In this document: positions 1 to 37,603 of the stretch, one piece after another | Layout of the letters: each line of letters begins with the position of its first letter | Numbering within the stretch: position 1 is the stretch's first letter | IMG/VR virus record: IMGVR_UViG_3300047321_000489 | Coordinates: 1 to 37,603 of that record | Strand: one strand, 5' to 3' | Source: a virus | Length of the DNA: 37,603 nt | Made by a program: the position numbers and the translations under genes | Notes under the pieces: generated by a model | Seen by the model: only the letters and a program-made list of their open reading frames with translations | Database searches by the model: none | What the model was told of the DNA's origin: nothing

Positions 1-133
1 GTCATCGCGTCGCGGATCTTTTCTCTGCCTGCTGAGGGCAAGGTGATCGCATGAGCAACTTCGGCACCGTGATGCCGGCGCCCTATCAGACGGTGTTCGA
101 TAGCAACGGCGATCCGGTGTCCGGCGGCCTGGT
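1..133. repeat. Terminal direct repeat, left copy
   Basis: These bases recur at the right end of the window (37471-37603). The two copies differ at one base: G at 127, A at 37597, which changes a glycine codon of the spike gene to aspartate. The repeat includes the start of the spike gene, so the right copy is a truncated second copy of that gene. The simplest reading is assembly overlap of a circular or circularly permuted genome of about 37,470 bp. A true terminal repeat is also possible. Confidence 0.9.
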
Positions 134-1415
134 CTGGAGCTACGTGGCCGGCACGTCGACGCCGCTGCCGACCTATACCGACGTGACGCTGACGGTTCCG
201 AACCCCAACCCGATCGTGACGGATAGCGCCGGCCGGTTTACCGCGTGGCTGCCGCCGGCCACGTCCTACAAGTTCGTGTTTGAGGGGCCGGCCACGCCGC
301 CGGCACATGGCGCCGTCATTCGCACGATCGACAACGTGACGCCGGTGCCGAGTCTGTCGGGCTACGTCGACCTGCCGGCGACGGCCGGGGAGGCGCTGGC
401 GGCGCTCACGGTCGTGTATCTATCGGACGGGTCCGGCGGCAAGGTCGCCGGGCACTGGTATCTCGCGGACTTCGCCAACGCGTATAGCAGCACGCTGCCG
501 CTGGTTGGGATCGTCGTCAATCCGATGGCGGCGGGCGCGGCGGGGTACGTCCGGGTGGTCGGGAGCGTGACGGGGCCGGTCGTGGTGGTCGGCACGACCT
601 ACTACGTGGGGCATGTGGGCGCGCTCCAGGCGACGGCGCCCGCCTTCAATGTCCGGCGGGTCGCGGTGGCCGATACGCCCAATTCCCTGGTCCTCACCGG
701 CGGCGGGCCGAGTCTCGATATGCCGATCGTCCAAACGACCGCGACGAGCGGCGGCATCGGCATCGCGATCGCGCTCATCCCGGGCTGCACGCTCTTGCGG
801 TGCGTCAACACCTCGCGGCTGAGTATTCATGCGCTGAGCGGCGGTGTGGATGGGCAACAAGTGACCATCGAATCGATCGGGACAGCGCCGGTCGACTTGC
901 TGGACTCGCAGGGGCCGACCCCATGGCTGCGGCTCCCGGTCACCTCGGCGCCGGTGACGCTGGCGCCGGGCGTCGGCCGGGCAGTCTTCATCTATGACGC
1001 CGGCAGTACCCTGTGGCGGCTCACGCAGCATGGGCAGGGCGCGCCGATCAGCCCACCGTTCAATGCGGCGGCCTTCGTCGGGTCGGGCGGTACGTGGACG
1101 GTCGAGGCGGGCGATGTGGGCGCGTGCCAGTATTCACTCGACGCCATGCGCGGCCTGCTGACCATCATTTTGCAGATCAATACCACGACGGTCGGCGCGG
1201 GCATGACCTATCTAACCATCACCAATGCGATGTGGGGCAGCTTCTCGGCCCCGACCGCTTATTTTGCCCCGCTCCTCTTGGTGGAAGCGACCTACGCGAT
1301 CGCCAACGGGCAAGCCCAGGGGACGAACCTCTTTATCTTGCGGACGGTGGGGACTTGGACCACGACGGCGAATAGCACGGGCATCGTGGGACAAATCACC
1401 TTTCCGGTGACGTAA
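51..1415 (+). CDS. Tail spike/fibre with podovirus head-binding-like N-terminus
   Basis: 454 aa. Residues about 1-95 match the N-terminal module common to podovirus spikes and fibres: a Gly-x-Pro-x-Ser-Gly-Gly turn near residue 20, then a Tyr/Val-Ala-Gly-Thr segment, a Thr-Tyr-Thr-Asp strand, Asn-Pro-Asn-Pro-Ile-Val, and Asp-Ser-Ala-Gly-Arg near residue 60. This part normally docks on the tail. The rest is rich in Thr, Gly and Val, as expected for beta-structured, trimeric receptor-binding proteins, and shows no recognisable enzyme motif. The start is the ATG at 51, preceded by AAGGTG. It lies downstream of the ejection-protein genes across the circle junction, fitting the late virion operon. 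The duplicated right end carries a Gly-to-Asp variant at about residue 26. Receptor and any depolymerase activity are unknown. Confidence 0.8.
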   Translation: MSNFGTVMPAPYQTVFDSNGDPVSGGLVWSYVAGTSTPLPTYTDVTLTVPNPNPIVTDSAGRFTAWLPPATSYKFVFEGPATPPAHGAVIRTIDNVTPVPSLSGYVDLPATAGEALAALTVVYLSDGSGGKVAGHWYLADFANAYSSTLPLVGIVVNPMAAGAAGYVRVVGSVTGPVVVVGTTYYVGHVGALQATAPAFNVRRVAVADTPNSLVLTGGGPSLDMPIVQTTATSGGIGIAIALIPGCTLLRCVNTSRLSIHALSGGVDGQQVTIESIGTAPVDLLDSQGPTPWLRLPVTSAPVTLAPGVGRAVFIYDAGSTLWRLTQHGQGAPISPPFNAAAFVGSGGTWTVEAGDVGACQYSLDAMRGLLTIILQINTTTVGAGMTYLTITNAMWGSFSAPTAYFAPLLLVEATYAIANGQAQGTNLFILRTVGTWTTTANSTGIVGQITFPVT

Positions 1416-1437
1416 CGCAGAACAGCGAGGGCAGCGT

Positions 1438-1731
1438 ATGAGTGTCGGCCTCCCCGCCTCGAAAAATGAAATCGATCAGCGCGCCGGCGATCTCGCGCGC
1501 ACCTTTCAGCGCGCCTTTAATGACGTCGGGACATTAAAGGGGTATCTCGATGCCACGCCCGACACGGACCTCGAGACGCTCGGCTACAGCCCGGCGGAGG
1601 TCGCGACGCTGAAAACCTCGGTCACCGACCTCGGGCAGCTCGCGACGATCTGGGTCGGGGCTGCGGCGCTGCCGGCGGCGAAGGACTTCCGCACGTTTGT
1701 GCGGCAGCTCTGGGGCGTCGGGGCGTTCTGA
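1438..1731 (+). CDS. Small conserved phage virion-associated protein
   Basis: 97 aa, predicted all-helical. It has the look of a small family often found beside tail genes of podoviruses and siphoviruses: an N-terminal Asn-Glu-Ile-Asp-Gln-Arg-Ala-Gly segment, a Leu-Gly-Tyr-Ser-Pro-Ala-Glu-Val-Ala-Thr-Leu-Lys segment (about 48-60), and a C-terminal Asp-Phe-Arg-Thr-Phe-Val-Arg-Gln-Leu-Trp-Gly. Function of the family is not established as far as I know. It sits 22 bp after the spike gene and is surely co-transcribed. A role in tail assembly is inferred from position only. Confidence 0.75.
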   Translation: MSVGLPASKNEIDQRAGDLARTFQRAFNDVGTLKGYLDATPDTDLETLGYSPAEVATLKTSVTDLGQLATIWVGAAALPAAKDFRTFVRQLWGVGAF

Positions 1732-1751
1732 GGGTCACGGAGTGGAGCGTC

Positions 1752-1844
1752 GTGCTGACGCGGATCGTACACGCCGTGTACCGCGGGCTGCCGTGGCTGG
1801 GGCTCGCGGGCCTGCTGGGGCTCGCGGCGTGGTGCAGCCGGTGA
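1752..1844 (+). CDS. Possible 30-residue single-span membrane peptide
   Basis: Reading from GTG at 1752 gives a 30-aa peptide with a basic N-terminus, a stretch rich in Leu, Gly, Ala and Trp (Leu-Pro-Trp-Leu-Gly-Leu-Ala-Gly-Leu-Leu), and a Cys-Ser-Arg end. GGAG lies about 10 nt upstream. It fills an otherwise empty 129-bp gap and resembles other very short one-helix peptides at 12851 and 20045. A competing frame here gives an Arg/Ala-rich product that looks non-coding. Support is limited to hydrophobicity, spacing and context. Confidence 0.35.
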   Translation: MLTRIVHAVYRGLPWLGLAGLLGLAAWCSR

Positions 1845-1860
1845 CGAAGGAGAGGACCGC

Positions 1861-2139
1861 ATGACGATTCAACTCGACGTGGCCGATGCGCCCACCTTGC
1901 TCAATCTCGCCCCGATGCGCTGGATCCCCGGGGTCTACACCGACGAGGGCGTGCGCGACGGGCATCACGGCCTCCGCCTGGACAACGGCAAGTGGCGGTC
2001 GGTGCAGCCGAACGGGTCGTTCGAGGAACGCGACGCGCCCGACGGCCCCTATGAGTGGTTCGATCTAGACCCGGCGATCAACGTCGTGCGGGTGACGCCG
2101 GCGGTGGTGACCTACGCGATTGCGGTGCGCGAGCGATGA
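1861..2139 (+). CDS. Hypothetical protein, late operon
   Basis: 92 aa, not recognised. AAGGAGAGG just upstream of the ATG at 1861 is a strong ribosome-binding site. It is rich in Asp, Trp and Pro and has a run of short beta-like segments, including Trp-Arg-Ser-Val-Gln-Pro-Asn-Gly-Ser, suggestive of a small beta domain. Its stop overlaps the next start by four bases (ATGA), so it is translationally coupled to the glycosidase-like gene that follows. A small accessory or chaperone for that protein is possible but unproven. Confidence 0.65.
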   Translation: MTIQLDVADAPTLLNLAPMRWIPGVYTDEGVRDGHHGLRLDNGKWRSVQPNGSFEERDAPDGPYEWFDLDPAINVVRVTPAVVTYAIAVRER

Positions 2140-3299
2140 CCGACGACGCGATCCTGCTGCTGACGCGCGCCGCGGCGCCGGAGCCGCCCGGCCCGCAGCC
2201 GCCGGTCCTCGTCCCGCGGGATCCCTTGCCGCCGTTTGATACGGACACGACGGACCCCGATACCGGCGCGCCGCTGCCGGTCTACACCGTGCTGCGCGAA
2301 GCGCCGCCGCCCAAGGCCGACGTCTCGTGGTGGCGCGGCGATGCGTGGGGCGTGACCATTCCCGGCCTGCCGCTCGTGCCCGGCGGGAATACCGGCCCCG
2401 CGCAGGATCGCGTGCTGACGTATTTCCTCGACCGCTACGACCGCGCGGCCGGTGGCGGGCATGCCTGGGAAAGCAAAGTGCTCGATCAGCACCGCGCCAA
2501 CGGGTATACCCATATCTCGCTCTCGCCGCAGGACTCGTTCGCCGCGGGCCAGAGCGAGGACGACTACGTCGCGATGGCCGTGCGCTGTAAGCAGGCGGGC
2601 CTGTTCGTCCATCACCTGATGCGCTCGAAGTACTACACGGACGTCAGCCTCACCGAGGCGCAGCGACACGACCCGCGGCGGAATCGGCATCTCCTCGAGC
2701 GGATCCGGGAGGCGCCGCGGGTGTTTCCGGCGATGCCGGATCTCTCCGAGCCCGACGCGCTCATCGAGCGGTTGCTGCGCGAGGGCGTCATGGACGTCGA
2801 GACGCCGGCGTGGGAGTGCAACTGCTGGTCACCCGAAACCGTGCGCGCGATGATCGACCACGACGCCGCGCTCATCGGCCTGCGGTGCCGCATCATGCTG
2901 CATTTTCTGCCGCATTACATTTCCTGGCAGGCGAACGACGAGACGCCCACCGACTTCTGGCGCGACAACTACGGCAAGGTCGATGGCATCTGCTACCAAT
3001 GCGATCCGTCGTGGTCGGCCGGGATGATGGCGGCGCGCATTACCGACGGCTTAGACAGACTCGCGCCGGGCGGCCTGTGGGGGCTCGGCGATAGCGGGCG
3101 CGGGCATCCGATCGAGTACGTCGTCTGGGAAACGATCGCGACGCAGCAGTACAACAATCTCGCCGATGGCGACGGGCGTGATCCCGCCGACGAGGAGATC
3201 GGCAATCTCAAAGGTTACGAATGTCTCGGGGCGCCGGGGGCGCTGGTGGCCCGCGGCTATGGCAATGGAGGGCGGTCGCCGGATGGCACCGCGTTATAA
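2136..3299 (+). CDS. TIM-barrel/glycosidase-like phage protein
   Basis: 387 aa from the ATG at 2136. After a Pro/Asp-rich linker of about 65 residues comes a globular region with recurrent beta/alpha signals. Examples are Thr-Ile-Pro-Gly-Leu-Pro-Leu-Val-Pro-Gly-Gly, Arg-Val-Leu-Thr-Tyr-Phe-Leu-Asp-Arg-Tyr, Asn-Gly-Tyr-Thr-His-Ile-Ser-Leu-Ser and Val-Met-Asp-Val-Glu-Thr-Pro-Ala-Trp-Glu. I recall similar proteins near tail genes of other phages, generally unannotated, and the pattern suggests a TIM barrel with acidic residues at strand ends. The pairing with the following holin-like gene makes a lytic or surface-polysaccharide role possible. The family assignment is pattern-based and tentative. 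Confidence 0.6.
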   Translation: MTDDAILLLTRAAAPEPPGPQPPVLVPRDPLPPFDTDTTDPDTGAPLPVYTVLREAPPPKADVSWWRGDAWGVTIPGLPLVPGGNTGPAQDRVLTYFLDRYDRAAGGGHAWESKVLDQHRANGYTHISLSPQDSFAAGQSEDDYVAMAVRCKQAGLFVHHLMRSKYYTDVSLTEAQRHDPRRNRHLLERIREAPRVFPAMPDLSEPDALIERLLREGVMDVETPAWECNCWSPETVRAMIDHDAALIGLRCRIMLHFLPHYISWQANDETPTDFWRDNYGKVDGICYQCDPSWSAGMMAARITDGLDRLAPGGLWGLGDSGRGHPIEYVVWETIATQQYNNLADGDGRDPADEEIGNLKGYECLGAPGALVARGYGNGGRSPDGTAL

Positions 3300-3302
3300 C
3301 CC

Positions 3303-3500
3303 ATGACGCCGATGATCGGGCTCCTGCTCCAGGCGGTGATCGTCCTCGTGATCCTCGGCGTCGTGCTCTATCTCCTCGAGACGTACGTGCCGATCAGCCC
3401 GCCGATCCAGATCGTGATCCGCCTGCTCGTCGTGCTGATGGTCGCGCTCTGGTTGCTGCGGCTGTTCGGGCTCGCCGGGCCGCTGCCCACCCTGCGCTGA
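3303..3500 (+). CDS. Two-helix small membrane protein, holin candidate
   Basis: 65 aa. Two clear transmembrane segments: residues about 4-26 (Ile-Gly-Leu-Leu-Leu-Gln-Ala-Val-Ile-Val-Leu-Val-Ile-Leu and on) and about 36-57 (Gln-Ile-Val-Ile-Arg-Leu-Leu-Val-Val-Leu-Met-Val-Ala-Leu-Trp). They are joined by a Pro-rich turn. Size and topology fit a class II-like holin or the small membrane proteins common in phage late operons. It starts 3 bp after the upstream stop and is the last rightward gene before the convergent lysogeny operon, whose last stop lies 7 bp away. No endolysin partner of a standard family was found, so holin function is an inference. Confidence 0.6.
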   Translation: MTPMIGLLLQAVIVLVILGVVLYLLETYVPISPPIQIVIRLLVVLMVALWLLRLFGLAGPLPTLR

Positions 3501-3507
3501 CCGTGGC

Positions 3508-3882
3508 TCACCCGACGAACTCGGGCGGTGGGGTGGGGATCGTTGCCGTGAGGGGCCGCCACCAATGCAACGTGTAGGGATGTAGGTTCACGTAGTCCGC
3601 TTCTTTGGGATACAGCTGCATCACGACATCGTCGGCGTCCCAGAACGTGCGTTTGATAAACGCCATCTCTTTCCACGCCGGCGTGCGTTGCTGCCTGCCC
3701 TCTGTGCGAAAGGCGTGAACGCTGACGTGTTCCCAGTCCCCTTGATCGCTGGCGACGATGGCGAGTTCCCATCCCGGTTCGGGTGAGGGCAAGCGAAAAC
3801 AGCCGTTATTGCCGTCGGCGGCCGACGAAGCCCAGTCGCGTGGGGCGTCCGTCCAACGGGCGTCTTCCGGTACGTGAAACAT
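3508..3882 (-). CDS. DUF7694-like phage protein
   Basis: 124 aa from the ATG at 3882. The C-terminal half has the signature of a small domain widespread in phages and prophages: Trp-Glu-His-Val-Ser-Val, then Thr-Pro-Ala-Trp-Lys-Glu-Met, Phe-Trp-Asp-Ala-Asp-Asp-Val-Val-Met-Gln-Leu, Asp-Tyr-Val-Asn-Leu-His-Pro, and a final Leu-His-Trp-Trp-Arg-Pro. I know it as DUF7694; no function is established. It is the last gene of the leftward operon that begins with the repressor, so it is probably made in lysogens. An accessory role in the prophage state is possible. Confidence 0.8.
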   Translation of the reverse strand: MFHVPEDARWTDAPRDWASSAADGNNGCFRLPSPEPGWELAIVASDQGDWEHVSVHAFRTEGRQQRTPAWKEMAFIKRTFWDADDVVMQLYPKEADYVNLHPYTLHWWRPLTATIPTPPPEFVG

Positions 3883-3887
3883 TCGGC

Positions 3888-4087
3888 TTACTCCCCAATT
3901 TCCATCCGCGCCGGCGTGGTCGTCCAGGCGAGCACGCGCTCGCGGGTGCCCCAGGCCACGGCGGGCGCGTAGTCCTCGAGGAAACCGATCAACGCCGGCA
4001 ACGCGCGTTGCCCGCTGCCGCCGCGCCCAGCATGAACGGATCCCCGTGCTCATCGAAGCCGATATCGTCGTCCGTCTTGCGACTCAT
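3888..4087 (-). pseudogene. Small gene apparently broken by a frameshift
   Basis: Reading leftward from the ATG at 4087 (overlapping the stop of the gene above it) gives a plausible acidic start, Met-Ser-Arg-Lys-Thr-Asp-Asp-Asp, through Pro-Phe-Met-Leu-Gly. It then runs into a stop after 32 residues. Another frame, opening at about 4035, continues with protein-like sequence (Leu-Pro-Ala-Leu-Ile-Gly-Phe-Leu-Glu-Asp-Tyr-Ala-Pro-Ala-Val) to a TAA at 3888-3890, just before the next gene. The second frame has no ATG. The two parts together would give one protein of about 66 residues, with one base missing or two extra in a GC-rich run near 4015-4030. Mutation or sequencing error are both possible. 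Confidence 0.55.
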
Positions 4088-4317
4088 GACGTCGGCTCGC
4101 CGGCGTCGTCGTCGCGCGCCCGCAGCGCGGCGTTGATCGCCTTGTCCACATGCTCCACCGTCAGACTCAAAAACCGATTGAGCTTCACGATGTCCTCCTC
4201 CACCGCAATCAACGACTCCACGGCGGCCCGAGCCATCCGCCCCGTGTCGCGCAGGTAATTTGCCGTCTCGGCCAACTCCTTCAATACGTCCGTGATCGGG
4301 TCATCCTGACGACTCAT
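4084..4317 (-). CDS. Small helical protein, lysogeny operon
   Basis: 77 aa from the ATG at 4317, almost entirely predicted helix with heptad-like hydrophobic spacing (Leu-Lys-Glu-Leu-Ala-Glu-Thr near residue 12, Ala-Val-Glu-Ser-Leu-Ile-Ala-Val-Glu-Glu near 33). The C-terminus is acidic. No family recognised. It overlaps both neighbours by 4 bp, so translation is coupled. A longer upstream extension in the same frame looks non-coding because it runs over the next gene. It may pair with the equally small helical product at 4314-4523. Confidence 0.65.
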   Translation of the reverse strand: MSRQDDPITDVLKELAETANYLRDTGRMARAAVESLIAVEEDIVKLNRFLSLTVEHVDKAINAALRARDDDAGEPTS

Positions 4318-4523
4318 GGCGTGGCCTCCGGCGGCGGCGCCGCCAACGACTCGAATGTGCGGTCGAACGCCCGCTGCACGAGCTCGCGCATCCGAGCCCG
4401 GAACGCTGGGTCTTTCAGGATTTCCTGCGCCATCTGTTCGGCGATTTTCTCCGTCGTGCGGCTCAGCGTCGCGACGACGGAGACGTTGACTTGTTGCGTG
4501 ATCAACGATTCCAAGAGGGTCAT
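4314..4523 (-). CDS. Small helical protein, lysogeny operon
   Basis: 69 aa from the ATG at 4523. A GGAGG nine bases upstream supports this start over a GTG six bases earlier, which would be too close. The product is mostly amphipathic helix (Ile-Ala-Glu-Gln-Met-Ala-Gln-Glu-Ile-Leu-Lys-Asp-Pro-Ala-Phe) with a Pro-rich tail. No family recognised. The 4-bp overlap with the next gene and similar size suggest the two products act together. Confidence 0.65.
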   Translation of the reverse strand: MTLLESLITQQVNVSVVATLSRTTEKIAEQMAQEILKDPAFRARMRELVQRAFDRTFESLAAPPPEATP

Positions 4524-4544
4524 CTGCACAATCCTCCAACACGG

Positions 4545-4928
4545 TCAGTCGACGGCGACTGTCTGCTCATTGGTTTTTGGTTTCGATCGCGCAGCTGATT
4601 CTACTCGTGGCTCGATATGAGTCCCCCGAGCCCAGGCGGCTAACATCTGTTTCACGGCCGCGCGGACGCCAGGCGGCGCCGCGGCAAAATTCCGCAGCAG
4701 CCGCCGTTGCCCGACGGTCAACGGTGGCGGACCGTTCACGCCGAGCACGATAATTGCGACGAGTCGAATGACGTCGTCGATCGTCGCCTTGCCGGCGCCT
4801 TTTAAGTATTTGTTCAGCCAGCCCTGACTGCGGCCAATTCGCTGCGCGATCTCTTTTTGATTCGGCCTGAGGGCGTGCAGATGCTTTCGAATGGCGGCGT
4901 CGATGGGATGACTCGTGCTGGTAGGCAT
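4545..4928 (-). CDS. HTH (XRE-like) DNA-binding protein
   Basis: 127 aa. Residues about 8-60 form a helix-turn-helix of the XRE type: Gln-Lys-Glu-Ile-Ala-Gln-Arg-Ile-Gly-Arg-Ser-Gln-Gly-Trp-Leu-Asn-Lys-Tyr-Leu, then Ala-Thr-Ile-Asp-Asp-Val-Ile-Arg-Leu. The remainder, about 70 residues, is basic and Ala-rich and not recognised. The ATG at 4928 overlaps the TAA of the gene above (TAATG). It is a second regulator inside the leftward operon headed by the main repressor, so it may tune lysogeny, replication or a host promoter. Its target is unknown. Confidence 0.75.
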   Translation of the reverse strand: MPTSTSHPIDAAIRKHLHALRPNQKEIAQRIGRSQGWLNKYLKGAGKATIDDVIRLVAIIVLGVNGPPPLTVGQRRLLRNFAAAPPGVRAAVKQMLAAWARGTHIEPRVESAARSKPKTNEQTVAVD

Positions 4929-5251
4929 TAGGCAAGCGGCTCATCGTCCTCGATATCGCGCAGGGGACTTCCGGCGCGATGGCGACGCTGGTGATCGAGT
5001 TGCTCGGTCAAGGCTTCGACAAGCCGGAGATCGTCCTCGCCGAAGCGCTCGAGCCGTGCCGCGATTTGCTGGCGCACGTCGTCCGTGACGATCGTGTGCG
5101 CGCTCCGTTCGATGGCGATCACGACCGCCGGCCGGGTCTGCAGCAACAGGTCAATGAGCGCAATCAGCCGCTCGGCGCAGGTGCGCGCCTCCTGATCATT
5201 GGGCCGCGACGGCGCAGACACCGGATTACGAGGCCACCGATAGATCCCCAT
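4928..5251 (-). CDS. Hypothetical protein, lysogeny operon
   Basis: 107 aa, mainly helical, with a central hydrophobic amphipathic helix (Leu-Ile-Ala-Leu-Ile-Asp-Leu-Leu-Leu-Gln-Thr) and an acidic C-terminus. No family recognised. GGAG sits about 4 bases before the ATG at 5251. The start lies inside the 3' end of the preceding gene (26-bp overlap), as expected for a compact polycistronic message. Confidence 0.6.
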   Translation of the reverse strand: MGIYRWPRNPVSAPSRPNDQEARTCAERLIALIDLLLQTRPAVVIAIERSAHTIVTDDVRQQIAARLERFGEDDLRLVEALTEQLDHQRRHRAGSPLRDIEDDEPLA

Positions 5252-5561
5252 GGATCTCCACGAGCATCTCCATCAAGCAGCGATGGGTGCGCGCCTCTGG
5301 TGTGTGATCGTTGCCCGCCCCGTGGTGGGGGGGATCCGCCGGCGCGTGGTCACCGCCCTCGTTGTCGGGTGGGGGCATGAAGTCGTCGATGCTCCGTTCG
5401 ATCAAGATGGCGGCGTCCGGATTGCGCTCGCCGAGCATCGGCAGCTTGTGCATCGATCGCTGCACGCTGGCCTGCACGTCGGATCGTAACGTGGCTTTGG
5501 CCGGCTTGGGCTCTGGGATGGTGGCCCAGCGGTGGAACGCGACGAGGCGGCCGGTCAGCAT
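5226..5561 (-). CDS. Hypothetical protein, first gene after the repressor
   Basis: 111 aa. GGAGGG eight bases before the ATG at 5561 is a strong ribosome-binding site. The N-terminal third is basic and the middle has Asn-Pro-Asp-Ala-Ala-Ile-Leu-Ile-Glu-Arg-Ser. A Pro/His-rich linker (about 62-90) separates this from a last helix, Arg-Cys-Leu-Met-Glu-Met-Leu-Val-Glu-Ile. No family recognised. Expression with the repressor makes a lysogen-specific job such as immunity or host modification possible, but nothing in the sequence shows it. Confidence 0.6.
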   Translation of the reverse strand: MLTGRLVAFHRWATIPEPKPAKATLRSDVQASVQRSMHKLPMLGERNPDAAILIERSIDDFMPPPDNEGGDHAPADPPHHGAGNDHTPEARTHRCLMEMLVEIHGDLSVAS

Positions 5562-5588
5562 TGTGCAACCCTCCAGAGTCGATGTGCC

Positions 5589-6059
5589 TTACCGATTGTT
5601 GCGCTGCTTCTTCTGGTCGTCGGCGAACTGGGCCTGCTCCTGCATCGTCAAGGATTGCAAGATCGTTTCTTGGCGATGCGCCGTCAGCCGCTCGAACCGA
5701 TCGAGCAGTGCCAACCCGCTATCGTTCTGGTGCGTGAGCAGCAGACGCTCGATGCGCAGCCGCGTGGGGGTGGATGCCCGCGTGTAGGCTTGCGCGATTT
5801 CCAACGCTTCGTCGGGTAAGCCCACGATGCGCGGATCATCGGCGCTGATCGGCTCGTCCAGACGCTCTAACATCGCCGGGGTGGTGCCCAGGGCGTCGAC
5901 GATCCGGAGGTACTGGGGGCGCCGCGTCTCCATGCTCCCCGTTTCGAGGCCGCGGATCGTATTCGGCGCCACCTGCGCGAGCTGCGCGAGGGTCTTCTGC
6001 GTCCACTTGCGTTTCTGGCGCAGTGCCCGCACGCGGCCGCCGAGGACGGCTGGGTCCAT
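5589..6059 (-). CDS. XRE-family phage repressor (CI-like)
   Basis: 156 aa from the ATG at 6059. Residues about 5-60 are a classic XRE helix-turn-helix: Val-Arg-Ala-Leu-Arg-Gln-Lys-Arg-Lys-Trp-Thr-Gln-Lys-Thr-Leu-Ala-Gln-Leu, with Ala-Pro-Asn-Thr-Ile-Arg-Gly-Leu-Glu-Thr-Gly in the recognition helix region. The C-terminal part is helical, with no LexA/S24 peptidase motif, so RecA-stimulated self-cleavage like lambda CI is not expected. In-frame upstream starts exist up to 6149, but none has a better ribosome-binding site. It is divergent from a Cro-like gene and heads the leftward operon, the standard repressor position. Confidence 0.85.
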   Translation of the reverse strand: MDPAVLGGRVRALRQKRKWTQKTLAQLAQVAPNTIRGLETGSMETRRPQYLRIVDALGTTPAMLERLDEPISADDPRIVGLPDEALEIAQAYTRASTPTRLRIERLLLTHQNDSGLALLDRFERLTAHRQETILQSLTMQEQAQFADDQKKQRNNR

Positions 6060-6216
6060 GCCGCTATACTTCAGCGCGGTCGATTCAGATGCAATGGTAA
6101 GTCTGAGCATGCGCAACGAGTTACGCTGTAAACGCGACCTACGATACAATACAGGTTGACAAAACGCAAATGGCTGCGCTAGTGTTGCGCTGCATAGTTA
6201 AGCGAGAAACGCAACT
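6060..6216. promoter_or_regulatory. Divergent lysis/lysogeny control region
   Basis: 157 bp between the two XRE genes. Rightward, TTGACA (6156-6161) is followed after 18 bp by TAGTGT (6180-6185), a plausible though weak promoter. Leftward, TTGCGT and TATCGT read on the minus strand give a candidate pair near 6144-6169. Repeated TTGCG/CGCAA half-sites are visible at 6112-6117, 6164-6169, 6184-6189 and 6210-6215. GTTGCG at 6184-6189 and CGCAAC at 6210-6215 form an inverted pair. A second inverted pair, ATAGTT (6194-6199) and AACTAT (6213-6218), runs into the start codon of the Cro-like gene. These are likely operator elements. Confidence 0.6.
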
Positions 6217-6444
6217 ATGGAACTCAAAAAATACCGGCGGATCGCAGGACTGACGCAAGGCGCGCTCGCCAAAAAATCCGGCGTCGACGTGACGCTGATT
6301 TCGCGCCTCGAGCGCGGCGAACGGCGGACGGCCTCGTATGAAAGCATCGTGCGCCTGGCGCGTGCGCTGAATCTCGAGCCAGAGGAACTCAGTCCGGTGA
6401 CCTTTCACAAGGAGGAGCGGCGTGACACAACGGGCCTCGCGTAA
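6217..6444 (+). CDS. Cro-like XRE regulator
   Basis: 75 aa, one complete XRE helix-turn-helix: Tyr-Arg-Arg-Ile-Ala-Gly-Leu-Thr-Gln-Gly-Ala-Leu-Ala-Lys-Lys-Ser-Gly at about 6-22, then Thr-Leu-Ile-Ser-Arg-Leu-Glu-Arg-Gly-Glu-Arg. Size and divergent position opposite the repressor fit a Cro-type protein that shuts off repressor synthesis. There is no good Shine-Dalgarno sequence before the ATG, and an inverted repeat overlaps the start, so it may be autoregulated. The end overlaps the next gene by 23 bp. Confidence 0.8.
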   Translation: MELKKYRRIAGLTQGALAKKSGVDVTLISRLERGERRTASYESIVRLARALNLEPEELSPVTFHKEERRDTTGLA

Positions 6445-6709
6445 CGTCGTGGCATTCGCCGACCAACGCACCGAAGTCGAAACCGCCGCCGCCGCCGCCT
6501 TCGGCGACGCGCGGTTGACCGTGGCGCAGGCGGCGGCCGAAGCGGCGGTGAGCGAACACACGATCCGGCGCGCGTACGTCTACGGCCATCTTGCGATTCA
6601 GCGGTTCGGGCTGGGGGCGCGCAGTCTGCGGATCAAGCGGCGCGATCTGATCGCGTGGCTCGAGGCCGGCGGGCAGACCGTGGCGCGCGATCGGACGGCG
6701 CGGCGATGA
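6422..6709 (+). CDS. Excisionase-like HTH protein
   Basis: 95 aa from GTG at 6422, preceded by AAGGAGGAG. The core (about 31-80) has the winged-helix pattern of MerR/excisionase-type (HTH_17-like) proteins: Leu-Thr-Val-Ala-Gln-Ala-Ala-Ala-Glu-Ala-Ala-Val-Ser-Glu-His-Thr-Ile-Arg-Arg-Ala, a wing with Leu-Ala-Ile-Gln-Arg-Phe-Gly, and Ile-Lys-Arg-Arg-Asp-Leu-Ile-Ala-Trp-Leu. Its ATGA overlap with the integrase gene suggests it controls excision direction. Alternatively it is simply a transcriptional regulator. Confidence 0.7.
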   Translation: MTQRASRNVVAFADQRTEVETAAAAAFGDARLTVAQAAAEAAVSEHTIRRAYVYGHLAIQRFGLGARSLRIKRRDLIAWLEAGGQTVARDRTARR

Positions 6710-7986
6710 GCATCCGAAAAAAATGCGGGCAGGCGTCGTGGGGCTGTTGTCCGTATGGCGATCATCGCTGTGATCATTCGTGGATCAGTGAAGTCATGAT
6801 CGATCGGGTGCGGCGGTCGCCCGTCAGCATCGATGACTACGCGATCCATCGCGGCGCGACGGTGCCGCACATCGTGACGAAGCGGGACGCGCTGCTGTGG
6901 GAGGCGCGGATCATCATGGACTGGAAGGCTGGACTCGACCCGACCCGCGCGCCTGGCGCGGCACAGGCCAATGCGCAGGCTGACGCCTCCAGTATTGCGG
7001 GGACGCTGGAAGATTACGCCGCCGTCGAAGTCCCGAAACTGCGCGTACAGGCGACGGCCGTGAGCGAGATCCGGCATCTCTCGGCCTACTTCGGCGCCCG
7101 GCCGCTCGTCGAGCTCGAGCGCGAAGCAACGGGCCTCGAGTTCATGTCCGCGCTGCGCGAGGGCTGGCGTCCCCCGCACCTGAAGACCGGCGAGCCGCAG
7201 GAACCGCTCGAGGACGGCCGCGGGCCGGCCGCGGTCAATCGGCTGATGCAGCAGCTCCGGCATTTCATCAACTGGTGTCGGTTCCAGCAGCCGCCCCGGT
7301 TGATGCGCACACCGTTCCATCGCTACGGCATCCAGATCAAGGCGGGCGATGAAGTGCAGCGGACGCGCCGCCTGCAGGAGGGCGAAGAGGCGGCGCTGCT
7401 GGCGGCCTGTGATGTCTTGGACTCCGCCGATCACAAGTACAGCGGCCGGGCGCTCAAGCGGCGGCTGCTCGGGACGCTCTGGCTCGGGGCACGGGGCAGC
7501 GAGCTCGATCGCGTGCTGCTCGCGGACGTCAACTTCAAGACGTGGGACGTCACGCTCAAACGCGGCAAGAGCGCGCCGCGGACGGTGTGGCTCGCGGAGG
7601 AGAGCCCCTTGCGGCCGCTGCTCGAGCAACGGCGGTTCTTGAAGCCGGACGAGTACGTCTTCGGCGACGACGAAGGGCACCTGTACAACTGCCGCAGCGC
7701 GTGGGAAACGGTCGTGCTCCTCGCGCATGGGAAGATCCAGCCGGACGGTGCCGGGCGCACCTCGGAGCAGGCGGCGATCGACTTTGCCGCGATCAATCTC
7801 CATCTCCATGATCTGCGGCGGGAGTGTGCCTCGCGCTGGTGGGAACAGCGGATCGATCTGCTGAAGATCTCGCGCTGGTTGGGGCATGCGGACTTCCGGA
7901 TGACGCAGCGCTACCTCCAACTGACCGACCAGCATTTCGGCGGCCGGGACATGGAGGAGACGTTGACCGGGAGGCGGCGCCCGTGA
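6706..7986 (+). CDS. int: Tyrosine-family integrase
   Basis: 426 aa from the ATG at 6706. The catalytic set is visible: Arg263 (Gly-Ala-Arg-Gly-Ser-Glu-Leu), Lys288 (Arg-Gly-Lys), His368-Asp-Leu-Arg371, His394 (Trp-Leu-Gly-His), and the nucleophile Tyr403, nine residues after His394 as usual. The SAM-like core-binding domain lies at about 100-215. The N-terminus has a Cys/His-rich stretch (Cys7, Cys14, Cys15, His19, Cys22, His24), possibly a small metal-binding arm-site domain. The attP core and repeat arms follow immediately, the usual int-attP order. It catalyses integration into, and with Xis excision from, the host tRNA-Phe gene. Confidence 0.95.
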   Translation: MSIRKKCGQASWGCCPYGDHRCDHSWISEVMIDRVRRSPVSIDDYAIHRGATVPHIVTKRDALLWEARIIMDWKAGLDPTRAPGAAQANAQADASSIAGTLEDYAAVEVPKLRVQATAVSEIRHLSAYFGARPLVELEREATGLEFMSALREGWRPPHLKTGEPQEPLEDGRGPAAVNRLMQQLRHFINWCRFQQPPRLMRTPFHRYGIQIKAGDEVQRTRRLQEGEEAALLAACDVLDSADHKYSGRALKRRLLGTLWLGARGSELDRVLLADVNFKTWDVTLKRGKSAPRTVWLAEESPLRPLLEQRRFLKPDEYVFGDDEGHLYNCRSAWETVVLLAHGKIQPDGAGRTSEQAAIDFAAINLHLHDLRRECASRWWEQRIDLLKISRWLGHADFRMTQRYLQLTDQHFGGRDMEETLTGRRRP

Positions 7987-8006
7987 TTACGCCGAAATTA
8001 CGCCGG
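7986..8006 (+). repeat. Integrase arm-type repeats, left pair
   Basis: Two copies of an ATTACGCCG-based motif: 7986-7994 (one mismatch at its right end) and AATTACGCCGG at 7996-8006. The first starts inside the integrase stop codon. The same 11-mer is found at 8092-8124 and 8366-8376, flanking the attP core, so these are probably integrase arm-binding sites. Confidence 0.7.
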
Positions 8007-8091
8007 TCGGGCGCCAGCCCCGCGGAGGCCGGCGACTGGTTGCCGCGTGGCGGACGCCGGCCTGAGGGCGGACGGGCGAGGACTCCGATCC

Positions 8092-8124
8092 AATTACGCC
8101 GGAATTACGCCGGAATTACGCCGG
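8092..8124 (+). repeat. Three tandem 11-bp integrase arm sites
   Basis: AATTACGCCGG occurs three times head to tail at 8092-8102, 8103-8113 and 8114-8124, one helical turn apart. With the pair at 7986-8006 this makes five sites on the integrase side of the core. The AT-rich 5' part stands out in GC-rich DNA. Confidence 0.75.
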
Positions 8125-8196
8125 TAAGCGATTTTCTCGCAAAAGGCCAGAGCCATCGCGTCGCCGCAAGTGCTTGGCTTGTAAGGGGTTGGAGTG

Positions 8197-8241
8197 GGTG
8201 GCGAGGGGCGGAATCGAACCGTCGACACTACGATTTTCAGT
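8197..8241 (-). other. attP: attP core, 3' half of tRNA-Phe(GAA)
   Basis: Read on the minus strand these 45 bases fit tRNA geometry from position 31 to the first two Cs of CCA. They contain the anticodon loop CTGAAAA with GAA anticodon, 3' anticodon stem TCGTA, variable loop GTGTC, T stem GACGG, T loop TTCGATT, T stem CCGCC with one A-C mismatch, acceptor strand CCTCGCC, and discriminator A. The next base is C rather than the A of CCA. There is no 5' half, so this is not a tRNA gene. Integration here would rebuild the 3' end of the host tRNA-Phe gene. Confidence 0.9.
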
Positions 8242-8396
8242 GGGGTAGACCCCGTTTCCCTGAGTGGCCCTGCCTAAGCTCTGCTAGTGATTTCCTAGGA
8301 AAACCATCGATTGGCACGGCAGGGCTAGCCGGGGCTAGTCTGGGTTCTCGATTCTTTTTGGATTTAATTACGCCGGCAGCTCATCCACGATGTGGG
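8242..8396. other. Right arm of attP region
   Basis: No gene seen. It holds a small GGGG-TAGA-CCCC hairpin at 8242-8253, two GGGCTAG copies 10 bp apart (8322-8328, 8332-8338), and a single integrase arm-type AATTACGCCGG at 8366-8376. The GGGCTAG pair could be excisionase or host-factor sites; this is speculative. Confidence 0.5.
8366..8376 (+). repeat. Integrase arm-type repeat, right arm
   Basis: One exact AATTACGCCGG copy on the far side of the core. Direct repeats on both sides of the core, more on one side than the other, are typical of tyrosine-integrase attP sites. Confidence 0.7.
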
Positions 8397-8615
8397 CTAC
8401 GGCTTGGCCTTGCGCGCGGCCTTCCGCGCGGCGGCGGACGCCTGGCCGGCCTTCTTGGCGCGCGCCGTTCGTTCGGCGGGGGTCATGCGCTCCAGCGACA
8501 TCTTGCCGCCGATCTTGCCGCCTTTGGCGCCCTGCTTCCGAAAATAGGCCGCCACGTCCGGCGGCAGGTCTTTCCGAAAATAGGCCGCCACGTTCGGCGG
8601 CAGTTTTTTGGCCAT
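8397..8615 (-). CDS. Small basic KGG-type protein
   Basis: 72 aa, very rich in Lys, Ala and Arg. The middle, Lys-Gln-Gly-Ala-Lys-Gly-Gly-Lys-Ile-Gly-Gly-Lys, followed by Met-Thr-Pro-Ala-Glu-Arg-Thr and an Ala/Lys-rich tail, matches a family of small basic proteins I recall from GC-rich soil bacteria, with unknown function. The segment Leu-Pro-Pro-(Asn/Asp)-Val-Ala-Ala-Tyr-Phe-Arg-Lys occurs twice in tandem at the N-terminus. It lies alone on the minus strand beyond attP, divergent from the early promoter. The base composition of the protein suggests nucleic-acid binding. Confidence 0.65.
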   Translation of the reverse strand: MAKKLPPNVAAYFRKDLPPDVAAYFRKQGAKGGKIGGKMSLERMTPAERTARAKKAGQASAAARKAARKAKP

Positions 8616-8658
8616 CGTCTCATCTTAACCCGGCTTGTGTTGTGGACGCCGTTCCTTG

Positions 8659-8688
8659 TTGACAACTAATGGGGGGTTTAGTTACAAT
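8659..8688 (+). promoter_or_regulatory. Early rightward promoter with palindromic operator
   Basis: TTGACA at 8659-8664 and TACAAT at 8683-8688, with an 18-bp spacer, form a near-consensus sigma70 promoter, rare in this GC-rich sequence. An inverted repeat, AACTAA (8664-8669) and TTAGTT (8678-8683), sits exactly between the two boxes and overlaps their edges. This is a likely repressor operator. It would drive the recombination and replication operon beginning at 8745. Confidence 0.75.
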
Positions 8689-8744
8689 CGTTCTTGTGAG
8701 GGACGGGCGCACGGGGCGCGCGTCACACGCAAGGAGTCAGCGCG

Positions 8745-8966
8745 ATGAACAAAATCACCCATTACCTCCCCTGGTTCGCGGTCGAGTGGCAGGTGTTCCG
8801 CGGCCGGCTGCCGCGGCAGCTCCAGGCCGTCTGCGGCGACGTGGTCGACCCGCGGACGTCGACCACCGAACCGACGTGCGCGGCGTGCCGGGCGTATCTG
8901 GACGCGGATCCCTACAAGGACAAGACCGGCGCCGACATGTTCGGCGAGGACGAGGGGGCGTCATGA
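8745..8966 (+). CDS. Hypothetical protein, first early gene
   Basis: 73 aa, preceded by AAGGAG. It contains Cys at about 30, then Pro-Thr-Cys-Ala-Ala-Cys-Arg-Ala-Tyr-Leu, a Cys-x2-Cys pair that could bind metal with the earlier Cys. The C-terminus is acidic. No family recognised. First gene behind the early promoter, a place often used for host-takeover or anti-host genes. Confidence 0.65.
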   Translation: MNKITHYLPWFAVEWQVFRGRLPRQLQAVCGDVVDPRTSTTEPTCAACRAYLDADPYKDKTGADMFGEDEGAS

Positions 8967-9265
8967 GCCGGCGCCGTTATACCTTCTCGGTCTATCTCGA
9001 GGTACCCGAACCCGTCGATGACGACGACGTGGACGGCTACACCAAGGCGGACGTGGAGGCGCTGATGGCGCGGCTGCTGGCGTCCTACGCGGTGCCGTTC
9101 CGGCACGCGCGCGCGGTCGCCGATTGGGAACTGATGGACGACGAGCCCGTCGGCGAGCCGGTGCGGATGCCGGTGCCGGCCCGGCAGCTCACGCGGCAGG
9201 AGTGCCTCGAGGAGCTCGCGGACCGCGGCATCGATACGGACGACGACTACTACGAAACGAAGTAA
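8963..9265 (+). CDS. Hypothetical acidic early protein
   Basis: 100 aa from the ATG at 8963 (ATGA overlap with the gene before). The N-terminus begins with a short strand, Tyr-Thr-Phe-Ser-Val-Tyr-Leu-Glu-Val, then a run of Asp, a helix (Ala-Asp-Val-Glu-Ala-Leu-Met-Ala-Arg-Leu-Leu), and an acidic end. Strongly negative overall. No family recognised; DNA-mimic behaviour is possible but untested. An upstream frame extension to 8669 overlaps the previous gene and looks non-coding. Confidence 0.65.
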   Translation: MSRRRYTFSVYLEVPEPVDDDDVDGYTKADVEALMARLLASYAVPFRHARAVADWELMDDEPVGEPVRMPVPARQLTRQECLEELADRGIDTDDDYYETK

Positions 9266-9280
9266 CCCGATTAACCCGTG

Positions 9281-9303
9281 ATCGGCTGAGCCGATGATTT
9301 TTT
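9281..9303 (+). promoter_or_regulatory. Palindrome plus T-run before recT
   Basis: ATCGGCT-G-AGCCGAT (9281-9295) is a perfect inverted repeat about a central G, followed by six Ts (9298-9303) directly abutting the recT start. As RNA it would fold into a short hairpin with a U-run, like a weak terminator or attenuator. As DNA it could be an operator. No Shine-Dalgarno sequence is visible before the recT start. Confidence 0.45.
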
Positions 9304-10188
9304 ATGGATAGCACGAACGATATGGCCACCCCTGCAACCGACCTGATGAAATCGCCCGTCCTCCCGGAACCCGTCGCGCGCCGCGGCATCACCGAATGGC
9401 AATGGCGCACGTTGATGAACAGCCTCTATCCCGGCGCGAAGGGCGAATCCGTCCTCCTCGTTTGGGACTATTGCAAGTCGCGTCAGTTAGATCCGATGAA
9501 GAAGCCGTGCCACATCGTCCCGATGGAAGTGAAGGTCGGCGACAAATATGAGTGGCGCGACGTGGTGATGCCCGGCGTCTACGAGCTCCGCACGACCGCG
9601 CAGCGCACGGGCGAGTATCTCGGGCACTCGAAAGCCGAGTACGGCCCGTCGGTCGAGCTCGGCGGCGTCACCGCGCCCGCGTGGTGCGAGATGACCATGT
9701 TCCGGTGGAATGCCAAGCTTGGGATGAAGACCGAGTTTCCCGTGCGCGTGCTGTTCAACGAGGTCGTCGCGACGAAGCGCGACGGCAAGGCGAATGCCCG
9801 CTGGACGAAGGCGCCCGTGCAGATGCTCACCAAGTGCGCCGAGGCCGCGGGCCTGCGCGAGGCGTTCCCCGACGAGGTCGGCGGCGTCGCCACCGAGGAG
9901 GAGATGGACGGGCAGCGCGCCATCACCGTGCCGGCCACGGCGCCGGCGGCGGCCCCGCTCGAGGGCGGCAGCGGGCTCGTCAAGCCGGAGGGCTACGACG
10001 AGTGGATTAGCGAGCTGGTCGCGGCGGCCAACGCGAGCGGCGCCACCCTGGCCGCGACGTGGAAGGGCGCGCAGCCGTTCCTGCGCCACTACCTGCTGGC
10101 CGCGGAGCCGGAGTCCTGGGATTCGCTCAAGGCGCGGGCCGACGTCGTCGATCAGGCCGCGGTGCAGGTCGGGGACGTGGCGCGATGA
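9304..10188 (+). CDS. recT: RecT-family single-strand annealing protein
   Basis: 294 aa (or 288 if the ATG at 9322 is used). The RecT/Bet core is clear: Leu-Tyr-Pro-Gly-Ala, then Val-Trp-Asp-Tyr-Cys-Lys-Ser-Arg-Gln-Leu-Asp-Pro-Met-Lys-Lys-Pro (about 57-72), Gly-Val-Tyr-Glu-Leu-Arg-Thr-Thr-Ala-Gln-Arg-Thr-Gly (about 96-108), and a Trp-Thr-Lys-Ala-Pro-Val-Gln-Met-Leu-Thr-Lys-Cys-Ala-Glu-Ala segment (about 166-180). It pairs complementary single strands made by the exonuclease encoded next, with ATGA overlap. The C-terminal 90 residues are a variable tail, usually for protein contacts. Confidence 0.92.
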   Translation: MDSTNDMATPATDLMKSPVLPEPVARRGITEWQWRTLMNSLYPGAKGESVLLVWDYCKSRQLDPMKKPCHIVPMEVKVGDKYEWRDVVMPGVYELRTTAQRTGEYLGHSKAEYGPSVELGGVTAPAWCEMTMFRWNAKLGMKTEFPVRVLFNEVVATKRDGKANARWTKAPVQMLTKCAEAAGLREAFPDEVGGVATEEEMDGQRAITVPATAPAAAPLEGGSGLVKPEGYDEWISELVAAANASGATLAATWKGAQPFLRHYLLAAEPESWDSLKARADVVDQAAVQVGDVAR

Positions 10189-10841
10189 TCGCCACGGTCC
10201 TTTCGATGGCGCAGCGGTCGCCGGAATGGTACGCCGCCCGGCTCGGGCGCCTCACGGGCTCGTGCGCGGACGCGATGCTCGCGACCGTCAAGAGCGGCGA
10301 GGCCGCCGGCCGCCGCAATCTCCGCGTCCGGCTCATGCTCGAGCGCGTGACCGGCGTCTCGCAGGAAGACGGGTACGTGTCGAAGGACATGCAGCGGGGC
10401 ATCGACGAAGAAGCCGCGGCGTTCCGGGCTTACGAGGCGGAGACGGGCCACGTCGCGCGGCGCTCGGGGTTCCTGCTGCATCCGACGCTGATGGCGGGCT
10501 GCTCGCTCGACGGCGAGATCGACCACTACCAGGGCATTCTCGAGCTCAAGGTGCCGAAGTCGGCGACGCACCTGGAGTATCTGCGCGGGGACGTGCCGCT
10601 CGGCTATCTCCGCCAGTGTCAGCACAACCTCTGGATGAGCGGTGCTGACTGGTGCGACTTCGTGTCCTATGATCCGCGGTTCCCCGAAGGGCTGCGGATC
10701 AAGATCACGCGCATCACGATGGACAAGTCGCAGCGCGCCGCCTACGAGCTCGTGGTGCGGCTGTTCCTCTCTGAAGTGGACCGCGAAGTCGTTGAGGTCA
10801 ACGCGTTGGCGCGCGCCGCGCAAGGACGGGAGGCCGCATGA
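10185..10841 (+). CDS. YqaJ-family viral exonuclease
   Basis: 218 aa from the ATG at 10185. YqaJ-type nuclease marks: Arg-Ser-Pro-Glu-Trp-Tyr-Ala-Ala-Arg-Leu-Gly-Arg-Leu-Thr-Gly-Ser at about 10-25, a Gly-Ile-Asp-Glu-Glu-Ala motif, Ser-Leu-Asp-Gly-Glu-Ile (metal-binding Asp near 111) and Leu-Glu-Leu-Lys-Val-Pro-Lys (Glu-x-Lys near 122-126), i.e. a PD-(D/E)XK site like lambda Exo. It resects DNA ends 5' to 3' and hands the strand to RecT. Next to recT by ATGA overlap, a standard two-gene recombination system. Confidence 0.9.
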   Translation: MIATVLSMAQRSPEWYAARLGRLTGSCADAMLATVKSGEAAGRRNLRVRLMLERVTGVSQEDGYVSKDMQRGIDEEAAAFRAYEAETGHVARRSGFLLHPTLMAGCSLDGEIDHYQGILELKVPKSATHLEYLRGDVPLGYLRQCQHNLWMSGADWCDFVSYDPRFPEGLRIKITRITMDKSQRAAYELVVRLFLSEVDREVVEVNALARAAQGREAA

Positions 10842-11299
10842 AGCGCCCGAGCCCCGCGGCGGTCGTGTCGACGGGCGTGGTGACCGATGGGGTCATCCGG
10901 CTCGATGACAAAGTGACGACCGCCGCGGCGCTCAAGACGGTCCGGAACGGCGGCATCGTCCTGACCGTCGAGCCCGCGGGCGAGGAGGCGATGCGCCTCG
11001 TCAAGCTGCGGCAGTACTACCGGGCCGTCGTGGTCACGCGGCTCGCCGAGGTCGCCGGCACGTCGCCGAAGGACATGCACGGCCTCCTGTCGGCGCAGTT
11101 TCTCGGGCATCCGGTCACCGTCGTCAGCACGACGACCGGCGAGGAGATGACCGCCGTCGTCTATCGCAGCACGTCGGAGCTCACACGCGATGAGTTCTGG
11201 GCGTTTGTCGAGGCCGCCCGCGAGTTCAGCGTCGAGCACTACCGGCTCCGTATCCCCGACCCGGATAAAGAGTGGCGCCTTCACGAGACGGCCGCATGA
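10838..11299 (+). CDS. NinB-like phage recombination protein (tentative)
   Basis: 153 aa. The order of segments recalls NinB-like and related phage proteins: an N-terminal strand, Leu-Arg-Gln-Tyr-Tyr-Arg-Ala-Val-Val-Val-Thr-Arg-Leu-Ala-Glu (about 65-79), then Met-His-Gly-Leu-Leu-Ser-Ala-Gln-Phe-Leu, and Arg-Ser-Thr-Ser-Glu-Leu-Thr-Arg-Asp-Glu-Phe-Trp near 112-123 with a closing Ile-Pro-Asp-Pro-Asp. These are typical of proteins encoded beside exonuclease and annealing genes. GGAGG lies just before the ATG. NinB of lambda binds single-stranded DNA; that job here is by analogy. Confidence 0.55.
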   Translation: MKRPSPAAVVSTGVVTDGVIRLDDKVTTAAALKTVRNGGIVLTVEPAGEEAMRLVKLRQYYRAVVVTRLAEVAGTSPKDMHGLLSAQFLGHPVTVVSTTTGEEMTAVVYRSTSELTRDEFWAFVEAAREFSVEHYRLRIPDPDKEWRLHETAA

Positions 11300-11360
11300 C
11301 GGCGAATTGCATCGGGACCATCGCGGCCTGACGCGGGCCACGCGCGAAAGGAGCGTTTCT

Positions 11361-11597
11361 GTGGGGTGGATTTATCTCGCCGCGGTCCTGATCGTCGTGG
11401 GGGGCGTCCTGGCGCGGATGGCGTGGCTCGCGCGCCACGCAGAGGCGCCGCTGCTCGTTCTGAAACCGCCCGTCACCCGCTTCGAGAAGCTGCCGGCGGC
11501 GGACGTGGACGCCCTCCGCGCCCGCGCCGACGCCCGTCGCCAGGCCGCCGCCGCGACGTATCGCGCGACGATTTCGAACACGTTTGATCGGTCCTAA
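11361..11597 (+). CDS. Single-span membrane protein, early operon
   Basis: 78 aa from GTG at 11361; AAAGGAG seven bases upstream selects this start over longer in-frame ones. Residues about 3-25 form one transmembrane helix (Ile-Tyr-Leu-Ala-Ala-Val-Leu-Ile-Val-Val-Gly-Gly-Val-Leu-Ala), followed by a cytoplasmic, Ala/Arg-rich helical tail. Type unknown. A membrane protein within the replication genes could anchor replication or alter the host envelope. Confidence 0.7.
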   Translation: MGWIYLAAVLIVVGGVLARMAWLARHAEAPLLVLKPPVTRFEKLPAADVDALRARADARRQAAAATYRATISNTFDRS

Positions 11598-11620
11598 CGC
11601 GCCGAGGAGCACCCGTAGTT

Positions 11621-11974
11621 ATGTGGTCCAAGCTCGATGATGCGCTGATCGATCACCGGAAAATTTTCACCGCGGGCCGGTTGATTGGAAAGAATGGCCC
11701 GGCCGTCGCGCTGGGGTTCTATGCCATCGGGCTGCTCTGGTCGAATAAACATCTGACGGACGGGTTTTTACCCGAGGACGTAATCATCGGTTTCCGGCAC
11801 GTCGACCATCCGCGTTCCGTCGCTGACGCGCTCGCGAAAGCGGAGCTGCTCGACAAGGTCGCCGGAGGCTTTCAGATCCACGACTTCGGGGAATACAACC
11901 CCTCGGCCAAGCACATCAAACAGCACCGAAAGGAGGACCGGTTGCGGAAGCAACAGAACGGGCACCGCCGCTGA
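11621..11974 (+). CDS. Replication protein N-domain, frame probably broken near 11957
   Basis: 117 aa as read. It begins Met-Trp-Ser-Lys-Leu-Asp-Asp-Ala-Leu-Ile-Asp-His and has Ala-Leu-Gly-Phe-Tyr-Ala-Ile-Gly-Leu-Leu-Trp-Ser-Asn-Lys-His-Leu-Thr-Asp-Gly, the pattern of the N-terminal winged-helix part of phage replisome-organiser proteins. After about residue 112 a +1 shift would continue to a TAA at 12147-12149. The added 63 residues (Asp-Ser-Lys-Arg-Ile-Pro-Ala-Gly, Asp-Ser-Gly-Arg-Ile-Pro-Ala-Gly-Phe, Asp-Pro-Val-Pro-Val-Pro) are the usual repetitive C-terminus of such proteins. So the true protein was or is about 175 aa, and a frameshift, recoding or a read error lies near 11957. Confidence 0.7.
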   Translation: MWSKLDDALIDHRKIFTAGRLIGKNGPAVALGFYAIGLLWSNKHLTDGFLPEDVIIGFRHVDHPRSVADALAKAELLDKVAGGFQIHDFGEYNPSAKHIKQHRKEDRLRKQQNGHRR

Positions 11975-11984
11975 CAGTCTGGAT

Positions 11985-12092
11985 GGATTCCAAGCGGATT
12001 CCAAGCGGATTCCGGCCGGAAAGGTCGGCGGTATGAATCTTGCCGAGCTGCTGGATTCCGGGCGGATTCCGGCTGGATTCCGGGCGGATTCC
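11985..12092 (+). repeat. Seven GGATTCC iterons, candidate replication origin
   Basis: GGATTCC occurs at 11985, 11996 and 12007, then at 12053, 12064, 12075 and 12086. Within each cluster the spacing is exactly 11 bp, one helical turn, so all sites face the same side of the DNA. Most copies extend to GCGGATTCCGG. The array lies in the 3' part of the replication gene, like the iterons inside lambda O. Binding by the encoded protein is inferred. Confidence 0.7.
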
Positions 12093-12121
12093 GGCGCTTC
12101 GCGCGCGCGCGATCCCGTACC

Positions 12122-12228
12122 CGTACCTATAAAGAACAGAACCAGCTAACTAGCAAGATCTTCTTATTTAGGGCCGCTTTGGCGTTTTCTAGAACCAATT
12201 AGAGCCTCGCGCGGACGCGAATTTGTCC
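12122..12228. other. AT-rich stretch beside the iterons
   Basis: About 105 bp with clearly higher A+T than the rest of the genome (runs such as CTATAAAGAACAGAACC and TTCTTATTTAG). It contains the end of the alternative replication frame (TAA 12147-12149) and otherwise no gene. Next to direct repeats it is a good candidate for the duplex-unwinding element. Confidence 0.55.
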
Positions 12229-12576
12229 ATGGGCACACAAACCACGACGGCAACCGGACACGGAAACCTCGCCGGACTTCTGGCGCGGCTCGTCCAAATC
12301 CTGATGAATCGTGAGCCCTTCGAGACGCTGGCCGATCTTACCGAGGCGCTCAAGGGTGAATGCGCGCGGCTCAAGATTCGCTGGACGAACGACGCCATCA
12401 GCGACGCCTATCGGCTCATCGAGTCGAACCGCCCGCTGCTAATCCTGCCTGCTCCCGCCCGAGGCAGTCGGGCAGCCGGTCATCAGACCGTCCAACGAGG
12501 GCCAGATCCTCACGGGGGCGCTCTCTCGCGGGACGACGCGCGGCAGATTCTCGCCGGCCTGGGGATTCGGCTGTGA
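12229..12576 (+). CDS. Hypothetical protein, replication region
   Basis: 115 aa from the ATG at 12229 (a TTG two codons earlier is possible). Residues about 10-65 look helical, with Asn-Leu-Ala-Gly-Leu-Leu-Ala-Arg-Leu-Val-Gln-Ile-Leu and Asn-Asp-Ala-Ile-Ser-Asp-Ala-Tyr-Arg-Leu-Ile-Glu-Ser-Asn. A Pro/Gly/Arg linker follows, and a short end helix, Ser-Arg-Asp-Asp-Ala-Arg-Gln-Ile-Leu-Ala-Gly-Leu. No family recognised. Position right after the origin makes a helicase-loader or initiator accessory role possible. Its TGA overlaps the next GTG. Confidence 0.6.
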   Translation: MGTQTTTATGHGNLAGLLARLVQILMNREPFETLADLTEALKGECARLKIRWTNDAISDAYRLIESNRPLLILPAPARGSRAAGHQTVQRGPDPHGGALSRDDARQILAGLGIRL

Positions 12577-12851
12577 AGACCTGGCGGCGCCTGCCGATGG
12601 CGCGGCGCTGCGGGTGCTGTCGCGAGGAGATCCCGGTCGGCGCGGCGGTGTGCGTCTACGAGATCGGCCGCGTCGTGCGGGTCCGCTGCGAGGCGTGCGA
12701 AGGGACGCCGGCGCCGCCGGGGTTGCCGGCGCTCCCCGTCATCGACACGACGCCTCGCCCGTTGCCGCTCGTCCGGTTCCAGGCGGAGATGCTGCCGCTC
12801 GACTGGAAGGAACGCGCCGCCCACGAGCGCGAGCCGGGCGAGGACGGGTGA
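12573..12851 (+). CDS. Zinc-ribbon-like small protein
   Basis: 92 aa from GTG at 12573 (GTGA overlap); an ATG at 12597 is an alternative. Residues about 12-42 have Arg-Arg-Cys-Gly-Cys-Cys-Arg-Glu-Glu-Ile-Pro and, after a beta hairpin, Arg-Cys-Glu-Ala-Cys-Glu-Gly: two Cys pairs like a zinc ribbon. The C-terminal half is Pro-rich. Such modules bind DNA or proteins; the partner is unknown. Confidence 0.7.
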   Translation: MKTWRRLPMARRCGCCREEIPVGAAVCVYEIGRVVRVRCEACEGTPAPPGLPALPVIDTTPRPLPLVRFQAEMLPLDWKERAAHEREPGEDG

Positions 12852-12937
12852 TGAATATTGACCAACTGCAAAACCTCGCGCTGATTCTGGTCTGCTTTGC
12901 GCTGGTGATCTACGTGGTGGCGCGGCGGAACCGATGA
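12851..12937 (+). CDS. 28-residue single-span membrane peptide
   Basis: 28 aa. Met-Asn-Ile-Asp-Gln-Leu-Gln-Asn at the start, a helix Leu-Ala-Leu-Ile-Leu-Val-Cys-Phe-Ala-Leu-Val-Ile-Tyr-Val-Val and a basic Ala-Arg-Arg-Asn-Arg end. Both borders overlap neighbours (TGATG upstream, ATGA downstream), strong evidence that this is translated despite its size. Function unknown. Confidence 0.65.
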   Translation: MNIDQLQNLALILVCFALVIYVVARRNR

Positions 12938-13686
12938 CGGTGGGGAGTCTCTTCGCGGGCATCGGCGGATTCGACTTGGGTTTCGAGCGCGCCGGGTTCG
13001 AGATTCGCTGGCAGGTTGAGATTAATCCATTCTGTCGGGCCGTGCTCGCGACGCACTGGCCGGCTGTGAGGCGCTACGAGGATGTCCGAACCGTTGGTCG
13101 AGAACTCGCAGATGTGGATGTTCTCTGCGGAGGATTTCCCTGTCAGCCCCATTCGGTTGCTGGCCGACGTGGCGGCGCTGACGACGAGCGCGACCTCTGG
13201 CCCGAGTACGCCCGACTCATTCGCGCACTTCAACCCCGATGGGTCGTGGCGGAAAACGTGCCAGGGCTTCCCTCAAGTGACGCTGGACGGTTCTTTGGAA
13301 CGGTTCTCGGAGACTTGGCCGCGTGCGGGTATGACGCGGAATGGGATTGCCTACCTGCGTCCGCCTTCGGCGCCCCTCACCGACGGGACCGAGTCTGGCT
13401 CGTTGCCTACATGGCCGACACCGACGAGTCGCGACCACAAGGACGGGACGGCGCAGTCCTGCCGGAACGTGCCGACGAATGGCCTGTTGGGCCGTGTCAT
13501 TCACCAGCGCGAATCTTTACCGACATCGACGGCGATTGTCGTCAGTGGGAGTTTGAACCCGACGTGGGTCGAGTGGCTCATGGGGTACCCGCTCGAGTGG
13601 ACCGTCTTAAAGGATTGGGCAACGCCATCGTCCCGCAAATCGCGGAATGGATCGCGCGGCGCATCCTAGAAGCAGAACGCCGATGA
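12934..13686 (+). CDS. dcm: DNA cytosine-5 methyltransferase
   Basis: 250 aa. C5-methyltransferase motifs in order: I, Ser-Leu-Phe-Ala-Gly-Ile-Gly-Gly-Phe-Asp (5-14); IV, Gly-Gly-Phe-Pro-Cys70-Gln with the catalytic Cys; VI, Glu107-Asn-Val; VIII, His-Arg-Arg-Asp-Arg-Val-Trp-Leu-Val-Ala (about 149-158); X, Gly-Leu-Gly-Asn-Ala-Ile-Val-Pro-Gln (about 227-235). The region between VIII and X, where the target-recognition domain sits, is short at about 70 residues. No restriction enzyme is adjacent, so this is likely an orphan phage methylase that protects the genome or controls expression. A second open frame lies inside it. Confidence 0.92.
   Translation: MTVGSLFAGIGGFDLGFERAGFEIRWQVEINPFCRAVLATHWPAVRRYEDVRTVGRELADVDVLCGGFPCQPHSVAGRRGGADDERDLWPEYARLIRALQPRWVVAENVPGLPSSDAGRFFGTVLGDLAACGYDAEWDCLPASAFGAPHRRDRVWLVAYMADTDESRPQGRDGAVLPERADEWPVGPCHSPARIFTDIDGDCRQWEFEPDVGRVAHGVPARVDRLKGLGNAIVPQIAEWIARRILEAERR
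13082..13669 (+). CDS. Gene nested in +1 frame inside the methyltransferase gene
   Basis: 195 aa, wholly within the methyltransferase gene and one base off its frame. It does not look like a shadow. The sequence is balanced and carries segments I recall from phage and bacterial proteins found with C5-methyltransferases: Trp-Pro-Arg-Ala-Gly-Met-Thr-Arg-Asn-Gly-Ile-Ala-Tyr (about 79-91), Pro-Thr-Pro-Thr-Ser-Arg-Asp-His-Lys-Asp-Gly (about 111-121), and Gly-Ser-Leu-Asn-Pro-Thr-Trp-Val-Glu-Trp-Leu-Met-Gly-Tyr-Pro (about 156-170). Both frames appear constrained at once. The start at 13082 is the first ATG; no strong ribosome-binding site is obvious. Function unknown. Confidence 0.6.
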   Translation: MSEPLVENSQMWMFSAEDFPVSPIRLLADVAALTTSATSGPSTPDSFAHFNPDGSWRKTCQGFPQVTLDGSLERFSETWPRAGMTRNGIAYLRPPSAPLTDGTESGSLPTWPTPTSRDHKDGTAQSCRNVPTNGLLGRVIHQRESLPTSTAIVVSGSLNPTWVEWLMGYPLEWTVLKDWATPSSRKSRNGSRGAS

Positions 13687-14141
13687 CGGTTGTGGAGTTC
13701 ACGGTCGTCGGCGTCGCGCAGCAGATGGGGTCGAAGCGCGCGTTCCTGATCAACGGCCACGCGAAGATCACCGACAGCAACCGCAATCTGAAAGCGTGGC
13801 AATACCTCGTGCGGCAGGGCGCGAGCCGGGCCATGCGCGAGCGGCCACAACTGGCCGGCGCCGTGCGGTTGACGGTCGCGATCCTGCTCCCGCGGCCGAA
13901 GTCGTTGCCGAAGAAGGTGGCTGCGCATACGAAGGCGCCCGACCTCGACAAGCTGGTCCGCGGCACGGCCGATGCGCTCTCGCAGATCGTGTTTGCCGAT
14001 GATTCGCAGGTCGTGGATTTGGTCGCGATGAAGCGGTACGCGCCGGCCGGGCTGGCGCCGCGCGTGACGATTCGGGTGGAGACGACGGCGGGCGCTGGCG
14101 TCCTCGCCAGTCAACAACCGCTGTTTGAGATGGTGCGCTGA
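13683..14141 (+). CDS. rusA: RusA-like Holliday junction resolvase
   Basis: 152 aa from the ATG at 13683 (ATGA overlap). RusA pattern: N-terminal beta strand with Lys-Arg-Ala-Phe, then Lys-Ala-Pro-Asp87-Leu-Asp89-Lys-Leu-Val-Arg-Gly-Thr-Ala-Asp-Ala-Leu, and Val-Phe-Ala-Asp106-Asp107-Ser-Gln-Val. The three acidic positions form the metal site in this family. It cuts four-way DNA junctions, here those made by RecT/YqaJ recombination or replication, clearing branches before packaging. Confidence 0.88.
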   Translation: MTVVEFTVVGVAQQMGSKRAFLINGHAKITDSNRNLKAWQYLVRQGASRAMRERPQLAGAVRLTVAILLPRPKSLPKKVAAHTKAPDLDKLVRGTADALSQIVFADDSQVVDLVAMKRYAPAGLAPRVTIRVETTAGAGVLASQQPLFEMVR

Positions 14142-14953
14142 TGCCTACGACCGACGTGTTCGACTTGAACGTACATCCTGCCGCCGACATCTTCCCGATG
14201 CTGTCGAACGAGGAACTCGACGACCTTGCGGCAGACATCAAGGCGAACGGCCTGCTCCAACCGCTCATCGTCGGAGTTCACGGGGAGGACTGCGTCCTGA
14301 TCGATGGCCGGAACCGGCGCGAGGCGTGTCGCCGCGCCGGCGTCGCACCGCGGGTGAAGGAACTGAACGGAATCGATCCGGTCACCTACATTCTTGCGAC
14401 GAATGTCAACCGGCGCCACCTGACCAAAGGTCAGCGGGCGATGGCGGTCGCGAAGCTGTACCCGGACCCGGAGAAGGGCGGACGGGGAAAAACTGTCACA
14501 AAAAATGTGGGGGTTTCTAGTCAGTACATCACAGAGGCCCGCACGGTCCTGCGCTGGCTCCCCGAGATCGCCGACGGCGTGATGGCCGGCACGAAGCCGC
14601 TCAACGACGCGTACGCGGAGGCGAAGCGGTTGAAAGAGCAAGAGGACGCTGAGCCGAGGCGGCTCGAGCGGTTGCGCGAGCGAGCGCCCGATCTCGCGTC
14701 GCGGGTCGATGACGGCATGGCGCTGGTGGAAGCGGAGTCGGCCTTCTTGACTCGACAGAGTACAGAACGGCGCGAACATCAGGCCCTACTCAGCACCATC
14801 GAGGGTCTGGAGACGTACGTGGATTTTTTCGCAGCCGGCCCGCGACGCGCGAACGTCGTGGCGTTGCTCCAGGAGTCGCCCGAGCGGGTGCGCGTCAAGG
14901 CGCTGTTTGAGGAGTGGATCGTGAACTTGTCGGAAACGAAGGAGTTGCTGTGA
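14141..14953 (+). CDS. ParB-like nuclease-domain protein
   Basis: 270 aa. The N-terminal ParB/sulfiredoxin-like domain (about 8-95) is clear: Glu-Leu-Asp-Asp-Leu-Ala-Ala-Asp-Ile-Lys-Ala-Asn-Gly-Leu-Leu-Gln-Pro-Leu, then Leu-Ile-Asp-Gly-Arg-Asn-Arg-Arg-Glu-Ala-Cys, and an Asn-Val-Asn-Arg-Arg-His-Leu-Thr-Lys-Gly-Gln-Arg segment. A helix-turn-helix-like middle and a long charged helical C-terminus follow. In phages these act as regulators or DNA-binding/modifying proteins, not usually in partition, since no ParA is nearby. Coupled to rusA upstream and the next gene downstream. Confidence 0.85.
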   Translation: MPTTDVFDLNVHPAADIFPMLSNEELDDLAADIKANGLLQPLIVGVHGEDCVLIDGRNRREACRRAGVAPRVKELNGIDPVTYILATNVNRRHLTKGQRAMAVAKLYPDPEKGGRGKTVTKNVGVSSQYITEARTVLRWLPEIADGVMAGTKPLNDAYAEAKRLKEQEDAEPRRLERLRERAPDLASRVDDGMALVEAESAFLTRQSTERREHQALLSTIEGLETYVDFFAAGPRRANVVALLQESPERVRVKALFEEWIVNLSETKELL

Positions 14954-15486
14954 CCACCAAGACATTGCGGCGGCTGTTGCGGGAGTTCATGCGTGCGGCC
15001 TTCGATAAGCAGTTGATCGGCAAGTGGGAGGACGAAGGGTATTTTCAGGCGCTCAAAACATCCATGACGGGCGTCGATCTGAACGAGCACATCGACGAGA
15101 TCCTGCGGATCTGCGTTCACCGCGACGTCTCGGAACGGGCGAAGCGACAGGTCTTTTTTCCCGATAAGACGGGGACGATCCAACTCGACCTGTTTACTGA
15201 GGATCTGGCCCGGCAGGTCGTCATCCGTCTCGGCGACGGGCTACGCGTGAAGATGTACGAAGCAACGGGCCTGGACTTTATGGGTCATCTGTTTGAGCAA
15301 CAGAAGGCGGTGATGCGAACCGCCACCCGCACCGACCTCACCCGGCAATTTCTCCAAACGTCCGTCGGGAAGCTCCTGCTCGAAGAACCCGCCTTGACGC
15401 TGCCCGACGCGATGAGGCAGTTCGAGTACTGGCCCGAACCGGACGACGAGCCCGCACCGCTCGCGCCGCATGACTCCGCCGCTTGA
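14950..15486 (+). CDS. Hypothetical protein, early operon
   Basis: 178 aa from GTG at 14950, which overlaps the stop before it (GTGA). An ATG at 14914 would give 190 aa but overlaps the previous gene. The N-terminal half is helical and basic; a central region has Gly-Thr-Ile-Gln-Leu-Asp-Leu-Phe and Arg-Val-Lys-Met-Tyr-Glu-Ala-Thr-Gly-Leu-Asp-Phe; the C-terminus is acidic and Pro-rich. Not recognised. Shared operon with rusA and the ParB-like gene suggests DNA metabolism. Confidence 0.65.
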   Translation: MTTKTLRRLLREFMRAAFDKQLIGKWEDEGYFQALKTSMTGVDLNEHIDEILRICVHRDVSERAKRQVFFPDKTGTIQLDLFTEDLARQVVIRLGDGLRVKMYEATGLDFMGHLFEQQKAVMRTATRTDLTRQFLQTSVGKLLLEEPALTLPDAMRQFEYWPEPDDEPAPLAPHDSAA

Positions 15487-15524
15487 CCTGGGCTCGGCAA
15501 CCGCAGCAACCGAAGGAGCGACAC

Positions 15525-16151
15525 ATGATGCACCGACTATTCGACGCCGGCAAGGTGCCGCTGACCTGCGACGCCATCGCCCACACGACCGAAAAGCGCA
15601 AGGATGGCGAGGTCAAGGTCATCGCGTTGACGCTGCGCGTGCAGCCGTTCGACGCGACGCTCGCGAGCGCGTTACATCCCGACGTGCGCGCGACCCTGTT
15701 CAAGCAGGGGAAAGATCCGTTTCCCCATCTCGCCCGCGTCAACTTCGAGCTCGGCGTCCCGCGGCAGGCGCTCGACATCTTCACGACGCCGGAGACGGCG
15801 AAGGCCACACGCCGAATCGACTAGGTGAAGATCGTCAGCCTCTACGCGCGCACCGAGAAGGGCGTGCTCGGGTACGGCTGCGTGTTCAAAGCCGTCTTCG
15901 GCCCGGTGTCTGACAAGGAGCTCGGGTTTTGTGAGGAGTGGCGGAACACGATGAAGTTCGTCACGTTCGAGGAGGCGGAGCCGAGCGCCGATTTTGACGA
16001 GCCCCACGACGACGCCGACGCAGACGAGGGGGACGACGAGCAGAGCATGCTGCTGCCGCCAGCCGAGTTCGAGACGGAGGCCGACGGCGCCCCGGTCGAG
16101 CCGCCGCCGGCCGCGGCGCCGGCGAGTCGGGCGAGACGCGCGCACGCGTAG
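15525..16151 (+). pseudogene. Conserved phage protein interrupted by one in-frame TAG
   Basis: AAGGAG precedes the ATG at 15525. The first part, 99 aa, ends at TAG 15822-15824. The same frame then continues from GTG at 15825 for 108 more codons, with Tyr-Ala-Arg-Thr-Glu-Lys-Gly-Val-Leu-Gly-Tyr-Gly-Cys-Val-Phe-Lys-Ala and Gly-Pro-Val-Ser-Asp-Lys-Glu-Leu. The two halves in that order match a phage protein I recall as one chain of about 150-210 aa. Changing TAG to CAG would restore a 208-residue protein. No ribosome-binding site precedes the GTG. Readthrough, restart, mutation or read error are all possible. Function unknown. Confidence 0.65.
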
Positions 16152-16155
16152 GCAG

Positions 16156-16407
16156 ATGGGGACCAGGCGCACGCAGGCACGGGGCGCGGTGCGATCAGCT
16201 GATCCCGTCGCGCGTCTGGCGACGCTGCGCGCCGAGGGGCAAACGGTGTACTGGCTGGCCGCGAGCGGGCGCGACCTCGCGGCGCTGCTGCAGGGGGTCG
16301 TGCGCGACGGGGTCCGCACGCAGGCGATCCGCCTCCTGCATCGCGATCACGTCGAAACCGACGCGATGTACGCGACGCGGCGGGCGCAAGAGGACGACGG
16401 AGGCTAA
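16156..16407 (+). CDS. Hypothetical protein
   Basis: 83 aa from the ATG at 16156, 4 bp after the previous stop. A basic N-terminus is followed by a compact fold with Gln-Thr-Val-Tyr-Trp-Leu-Ala-Ala-Ser-Gly-Arg-Asp and Val-Arg-Thr-Gln-Ala-Ile-Arg-Leu-Leu-His-Arg. Not recognised. Longer readings upstream overlap the previous gene. Confidence 0.55.
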   Translation: MGTRRTQARGAVRSADPVARLATLRAEGQTVYWLAASGRDLAALLQGVVRDGVRTQAIRLLHRDHVETDAMYATRRAQEDDGG

Positions 16408-16428
16408 GCACGAGGGGAGGATAGCTCG

Positions 16429-16704
16429 ATGCCTGATGAACACGTGGCCGCGCTCTTGGCCGCCCTCAGCGCGGAGATCGCGCATCTGGAACACTTGGTG
16501 CGGGAGTTCGATGATCAGCACGCCCTGCGGAACCAGGCGATCCACGCCCGGCTCGGCGACCTCGAGGATCTGATTCTCGGGGAGCGGCAGACGCAGGCGT
16601 TCACCGGGCATGCGCAGGTGCCGGCGCTCGGGCGCGTGCCGCTGACCCTGCAGCGCGCCGAGCCGCCGCTCCGGCGCGTGCCGCCGCGCGATGAGCCGGC
16701 GTGA
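16429..16704 (+). CDS. Hypothetical protein with N-terminal coiled helix
   Basis: 91 aa, preceded by GGGAGG eight bases before the ATG. Residues about 5-55 are continuous amphipathic helix (Val-Ala-Ala-Leu-Leu-Ala-Ala-Leu-Ser-Ala-Glu-Ile-Ala-His-Leu-Glu), probably a coiled coil; the rest is Pro/Arg-rich and likely disordered. Function unknown. Confidence 0.6.
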   Translation: MPDEHVAALLAALSAEIAHLEHLVREFDDQHALRNQAIHARLGDLEDLILGERQTQAFTGHAQVPALGRVPLTLQRAEPPLRRVPPRDEPA

Positions 16705-16721
16705 TTGAATGAGGGTACGCG

Positions 16722-16949
16722 ATGAGGACGGCCGTCTGTGCGACGTGCGGCCAGATATTCCAACCGACGCGCCGCGGACAGCAACGGCACGAGCACTGTC
16801 CGGACTGCCGGCGGTGGCGGTTCCACCGACTGCGAAGCAACCTCCCCGCCCCAACGCCGCCCGCGCCCGTGCCCCGACGCATGACGCGCGGCGGTACGTG
16901 GCCCGAACTGGTCGCCGCGGAGCTGGACAAGCGCGAGCGTGGGCGATAG
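16722..16949 (+). CDS. Small zinc-finger protein
   Basis: 75 aa, preceded by GAGGG. Residues about 6-32 hold Cys-Ala-Thr-Cys-Gly, then His-Glu-His-Cys-Pro-Asp-Cys-Arg-Arg: four Cys in two Cys-x2-Cys pairs, a zinc-ribbon/finger. The C-terminus is a basic Pro-rich linker and short helix. Encoded immediately before terminase, where small HNH or zinc proteins often assist packaging. No HNH catalytic motif is visible. Confidence 0.7.
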   Translation: MRTAVCATCGQIFQPTRRGQQRHEHCPDCRRWRFHRLRSNLPAPTPPAPVPRRMTRGGTWPELVAAELDKRERGR

Positions 16950-16958
16950 GACGACCGT

Positions 16959-17456
16959 ATGGCGAAGCGCAAACTGAAAGACTTGAATAAATCCGCGTCC
17001 CTGAATGGCGGGAAACGGCCGGGCGCGGGCATGCCGCAAGGGCATATCACGCGCAAAACGCGCGCCCGCAAAGCCGCCGAGGCCCGCGTGATCGCCGAAG
17101 CCGGCTTGACGGCGGCGCGGGTGCTCGAGGAGCTGCGGCGCATCGCGTTCTCCGATATCCGCCAGGTGTTCACCGAGGGCGGCGCCCTCAAGCCGGTGTA
17201 CACCTTGGGCGACGAGGCGGCGACGGCGCTCGCGTCGGTCGAGGTGGTGATCAAGAACGTCGCGGCCGGCGACGGGCAGCAGGACGTGGTGCATAAGATC
17301 AAGTTCTGGGACAAGGTGCGGGCGCTCGAGGCGCTCGGGAAGCACTTCGGCCTGTTTGTCGAACAGATCGAGTTGAGCGAGGCGACGGCGGAGGCACGGG
17401 TGGCGCGGTTGATGGCGGCCCGGCGCCGCGTCGGGGACGAGCCAGAGGAGGCGTGA
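16959..17456 (+). CDS. terS: Terminase small subunit
   Basis: 165 aa. A Lys/Arg-rich N-terminus and Gly-Gly-Lys-Arg-Pro-Gly-Ala-Gly are followed by Leu-Glu-Glu-Leu-Arg-Arg-Ile-Ala-Phe-Ser-Asp-Ile-Arg (about 52-64), Ala-Ser-Val-Glu-Val-Val-Ile-Lys (about 90-97) and Lys-Phe-Trp-Asp-Lys-Val-Arg-Ala-Leu-Glu-Ala-Leu-Gly-Lys-His. This is the pattern of small terminase subunits that bind the packaging site and feed DNA to TerL. Position one gene before TerL agrees. Confidence 0.85.
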   Translation: MAKRKLKDLNKSASLNGGKRPGAGMPQGHITRKTRARKAAEARVIAEAGLTAARVLEELRRIAFSDIRQVFTEGGALKPVYTLGDEAATALASVEVVIKNVAAGDGQQDVVHKIKFWDKVRALEALGKHFGLFVEQIELSEATAEARVARLMAARRRVGDEPEEA

Positions 17457-17635
17457 TGGTATTGCCGGATGCGGACACAGTCGCGGCGGCGGGGAATCTG
17501 GACGTGGAGACGGTGCGGGCGGTCTATGCGGCGATTGCCGCCGCGATTGAGCCCGAGCCGGTCACGCCGGAGTCGGAGCGGTGGCAATTGCCGGAGATGA
17601 AAGCCTCCGTGACGCGGCCGGGCCCAGACGCGTGA
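17456..17635 (+). CDS. Small protein between terS and terL
   Basis: 59 aa from ATG at 17456 (a GTG sits at 17453). The N-terminal half is helical, Ala-Gly-Asn-Leu-Asp-Val-Glu-Thr-Val-Arg-Ala-Val-Tyr-Ala-Ala-Ile; the C-terminal half is Pro/Glu-rich. It overlaps terS at one side and terL at the other (GTGA), so it is very likely translated. Function unknown; a packaging accessory is possible. Confidence 0.6.
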   Translation: MVLPDADTVAAAGNLDVETVRAVYAAIAAAIEPEPVTPESERWQLPEMKASVTRPGPDA

Positions 17636-19128
17636 TCGCCGGCGGCCCGCGGTCCACGCTTGCGGCGGCCGAGTCGGCGATTGCCGACTTCGCGGCGTCG
17701 TGCTACGCCGATCCGCTGCGGTGGGTACTCGGGGCATTTCCGTGGGGTGAGCCCGGACCGCTCGAGGACGAGCCCGGCCCCGACGACAACCAAACCGAGT
17801 TTCTCGAGTCGCTCGGGGGCGAGATCCGGCGCCGCGGCTTCAACGGCGTGACGCCGGTGATGCCGATTCAGATGGCCGAAACCTCCGGTCACGGGACCGG
17901 CAAGAGCGCGCTCGGCGGCTGGCTCGTCAGTTTCCTGATGTCGACGCGCCCGCATTGCGATCTCACGGTCACGGCGGGCACGTATACGCAGCTCGAGGCG
18001 CGGACGTGGCCCGCGATCAAGTTCTGGACCAAGCTCGCGCTCACGGCACCCTGGTTCGACGTCATGGAGGGCGGGATCTACTCGAAGGACTTTCCGGATA
18101 CCTGGAAATGCCAGATGCAGACGTGCAAGAAGCAGAACGCGCAGGCGTTCGCCGGCCAGCACGCGAAGCGATCGACGTCGGGCTACATCTTCGATGAAGC
18201 CTCCGAAGTGCCGGATGAGGTGTGGACGACGGCCTACGGCGGGCTGACCGACGGCGAGCCGATGATGTTCGCGTGGGGGCAACCGGTCCGGAATACGGGC
18301 GAGTTCTACCGCGTGTGCTTCGGCAACTTGGCGGCGCGCTGGAACCAACGGCGCGTGGACGGACGGACGTCACGGTTCACGAACAAGGATCTGATCGCCC
18401 AGTGGATCGCGGACTACGGGATCGACTCCGATTTCGTCAAGGTCCGCGTGCTCGGGTTGCCGCCGTCAGCGTCCGAGCTCCAATACATCGATCAGGGGCG
18501 GGTCGACGCGGCGCGCAAGCGCGTCCAGCAGGCGCTCCCGGATGATCCGCTCGTGGCCGGGTTCGACGTCAGCGGCGGCGGGCGGGCGTGGAACGTCATC
18601 CGCTTCCGGCGCGGGCTGGATGGCCGCGTGCGCCCGCCGATCCGGCTGCCGGGCGAGGCCGATCCGGACCGATCGGCCCGCGTGGCGCTGTGCGCCGAGC
18701 TCCTGAGCGACCGCCGGCCGGGCTCCGAGCTCGCGGCGCTGTTTGTCGATGCCGCGTTCGGGGCGCCGATTGTGGTGCGGCTCCAGGCGCTCGGCTTTAC
18801 GAACGTCTTCGAGGTCAATTTTGGCGGTGCCAGCCCCGACCCGCATCAGCTCAACATGCGCGCGTTCATGTACGCGCAGGCGAAGCAATGGCTGCTGCTC
18901 GGGTCGATTCCGGACGACGAGGCGCTCTGTGAGCAGTTGGGCCTGCCGGGGTATCACCTGAACCAAAGCGGCAAGCTGGTGATCGAGAGTAAAGCGTCGA
19001 TTCAGGCGCGCGGGGAGAGCTCGCCCGACGATGCGGACGCGTTGTGTCTGACGTTCGCGCAGGCGGTGGCGCCGCCGCGGCCGACGACCGCGGCGCGGCC
19101 GCCGGTGGCGCGCTCGCGGTGGGGCTGA
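17632..19128 (+). CDS. terL: Terminase large subunit
   Basis: 498 aa from GTG at 17632. ATPase: Walker A Ser-Gly-His-Gly-Thr-Gly-Lys91-Ser, Walker B Gly-Tyr-Ile-Phe-Asp188-Glu189. Nuclease (RNase H-like): Gly-Phe-Asp312-Val-Ser-Gly-Gly, Leu-Phe-Val-Asp373-Ala-Ala-Phe-Gly, and Ser-Pro-Asp466-Asp467-Ala-Asp469. It pumps DNA into the prohead through the portal and cuts the concatemer. The length is typical. Its class would predict headful or site-specific packaging, but the assignment needs a phylogeny. Confidence 0.95.
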   Translation: MIAGGPRSTLAAAESAIADFAASCYADPLRWVLGAFPWGEPGPLEDEPGPDDNQTEFLESLGGEIRRRGFNGVTPVMPIQMAETSGHGTGKSALGGWLVSFLMSTRPHCDLTVTAGTYTQLEARTWPAIKFWTKLALTAPWFDVMEGGIYSKDFPDTWKCQMQTCKKQNAQAFAGQHAKRSTSGYIFDEASEVPDEVWTTAYGGLTDGEPMMFAWGQPVRNTGEFYRVCFGNLAARWNQRRVDGRTSRFTNKDLIAQWIADYGIDSDFVKVRVLGLPPSASELQYIDQGRVDAARKRVQQALPDDPLVAGFDVSGGGRAWNVIRFRRGLDGRVRPPIRLPGEADPDRSARVALCAELLSDRRPGSELAALFVDAAFGAPIVVRLQALGFTNVFEVNFGGASPDPHQLNMRAFMYAQAKQWLLLGSIPDDEALCEQLGLPGYHLNQSGKLVIESKASIQARGESSPDDADALCLTFAQAVAPPRPTTAARPPVARSRWG

Positions 19129-19146
19129 TGCGGTCCGGGAGATCTG

Positions 19147-19434
19147 ATGAAGACGACGCGCCGTATCACGGGCGAGTTTCTGGATGCGATGTGCGACCTC
19201 GTCCACGCCGCCAGCTTCATGCATTGGGTCCATGCGATGGAGCAGGACGAGCAGAACGACGGTGACTATTCGTTCCGAAACGCCATCATGCGGGCTCGCG
19301 AGGAACTCATGGCGTTAGATGTCGGGATCACCCTGCCGACGGTCGATGAAGCGCATCAGCAGTTTGTCGATACGCTGGGCTTGTCGAGCGAGGAGTTTAT
19401 CGCGCGGCTGGGGGGACATCTGCCGAAAACATGA
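19147..19434 (+). CDS. Hypothetical protein after terL
   Basis: 95 aa, helical, with Phe-Leu-Asp-Ala-Met-Cys-Asp-Leu-Val-His-Ala-Ala-Ser-Phe-Met-His-Trp-Val-His and Ser-Ser-Glu-Glu-Phe-Ile-Ala-Arg-Leu. Composition is less GC-driven than its neighbours. Not recognised. It is the last rightward gene before the leftward toxin-antitoxin pair and may be part of the same inserted segment. Confidence 0.6.
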   Translation: MKTTRRITGEFLDAMCDLVHAASFMHWVHAMEQDEQNDGDYSFRNAIMRAREELMALDVGITLPTVDEAHQQFVDTLGLSSEEFIARLGGHLPKT

Positions 19435-19462
19435 GCTTAAAGCCTGCACTGCAACCGAAACG

Positions 19463-19777
19463 CTAACCCGCGACGCCCTTCTTCTCGAGCGCGTCCGCCA
19501 TCCGGATCTTGATCAACGACTGCCGCGTCACGCCGAGGCGTGTCGCTTCGGCGTCAATCGCCTGCAGCATGTCGATCGTGAAATCGACATTGACGCGCTG
19601 CACCTCGCGACCCGGACGCCGCGCCGCGCTCCAATCGATGTGCTCGCTCACGTCTTCGCCGGCGTTGAACTTCGCGTCGAATTCCTCGGTGGTAATAGGT
19701 TTAGTCGCGGGCTTCGTATTGGCGCCGCTCTTGTGCCCTCGCGTGACGGACCGAGATGAGGCGGATGTGGTTTTCAT
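19463..19777 (-). CDS. brnA: BrnA-like antitoxin
   Basis: 104 aa from the ATG at 19777. The C-terminal half has a ribbon-helix-helix pattern: Val-Gln-Arg-Val-Asn-Val-Asp-Phe-Thr-Ile-Asp-Met-Leu-Gln-Ala-Ile-Asp-Ala-Glu-Ala, then Gly-Val-Thr-Arg-Gln-Ser-Leu-Ile-Lys-Ile-Arg. Before it lies Glu-Asp-Val-Ser-Glu-His-Ile-Asp-Trp, the toxin-binding type segment. In BrnTA systems BrnA neutralises BrnT and represses the operon. It overlaps the brnT 3' end by 77 bp, more than usual. Confidence 0.85.
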   Translation of the reverse strand: MKTTSASSRSVTRGHKSGANTKPATKPITTEEFDAKFNAGEDVSEHIDWSAARRPGREVQRVNVDFTIDMLQAIDAEATRLGVTRQSLIKIRMADALEKKGVAG

Positions 19778-19985
19778 GGCGATAGGTGTAGATGGCTGAC
19801 CAAACGGTGTTGTCGATGCGGCCGACTGCGAGATAGCGCAGCTCGCCGAGTGATTTCGCCGGGGCGTCGATGAGGCAAGCCGGGTCATCCCACAAACGGC
19901 GTGCCGCGATGAAGTCGATGCCGTGTTTCCGAAGATTGATCGCTTCCTTGCGCCGGTCATACCCATCGTCAAACACCGGCGTCAT
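19701..19985 (-). CDS. brnT: BrnT-like ribonuclease toxin
   Basis: 94 aa. BrnT pattern: Arg-Arg-Lys-Glu-Ala-Ile-Asn-Leu-Arg-Lys-His-Gly-Ile-Asp-Phe (about 11-25), Ala-Arg-Arg-Leu-Trp-Asp-Asp-Pro, Leu-Arg-Tyr-Leu-Ala-Val-Gly-Arg-Ile, and Ile-Arg-Leu-Ile-Ser-Val-Arg-His-Ala-Arg-Ala-Gln-Glu-Arg-Arg-Gln-Tyr. The family is a RelE-fold RNase that stops translation. The standard order toxin then antitoxin is kept. It sits on the minus strand between terL and portal, so it is a self-contained accessory cassette, perhaps for prophage maintenance or exclusion of other phages. Confidence 0.88.
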   Translation of the reverse strand: MTPVFDDGYDRRKEAINLRKHGIDFIAARRLWDDPACLIDAPAKSLGELRYLAVGRIDNTVWSAIYTYRHENHIRLISVRHARAQERRQYEARD

Positions 19986-20010
19986 GTGATATAGAAATTA
20001 TACCATGAAG
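19986..20010 (-). promoter_or_regulatory. brnTA promoter with extended -10
   Basis: On the minus strand TATAAT (20002-19997), preceded by TGG, gives an extended -10 box directly before the brnT ATG at 19985. No good -35 is seen, as often with extended -10 promoters. A start about 7 bp downstream would leave almost no leader. The TATAATTTCTATA sequence is near-palindromic, a likely site for the BrnTA repressor complex. Confidence 0.65.
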
Positions 20011-20044
20011 AGCCGCAACCTCCGGGGCGATGCCCTAAATTTAC

Positions 20045-20134
20045 GTGACACCCATCGGGGCCGGTGCTAGCCTTCAGGGCATTCTGATCCTGCTTGCGCT
20101 GGCGACCGCCGTCCTGATGAGGGCGGGCTCCTAA
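20045..20134 (+). CDS. 29-residue membrane peptide before portal
   Basis: From GTG at 20045: Met-Thr-Pro-Ile-Gly-Ala-Gly-Ala-Ser-Leu-Gln, then Leu-Ile-Leu-Leu-Ala-Leu-Ala-Thr-Ala-Val-Leu-Met and an Arg-Ala-Gly-Ser end. One helix. Its TAA shares a base with the portal ATG (TAATG), suggesting coupled translation. No good ribosome-binding site is seen, so support is moderate. Confidence 0.45.
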   Translation: MTPIGAGASLQGILILLALATAVLMRAGS

Positions 20135-22419
20135 TGGCCCGCGACGATGACGACGTCCTCGAGGAGCTGAAAGATCGCTATCTTGACGCGACGACCGAGT
20201 GGGAGGACATCCGCGAGGAAGGCGCAACGGACATGCGCTGTATCGCGGGCGACCCGTGGGATCCCGAAGATCGCCGGGCGCGTGACGACGCCGGGCGCCC
20301 CTGTCTGGCGCTCGATGAGCTCGGCCAGTACACCAACCAAGTCATCAACGACCTGCGCAGTAACAAGCGCGGGATCGTCGTCAGCCCGAAAGGCGCCGGC
20401 GCCAACGACCTGACGGCCAAGTTCCGCCAGGGCAAAATTCGCGAGATCGAATACCAGAGCCACGCGACGCAGGCGTATACGACGCTCGCCGAAAACGCCA
20501 TTCAGCGCGGCTACGGGTTCCTGCGGATCACGGCGCGCTACTGCTATCCGGATCACGGCTTTGATCAGGACTTGTACATCGAGCCCGTGGTCAATCCGGA
20601 CCTCGTGACGCCGGATCCGGACCATGTGCGGACGGACGGGTCCGATCTCAAATACCTGTTTTACGAGGAGTCGCGCACCGTCAAGGACTTCGCGCGCGAC
20701 TTTCCCAACGCCACGATCAAGACGTTCAGCGGCGACCTGATGCGGGCGTCGCGCGGCTGGGTGAACGGCGATCAGCTCCGCGTCGCGGAGTATTGGGTCA
20801 AGGAACCGGGCGCCCCGCGCGAGCTCCTGCTGCTCAAGCCGGGGCCGCCGACGCCGGCCAACCCGAATCCGCAGCCGATGGAGCTCTACCGCGACGCGAT
20901 CAACGGCGTCATGCCCTCCTCGGATCAGGTGCTCAAGACGCGCGTCGTCACGCCGATCACGGTCCAGCAATACCTCACCAATGGCGTCGAGATTCTGGAG
21001 ACGACGACGTGGCTCGGGCCGTCGATTCCGTGGGTCTGCTGCTACGGCAAGGTGATCTATCTGCAGGACGCGGCGGGGCGGGCCTCGCGGCAGCTCCTCA
21101 GCCTGATCCGGCTCGCTCGCGATCCCTACATGCTGTATTGCTACTACCGGACGTGCCAGGCGGAGCTCGTCGGCATGACGCCGAAGTTCCCCTACTTCGT
21201 GGCGAAGGGGCAGCTTGATGCCACGAATCTGGCGCTCCTGGCGCAGTCCCTGAGTCAGCCGGTCGCGGTCATCGAGTACCTGACCAAGACGATGGCGCAG
21301 CCGGAGGGCGGGCTCGGGCCGCCGATGCGGCAACCCTTCGAGCCGCCGATTCAGGCGCTCGAAATGGGCGCGGAAGGCGCCCGGCGGGCGATTCAGGCCG
21401 CGATCGGGGCCTCGCCGCTGCCGACGATGGCGCAGCGGCACAACGAAAAGAGCGGCGTCGCGCTCAAGACGATCGAGGACACGGCGCAGCGCGGATCGTT
21501 TCACTTCGTCGATCATCACGACGAGGCGGTGATGCGCTGCGGGCAGATCCTCGACGAGTGCATTCCGAAGTATTACGACACGGCGCGCGAGACGGCGATT
21601 CGCGATCCGAAGGACCAGGCGCAGGTCGTCCGGATCAACGACCCGGCGGCGCGCAACCCGGACGGGCAGCCGGCGCATGTCGACACGCAGCAGGGCGAGC
21701 ACGAAGTGACGATTTCGGTCGGCCCGAAGAAGGACAGCGAGCGCGAAGCGGCGTCGGATTTTGCCGATCAGCTCATTGGCAGTCCACAGATCGCGCAGGT
21801 CATCGGCCCGCAGAAAATGACCGAGCTCCTGGCCGCGTCCATCCGGCTCAAAAACCTCGGGCCGATCGGCGATGAAATGGCCGACACCATTGCGCCGGCA
21901 GACAAGCAGAAAGTCGATCCGCGGCAGCTCCAGCACCAATTACAGGAGCAGGGCGCGCAGATGCAGAAGCTCCAGCAGATTGCCGCGCAGCAGCAGCAGC
22001 AGATCGAGACGGATCAGATCAAGACCCAGGGCCAGATCCAGATCAAGCACCTCGATCTGCAGTTTCAGCGCGAGAAGCTGGCCGTCGAGTCGGAGACGAA
22101 GATTTCGGTCGCGGAGCTCGGGGCCAAGGTCGATCGGCTGCAGTTGTTCGTGGAGGAGCGGGCACGGCTCGGGGTGCAGGCGGCGGACTTGGTCAGTCAA
22201 CGGCAGGACGCGGCGCACGAGGTGGGGATGGCGGCGCAGCAGCACGGGCACGATCGGCGGATGCAGGACGACGCGCACGCGCAGGCGATGATGCAGAGCG
22301 CGCAGGACTATCAGGCGCAGGCGCGGCTCGGGGCTCAGGCGCAGCCGACGCCGGATCAGGCGGGATCGCCCATGCTGCCGCCGGCGAACGGCGCCGGGCC
22401 GGATCAGGCGGGGGCCTGA
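20134..22419 (+). CDS. P22-type portal protein
   Basis: 761 aa, near the length of P22 gp1 (about 725). The N-terminus has the family pattern: a helix from about 5, Trp-Asp-Pro-Glu-Asp-Arg-Arg-Ala-Arg, Gly-Arg-Pro-Cys-Leu-Ala-Leu-Asp-Glu-Leu, Thr-Asn-Gln-Val-Ile-Asn-Asp-Leu-Arg, Ala-Ile-Gln-Arg-Gly-Tyr-Gly-Phe-Leu-Arg. Residues from about 605 are a Gln-rich coiled helix, like the barrel of P22 portal. It forms the twelve-fold ring at the head vertex through which TerL packages DNA and to which the tail attaches. Confidence 0.93.
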   Translation: MARDDDDVLEELKDRYLDATTEWEDIREEGATDMRCIAGDPWDPEDRRARDDAGRPCLALDELGQYTNQVINDLRSNKRGIVVSPKGAGANDLTAKFRQGKIREIEYQSHATQAYTTLAENAIQRGYGFLRITARYCYPDHGFDQDLYIEPVVNPDLVTPDPDHVRTDGSDLKYLFYEESRTVKDFARDFPNATIKTFSGDLMRASRGWVNGDQLRVAEYWVKEPGAPRELLLLKPGPPTPANPNPQPMELYRDAINGVMPSSDQVLKTRVVTPITVQQYLTNGVEILETTTWLGPSIPWVCCYGKVIYLQDAAGRASRQLLSLIRLARDPYMLYCYYRTCQAELVGMTPKFPYFVAKGQLDATNLALLAQSLSQPVAVIEYLTKTMAQPEGGLGPPMRQPFEPPIQALEMGAEGARRAIQAAIGASPLPTMAQRHNEKSGVALKTIEDTAQRGSFHFVDHHDEAVMRCGQILDECIPKYYDTARETAIRDPKDQAQVVRINDPAARNPDGQPAHVDTQQGEHEVTISVGPKKDSEREAASDFADQLIGSPQIAQVIGPQKMTELLAASIRLKNLGPIGDEMADTIAPADKQKVDPRQLQHQLQEQGAQMQKLQQIAAQQQQQIETDQIKTQGQIQIKHLDLQFQREKLAVESETKISVAELGAKVDRLQLFVEERARLGVQAADLVSQRQDAAHEVGMAAQQHGHDRRMQDDAHAQAMMQSAQDYQAQARLGAQAQPTPDQAGSPMLPPANGAGPDQAGA

Positions 22420-22422
22420 TCG

Positions 22423-22737
22423 ATGAGAATGAAGTTCCTCCACGAGAGACATGCTCGCGAGGGTGCGGTGTACGTGCAGGGATTAGGCACGGCTATCTGG
22501 TCGCTGTCCTACGACGCGTGCACCCGGATCGGCACGATTGAGATGCCGGAGGGGTGCTGCACGGACATGACTGGCGCGGTGAAGCTGTTCACCCAGATCG
22601 ATCCGGCCGTAATCCGGGTAATCACTCGCGCGGGCGGCAAGGTCGATACGACCTATGAGCGCCAGGGCTCCAAGTGGGCGGTCATCTCAAATCGTCCTCC
22701 GCACGGCTTGGCGATCGAGGACGCCACGATGCAGTAA
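22423..22737 (+). CDS. Hypothetical protein between portal and scaffold
   Basis: 104 aa, starting 4 bp after the portal stop. Mixed beta/alpha look: Val-Tyr-Val-Gln-Gly-Leu-Gly-Thr-Ala-Ile-Trp-Ser-Leu-Ser-Tyr-Asp, Arg-Ile-Gly-Thr-Ile-Glu-Met-Pro-Glu-Gly, Val-Ile-Arg-Val-Ile-Thr-Arg. Not recognised. Codon use is a little less GC-biased than the portal, so it may be a later addition. Confidence 0.6.
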   Translation: MRMKFLHERHAREGAVYVQGLGTAIWSLSYDACTRIGTIEMPEGCCTDMTGAVKLFTQIDPAVIRVITRAGGKVDTTYERQGSKWAVISNRPPHGLAIEDATMQ

Positions 22738-22940
22738 ATCTAACCGCCGCTCCGGCGTCGCTAGGCTCGCTACCGAACCGCAGCCTCATCCACTGCCGCG
22801 ACGCTGACAACGGATCACACGAAGCCGATGGCGTGTGTTCGCACCCTCGAACGGAGGGCCGCGGGCCGCGCCATTGTGCTTTGTGGGATCTCCTGACACG
22901 GGATGCTCACGCGGCCGGGTGACGCGTGTGGGGTCAGGCA
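22738..22940. other. Intergenic stretch before scaffold, nothing definite
   Basis: About 200 bp without a convincing gene. It has a GC hairpin-like stretch (GGCCGCGGGCC near 22857-22867). No clear promoter is seen. An open frame running through from 22674 is an overlap artefact by composition. It could be a leader or a regulatory site for high-level expression of scaffold and coat. Confidence 0.4.
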
Positions 22941-23972
22941 ATGGACGCTGAGACGACGGCTGCACCCGCGCAGTCTGCACCGACCACAGAACCAACGACA
23001 ACGCCGGTCGTCACGGCGGCCGATTCGGCCGTCGCGTCGAATGACGTCGCGGCCTATCGCGAGGCGCGTCGCGCCGAACGCGGAACACCGGAGCGTCCGG
23101 CCGCGCGCAAAGGGGACGAGCCCGATCCGGCCGCGGCGGCGACCACGGCGACCGCCGCCGCCACGCCCGCCACGCCGGAAGCGCGCACCGTCTCCAAGCG
23201 CCAGCAGGTCATCAACGACTATGAGCACACCCTGGCGGAGCTCCGGGCCGAAAACGCGCGGCTGAAGGGCACACCGCCACCGGGCGGCCCGCCGCCGCCG
23301 CCGCCGGAGGCGCCGTCCCGCGCGACGACGCAGCCCGCGATCGACCTTCGGCAGCCGGCGCTCGAGGAGGCCTCGTTTTACACGCAGCATCCGGACGCGT
23401 CGACCGCCGACTACGTCCGCTACCTCAACCGGTACGACCGCGAGGTGGAACGGGCGACGCACGAAATGCACGCCGCGCAGACCGCCGCCCAGACCGCCGC
23501 GCACGCACGCGCGGAGAAGTTCCGGGCGCAGATCACGGCGGCGGGCGATCCGGACGCCATTATCGACCGGCTCGATCCGGCGCTCGTCGCGCTCGAAACG
23601 CGCGCCTACGCGCAGGCGCAAGGCAAACCCGTCTCGGCCGCGAACGATCTCGCCGACGAGATTCTCGATTCAGAGGTCGCGCTGCAAGTCCTCGAGCATC
23701 TGACCGCGCATCCGGAGGCGAAGGCGAAGCTGCTCGCCGCCCCCAACCGGCGGGCGTTGCTCCGCGACTTCAGCCGCTTGGAAGCGCAGTTCACGCCGTC
23801 GCCGGGGTCCGGCACGGCTCCCAAAACCATTACGGACGCGCCGGCGCCGGCCGTCACGCTCGGCTCCCGGTCTGCCCAGATGGGCGACCCGGCCGACAGT
23901 GCGGTGGCGCGTGGCGATGTCGCGGGCTACCGCGAGGCCCGGCGGGCGCAGCGGGCGGCTCTCCTGAGGTAA
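22941..23972 (+). CDS. Scaffolding protein
   Basis: 343 aa from the ATG at 22941, low-complexity Ala/Pro/Thr-rich N-terminal third, then helical and charged, as scaffold proteins of P22-like phages are. A motif near the start, Ala-Asp-Ser-Ala-Val-Ala-x2-Asp-Val-Ala-x-Tyr-Arg-Glu-Ala-Arg-Arg-Ala (about 27-45), is repeated at the very C-terminus (about 318-336). In P22 the scaffold C-terminus binds coat. Coiled helix at about 90-110. It directs prohead assembly and leaves before maturation. It ends 5 bp before the coat gene. Confidence 0.8.
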   Translation: MDAETTAAPAQSAPTTEPTTTPVVTAADSAVASNDVAAYREARRAERGTPERPAARKGDEPDPAAAATTATAAATPATPEARTVSKRQQVINDYEHTLAELRAENARLKGTPPPGGPPPPPPEAPSRATTQPAIDLRQPALEEASFYTQHPDASTADYVRYLNRYDREVERATHEMHAAQTAAQTAAHARAEKFRAQITAAGDPDAIIDRLDPALVALETRAYAQAQGKPVSAANDLADEILDSEVALQVLEHLTAHPEAKAKLLAAPNRRALLRDFSRLEAQFTPSPGSGTAPKTITDAPAPAVTLGSRSAQMGDPADSAVARGDVAGYREARRAQRAALLR

Positions 23973-23977
23973 CACGC

Positions 23978-25222
23978 ATGCCGAACAATTTCGAGTACGC
24001 CGACTGGCTCGCGATGGAGTGTCTCGACCTCCTCGAGAACAAGCGCGCCGTGTCGCAGTTCTTCAACACCGATTACAGCAAAGAATTCAAGCTCAAGTTC
24101 CCGGTCGGCGACACGATCCGGGTGCCCTATCCGCAGCGGTTCACGGTGGCGCGGGGTCTGCCGTATCAGCCGCAGGGGATCAACCGGCTGCACGCCAACA
24201 TCTCGTTCCTCGATCCGTATCAGATCGCATTCGACTGGGATTCGGCGGAGCAGGCGCTCAAGGCGCCGCGGGGCCGCGAGAAAGTCAGCCGGGAGATTCT
24301 CGAGCCGGCGATGGCCTACGCGCAGCAGGCGATCGATGACGCCTGCGCGCAGTATGCCTATCAGAACGCGGCCAGTCTTGGCGGCGTGCTCGGGACCGAT
24401 CCGATCGATTTCGACAGCGTCAGCGCGCTCGCGAAACAAAAGATGGACGAGCTCGGGGCGCCGCTCGCGGACCGGGCCATGATCGTCAGCCCGGCCATCA
24501 ACCGGGCGCTGAAGAAGTCGGCCGTCTCCTACTTCAACCCGGTCACGACGCTCTCGAAACAATGGCGCACGGGCATTGTCGGCGAGGGCGACGGGTTCGA
24601 GTGGTACACGTCGATGAGCCTGTTCCGGCACACCTCGGGCGTCTGGGCCGGTGCGGTGACGGTGACGACGGCGCCAGTCGATGGGGCGACCTCGCTCGTC
24701 GTGACCTGCGCGAACGGCGATACGGTGAAGGTCGGGGACAAGTTCTCGATCACGGGCTCGCTCCCGGTCAACCCGATGACGCGGCGCGCGTTCGGCTCCG
24801 CGGCCAAGACGTTCACGGTCACGGCGGCGGCCACGGGCGCGGGCACGTCGATGACGATCCAGTTCTCGCCGGCGATGTATGGCCCGGGGCACCAGTATCA
24901 GAACGTCGATGTGTTGCCGATCGCGAGTGCCACACTGACGCTCTGGCCGGGCACGGCGGCGCCGACCGTCGCGCACAGCGGAACGATTCAACTGGCCTTA
25001 CAGCGGAACGCGTTCGCGCTCGTCGGCGTCGAGCTCGAGGAGCCCAAGAGTTCGAGCGTCGAGCTCGTCTCGCAGAAGCGGGATCCTGACAGCGGCCTGA
25101 CGATCCGGTTCATTCGGGAATGGGACGGGACGCTCAGCCGGTTTATTAACCGGTTCGACTGGATGATCGGGCTCGGCAGCTTCTACAACGACGCGTGCGC
25201 GGTGGCCATCGCCACGGCGTAG
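23978..25222 (+). CDS. Major capsid protein, P22 coat-like
   Basis: 414 aa, close to P22 gp5 (430). Family signs: Phe-Asn-Thr-Asp-Tyr near 28-32, Gly-Asp-Thr-Ile-Arg-Val-Pro-Tyr-Pro-Gln-Arg-Phe (about 43-54), Leu-Asp-Pro-Tyr-Gln-Ile-Ala-Phe-Asp-Trp-Asp, Ala-Tyr-Ala-Gln-Gln-Ala-Ile-Asp-Asp. A Thr/Val-rich section at about 225-315 matches the inserted I-domain of P22 coat. GAGGT precedes the start. It forms the HK97-fold shell. Confidence 0.93.
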   Translation: MPNNFEYADWLAMECLDLLENKRAVSQFFNTDYSKEFKLKFPVGDTIRVPYPQRFTVARGLPYQPQGINRLHANISFLDPYQIAFDWDSAEQALKAPRGREKVSREILEPAMAYAQQAIDDACAQYAYQNAASLGGVLGTDPIDFDSVSALAKQKMDELGAPLADRAMIVSPAINRALKKSAVSYFNPVTTLSKQWRTGIVGEGDGFEWYTSMSLFRHTSGVWAGAVTVTTAPVDGATSLVVTCANGDTVKVGDKFSITGSLPVNPMTRRAFGSAAKTFTVTAAATGAGTSMTIQFSPAMYGPGHQYQNVDVLPIASATLTLWPGTAAPTVAHSGTIQLALQRNAFALVGVELEEPKSSSVELVSQKRDPDSGLTIRFIREWDGTLSRFINRFDWMIGLGSFYNDACAVAIATA

Positions 25223-25238
25223 AGAAGGAGGATCCATC

Positions 25239-25691
25239 ATGGCGCTGAGTCCCAGTCTGACGCCCGCCCGCGGGCTACCGTTCTTTTCCTCGGGGGTCTA
25301 CCCCAAAGTCACGCCGACCACGATCGTGGCATCGGTCGGGAGCGGCGTCGTGACGCTGACGCCGGCGCAGCTCCTCAACGGGCTGCTGCTCGTCGATTGC
25401 CAGGACGCGCAAACGCTGACGCTGCCGGCGGCGGCCGTGCTCAACGCCGGGCTGCCGGGGGTCGGGGTCGGCACGGCCGTCTCGGTCGACCTCATCAACA
25501 TGGGCGATTCGCTGCTGACGGTCGCGCTCGGCGCGGGCCTGACCAAACCGACGATCGCCGGCGTCTCGGGCGTCTTGACAGTCGCGACGCTCAACGCGAA
25601 GCGGTTCCTGTTGGTCTGCACGTCGGTGACGCTGGGCGCGGAGGCGTGGGTCGTCTACGCGTTCGGCTCCACGGCCGCCGCGGTCGCCTGA
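25239..25691 (+). CDS. Possible head decoration protein
   Basis: 150 aa, strong GAAGGAGGAT ribosome-binding site, 16 bp after the coat gene. All-beta composition, rich in Val, Leu, Thr and Ala with repeated strands (Val-Val-Thr-Leu-Thr-Pro-Ala-Gln-Leu-Leu, Ala-Val-Ser-Val-Asp-Leu-Ile-Asn-Met). No hydrophobic membrane pattern or enzyme motif. Good expression signals beside the coat gene suggest a decoration or head-stabilising protein, though I do not recognise the family. Confidence 0.55.
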   Translation: MALSPSLTPARGLPFFSSGVYPKVTPTTIVASVGSGVVTLTPAQLLNGLLLVDCQDAQTLTLPAAAVLNAGLPGVGVGTAVSVDLINMGDSLLTVALGAGLTKPTIAGVSGVLTVATLNAKRFLLVCTSVTLGAEAWVVYAFGSTAAAVA

Positions 25692-25794
25692 ATCGCGTCG
25701 GCGGTTCTGCTCCAGAGGGACGGCATACACACGGTCGGCCTGGGGCGTCGGGTCGCGGCGCTCTGGGTCGTGTTCCTGCAGGCGAGGTGACGCG

Positions 25795-26028
25795 ATGGCT
25801 GAGAAGAATCTTCCGATCACGGGCCGGGGGGCCGAGGCGCACGAGGCGCGGCACGAGGATCTGAGCGCGCTCGAGTATCCGCGCGCGGTGCATAAACCGG
25901 GCGGCGCGTTTCTCCGGGTCGAAAACGCGACGGAGGCGCGGGCCGCGGTCGCGGACGGCTGGTGCATCGACGCGAACGAGGCGCTGCACGACGCGCCGAA
26001 GGCCCCGCATGCGCCGCCGGTGAAGTAG
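25795..26028 (+). CDS. Small conserved head-region protein
   Basis: 77 aa, GAGGTG before the ATG. Acidic N-terminus, then Phe-Leu-Arg-Val-Glu-Asn-Ala-Thr-Glu-Ala-Arg-Ala-Ala-Val-Ala-Asp-Gly-Trp, a motif seen in small phage proteins next to coat genes. Function unknown. The 100 bp before it hold no gene. Confidence 0.6.
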   Translation: MAEKNLPITGRGAEAHEARHEDLSALEYPRAVHKPGGAFLRVENATEARAAVADGWCIDANEALHDAPKAPHAPPVK

Positions 26029-26034
26029 GCCGGC

Positions 26035-26769
26035 ATGGCGGGATCGAGCACGGCGCGCGACGTCTGCGAGGATGCGCTCTTTGAGCTGAACGTGTTGGCA
26101 GCGGGCGAAGTCATGGGCGCCGACGATGCGGTGTTCGTGCTGCGCCAGCTCAATACGCTGCTTGATGAGCTCAACGCGGAGCGGGCCGCGGTGTATGCCG
26201 ACGTCTACACGCCGTGGGTGCTGACGCCGGGGCTCGCGCCGCATACCATCGGGCCGACGGGGACGTTCGTCGTCGCGCAGCGGCCCCAATCGATCGAGGC
26301 GGCGAATGCGCGGCTCGGGGGGGCGGGGTCGGCCGCCGTGTGGACGTCAATCGTCCTGCGCGACCGCGACTGGTGGCAGGCGCTCAGCATGCCGGATCTC
26401 GCGGCGCCGCCGGTCCCGACGGATTGCTACTACAACCCGCTGTGGCCGAATGGCGAACTGCATTTCTGGCCGGTCGGCACGGCGGCGACGCCGATCGAGC
26501 TCGTCACGCGGGAAGTGCTGAAGCAACTGCTGCTGACCGATACATTTAGCCTGCCGCCGGGCTATCGGTCGATGCTGCAGAAGACGCTCGCCGAGCGGCT
26601 CGCGGCGCCCTATGAGAAGCCGGTGCCGGGGCAGCTCGCGCGGGACGCGGCCGGCGCACGGGCGCGCGTCTTCGCGGCGAATACCCCGATGCCGCGTATC
26701 CAGACGCGCGACGCCGGTCTGCCGGGCGGCGGCGGCGTCAAGGGCTCCTGGCGCACGGGGTACTCGTAG
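26035..26769 (+). CDS. Head-tail adaptor, P22 gp4-like
   Basis: 244 aa. N-terminal helix bundle with Ala-Leu-Phe-Glu-Leu-Asn-Val-Leu-Ala-Ala-Gly-Glu, Leu-Arg-Gln-Leu-Asn-Thr-Leu-Leu-Asp-Glu-Leu-Asn; a middle with Tyr-Tyr-Asn-Pro-Leu-Trp-Pro-Asn-Gly; and Leu-Pro-Pro-Gly-Tyr-Arg-Ser-Met-Leu-Gln-Lys-Thr-Leu-Ala-Glu-Arg-Leu-Ala at about 180. Pattern and position fit the tail accessory factor gp4, the first protein bound under the portal. P22 gp4 also has a muramidase-like activity, but I see no such active site here. Confidence 0.75.
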   Translation: MAGSSTARDVCEDALFELNVLAAGEVMGADDAVFVLRQLNTLLDELNAERAAVYADVYTPWVLTPGLAPHTIGPTGTFVVAQRPQSIEAANARLGGAGSAAVWTSIVLRDRDWWQALSMPDLAAPPVPTDCYYNPLWPNGELHFWPVGTAATPIELVTREVLKQLLLTDTFSLPPGYRSMLQKTLAERLAAPYEKPVPGQLARDAAGARARVFAANTPMPRIQTRDAGLPGGGGVKGSWRTGYS

Positions 26770-26770
26770 C

Positions 26771-28234
26771 ATGCCGACGTATCCCTTTATCTACGGCTCC
26801 AATCGCTCCCAAAGTGTCATCGCCGACAACGAGCAGACGATGAACCTGTATGTCGAGGCGATCGACTCGCCGGGGGCGCCGAGTCGCGCGGCGCTCTATC
26901 CGACGCCGGGCTTTGTGCCGCAGATCACGCTGCCGTCTGATGTGGGTGGCCGGGCGCTGTTCAATATCGGGGGGCGCACGTTTGGGGTGATCGGCGCGTC
27001 CTATGCCGAGCTCTTTCCCGCCGATCGCACGGCGACGACGCGGGGGACGGTCGCGCAGGATGCGCAGCTCGCGCAGATTGTGACCAACGGGGCCGGCGGG
27101 CAACAGCTCATCGCGAGTGGGTCGAACGCCTATCTGCATACGCTCGCCACGAACGCGTTCGCGCAGGTCTTGACCGGCGAAGCCACGCAGATCGGCATGC
27201 TCGATACGTTCTTCCTGGCCTTCAACGCGAGCACGGGGCGCCTCCGGATCAGTGGCAGCAACGACGGCACGACGTGGGATCCGACGCAATTCGCGCTCCG
27301 CTCGCAGCAGCCGGATCCGTGGCGCGCGATGATCGTCAATGCGCCCGATATCTGGCTCTTGGGCGAACAGACGTCGGACGTCTGGTTCGATGCGGGCGGG
27401 ACGCCGTTCCCGTTCACGCCGCGCGCCGGGCTCAGTATCCCGTATGGCATCAGCGCGCCGTTTTCGGTCGCGACCTCGGGCGGGTCGGTGCTGTGGCTGG
27501 CGAAAAACCGCGACGGCGCCGGCCTCGTGGTGATGGCGTCCGGCTACAGCGCGGTGCCGATCTCGACGGCGGAAGTGACGACGACGATCGCGAGCTATGC
27601 GCGCAGCTCGAAAATTACCGACGCCGAAGGCTTGGTCTATCAGGAGGCCGGGCATGTCTTCTATGTGTTGCGGTTTCCGTCGGCCGGCGCGACCTGGGTC
27701 TATGACCTGACCACGAAGGTGTGGGCGGAGCGAGGCAAATGGCTGACGGAGGCGGCGCCGAAGCGCTACGGCGTGTGGGCGCCGCGGGTGCGCTGCTACA
27801 GCCAGGGGCTCCACCTGACGGCGGAGGACGGCACCGGCATCATTTCCGTGATGGACAGCAGCTACGGGACGGAAACCGACGGCGCCCCGATTCGCCGGCT
27901 GCGGCGCGGGCCGGTCCTCGTCAACGAGCATCGGCGTGTGCCGCTCGGGCGGTTCGAGCTCTCGCTCGAGGTCGGGCTCGGCGTGGCGACGGGGCAAGGG
28001 CTCGATCCGCAGGTGCTGTTCCGTGGGTCGTCGGACGGCGGGCAAACGTGGGGCAACGAGCGGGCCGCGAGCGCCGGGCCGATGGGCGCCTATCGGCAAC
28101 GCGTCTTCTGGACGCGCCTCGGCGCCCCGCGGTTGTGGGTGCCGGAAGTGACGATGAGCGATCCGATCCCGTGGCGGATCATGGAGGCCTACGTCAATAA
28201 CGATCCGGCGGCGGCGGCGCAGGCGGGGGGATAA
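26771..28234 (+). CDS. DNA-stabilisation plug protein, P22 gp10-like
   Basis: 487 aa from the ATG at 26771 (P22 gp10 is 472). N-terminal Asn-Glu-Gln-Thr-Met-Asn-Leu-Tyr-Val-Glu near 19-28, Leu-Tyr-Pro-Thr-Pro-Gly-Phe, repeated beta blades such as Leu-Phe-Asn-Ile-Gly-Gly-Arg and Thr-Phe-Gly-Val-Ile-Gly, a Trp-Leu-Leu-Gly-Glu-Gln-Thr-Ser-Asp-Val-Trp-Phe segment, Trp-Val-Tyr-Asp-Leu-Thr-Thr-Lys-Val-Trp near 315. This is the beta-propeller that seals the tail tube after packaging, below gp4. Good match. Confidence 0.88.
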   Translation: MPTYPFIYGSNRSQSVIADNEQTMNLYVEAIDSPGAPSRAALYPTPGFVPQITLPSDVGGRALFNIGGRTFGVIGASYAELFPADRTATTRGTVAQDAQLAQIVTNGAGGQQLIASGSNAYLHTLATNAFAQVLTGEATQIGMLDTFFLAFNASTGRLRISGSNDGTTWDPTQFALRSQQPDPWRAMIVNAPDIWLLGEQTSDVWFDAGGTPFPFTPRAGLSIPYGISAPFSVATSGGSVLWLAKNRDGAGLVVMASGYSAVPISTAEVTTTIASYARSSKITDAEGLVYQEAGHVFYVLRFPSAGATWVYDLTTKVWAERGKWLTEAAPKRYGVWAPRVRCYSQGLHLTAEDGTGIISVMDSSYGTETDGAPIRRLRRGPVLVNEHRRVPLGRFELSLEVGLGVATGQGLDPQVLFRGSSDGGQTWGNERAASAGPMGAYRQRVFWTRLGAPRLWVPEVTMSDPIPWRIMEAYVNNDPAAAAQAGG

Positions 28235-28240
28235 CCACCG

Positions 28241-28711
28241 ATGCCCACTACAATCGAGCCGCTCCCGCACGAGGCGCCGATGGTCGAGGCGCCGGCGCTC
28301 ACGATCTCGAGCGTCTGGTACCGGTATCTCTCGGTCGCGCTCGTCGGCCGGCTGCAAAGCTCGGCGTTTCTCAGCAAAAGCCTCACGCTGACGGATCAAG
28401 CGGCGGCGATTCCGCCCACAGCCCTCGCGGTGGGCGCGGGGGGGGTCTATCGGGTGTCGTGGATGGTGCGGATCACGCAACCGGCCACGGGCGGCAGCTC
28501 GGTGACGGTCACGATCACGTCGACCGACACCGGCGTCACGGTGTCGCAGAGCGGCGCGCCGGTGACGGGCAATACGACGGCGACGGTCGAGAGCGGGATC
28601 GTGCTCACGCGGGCGGATGCGGCGTCGGCGGTGACGTATGCGGTGGCGTATAGCTCGAGCGGGTCGACGGCGATGCACTACGAAATCAGCCTCGCGGTGG
28701 AGCAGTTGTGA
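28241..28711 (+). CDS. Beta-rich virion protein of unknown role
   Basis: 156 aa. N-terminal Val-Trp-Tyr-Arg-Tyr-Leu-Ser-Val-Ala-Leu segment, then a Thr/Ser/Val-rich beta domain (Val-Thr-Val-Thr-Ile-Thr-Ser-Thr-Asp-Thr). Such proteins often follow gp10-like genes and could be a tail tip, knob or needle-type protein. No tail-needle gene of the gp26 type was seen elsewhere, so this is a candidate for it, but the long coiled coil of gp26 is absent. Confidence 0.5.
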   Translation: MPTTIEPLPHEAPMVEAPALTISSVWYRYLSVALVGRLQSSAFLSKSLTLTDQAAAIPPTALAVGAGGVYRVSWMVRITQPATGGSSVTVTITSTDTGVTVSQSGAPVTGNTTATVESGIVLTRADAASAVTYAVAYSSSGSTAMHYEISLAVEQL

Positions 28712-29937
28712 GGCAGGGGCAGGCGCGATCCGTCTGGGAGTTCGGCGACCCGGAGCCCGCGGCGCCGGTCGCGGTGCCCCGGATCCGGCCCACGATCCGG
28801 CCGGCAACGCTCGCCGAGGTGCCGGCGCTCGTGGCGATGGGACAGGCGTTCCGCGCCACGCACTACGCCGACACGCTGCCGGATGCGCCGGACGCCTTTG
28901 CCGCGCTGGCGACCACGTTGATCACGAGCGAGGACGGGCTGCTGCTGGTCGCCGGGTCGGCGGCGGAGCTCATCGGCATGATCGGGATGGTGCTGTTCGC
29001 GCATCATCTCTCGGGCGCGCGGACGGCGGCGGAAGTCTTCTGGTGGGTCGATCCGGCGGCGCGCGGCACGATCGGGCTCCGGCTGCTGGCGCAGGCGGAA
29101 GCGTGGGCGATTGCGCGGGGCGCGGCGCAATTGCAGATGGTGGCGCCGTCGCCGGCGGTCGGGCGACTCTACGAGCGACGCGGCTATCGGCTCGTGGAGC
29201 TGGCGTATGTGCGGGCGGTCGAGGCGCCGGCGGTCACGCCGCAGGCGACGCCGTCTCTGACGCCGTTCGAGGCCGTGGCGGACGCGTGCCGCGCGCGAGT
29301 CGCGACGGCGGCGCCGCCCCTGCGCTCGATCCCGGCGCCGCGGCCGGATCTCGACGTCGCGGCGATCCATGTGCACGACGCCGTCCTGCCGGCGGACTAC
29401 GCGGTCTGGGCGCGGGCGCGGCGGTTTGGGTCGGTGGCGATCGGGCCGGCGGTCTTCGACGGGCTCGCGCCCTGTGACGATGACACGCTGCCGGCGTGGA
29501 TTCGCGCGCACTATCCGCACGCGCAGCCGACGCTCACGTTCTTCCGGCAGTCCCCGGCCGGGCAGGTCGAGCCGAATTACATCCATACCGACCGCGACAT
29601 GGGCGACTGGACGGCGATTCTCTATCTGACGGCAGAGCCGCGCCTGCACGACGGCACGCGGTTCTGGCGGCATCGCGACACGGGCGCGACGGCGTCGACG
29701 GCGACGACGGACGCCGAATTCAAGGCGGAGTGGGCCGCATGGCGCGACCTGGCGCAGTGGGAGCCGTGGCACACGGTGCCGGCGGCGCCGGGCCGGCTGG
29801 TGGTGTTTCCGGCGCCGTGCTTTCACTCGCGCGCCATCTTCGAGAACTACGGCACGGCGGGCGCCGACGCGCGGCTGCTTCAGCTCGTGTTCGGGACGGG
29901 CTCGCTCGAGACCGTCGAGGAGGGGGTATGTCAGTAG
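28708..29937 (+). CDS. Fused GNAT acetyltransferase and 2-oxoglutarate oxygenase
   Basis: 409 aa from GTG at 28708 (GTGA overlap). Residues about 25-170 are a GNAT domain: Arg-Pro-Ala-Thr-Leu-Ala-Glu-Val-Pro, Val-Phe-Trp-Trp-Val-Asp-Pro-Ala-Ala-Arg-Gly, Leu-Leu-Ala-Gln-Ala-Glu-Ala-Trp-Ala, Leu-Tyr-Glu-Arg-Arg-Gly-Tyr. Residues about 210-400 fit a DUF6445-like Fe(II)/2-oxoglutarate oxygenase: His293-Thr-Asp295 and His373 (Pro-Cys-Phe-His-Ser-Arg) as metal ligands, with Val-Phe-Pro-Ala-Pro before the last His. GNAT proteins near phage tail genes are common; this fusion is unusual to my knowledge. It could modify a virion protein or host surface. Substrate unknown. Confidence 0.75.
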   Translation: MRQGQARSVWEFGDPEPAAPVAVPRIRPTIRPATLAEVPALVAMGQAFRATHYADTLPDAPDAFAALATTLITSEDGLLLVAGSAAELIGMIGMVLFAHHLSGARTAAEVFWWVDPAARGTIGLRLLAQAEAWAIARGAAQLQMVAPSPAVGRLYERRGYRLVELAYVRAVEAPAVTPQATPSLTPFEAVADACRARVATAAPPLRSIPAPRPDLDVAAIHVHDAVLPADYAVWARARRFGSVAIGPAVFDGLAPCDDDTLPAWIRAHYPHAQPTLTFFRQSPAGQVEPNYIHTDRDMGDWTAILYLTAEPRLHDGTRFWRHRDTGATASTATTDAEFKAEWAAWRDLAQWEPWHTVPAAPGRLVVFPAPCFHSRAIFENYGTAGADARLLQLVFGTGSLETVEEGVCQ

Positions 29938-30737
29938 CCACGGGCACGGCCATCGCGCTCGCGGTCGGGGCGAGTGCGACGGCGGGCGCCGGCATCTATG
30001 CCGCGAACAGACAAGCCGGCTCGGCGCACGAAGCGGTGACGGCGCAAACGGACGCGTCGAATAAAGCGGCGCAGTTGCAGTCGCAATCGGCGGCCGATCA
30101 ACTCGCCTATACCAAGCAGCAGGCGGAGCAGGCGCGGCTCGATGCCGATGTGACGCAGCACGCGAACTATGACCAGTGGCGCGCGGGGCAGGTCTATCAA
30201 AACGCGACGAGCGCGGCGCGAACGGGGGCGATTAACGCGCTCGGCAGCCAATACGGCGTCGCGGCGCGGGACAGTCCGGTGATGGCAATCCCCGACTATC
30301 GCTCGATCCTGACGGCGAGCGGCGCCACGGCGCCCGGCAGCACACCGGCGGCGGGCTCGGGTGGCGCTCCGGCGCCCGGCGCGGCGACGGGGCAGCCGGC
30401 CGTCTCCGCCGCGCAAGGGCCGATCGCGCCGCAAGTGGCGGCGTATTTCAAGGCCCGCGGGGTGACGCCGAATCCGTCGTCGGTGGACTATTGGGCGTCC
30501 AAATGGAACGAGTTCGGGGCGCGGGATCCGCAGTATTTCAACAGCCGCTTGGCGCAGGCCGACGAGTTCGGCGGCGGAGCGCCGGCCGCGGCTCCGGCCA
30601 CCGTCGGCGCCGCGATGCAGCCGCCGCCCGCGGCAGCCGCGCCGGGGACGACGCCGGCGCGGACGCCGCCGCCCAATCCGGCGTTGGCCGTCGATCCCTA
30701 TCAGCGGCGCACGGTCCGCGATTACTTCGCCGCATAA
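29928..30737 (+). CDS. Internal virion (ejection) protein, small
   Basis: 269 aa from the ATG at 29928, 10-bp overlap with the gene before. N-terminal Ala/Gly-rich hydrophobic helix (Ile-Ala-Leu-Ala-Val-Gly-Ala-Ser-Ala-Thr-Ala-Gly-Ala), then a long Gln/Ala-rich coiled helix, and an Ala/Pro/Gly-rich linker. A short folded segment follows, Val-Ala-Ala-Tyr-Phe-Lys-Ala-Arg-Gly-Val-Thr-Pro and Tyr-Trp-Ala-Ser-Lys-Trp-Asn-Glu, typical of phage internal proteins. Role: likely gp7-like protein injected with DNA. Inferred from composition and order. Confidence 0.6.
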   Translation: MSVATGTAIALAVGASATAGAGIYAANRQAGSAHEAVTAQTDASNKAAQLQSQSAADQLAYTKQQAEQARLDADVTQHANYDQWRAGQVYQNATSAARTGAINALGSQYGVAARDSPVMAIPDYRSILTASGATAPGSTPAAGSGGAPAPGAATGQPAVSAAQGPIAPQVAAYFKARGVTPNPSSVDYWASKWNEFGARDPQYFNSRLAQADEFGGGAPAAAPATVGAAMQPPPAAAAPGTTPARTPPPNPALAVDPYQRRTVRDYFAA

Positions 30738-30749
30738 CAGGGGGGTTGC

Positions 30750-32117
30750 ATGGCACTCGCACCGCCGCCTGACTTCCAGGATCCGAACGCGCCGCCCGGC
30801 GGGTTTAGCGGCTCGCAGTTTCCGTGGACGGGAGACGAAATACAGCAGGTGCGCGCGTTCTCGAACGCGTGGCGGACCGAGCATGGCGTCACGAAAGGGG
30901 CGCCCGGCGACCTCGAGATTGCGTACGAAAACCTGCGGATGCAGGGGCTCAGCCACGATGACGCGCGGCAGGGTGCGATCAACGTGCTGGGCTGGCAGGG
31001 GGACACCGCCGCGCCGGCGGAGAAGCCGGCCGAGACGCCGCCGCCCTCTACGCCGCCGCCGAGCGCTACGCCGCCGCCGAGCTCCGGCACCGGCGGGTTC
31101 GATATCCCGCCGCCGGCGCCGCCGCCCGCCTCGCTGCCCTCAGGCGGGAGCTACGGGGGCTACGCCGGCCCGCCCGCCTACGTCCCGCCGACGCCGGTGT
31201 TCACGCCGCCGCCCTATACGCCGCCGCCGGCCTTCGAGGCGCCCGCCTATACGCCGCCGCCCGCGTTCAGCTATGCGGACTATGCGCCGGGGCAGGCGTT
31301 TAATTACGCCGACTACGCACCGGGGCAAGCGTTCAACTACGCTGACTATGCGCCGGGGGAGAAGTTCGGCTACGACCCGTATGCGCCAACGACGGCCGCG
31401 GATCTCTCCGCGGATCCGTCCTATGCGTTCCGCGTCAACGAAGGGATCCAGGCGCTCACCAATTCCGCGGCGGCGCGGGGGGTCGCGAATACCGGCGGCA
31501 CGCTCAAAGATTTCTTGACCTACGGCCAGAATGCCGCGAGCCAGGAATTTCAGAACGTCGACACGCGCCGCTTACAGGACTACACGACGAACCGCGCGAA
31601 TGCGTTCGGCGCGTTCCAGGCCAACGAGGCGCAGCGGTCTGCGGACTACACGACAGGCCGCGCGAATGCGTTCGGCAATTGGCAGGCGAACGATCAGCAG
31701 CGGGCGCAGGATTATACGCTCGCCCGCGGCAACGCGTTTGGGAACTGGCAGGCCAACGAGGCGCAGCGGCAGCAGGACTACACGCTCGGGCGGCAGGGCG
31801 CGGTCGACACCTACAACACGAATTATCAGACGCAGTATCAGGATCCCTACAAGCTCGCGTATCAGAAGGCCACCGACACCTACAACACGAATTATCAGAC
31901 GCAGTACGTCGATCCCTACAAGCAGGCGTATCAGGCGTCGGTCGACGAGTTCACGCCGAAAATGACCGCCTACCAGACGCAGGCGCAGGCCGGGCAACAT
32001 GAAAGCGATCTGAATCGCTCGTATGACTATCAGACGTGGCTGCAGCAATACAACATGTGGCGGAACAACCGGAATGACACATTCGACGAACGCTACAGAA
32101 TCACGGCACTGCAGTAG
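30750..32117 (+). CDS. Repeat-rich internal virion/tail protein
   Basis: 455 aa, GGGGGG before the ATG. Pro-rich middle, then three tandem Tyr-Ala-Asp-Tyr-Ala-Pro-Gly repeats (near 174-205). Next is a core found in many phage tail or DNA-transfer proteins: Ser-Tyr-Ala-Phe-Arg-Val-Asn-Glu-Gly-Ile-Gln-Ala-Leu, and Ala-Arg-Gly-Val-Ala-Asn-Thr-Gly-Gly-Thr-Leu. Four copies of an Arg-Ala-Asn-Ala-Phe-Gly-x2-Gln-Ala-Asn-like unit follow (about 285-355), then two Asp-Thr-Tyr-Asn-Thr-Asn-Tyr-Gln-Thr-Gln-Tyr units. Probably a fibrous or coiled assembly ejected or lining the tail. Confidence 0.65.
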   Translation: MALAPPPDFQDPNAPPGGFSGSQFPWTGDEIQQVRAFSNAWRTEHGVTKGAPGDLEIAYENLRMQGLSHDDARQGAINVLGWQGDTAAPAEKPAETPPPSTPPPSATPPPSSGTGGFDIPPPAPPPASLPSGGSYGGYAGPPAYVPPTPVFTPPPYTPPPAFEAPAYTPPPAFSYADYAPGQAFNYADYAPGQAFNYADYAPGEKFGYDPYAPTTAADLSADPSYAFRVNEGIQALTNSAAARGVANTGGTLKDFLTYGQNAASQEFQNVDTRRLQDYTTNRANAFGAFQANEAQRSADYTTGRANAFGNWQANDQQRAQDYTLARGNAFGNWQANEAQRQQDYTLGRQGAVDTYNTNYQTQYQDPYKLAYQKATDTYNTNYQTQYVDPYKQAYQASVDEFTPKMTAYQTQAQAGQHESDLNRSYDYQTWLQQYNMWRNNRNDTFDERYRITALQ

Positions 32118-32127
32118 CTGAGGGGCT

Positions 32128-34077
32128 ATGCCGTTCACATACCAAAGTTTTCAGAACCCCTATGTGGAAACGATTGGGTCCCTGATGCGGGCCGGGCCGG
32201 AGGCGCAGGCGCGGGCGGCGCTCGCGATCGGGCAGGCGCAGGCGCAGGGCGCGGTCCAGACGGGCAACGCCTGGTCGGGCGCGATTCAGAATATCGGGCA
32301 GGCGGTGTCGGGCGTGGCCGGACAGATCGCGAAGGAGCAGATCGAGGCGCCGATCCGGGCGCAGGAGGCGCAGCAGCGGGCGCTCCAGATCGACGCCGCC
32401 AAGCGCCAGGCCGCGACGGCGGACCGGCTCGACGCGACGCGGCAGCAGGTCAACAGCTTGATGAACGATCCGGACGTGATCAATCCGGACGGGACGTTCA
32501 CCCTGCAAGGCATGGCGAAGAAGATGCAGGCCAAGGCGGACGCGGAGGTCGGACCGCATCAAGCGCCGGACATGACGGCGATCGCGGGCCTGATCGAGCC
32601 GATCAATGGGGCCATCACGCAGGCGCGCGAGTCGCAGCGGGTCTATGCGGAGCATCGCACGAACGCGCTCGCGCGGCTCGCGTCGGGGGTGTTGACGGCC
32701 GGGGCGCCGACGGCGGCGAACCCGCAGGGATCCTATCTCCCGATGGCCTCGGCCGGCGTCGCGGCGGCGATCAAGGGCGGGCTGATGACGCAGGCAGAGG
32801 GCAATCAGTTTCTCGCGCAGGTCGTCGAGAATCCGGAGCAGGCGCTCCAGAGCGTGGCGGCGCAGTCGACGGTGGCGCCGATCAAGGTCGGCAAGGAGGA
32901 TCGGCTCGTCAATCCCTTCGATCCGCGGCAAGTGATCCTGCCCGCGCAGGAGGATCCGGCGGACAAGTTCAAGGGCGCCTACACGATCGACAGGCAACGC
33001 TTCACCGCGGCCGGCGTCCCGATCGGGCCGGCGCCGGGGCCGGCGCCGGTGCCGCCCGCGCCGGCGCAAACGCATACGATGCGCCTCCCTGGCGTGGGCG
33101 ATGTGCCGGTCGATTACGTGCCGAAGAAGGACGGATCCGGCGGGACGTGGATGTATCAGGGGAAGGATGTGACGGGGCAGGTCCGCGCGATTCCGCCGGC
33201 GTCGATCACGATTCAAAACGCGGCGGCGGCGGCGGTCAACAATCTGCCGGCGTGGGCGAACGACGACTCGCGGGGAGCACCGGGTGCCGAGGGAAACAAA
33301 GTCGATCCGACGATCGGCCGCACGCCGAACGGGCTCTATCAGGACGCGGTCACGTTGATCCAGACCGGGCAGTACCCCAACCTGGGCCGGAGCAATGACG
33401 CGCGCGGGCAGGCGATCCGGGCCGCGGTCGATGCCAAGGTGGGCGCGATCGCCGCGTCGTCCGGCATGGACGTGCCCTCGCTGCGCGCGTTCTACAAGGC
33501 GAATCAGGGCAGTCTGACGGCGCAGCAGAAGGTGTTCGATGCGGCGTCGGCGAACATTGCCACGGCGGACCGCAACGCTGACCTGCTCGAGCAGGCACTC
33601 ACCAAGATGCCGGACAGTGGATCGCCGCTCCTCAATCAGCCGTTGCGGTCGTTCCAGACGCGTGTCGTCGGCGATCCGGCGATGGCGTCGATCGGCACCT
33701 ATCTGGCGTCGGTGCAAAACGAGTACGGGAAGCTGATCAACTCGGCGAGCGGCACGAACGCCGCGCTGACGGAAGGCGCGCGGCATGAGGCGCAAGCCCT
33801 GATCGATCAGAATGCGACCGTGGCGCAGATGATTGCCTCCATCCGCGCGCTCAAGGCGGAGGGTGGCAACCGGCTGTTGTCGACGGGGGATCAGATCAAG
33901 CTGATTCAGGGGCGGATGGCCATCGGCGGCGGCGGGCCGGTGTCACCGGTGGCGAGGCCCGCGGCGCCTGTCCTCCCGCCGGTCCCGCCGGGCCAGATGC
34001 GCGCGTTTGATCCGGCCGGCAACCCGCATCTGGCGCCGCTCGGCACGCCGCTGCCGCCCGGCTGGACGGTGCGCTGA
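32128..34077 (+). CDS. Internal virion/ejection protein, mid-size
   Basis: 649 aa, GAGGGG before the ATG. Mostly Ala/Gln-rich helix in the first 250 residues, a mixed central region and a Pro-rich C-terminal tail. No enzyme motif, including no lytic transglycosylase pattern, was seen. Size, composition and position between other ejection-type genes suggest a gp20/gp16-like role in DNA transfer. It shares a base with the next gene (TGATG). Function inferred. Confidence 0.55.
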   Translation: MPFTYQSFQNPYVETIGSLMRAGPEAQARAALAIGQAQAQGAVQTGNAWSGAIQNIGQAVSGVAGQIAKEQIEAPIRAQEAQQRALQIDAAKRQAATADRLDATRQQVNSLMNDPDVINPDGTFTLQGMAKKMQAKADAEVGPHQAPDMTAIAGLIEPINGAITQARESQRVYAEHRTNALARLASGVLTAGAPTAANPQGSYLPMASAGVAAAIKGGLMTQAEGNQFLAQVVENPEQALQSVAAQSTVAPIKVGKEDRLVNPFDPRQVILPAQEDPADKFKGAYTIDRQRFTAAGVPIGPAPGPAPVPPAPAQTHTMRLPGVGDVPVDYVPKKDGSGGTWMYQGKDVTGQVRAIPPASITIQNAAAAAVNNLPAWANDDSRGAPGAEGNKVDPTIGRTPNGLYQDAVTLIQTGQYPNLGRSNDARGQAIRAAVDAKVGAIAASSGMDVPSLRAFYKANQGSLTAQQKVFDAASANIATADRNADLLEQALTKMPDSGSPLLNQPLRSFQTRVVGDPAMASIGTYLASVQNEYGKLINSASGTNAALTEGARHEAQALIDQNATVAQMIASIRALKAEGGNRLLSTGDQIKLIQGRMAIGGGGPVSPVARPAAPVLPPVPPGQMRAFDPAGNPHLAPLGTPLPPGWTVR

Positions 34078-37000
34078 TGGCGGAGCCGCAAGGCTGGACG
34101 CCGGAGCCGGTCACGCCCGCGGCGCCGGCCGCCGCCTCGGCCTGGACGCCGGAGGTGCCCCCGCCCGGCTGGACGCGGGAGGTCGCGGCGCCAGACTTCC
34201 GGACCACGAACGAACGGGACGCGCTCGGCAATCCCACGATCGACCCGAATAGCTTGGGGACGGCCATTTCGCATCTGTGGGCGCAAAATCCGATCGCGGG
34301 GGCGATGGTGATCGGCCGCGCGGTGATGCCGGAAGTCGTCGCGCGCGCGGTGTCGCCGGGGCTGACGGATCGGGGCGCGCAGCAATTCGGCCCGCTGAAT
34401 GCGATCAAAAACATCGGCGCGGCCCAAGGGGCCGTATTTGACCGGGCCGTGCGGTCGTATCAGCAGGGCGACTATCTGTCGGCGGCGCGGCACTTCGTCA
34501 ATTATTTGATTCCCGTGATTGGTCCGGGGCTCGATCGTTCGAGTGACTTGTTCTCGGTCGGCAAGTGGGTGGCCGGCGGCGCGGACGCACTCGGGATCGG
34601 GCTGGCGACGTTCGGCCCGCAGGCGATTGCGGAGGCGGCGGCGGCGCGGACGGCGGCGGCGCAGCGGGCCGGCCCGGCGCTCCCCGCGGCGCAGCAGGCG
34701 GCGTCGACCGCGTTCGCCGAGGCCGAAGGGATCCCGCTTAGTGCGGGGGTCGCGAGCGGCAATCCGGCCGTCGCCGGGCTCGAAGCGGTGGCCGCTCATA
34801 CGCTGGGCGGTTCGCTGCCGATGGGCCGGTTCAAGGCGGCGCAGGCGGCGGCGTTGACGCGGGTCGGCCGGCAGCTCGCCAGCGACGTCCATCCGCAGCC
34901 GATGACCGCCGAAACGGCCGGCCTCGCGGTGCGCGAGCGGCTCGCGGCGGCGACGCAGGCGGAAGACGCGGCGCGGGCCGGCGAGAGCGCGGCGCTCACG
35001 CAGGACGTCCATCCGCAACCCATGACGCCGGAGACGGCCGGCGCGGCGGCGCAGGCGCGGATTGGCGCCGCGACGCAGGCATTTGACGCGGCGCGCACGG
35101 CCGAAGGGCAGACGCTCGCCGAGCAGGTCCATCCGCAGCCGATGACGCCGGAAACGGCCGGCGCGGCGACGCAGGCCGGGATGCAGGGCGCCGTGCGCAC
35201 CTTGCACGACGCCGCGACGGCGCAGTACGACGCGCTGCGGGCGATCGAGGCTGATCCCACGCATACGGAACGCGTCATGACCGCGCCGCCCGGCTCGTCG
35301 GCGTTCCGCTCGATTCTCGGCAAGCTCACGACGGGCGTCGAGTCTGCGGCCGGCGACACGAACCCGGAAATCCAGACATGGGCGCAGACGGTCGGCGGGC
35401 GCGGCCCGACGGCGCCCGAGCTCCTGGTGATGCGGCAGATGGAGGCGGAGCTCGACGCGCAGCCGTATACACCCTACCTGTTGCAGCCCGGCAAGTACGG
35501 CTCCTCGCTCGAGCACGTCGAGGGCACGGGCGGCGCCGGGGCGCCGGTCTATCACGAGATTCTCCAGGCAGCGCCCGGCACGGCGGACCTGACGCGCGGG
35601 GACGTGCAAGCCGCGATCACCAAAACCCTCGAGACGGGCGAGTGGAACAACGCGAGCCGCGGCGCGTTCAAAGTCGCGCAGGATCGGCTGCGGTCGTCGG
35701 GCAGCCTGAACGGGCCGCCGCTCGATCCGGGGGCGCCGCTGCTCGGCGGGACGCGGGACGTTGCGCTGCCGGTCAACCTCGCGACCGACAAGCAGATGTT
35801 GCAACCGCTCTACGACCGCTTGCTGCGGGAGAGTCAACTGGTGCCGCTCCAGGGTGACAAAGCGCGGGCGCTCACCGCGCTCGATCGCCTGATGCGCGGG
35901 CCGGACGTGGAGTCCGTGTCGATCGTGGATGCGGCGCTCGGCGACCTCAAGGCGATGGCGCGGTCGGAGATCCCCGACGTCCGGACCGCCGGGCAAGGCG
36001 TGGCCGCGACGGTCGTCAAGCGCCTGAGCGCGGCCGTCGATCGCGCCGTCGCGAAAGCCGGACCGGACGCAGTGAACGCGCTCGAGGCCGGCCGGCAAGC
36101 GACCGTGGCCAAATACGGCGCGGCGGATCTCGTCAAGGCGCTCCCCGACGAACCCGTCGGGACGTTCCGGAAGCTGACGCAGCCGCAGGATGCAAGCGTC
36201 GGATTGCTCCGCGGGGTGAGCGACTACGCGCCGGGCACCATGCCGGCGCTCGGGCGCGGGATGCTCGAGCAGTGGGCCGACCTGACGCCGGAGGCGCGGC
36301 TCAAGGCGTGGCAGGCGCTCGGCCCTGAAACCAAGACGCGCCTGTTTGGCAACGACGCGCAGGTCGCGCGGCTCGAGGACTGGCTGACGCGGTCGACGCA
36401 GAATCAGGCCGGCGGCGTTCTCCAGCAGCTCGGCGACGAGCCCGTCGGGGCGTTCCGGAAGTTGACGCAACCGCACGATGCAAACGTGGAGTTTCTGCGA
36501 TCGTTTGCCAAACAGGCGCCGGACAGCCTCTCCGAGCTCGGGCGGGCGAAGCTGACGGAGTGGGCCGACCTGACGCCGGAGGCGCGGCTCAAGGCGTGGC
36601 AGGCGCTCGGCCCTGAAACCAAGACGCGCCTGTTTGGCAACGACGCGCAGGTCGCGCGTGTGGACAACGTGTTCACGCGGGCGACGCAGCCCGACGCCGG
36701 GGCCATCCTGCGGCGGCTGCGGGAGGAGCCCGTCGGATCGTATCGGCTCCTGACGGCGGATCACGATGCGGGGATCGCGTTCCTCCGCGATGTGCAACGG
36801 CACGCGCCGGAGAGTCTGCCGGAAGTCGGCCGGGCGCAGATGGAGGAGTGGCTGGCGCGGGCGACCAAAGAAGGCCGGTTCGATCACGGCGACGCGCTGT
36901 ATGCCGAGTGGCAGAAGTTGGGGCCGAACACGAAACGGGCGCTCTTTGGCGGCCCGCTGCAGGTGCAACGGCTCGATCAGTTCTTTACGCTGGCGAAGCG

Positions 37001-37328
37001 GATCGCGAAAAATCCGAACCCGTCCGGCTCGGGCTACACGGCCTCGCTCGCCGCGCAAGCCGCGGCGATCATCCCAAGCCCGCTGCTCTCGCTGTATACG
37101 CAGGCCGGCGGCTACGCGCTGGCGAAGTTCCTGACGACGCCGCAAGGCGTGAGCCTGGTCAATCGGGCGCTGGCGCTGTCGATGAAGGCGCCCACCGGGT
37201 CCGGCGCGGCTGCGGCGCAGGCAGCATGGGCCACGGTGGCCAACGCGGCACGCGCCACACCGGCCGCGGCGGCGGGTCCATGGGCATTACCGCATGCGGC
37301 GGATCGGGAGACGGCGGCTCCGAAATGA
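34077..37328 (+). CDS. Large repeat-containing ejection protein
   Basis: 1083 aa. Three Val-His-Pro-Gln-Pro-Met-Thr-x-Glu-Thr-Ala-Gly units lie about 40 residues apart (about 270-365), suggesting stacked helical repeats. Near the C-terminus three units of about 96 residues each start with Glu-Pro-Val-Gly and end with Phe-Gly-x2-Leu/Ala-Gln-Val-x-Arg; units 1 and 2 share a 100-bp identical stretch. The C-terminus has a hydrophobic segment (Ala-Ile-Ile-Pro-Ser-Pro-Leu-Leu-Ser-Leu-Tyr). Large helical internal proteins of this kind are ejected by podoviruses to form a channel through the cell envelope. No enzyme motif recognised. Confidence 0.6.
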   Translation: MAEPQGWTPEPVTPAAPAAASAWTPEVPPPGWTREVAAPDFRTTNERDALGNPTIDPNSLGTAISHLWAQNPIAGAMVIGRAVMPEVVARAVSPGLTDRGAQQFGPLNAIKNIGAAQGAVFDRAVRSYQQGDYLSAARHFVNYLIPVIGPGLDRSSDLFSVGKWVAGGADALGIGLATFGPQAIAEAAAARTAAAQRAGPALPAAQQAASTAFAEAEGIPLSAGVASGNPAVAGLEAVAAHTLGGSLPMGRFKAAQAAALTRVGRQLASDVHPQPMTAETAGLAVRERLAAATQAEDAARAGESAALTQDVHPQPMTPETAGAAAQARIGAATQAFDAARTAEGQTLAEQVHPQPMTPETAGAATQAGMQGAVRTLHDAATAQYDALRAIEADPTHTERVMTAPPGSSAFRSILGKLTTGVESAAGDTNPEIQTWAQTVGGRGPTAPELLVMRQMEAELDAQPYTPYLLQPGKYGSSLEHVEGTGGAGAPVYHEILQAAPGTADLTRGDVQAAITKTLETGEWNNASRGAFKVAQDRLRSSGSLNGPPLDPGAPLLGGTRDVALPVNLATDKQMLQPLYDRLLRESQLVPLQGDKARALTALDRLMRGPDVESVSIVDAALGDLKAMARSEIPDVRTAGQGVAATVVKRLSAAVDRAVAKAGPDAVNALEAGRQATVAKYGAADLVKALPDEPVGTFRKLTQPQDASVGLLRGVSDYAPGTMPALGRGMLEQWADLTPEARLKAWQALGPETKTRLFGNDAQVARLEDWLTRSTQNQAGGVLQQLGDEPVGAFRKLTQPHDANVEFLRSFAKQAPDSLSELGRAKLTEWADLTPEARLKAWQALGPETKTRLFGNDAQVARVDNVFTRATQPDAGAILRRLREEPVGSYRLLTADHDAGIAFLRDVQRHAPESLPEVGRAQMEEWLARATKEGRFDHGDALYAEWQKLGPNTKRALFGGPLQVQRLDQFFTLAKRIAKNPNPSGSGYTASLAAQAAAIIPSPLLSLYTQAGGYALAKFLTTPQGVSLVNRALALSMKAPTGSGAAAAQAAWATVANAARATPAAAAGPWALPHAADRETAAPK
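36271..36370 (+). repeat. 100-bp exact internal repeat, first copy
   Basis: Identical to 36559-36658, 288 bp (96 codons) downstream and in frame within the large ejection protein gene. It codes for the end of one repeat unit. Perfect identity over 100 bp, while flanks differ, indicates recent duplication or gene conversion. Confidence 0.9.
36559..36658 (+). repeat. 100-bp exact internal repeat, second copy
   Basis: In-frame second copy of 36271-36370. Could be a source of copy-number change or of assembly error in short-read data. Confidence 0.9.
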
Positions 37329-37413
37329 AGGCCCACGACAGGCCGATGAGCAACAGGATCACGAGGGTCCAAAAGGACACCTCGAGCCGGTGGACGCGTT
37401 GGGGCGCCGTCAT
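37159..37413 (-). CDS. Possible small membrane protein on the minus strand
   Basis: 84 aa from the minus-strand ATG at 37413 (an earlier ATG at 37470 would give 103 aa). Residues about 13-29 are a strong transmembrane helix (Phe-Trp-Thr-Leu-Val-Ile-Leu-Leu-Leu-Ile-Gly-Leu-Ser-Trp) in the gap after the large ejection gene; the rest is Pro/Arg-rich and lies antisense to that gene, so it may not be genuine. In the same gap the plus strand has a short frame from 37325 and a 19-residue peptide from GTG 37465 preceded by AAGGAG and ending in the spike start. None is convincing alone. Confidence 0.3.
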   Translation of the reverse strand: MTAPQRVHRLEVSFWTLVILLLIGLSWAFISEPPSPDPPHAVMPMDPPPRPVWRVPRWPPWPMLPAPQPRRTRWAPSSTAPAPD

Positions 37414-37470
37414 CCGGCTGGGGCCGAAGCAAGCGCCGGGCCACGCACGCGGCAAGGAGTTACCGTGCAA

Positions 37471-37603
37471 GTCATCGCGTCGCGGATCTTTTCTCTGCCT
37501 GCTGAGGGCAAGGTGATCGCATGAGCAACTTCGGCACCGTGATGCCGGCGCCCTATCAGACGGTGTTCGATAGCAACGGCGATCCGGTGTCCGGCGACCT
37601 GGT
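37471..37603. repeat. Terminal direct repeat, right copy
   Basis: Second copy of bases 1-133, with A instead of G at 37597. It holds the spike gene start (ATG at 37521) truncated by the window edge. It should be merged with the left copy when the genome is closed. Confidence 0.9.

Follow-up and report, generated by a model that had tools for sequence, protein, structure and literature searches.

A mosaic lysogeny operon with a possible captured repressor of a second immunity type among its cargo genes

An IMG/VR virus record of 37.6 kb, hereafter the window, was analysed; the operon under study occupies positions 3508-6059 of its minus strand. Seven intact open reading frames and one broken frame form a packed row on this strand, headed by the g1 repressor (Table 1). 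Specifically, the distances from gene to gene along the row are 27 nt, -26, -1 (TAATG), 21, -4 (ATGA), -4 and 5 nt, negative values being overlaps. The end of the row faces a holin-like gene head-on, with 7 bases between them, and on the other flank of g1 lie cro, an excisionase-like gene and an integrase, all rightward. A first-pass annotation of this DNA had described eight genes arranged tightly with a repressor: the packing and the common strand stand, while the number eight does not, g7 being a remnant. The second HTH regulator and the DUF7694 protein that it had listed are both present, as g4 (XRE HTH) and g8 (PF24746), respectively. The genes with relatives, namely g1-g5 and g8, have pN/pS ratios of 0.19-0.61 and are thus evolving as coding sequence. 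We infer that the row is co-transcribed and that it is expressed in lysogens.

Table 1. Genes and regulatory features of the operon and its flank, and blocks of DNA homology shared with other viral records, in window coordinates
Feature	Position	Strand	Remarks
cro-like gene	6217..6444	+	divergent from the operon; 83-89% identical in L002-L005 and L020
Putative operon promoter, TTGCGT-N17-TATCGT	6141..6169	-	beside GTTGCG operator-like half-sites
g1, resident A-type cI-like repressor, 156 aa	5589..6059	-	HTH_31 domain; divergent from cro
g2, lysogeny-core protein, 111 aa	5226..5561	-	in each relative directly behind the A-type repressor
g3, lysogeny-core protein, 107 aa	4928..5251	-	overlaps g2 by 26 nt
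g4, XRE HTH, presumed captured B-type repressor, 127 aa	4545..4928	-	start overlaps g3 stop by 1 nt
g5, two-helix moron-like protein, 69 aa	4314..4523	-	71-78% identity in L021, L022, L024, L032 and L035 (aligned set)
g6, orphan, helical-looking sequence, 77 aa	4084..4317	-	ATGA overlap with g5
g7, broken gene	3888..4087	-	32-aa N-terminal ORF (3989-4087) and out-of-frame C-terminal fragment (3888-4004)
g8, DUF7694 protein, 124 aa	3508..3882	-	ATG start at 3882; PF24746, E=2.6e-21
Block shared with A phages	6398-4994		
Block shared with B phages	4910-4693		
Block shared with g5 carriers (L024-type records)	4527-4361		
Block shared with L008	4004-3511		

The blocks of DNA homology with other records finish near gene boundaries. 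By this block structure the locus is a mosaic, in which a conserved lysogeny core is followed by genes from other phages. A lysogeny core with travelling cargo is ordinary in kind; what stands out is a repressor, presumably captured, of a second type (B), as distinct from the resident type (A) of g1. In a search for known anti-phage defence, PADLOC returned generic matches only, which are weak and fall in the HTH regions of g1 and g4, and for g2, g3, g5 and g6 neither Pfam, PHROG nor PADLOC gave a convincing match. The phage collection holds no DNA match to the operon and no match for g4, g5 or g6, and for g1 only weak matches in the HTH region. No host was found, because scans of GTDB genomes with the A- and B-repressor alignments as queries confirmed no relative.

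In the lysogeny core, DNA homology of 73-74% runs continuously through cro, the switch region, g1, g2 and most of g3, both in L002/L003/L005, which are one sequence over the stretch compared, and in L004. On the evidence of this homology, cro, the operator region, g1, g2 and g3 are the true lysogeny core, kept in sister phages. The GTTGCG half-sites of the switch region are retained in the window, L004 and L005, and the TTGCGT-N17-TATCGT element recurs in L004 and L005 without change in either hexamer or in the 17-bp spacing, and in similar form in L020. This element is probably the promoter of the lysogeny operon; a scan for the sigma-70 consensus reported no promoter in the region, this site included. 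The g1 product carries an HTH_31/HTH_3 domain (Pfam E=2.5e-12), and a LexA-type peptidase domain was looked for in it and not found. It is 71% identical to the repressors of L004 and L005 and 42% identical to that of L020, while g2 reaches 53-59% in L004/L005 and 76% over residues 18-62 in L020. In L004 and L005, g3 sits between g2 and the integrase, and L007 keeps a C-terminal remnant of it; no relationship is detectable between g3 and the repressor C-terminus, or between g3 and g2. The order in L020 is cro, the 42% repressor, g2 and then the integrase. The integrases of L005 (9114-10340), L004 (9173-10345) and L020 (5137-6201), all behind the conserved g1-g2(-g3), look mutually unlike, which suggests that the switch stays in place while the integration modules behind it are exchanged. 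The window integrase lies on the opposite side, behind cro. Just behind it, on the minus strand, positions 8198-8250 resemble the 3' half of a tRNA (ACTGAAAATC...GGTTCGATTCC) and are a probable attP; ARAGORN found no complete tRNA across the window.

Behind the core, the region up to the holin/lysin genes would serve as a cargo slot whose content differs from phage to phage in the group. In the window it contains g4-g8, in L005 the integrase only, with a related lysin-like gene beyond, and in L004 the integrase and two unknown genes. L007 has the integrase, a scrap of g3 and a small HTH gene in this place, and L021 the integrase, an att-like tRNA piece, g5 and two more genes. The slot of L008 holds a DUF7694 module and an extra repressor-like gene besides the integrase. 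In particular, L008 has its own repressor at 3471-4148 and, antisense in the slot, a second, XRE-like gene at 5558-6118 (minus strand), which is 44% identical to the first over 80 aa, HTH included; its start and integrity are unsettled and it misses the Pfam HTH models. Extra repressor-like genes would accordingly be counted in at least two occurrences in the slot among these phages, that of L008 being apparently independent.

The DNA shared with L008 starts abruptly at 4004, inside a 109-aa gene that is the intact counterpart of g7, and continues through g8 (75% over 494 bp); the C-terminal fragment of the window gene aligns at 64%. Since most of the N-terminal part of the L008 gene is missing, g7 is a deletion product, and its reading as a programmed frameshift was rejected on the same ground. 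To judge from this homology, g7-g8 is a DUF7694 module common to the window and L008. The g8 protein is a member of the family PF24746 / phrog_7839 (75.7 bits, against a Pfam gathering cut-off of 27), with identities of 82% in L008, 47-53% in L009-L011 and about 44% in Yuavirus phages. The DUF7694 proteins of Yuavirus and other phages are found in settings unlike the window operon: in the Yuavirus LKO4 the gene lies upstream of terminase, whereas g8 stands at the end of a lysogeny operon. For the structure model of g8 (pLDDT 78), the best matches in Foldseek (E=0.17) and by VIA (Z 6.8, to the functionally uncharacterised protein 2qzi) are too weak to use, and a literature search with the terms tried found no paper on DUF7694.

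The small gene g5 is carried by about a dozen records, several of them copies of one sequence, and its place changes from one to the next. L022 (sense) and L024 (antisense) carry it beside terminase, in the gap between this gene and its neighbour. In L021 it is found past the integrase and a tRNA-like att; in L032 it follows a HicA gene, and in L035 it belongs to a cassette of small genes. Such a variable genomic position between otherwise syntenic genes is that of a moron, and the DNA homology with L024-type records covers just about g5 alone. The gene thus behaves like a travelling moron-like gene, and would have moved on its own. Its structure model consists of two helices (pLDDT 84, pTM 0.42). 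Being small, well conserved and repeatedly moved, the g5 family is a good candidate for a function expressed in lysogens.

The neighbouring g6 has no relative among viral contigs or phages, and because of this its coding status is judged solely from frame composition and packing. The first-pass annotation had considered g5 and g6 as two small helical proteins that might be partners. Both are present, and the data argue at most weakly for a partnership: in L035, the gene next after g5 overlaps it in the same ATGA manner; its 69-aa product has no detectable similarity to g6, and, unlike in the window, most copies of g5 are without such a neighbour. The same annotation had raised the prospect of one new defence or exclusion system made up of all eight genes. 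Tight packing, a shared strand and a weak match of g6 to Pfam HEPN_AbiV (E=0.025; 15.2 bits, below the gathering cut-off of 27.1) would speak for it. It is nevertheless very improbable, as co-occurrence in relatives stops at g1-g2(-g3), g4, g5 and g7-g8 are each found without the others, g7 is broken, and PADLOC gives nothing beyond generic HTH matches. The looser expectation that the genes behind the repressor are lysogen cargo fits better what is found, with g5 resembling a moron and g4 resembling a foreign immunity repressor.

Relatives of g4 are present in three records only (L007, L014 and L015), with 49-56% identity end to end and 68-86% in the HTH. In all three they are divergent from a different cro-like gene, that is, in the position of an immunity repressor, and in L007 and L014 the next gene is the integrase; both of these records, possibly incomplete, lack an A-type repressor. 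Their position suggests that the g4 family is an immunity repressor of a second type, B. A leader block, WTCCAAATGGAAAGAC, conserved around AATAAAAAWTCCAAATGGAAAGAC, is common to the three B phages and is a candidate operator region. Its 16-base core has no copy in the window at up to two mismatches. A perfect palindrome in L007, GACAAACC-GCG-GGTTTGTC, was considered as B operator and set aside, being absent from L014 and L015. In sequence, g4 belongs with the presumed B-type repressors, with full-length homology that includes the HTH; in position, it is the fourth gene of an A-type operon and the conserved leader is absent. Because it has neither the position nor the leader of a B-type locus, g4 is called a captured relative and not the immunity locus of the window phage.

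The two parts of the protein have diverged to different extents. Of the columns invariant among the three B repressors, the window g4 departs from one of the 21 that lie in the HTH, against 14 of the 31 that lie C-terminally (Fisher p=0.0016, in a small four-sequence comparison whose domain boundary was chosen after the alignment was seen), and each B repressor tested likewise gives p > 0.4. At the same time, synonymous change exceeds nonsynonymous change in g4, with a pN/pS of 0.49-0.56, the same as between B repressors. The C-terminal domain of such repressors is usually devoted to dimerisation and induction.

A reading to which we give even chances is that the operon is a mosaic in which g4 is a captured heteroimmune repressor of B type, which could protect the lysogen against B phages. 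According to this proposal, the divergent cro/repressor switch would drive the resident g1 together with g2 and g3, its partners in the core, and g4, taken from a B-type relative without its own leader, would now be read from the resident A operon. In the lysogen, g4 would bind the operators of incoming B phages and shut these phages off; in other words, its expression would provide a second, heteroimmune specificity. From the sequence we infer both the binding to B operators and the protection. In favour of capture, L007 shares its lysin with the window at 73% and keeps a scrap of g3, so that A and B modules do recombine within one group, and L008 has a second XRE-like gene in the same slot. 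Against capture stands the fact that a single phage has g4 behind an A repressor, which amounts to a single capture event, and with its diverged C-terminal domain g4 could have ceased to act as a repressor, having lost for instance the ability to dimerise.

The main rival is that g4 is the scar of a module exchange, in which an A module replaced a B module by recombination and the old repressor was left behind without present function. L007 offers the mirror image, a scrap of the g3 C-terminus behind its integrase. The broken g7 indicates that decay is happening in the cargo slot, and the strong change in the C-terminal domain of g4 agrees with a gene no longer in use. However, the g4 frame is intact, its HTH is strongly constrained, its start codon is fitted to the g3 stop and its pN/pS is like that of the B repressors, so that we regard a scar as unlikely, although by no means negligible. 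Distinctly less likely is the recruitment of g4 as a second regulator of the window phage itself, acting for instance on the cargo, the integrase or the lysis-lysogeny choice. Its place in the operon of the resident repressor and its changed C-terminus, suggestive of a new partner, are compatible with such a role, but the window contains no B-leader-like sequence and the A relatives manage without g4.

Capture of g4 can be set beside known arrangements in which a lysogen expresses accessory genes together with its immunity repressor, as lambda cI-rexA-rexB and CarolAnn 45-44-43; in Gordonia phage CarolAnn, the defence genes 43/44 are co-expressed with repressor 45 (PMC6426606). The window operon would share this mode of expression and differs in that its cargo includes a repressor and not an exclusion pair; neither RexA/RexB nor any other listed defence protein was found in the window operon. 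Cluster A mycobacteriophages display repressor-mediated superinfection immunity, with hetero- and mesotypic specificities (PMC6550527). As in those phages, the immunity type would be a matter of repressor/operator match, and related phages of different types coexist; unlike in that work, where the phage's own repressor is the source of immunity (PMC6550527), the window has a repressor of a second type inside the operon of the first. A literature search with the terms tried found no paper that describes the capture of a second immunity repressor. Should g4 act as the capture reading supposes, a prophage would widen its immunity by adding the repressor of a rival to its own operon. This would be a simple route to defence that defence-gene screens miss, because g4 looks like an ordinary regulator. 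On this reading, g4 should bind the switch of B-type phages and silence it. More tentatively, and with the probability on the low side, captured repressors of heteroimmune sisters might arm the lysogens of this group of temperate phages: operator recognition would be kept and the C-terminal domain rebuilt, so that the induction signals of the donor are ignored and a one-way lock is placed on B phages, the extra gene of L008 being a second case.

Prophage morons are accessory loci expressed in lysogens. The g5 gene, likened to them by its position, is similarly a single gene found in varying places and sometimes antisense to structural genes, as in L024. In L032, an HTH-like gene, a HicA toxin gene (E=1.5e-19), a 70-aa gene and g5 form one row (7374-8201, plus strand). 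The window itself has a BrnT toxin gene (PF04365, E=5.7e-20) with a CopG/BrnA-like gene at 19463-19985 (minus strand), inserted antisense in the gap between terminase and portal, near the g5 slot of L024 and L022. In addition, a small basic protein of the KKGG type is encoded at 8397-8615 (minus strand). It is 67% identical over 43 aa to the product of an L035 gene located two genes upstream of g5 in its cassette, and is possibly another moron.

Follow-up and report, generated by a model that had tools for sequence, protein, structure and literature searches.

A predicted attP in the 3' half of a tRNA-Phe(GAA) gene, flanked by 11-bp direct repeats, in a temperate soil phage

The region that follows the tyrosine integrase gene in the phage record IMGVR_UViG_3300047321_000489 (hereafter the window, i.e. 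the whole stretch of 37,603 nucleotides analysed) is, judging from its sequence, very probably the attP of a temperate phage that would integrate in the manner of lambda at a host tRNA-Phe(GAA) gene. The core is the 3' half of that tRNA, its position and pairing are conserved among phages with related integrases, and repeats of 11 bp are found again and again on either side of it. The arrangement is real and probably functional; as a class it is already known, and the window phage adds another example.

Results

The window is bounded by a 133-bp direct terminal repeat (positions 1-133 and 37471-37603, with one mismatch over the 119 bases compared, the preceding 14 having been matched by eye), and can therefore be regarded as the complete or nearly complete genome, about 37.5 kb long, of a temperate phage. 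The record is thus probably a closed genome, though it may be classed otherwise. The phage comes from soil and encodes a terminase, a portal, a major head protein and a RecT.

The integrase is encoded on the plus strand at 6706-7986, from an ATG start in a frame open from 6655. It matched the Pfam family PF00589 (E 4e-11) and the integrase family phrog_1 (E 2e-27), and comprises an N-terminal domain (about residues 1-84) and a catalytic domain (about 222-410). Its predicted fold matched the lambda, HP1 and XerA recombinases, the catalytic domain resembling known tyrosine recombinases, and Y403 is invariant among its relatives. The whole model aligned from residue 1 with full-length lambda Int, and the 84 N-terminal residues were modelled as strands and helices. 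When this N-terminal domain was searched alone, Foldseek gave no match below E 0.1, and the Pfam arm-domain family gave none in the integrase; in a second structural comparison, the best match was the arm-binding domain of the HAI7 integrase (Z 4.7, 3.5 A over 61 residues, a score below the safe range), and the arm domain of a P4-like integrase came fourth (Z 3.7, a low score). The first loop of the N-terminal domain contains, within window positions 6706-6783, a cluster of the form C-x(n)-C-x4-H-x-C-x-H, present in six of the seven members of the group (L012 is the exception), which is possibly a metal site.

Immediately upstream, at 6422-6709 on the plus strand, lies a gene for an HTH_17 protein (PF12728, E 4e-6), whose stop overlaps the start of the integrase gene (ATGA). 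A gene of this kind was found a short distance upstream of the integrase in the records of five relatives (all five), and the protein is likely an excisionase, i.e. a recombination directionality factor (RDF).

Six relatives of the integrase were found in IMG/VR, with identities to the window protein ranging from 91% to 38% (L005, 91%; L009, 73%; L010, 47%; L003, 41%; L012, 39%; L015, 38%), L004 (also 91%) being a further, partial near-copy record. An exact copy of the 45-base core described below occurs in three other viral records (L003, L004 and L005), and L009, L010, L012 and L015, which were found through integrase alignments and a degenerate core search, carry homologous cores. A second integrase search with a wider alignment gave no new relative, and an integrase search of annotated phages and plasmids gave no match. 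In all the integrase relatives found, a tRNA-Phe(GAA) 3' half lies directly after the integrase gene, on the opposite strand. No portal or terminase like those of the window was found in the records of L003, L009 and L010; the portal of L012 is 30% identical to that of the window, and L015 has a portal 29% and a terminase 47% identical. The backbones are thus mostly unrelated: the integration module is shared, and most of the remaining genome is not. Direct repeats of 127-203 bp, differing at one position at most, bound the records of L003, L009, L010 and L012, and each record searched contains a single copy of the core, which fits free, unintegrated phage genomes.

The core occupies positions 8197-8241 on the minus strand and runs from base 31 of the tRNA to the CC of its 3' end. 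Searched alone, these 45 bases aligned with positions 30-71 of the Rfam tRNA model (71 being its last position) over 8241-8199 of the minus strand, with E 0.0085. This score is below the gathering threshold, and no match was reported with a 301-base query; the low score is accounted for by the core being half a tRNA. For the same reason, it is expected that ARAGORN found no complete tRNA in the window. Read on the minus strand, the core consists of the anticodon loop CTGAAAA (8234-8240, with the anticodon GAA at 8236-8238), the variable loop GTGTC, the T-arm GACGG-TTCGATT-CCGCC, the acceptor strand CCTCGCC, A73 and CC. One T-stem pair is non-standard in the Rfam alignment (A50.C64, positions 8222 and 8208), and the 3' end is encoded as ACC-C instead of ACC-A, the last CCA base being altered in the window alone. 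The initial annotation, which had recognized a tRNA-Phe(GAA) 3' half with one T-stem mismatch and a changed last CCA base, is thus borne out by the Rfam match and the alignment. Similar stretches carry a tRNA-Phe annotation in other phages. ARAGORN hits in L009 (tRNA-Phe) and L010 (tRNA-Cys) overlap the core but continue into phage DNA; they were read as pseudo-tRNAs.

When the seven cores were aligned, identity was found to begin at the anticodon loop or at most three bases before it. In the T-stem, pair 50-64 is A-U, C-G or G-C and pair 52-62 is A-U or G-C, so that both sides change together, although this covariation rests on just four distinct cores and its statistics are modest. Such paired changes are expected if a functional tRNA has to result from each phage copy. 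The A50.C64 mismatch is common to the window, L003, L004 and L005; a sequencing error was considered and rejected, since L003, with its 41%-identical integrase, carries it along with L004 and L005. Given that L003 and the window share the exact core despite widely different integrases and arms, the mismatch most likely reflects the targeted host tRNA or else an allele of the tRNA that such prophages have spread.

The fate of the host gene could also be a different one. In tRNA-dependent lysogeny of the Fionnbharth type, about 10 bp are shared and the host tRNA is destroyed (PMC10865867); by analogy, the tRNA half would here be a short recognition core, integration would break the host tRNA, and a phage tRNA would compensate for the loss. 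The mismatch and the altered CCA end of the phage copy, which could make a rebuilt tRNA weak, would agree with this. However, in the known cases the shared core measures about 10 bp and the phage encodes a complete tRNA of the same isotype (PMC10865867), whereas the core of the window is a 45-base tRNA half and ARAGORN detected no tRNA gene in the window; in every relative, moreover, the tract in common extends over the entire 3' half, and its variation is by changes in both partners of a pair. We therefore consider this reading very unlikely, and the core is better understood as a half that would restore the tRNA.

An 11-bp sequence, AATTACGCCGG, occurs exactly at 7996, 8092, 8103, 8114 and 8366, always on the plus strand, and GATTACGCCGA at 7985, also on the plus strand, differs from it by two mismatches. 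Five repeats thus lie between the integrase and the core and a single one beyond the core, as the initial annotation had stated, though the first of them starts at 7985 and not at 7986. Its description of three exact tandem 11-bp units also agrees with what was found: the units at 8092-8102, 8103-8113 and 8114-8124 start at -145, -134 and -123 from the anticodon centre, and this putative arm-type triplet is followed, across the core, by the far-side unit at 8366-8376 (+129). The first unit of the triplet is conserved in L004/L005, as is the far-side unit, there in the form AGTTACGCCGG; of the six repeats, the closest relative keeps four, namely three next to the integrase and the one across the core, while those at 7985-7995 and 7996-8006 were seen in the window phage only. 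Elsewhere in the 37.6 kb only two similar sites exist, each with one mismatch. An 8-mer is repeated six times over both flanks, a count matched by none of 1000 dinucleotide shuffles, whose maximum was four.

Two features were observed to the right of the repeats. A small basic ORF on the minus strand (8397-8615) contains a repeated PPxVAAYFRK segment, and the underlying DNA duplication gives two near-identical hairpins (8548-8603). A near-consensus sigma-70 promoter (TTGACA, 18, TACAAT; 0.2 expected by chance in the stretch scanned) lies at 8659-8688, just right of attP, and reads in the direction of the RecT region.

It should be noted that L046, an unrelated phage of 41 kb, has one copy of the tandem AATTACGCCGGAATTACGCCGG (a 22-mer) as well, at 8599-8620, followed by degenerate copies. 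There it lies between the portal and the next head gene, about 17 kb from that phage's own, different integrase, and no att core was found near it; its occurrence in L046 is perhaps a matter of chance. The repeat by itself is therefore no proof of an arm site, and the argument has to rest on its position around the core and on its recurrence in relatives.

Clear head-to-tail 11-bp repeats were found in five of the six relatives, and a period of 11 in six of the seven attPs including that of the window. The repeat unit is AATTACGCCGG in the window and L005, GATTGGGCGGC in L010, AAGGACACCAC in L003, AAATGCACCAC in L015 and CAAGTACACAG in L012; L009 has only a weak unit of the type ATTACGCCC, which 670 of 1000 shuffles equalled. 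In the window and the five clear relatives, the integrase-side units are 11 bp apart and the orientation is the same on both sides of the core. All six have an integrase-side pair starting at -136 to -134 and -125 to -123 from the anticodon centre, and the far-side sites start at +129 (window and L005), +118/129/140 (L012), +145/156/167 (L015), +145/156 (L003) and +156/167 (L010). That the distances on the integrase side stay almost constant while the sequence has changed offers the strongest case for reading the repeats as integrase arm sites. Core and arm sites had been predicted from a single sequence, and both recur in the relatives, with a new arm sequence for each integrase lineage. In L003, L012 and L015, the 3' end of the integrase gene itself contains the arm repeats of that side, so that the protein has a variable C-terminal tail.

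This recurrence also bears on the simplest alternative, namely that a decayed tRNA fragment and unrelated repeats came to lie near an integrase by chance. Taken singly, the parts do occur elsewhere, since other phages have tRNA-Phe genes and L046 has the tandem repeat; the same arrangement, however, recurs in relatives, including those whose integrases are only 38-47% identical and whose backbones are mostly unrelated, so that coincidence is hardly conceivable.

A second possibility is that the core is correctly recognized and the repeats bind an excisionase or another regulator, for instance one controlling the integrase gene, instead of an integrase arm domain. The HTH_17 gene is close to the integrase gene in the relatives, attP DNA is also bound by excisionases, and the co-variation of repeat and integrase is clear only among close pairs: over all pairs, the similarity of arms and of integrase N-termini is not significantly correlated (rho 0.28, p 0.22). 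However, RDF sites are usually on one arm, as with lambda Xis, whereas these repeats flank the core left and right, all pointing the same way and with their distances conserved; the integrase, moreover, possesses an additional N-terminal domain of arm-domain-like topology (a weak fold match). This alternative appears unlikely, and we continue to regard the repeats as candidate binding sites of the integrase.

The initial annotation had proposed a search of bacterial genomes for the core. The layout of core and arms was recovered in the relatives, and the bacterial contigs gave no match: neither the exact 45-mer nor a degenerate one with pair 52-62 fixed as G-C (which would miss hosts of the L009, L010, L012 and L015 type) was found in GTDB-species contigs. 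Likewise, no full tRNA-Phe with a window-type anticodon arm was found in viral contigs, and no integrated copy or prophage with a rebuilt tRNA and a displaced fragment among the records searched. As a consequence, the prophage boundaries and the binding of the integrase remain predictions.

Discussion

Arm-type sites flank the core on both sides, as in lambda-type (heterobivalent) systems, a likeness seen at the sequence level. We infer the following course of integration. The N-terminal domain of the integrase would hold the 11-bp repeats on both arms while its other domains hold the core, and recombination with the host tRNA-Phe(GAA) gene would take place in the 7-bp anticodon loop (8234-8240), the putative strand-exchange region. 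At one end of the prophage, the host 5' half would then be completed to a full tRNA by the phage-borne 3' half; the opposite end would be marked by the host 3' half that had been displaced. The HTH_17 protein encoded just upstream of the integrase would be the likely excisionase. The rebuilt tRNA may be imperfect, given A50.C64 and the lost final A of the CCA end.

Several known systems share parts of this arrangement. In lambda Int and the P4-like HAI7, to which the window integrase is likened, arm-binding N-terminal, core-binding and catalytic domains are combined with arm sites that flank the core on either side; unlike them, the window integrase has no Pfam arm-domain match, and six of the seven members of its group have the Cys/His cluster. 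The Mesorhizobium element ICEMlSymR7A also has a tyrosine integrase (IntS) beside attP and targets a phe-tRNA gene, with an attP of 283 bp, five arm-type sites and an RDF of the helix-turn-helix type (PMC11963761). In contrast to the window phage, it is an ICE, its arm consensus is TGKTGGTATC and its rdfS is far from intS, whereas the HTH gene of the window overlaps the integrase gene. The Cluster K3 mycobacteriophage Pixie has a 47-bp tRNA-Lys core flanked by directly oriented arm sites, two of them to one side and three to the other; Pixie and Tweety have related integrases and a common core with different arm sequences, and other Cluster K phages carry 11-bp arm repeats (PMC3203893). There, however, the target is tRNA-Lys, attP lies 5' of the integrase gene and integration is confirmed, while in the window the target is tRNA-Phe, attP lies 3' of the gene and integration is predicted only. 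Finally, in the anticodon-centred (A) islands of Islander, the crossover is at the anticodon loop, the element carries the displaced tRNA part and the gene is rebuilt (PMC4383910). The window likewise has an adjacent tyrosine integrase gene and a tRNA 3' fragment from the anticodon loop onward, although those islands were mapped in chromosomes and the window attP is known from the free phage form alone.

Concluding remarks

A single uncultured phage genome suffices to read an attP together with the tRNA it targets and the arm sites around it, and the reading holds in relatives. The core can serve as a host marker, as any genome having a tRNA-Phe 3' half CTGAAAATCGTAGTGTCGNNNGTTCGATTCNNNCCCTCGCCA is a candidate host. 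Together, the seven attPs make up a natural series in which the core is of one class, the geometry on the integrase side is nearly fixed and the arms differ; such a series lends itself to studying how the N-terminal domains of integrases select their arm sites.

More speculatively, mostly unrelated soil phages might share a tRNA-Phe integration module in an unsequenced bacterial lineage, with the arm sequence free and the geometry fixed; as yet we regard this as a tentative idea. If it were true, some of these phages would install in their hosts a tRNA-Phe with an A.C pair at 50-64, and the specificity of the arms would amount to a swappable code, which might serve to avoid cross-talk between co-resident prophages.

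Follow-up and report, generated by a model that had tools for sequence, protein, structure and literature searches.

M.EcoHK31I is a C5-methyltransferase of E. coli that recognises YGGCCR and is the partner of a restriction enzyme. Lee, Kam and Shaw reportedly found in 1995 that its small subunit is produced from an alternative frame within the gene of the large subunit, and that both polypeptides are required for methylation in vitro. In a published description the enzyme consists of two polypeptides, the larger with motifs I-VIII and X and the smaller with motif IX, and the predicted recognition domain is placed on the large subunit (PMC3404938). It was named a naturally split methyltransferase (PMC3439449). 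M.AquI (CYCGRG) is also a C5-methyltransferase in two subunits, with the break in the variable region (PMC3404938). For the mycobacteriophages ShiLan and Pacc40, another report describes hidden HNH insertions in methylases (PMC11855218).

The locus analysed here lies in a 37,603-base IMG/VR virus record, and this whole stretch of DNA is referred to as the window. Based on the sequence and a structure model, we consider it very probable that the locus encodes a C5-cytosine methyltransferase similar to M.EcoHK31I, with its two predicted polypeptides specified by nested genes. SAM binding, the catalytic Cys and motifs I-VIII would be provided by the large chain, in which a linker predicted to be disordered then leads to the helix of motif X. 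The small chain, made from an internal start, would bring a variable recognition segment, motif IX and an N-terminal domain. Both chains would assemble as one methyltransferase, with the large chain responsible for catalysis and the small chain for recognition and motif IX. The enzyme would mark the phage DNA, most likely shielding it from host restriction. We infer the assembly of the chains, the need of both for activity and this purpose.

Proposed distribution of the methyltransferase motifs over the two frames

The large (alpha) chain, a C5-cytosine DNA methyltransferase of 250 aa, is encoded at 12934..13686 and has motifs I-VIII and X but no recognisable motif IX. The small (beta) chain of 195 aa, the proposed recognition/motif IX subunit, is nested in the +1 frame at 13082..13669. 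Its ORF extends from ATG to TAG over 195 codons and lies wholly within the 250-codon methyltransferase ORF, which confirms the claim of an earlier sequence-only reading of this DNA. The two peptides quoted in that reading, RAGMTRNGIA and GSLNPTWVEWLMG, were found in the translation. Both genes, the motifs and segments described below and the resolvase gene are on the + strand. The next gene encodes a RusA-type Holliday junction resolvase (13683..14141; PF05866, E=1.7e-18), and its start overlaps the methyltransferase stop by ATGA. A ParB-like gene follows the resolvase gene and a RecT homologue is present upstream of the methyltransferase; these neighbours place the locus in a DNA replication/recombination region. 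An ORF of 28 residues with a hydrophobic segment (MNIDQLQNLALILVCFALVIYVVARRNR) at 12851-12937 overlaps the methyltransferase start, again by ATGA.

Residues 1-166 of the large chain matched PF00145 (E=7.8e-51), and the chain also matched TIGR00675 (E=2e-44) and phrog_363. Motifs I, IV (PCQ), VI (ENV) and VIII are present in order. Motif IV, Pro-Cys-Gln with the catalytic Cys70 (13138..13146), was invariant in alignments A2 and A4. In the same alignments Glu107 and Asn108 of motif VI (Glu-Asn-Val, 13252..13260), His149, Arg151 and Arg153 of motif VIII (His-Arg-Arg-Asp-Arg, 13378..13392) and Gly229 of motif X (GNAIVPQ, residues 229-235, 13618..13638) were invariant, and Asn230 was nearly so. 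The sequence-only reading had considered all methyltransferase motifs of this frame intact, and this holds for all of them except motif IX. A recognition region and motif IX were absent from the large chain: the Pfam match stops at residue 166, and residues 161-230 were mostly of low confidence in the AlphaFold model. The pLDDT was about 95 at residues 1-160 and 231-250 and 44-60 over about 161-230, except for a modest 73 at residues 191-200. The model showed a confident C-terminal helix (234-249, motif X) and fitted the large domain of M.HhaI with an rmsd of 1.4 A over 164 columns. Since the model is confident only for the catalytic domain and motif X, a recognition domain of the M.HhaI type and motif IX are missing from the large chain as modelled, and residues 161-230 or so are predicted to be largely disordered.

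The DNA that encodes this disordered linker of alpha encodes, in the other frame, the variable PTPT segment of beta and then SLNPTWVEWLMGYPLEWT. Beta residues 46-110 (13217..13411) comprise the N-domain (FAHFNPDGSWRKT...SETWPRAGMTRNGIAY...), which lies over alpha motifs V-VIII and shows conservation exceeding the alpha constraint. Residues 111-155 (13412..13546) are variable, contain Pro-Thr-Pro-Thr repeats and represent the candidate target-recognition region; the alpha frame is predicted to be disordered there. Residues 157-174 (13550..13603) form the motif IX-like block SLNPTWVEWLMGYPLEWT, recognised by conservation, codon bias and a match to the in-frame motif IX position of the methyltransferase of Mycobacterium phage Moonbeam, with L158, N159, P160, E164, W165, L166, M167, G168, P170 and T174 near-invariant.

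The small chain had no match in Pfam, NCBIfam or PADLOC. In PHROGs it matched families named DNA methyltransferase, among them phrog_1008 (E=1e-24), whose name presumably derives from the gene in the overlapping frame. Searches of PDB sequences with the small chain and with its family profile gave nothing useful, and a weak match to a sulfatase (E=0.71) was rejected. The small chain modelled alone was not predicted to fold (pLDDT 60, pTM 0.20), which would fit a dependent subunit, yet is no evidence for one. No relative of the beta N-domain was detected outside the overlap by Pfam, NCBIfam and PDB sequence and profile searches. Because the methyltransferase frame is ancient in this region and the searches revealed no further relatives of the N-domain, it probably originated by overprinting on the catalytic motifs.

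Copies of the small chain outside the overlap were found only as C-terminal halves fused into the methyltransferase frame of two actinophages, which have single-chain forms: Mycobacterium phage Moonbeam (L184 2308-3411) and Gordonia phage Gudmit (L088 2263-3648). In both phages the methyltransferase frame contains PTP repeats, then HPAFPEWMMGWPAGWVT in Moonbeam or SAAFAEWMMMLPAGWVT in Gudmit, and then motif X, and a short +1-frame ORF still codes for the conserved beta N-domain. By hhalign, the small-chain family aligned with residues 197-329 of the Moonbeam methyltransferase, just before motif X (prob 96, E=2e-9). HMMER set the Moonbeam block on M.HhaI 272-291 (RKLHPRECARVMGYPDSYKV), in collinear order with the other parts of the enzyme, at a non-significant score. 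The small-chain family profile gave no alignment with a classical single-chain methyltransferase in hhalign. Since this comparison failed and no PDB match was obtained, the tie to canonical motif IX goes via the fused relatives and the position of the block. From these sequence comparisons, the assignment of the C-terminal block of the small chain as motif IX is supported but not proven. In the phages with a relocated motif IX block, the second frame still retains the N-domain, which suggests that this domain has a role of its own.

This last observation could also mean that the product of the second frame is a genuine protein outside the active enzyme, with another job; it might, for instance, inhibit a host nuclease or a restriction enzyme or regulate the methyltransferase. 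The missing relatives of the N-domain outside the overlap, and its retention in Moonbeam and Gudmit despite the relocation of motif IX, are as expected from such a protein. However, the motif IX-like block is under the strongest selection, no other motif IX occurs in the large chain, which is predicted to be disordered there, and two phages carry the matching block inside the methyltransferase chain. We therefore consider a separate job improbable. The sequence-only reading had proposed a functional pair that modifies target choice or blocks a host nuclease; the chains probably do form a functional pair that sets target choice, while the block of a host nuclease was not supported. It is conceivable, if doubtful, that dual coding is obligate in a large family of phage and prophage C5-methyltransferases that crosses phyla, and that the N-domain of the small chain was overprinted with a function of its own, for example in switching specificity or in anti-restriction. 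If true, the frames would contain a subunit that is partly enzyme and partly something else.

Proposed start site and translation of the small chain

Before its first ATG, the +1 open frame of the window extends upstream over 13071..13081, with a weak Shine-Dalgarno-like GAGG just upstream, and it is closed upstream of 13071. The ATG at 13082 had a ribosome-binding duplex energy of -5.6 kcal/mol, compared to -6.0 kcal/mol for the methyltransferase start. An in-frame start codon was present in the scanned interval in 112/127 relatives and lacking in 15/127. ATGs within the start interval numbered 118 in the second frame versus 21 in the two other frames together. The start position of the small chain varies among the relatives and the ribosome-binding sites are modest. 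The small chain would be translated independently from this internal start.

Programmed frameshifting from the methyltransferase frame into the +1 frame would instead yield a fusion and not a separate chain. An internal start that is not fixed, weak ribosome-binding sites and, in several loci, a +1 open frame extending far upstream of the conserved part would fit such a mechanism. However, a fusion with early entry into the +1 frame would lose motif IV and one with late entry would lose motif X, most ATGs of the start interval belong to the second frame, and the +1 frame of the window is closed upstream of 13071. Frameshifting is thus very unlikely, and we keep to independent translation of a separate small chain.

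In two loci, a lone stop after a CAG codon breaks the second frame near the PTP repeats (L001, TAA at 3328-3330; L048, TAG at 773-775), with good homology on both sides of the stop. Either these stops are assembly errors or the small chain is made as two pieces there.

Recurrence of the second frame and selection on it

The longest +1 open stretch in the methyltransferase gene of the window was 199 codons, compared to a mean of 154 codons in synonymous shuffles (p=0.21). Taken alone, the open +1 frame of the window lies within what chance allows for a GC-rich gene such as this. For the reality of the second frame the comparative evidence was decisive, not the single sequence.

We compiled three sets of related loci. 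The first comprised 93 loci found with the second protein in viral contigs, phages and plasmids. The methyltransferase and the second frame overlapped in all of them (93/93), in the +1 relation save for a few with indels shifting both frames. The second set was retrieved by the methyltransferase alone, which avoids the bias of a search with the second protein, and comprised 73 distinct viral genes. A homologous open +1 frame was present in 73/73. With few exceptions, these second frames exceeded the length reached in synonymous shuffles (median p=0.015; p about 1e-58 when combined by Fisher's method with the genes treated as independent), and the result also held for genes of about 47-50% GC. 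For the third set, one genome per bacterial or archaeal species was scanned with the second-protein profile, which gave 80 bacterial/MAG loci from many phyla. All 80 overlapped a methyltransferase, 78/80 in a clean +1 relation and 2 mixed, and none was free-standing. A free-standing homologue of the small chain in its own, non-overlapping gene was not found in any of the three sets.

Overall, the nested pair was present in more than 200 related loci of phages, prophages and plasmids. Named carriers include phages of Mycobacterium, Synechococcus, Klebsiella, Stenotrophomonas and Lacticaseibacillus, one plasmid of Leptospira and one of an archaeon, and prophages of E. coli. A divergent relative on a Synechocystis plasmid has an open second frame with the motif IX-like LSATAYALIQGYPSNW, and its match was weak (pairwise E=0.37; hhalign E=1e-5, covering the PTPT segment only). 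Two loci had particularly long forms (L058 1623-3401 and L073 1569-3281): their methyltransferase frames comprise 593 and 571 codons and their second frames 533 and 524 codons, so insertions in the variable region leave both frames open. In three E. coli prophages (L265, L266, L267) and two Klebsiella phages (L086, L175), a YYNE-x-DP-like motif II block lies ahead of motif I (FFAGIG), as if the order of the N-terminal motifs had been changed.

Selection was tested by keeping the methyltransferase protein of each of 127 relatives fixed, shuffling its synonymous codons and comparing the +1 translation with that of the window. The +1 identity to the window's protein was 0.40, compared to an expected 0.26 (mean z 5.7). 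Among distant relatives (methyltransferase identity <0.5), the +1 frame gave a z of 4.8, compared to 2.0 for the +2 frame; as a control, the N-terminal part of the methyltransferase upstream of the overlap gave a z of about 0 in these relatives. Along beta, z was weak for residues 1-45 (0.63) and reached 2.95 for residues 46-110 and 4.44 for residues 156-178. Codon bias at conserved methyltransferase residues was 0.466 bits in the overlap versus 0.070 bits outside. It was 0.48 bits under the beta N-domain, versus 0.08 bits outside the overlap, and peaked at 1.13 bits at the motif IX-like block, where the second frame was more conserved than the methyltransferase frame. Individual codons were frozen: Gly212 as GGT in 99/100, Ala215 as GCT in 111/112 and Gly217 as GGG in 125/126 sequences.

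As judged from these comparisons, both frames were shown to be under selection, as the sequence-only reading had supposed for two proteins on the same DNA, and their relation was shown to be fixed. That the second frame is a mere by-product of a conserved methyltransferase protein and GC-rich DNA can practically be dismissed: the openness in the window is compatible with chance, but the conservation was destroyed by shuffles that retain every methyltransferase residue, synonymous sites were frozen in the overlap only, and the pattern holds at lower GC too. The earlier reading was also borne out in linking the second protein to C5-methyltransferases. It had named a lack of homologues and of frame conservation as grounds for its refutation, and this was clearly contradicted. 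It erred in calling such dual coding rare, as the nested arrangement is the rule in this methyltransferase family.

Annotation of the locus and comparison with known systems

Among 12 annotated phage and plasmid loci, 7 had only the methyltransferase frame annotated, 5 only the second frame and none both. In SOVA965 the second-frame protein is annotated as DNA-cytosine methyltransferase, and a gene listed as hypothetical on a Synechocystis plasmid likewise lies in the second frame. Public records with one frame only are split by frame into L081, L083, L085, L090, L091 and L182 versus L082, L084, L086, L087, L088, L089 and L092, and some second-frame proteins are named DNA methyltransferase there. 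RefSeq lists the methyltransferase of the E. coli ECCTRSRTH03 prophage (L265 3017-4228) as two incomplete pseudogene pieces; its frame is actually an uninterrupted single ORF, accompanied by a long partner frame in +1.

No literature on a widespread nested methyltransferase subunit was found among the searchable papers. Two-chain C5-methyltransferases of this kind are known; the breadth of the nested arrangement and its systematic mis-annotation appear to be unreported in the searchable literature. Many phage C5-methyltransferases that were cloned or tested as single genes may be inactive or misread in specificity, since annotation would have dropped the half of the enzyme encoded in the second frame. 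Whether orphan enzymes need the nested subunit is a directly testable question. The more than 200 loci also provide a large natural data set for the co-evolution of two protein domains on one DNA, with the fused forms for comparison.

The HNH insertions of ShiLan and Pacc40, as far as described in the accessible part of that report, are similar in that a second frame lies inside a phage methylase gene, in the same group of Mycobacterium phages. They differ in that a homing endonuclease lies inside an insertion element, not in a frame over methylase motifs, and that part of the report contains no mention of a nested frame of the present kind (PMC11855218). We rejected an identity of the small chain with such insertions: it has no match in Pfam, NCBIfam or PADLOC and is read over methyltransferase motifs. 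In the single-chain enzymes M.HhaI and M.HaeIII, one polypeptide includes both the recognition domain and motif IX, unlike the locus studied here. M.AquI carries both motifs IX and X on its small subunit, whereas here the large chain retains motif X and one gene is nested within the other in a different frame.

A search for M.EcoHK31I in E. coli genomes and plasmids gave only prophage relatives, not that enzyme, and the likeness is drawn from its published description. By that description, both systems have a large chain with motifs I-VIII and X but not IX; the small chain of M.EcoHK31I carries motif IX, and that of the present locus is its putative carrier. M.EcoHK31I differs in that its predicted recognition domain is on the large subunit, whereas in the present locus the variable segment belongs to the small chain and the large one has a linker predicted to be disordered. 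It also differs in setting, since M.EcoHK31I partners a restriction enzyme and the present gene lies in a phage replication/recombination region.
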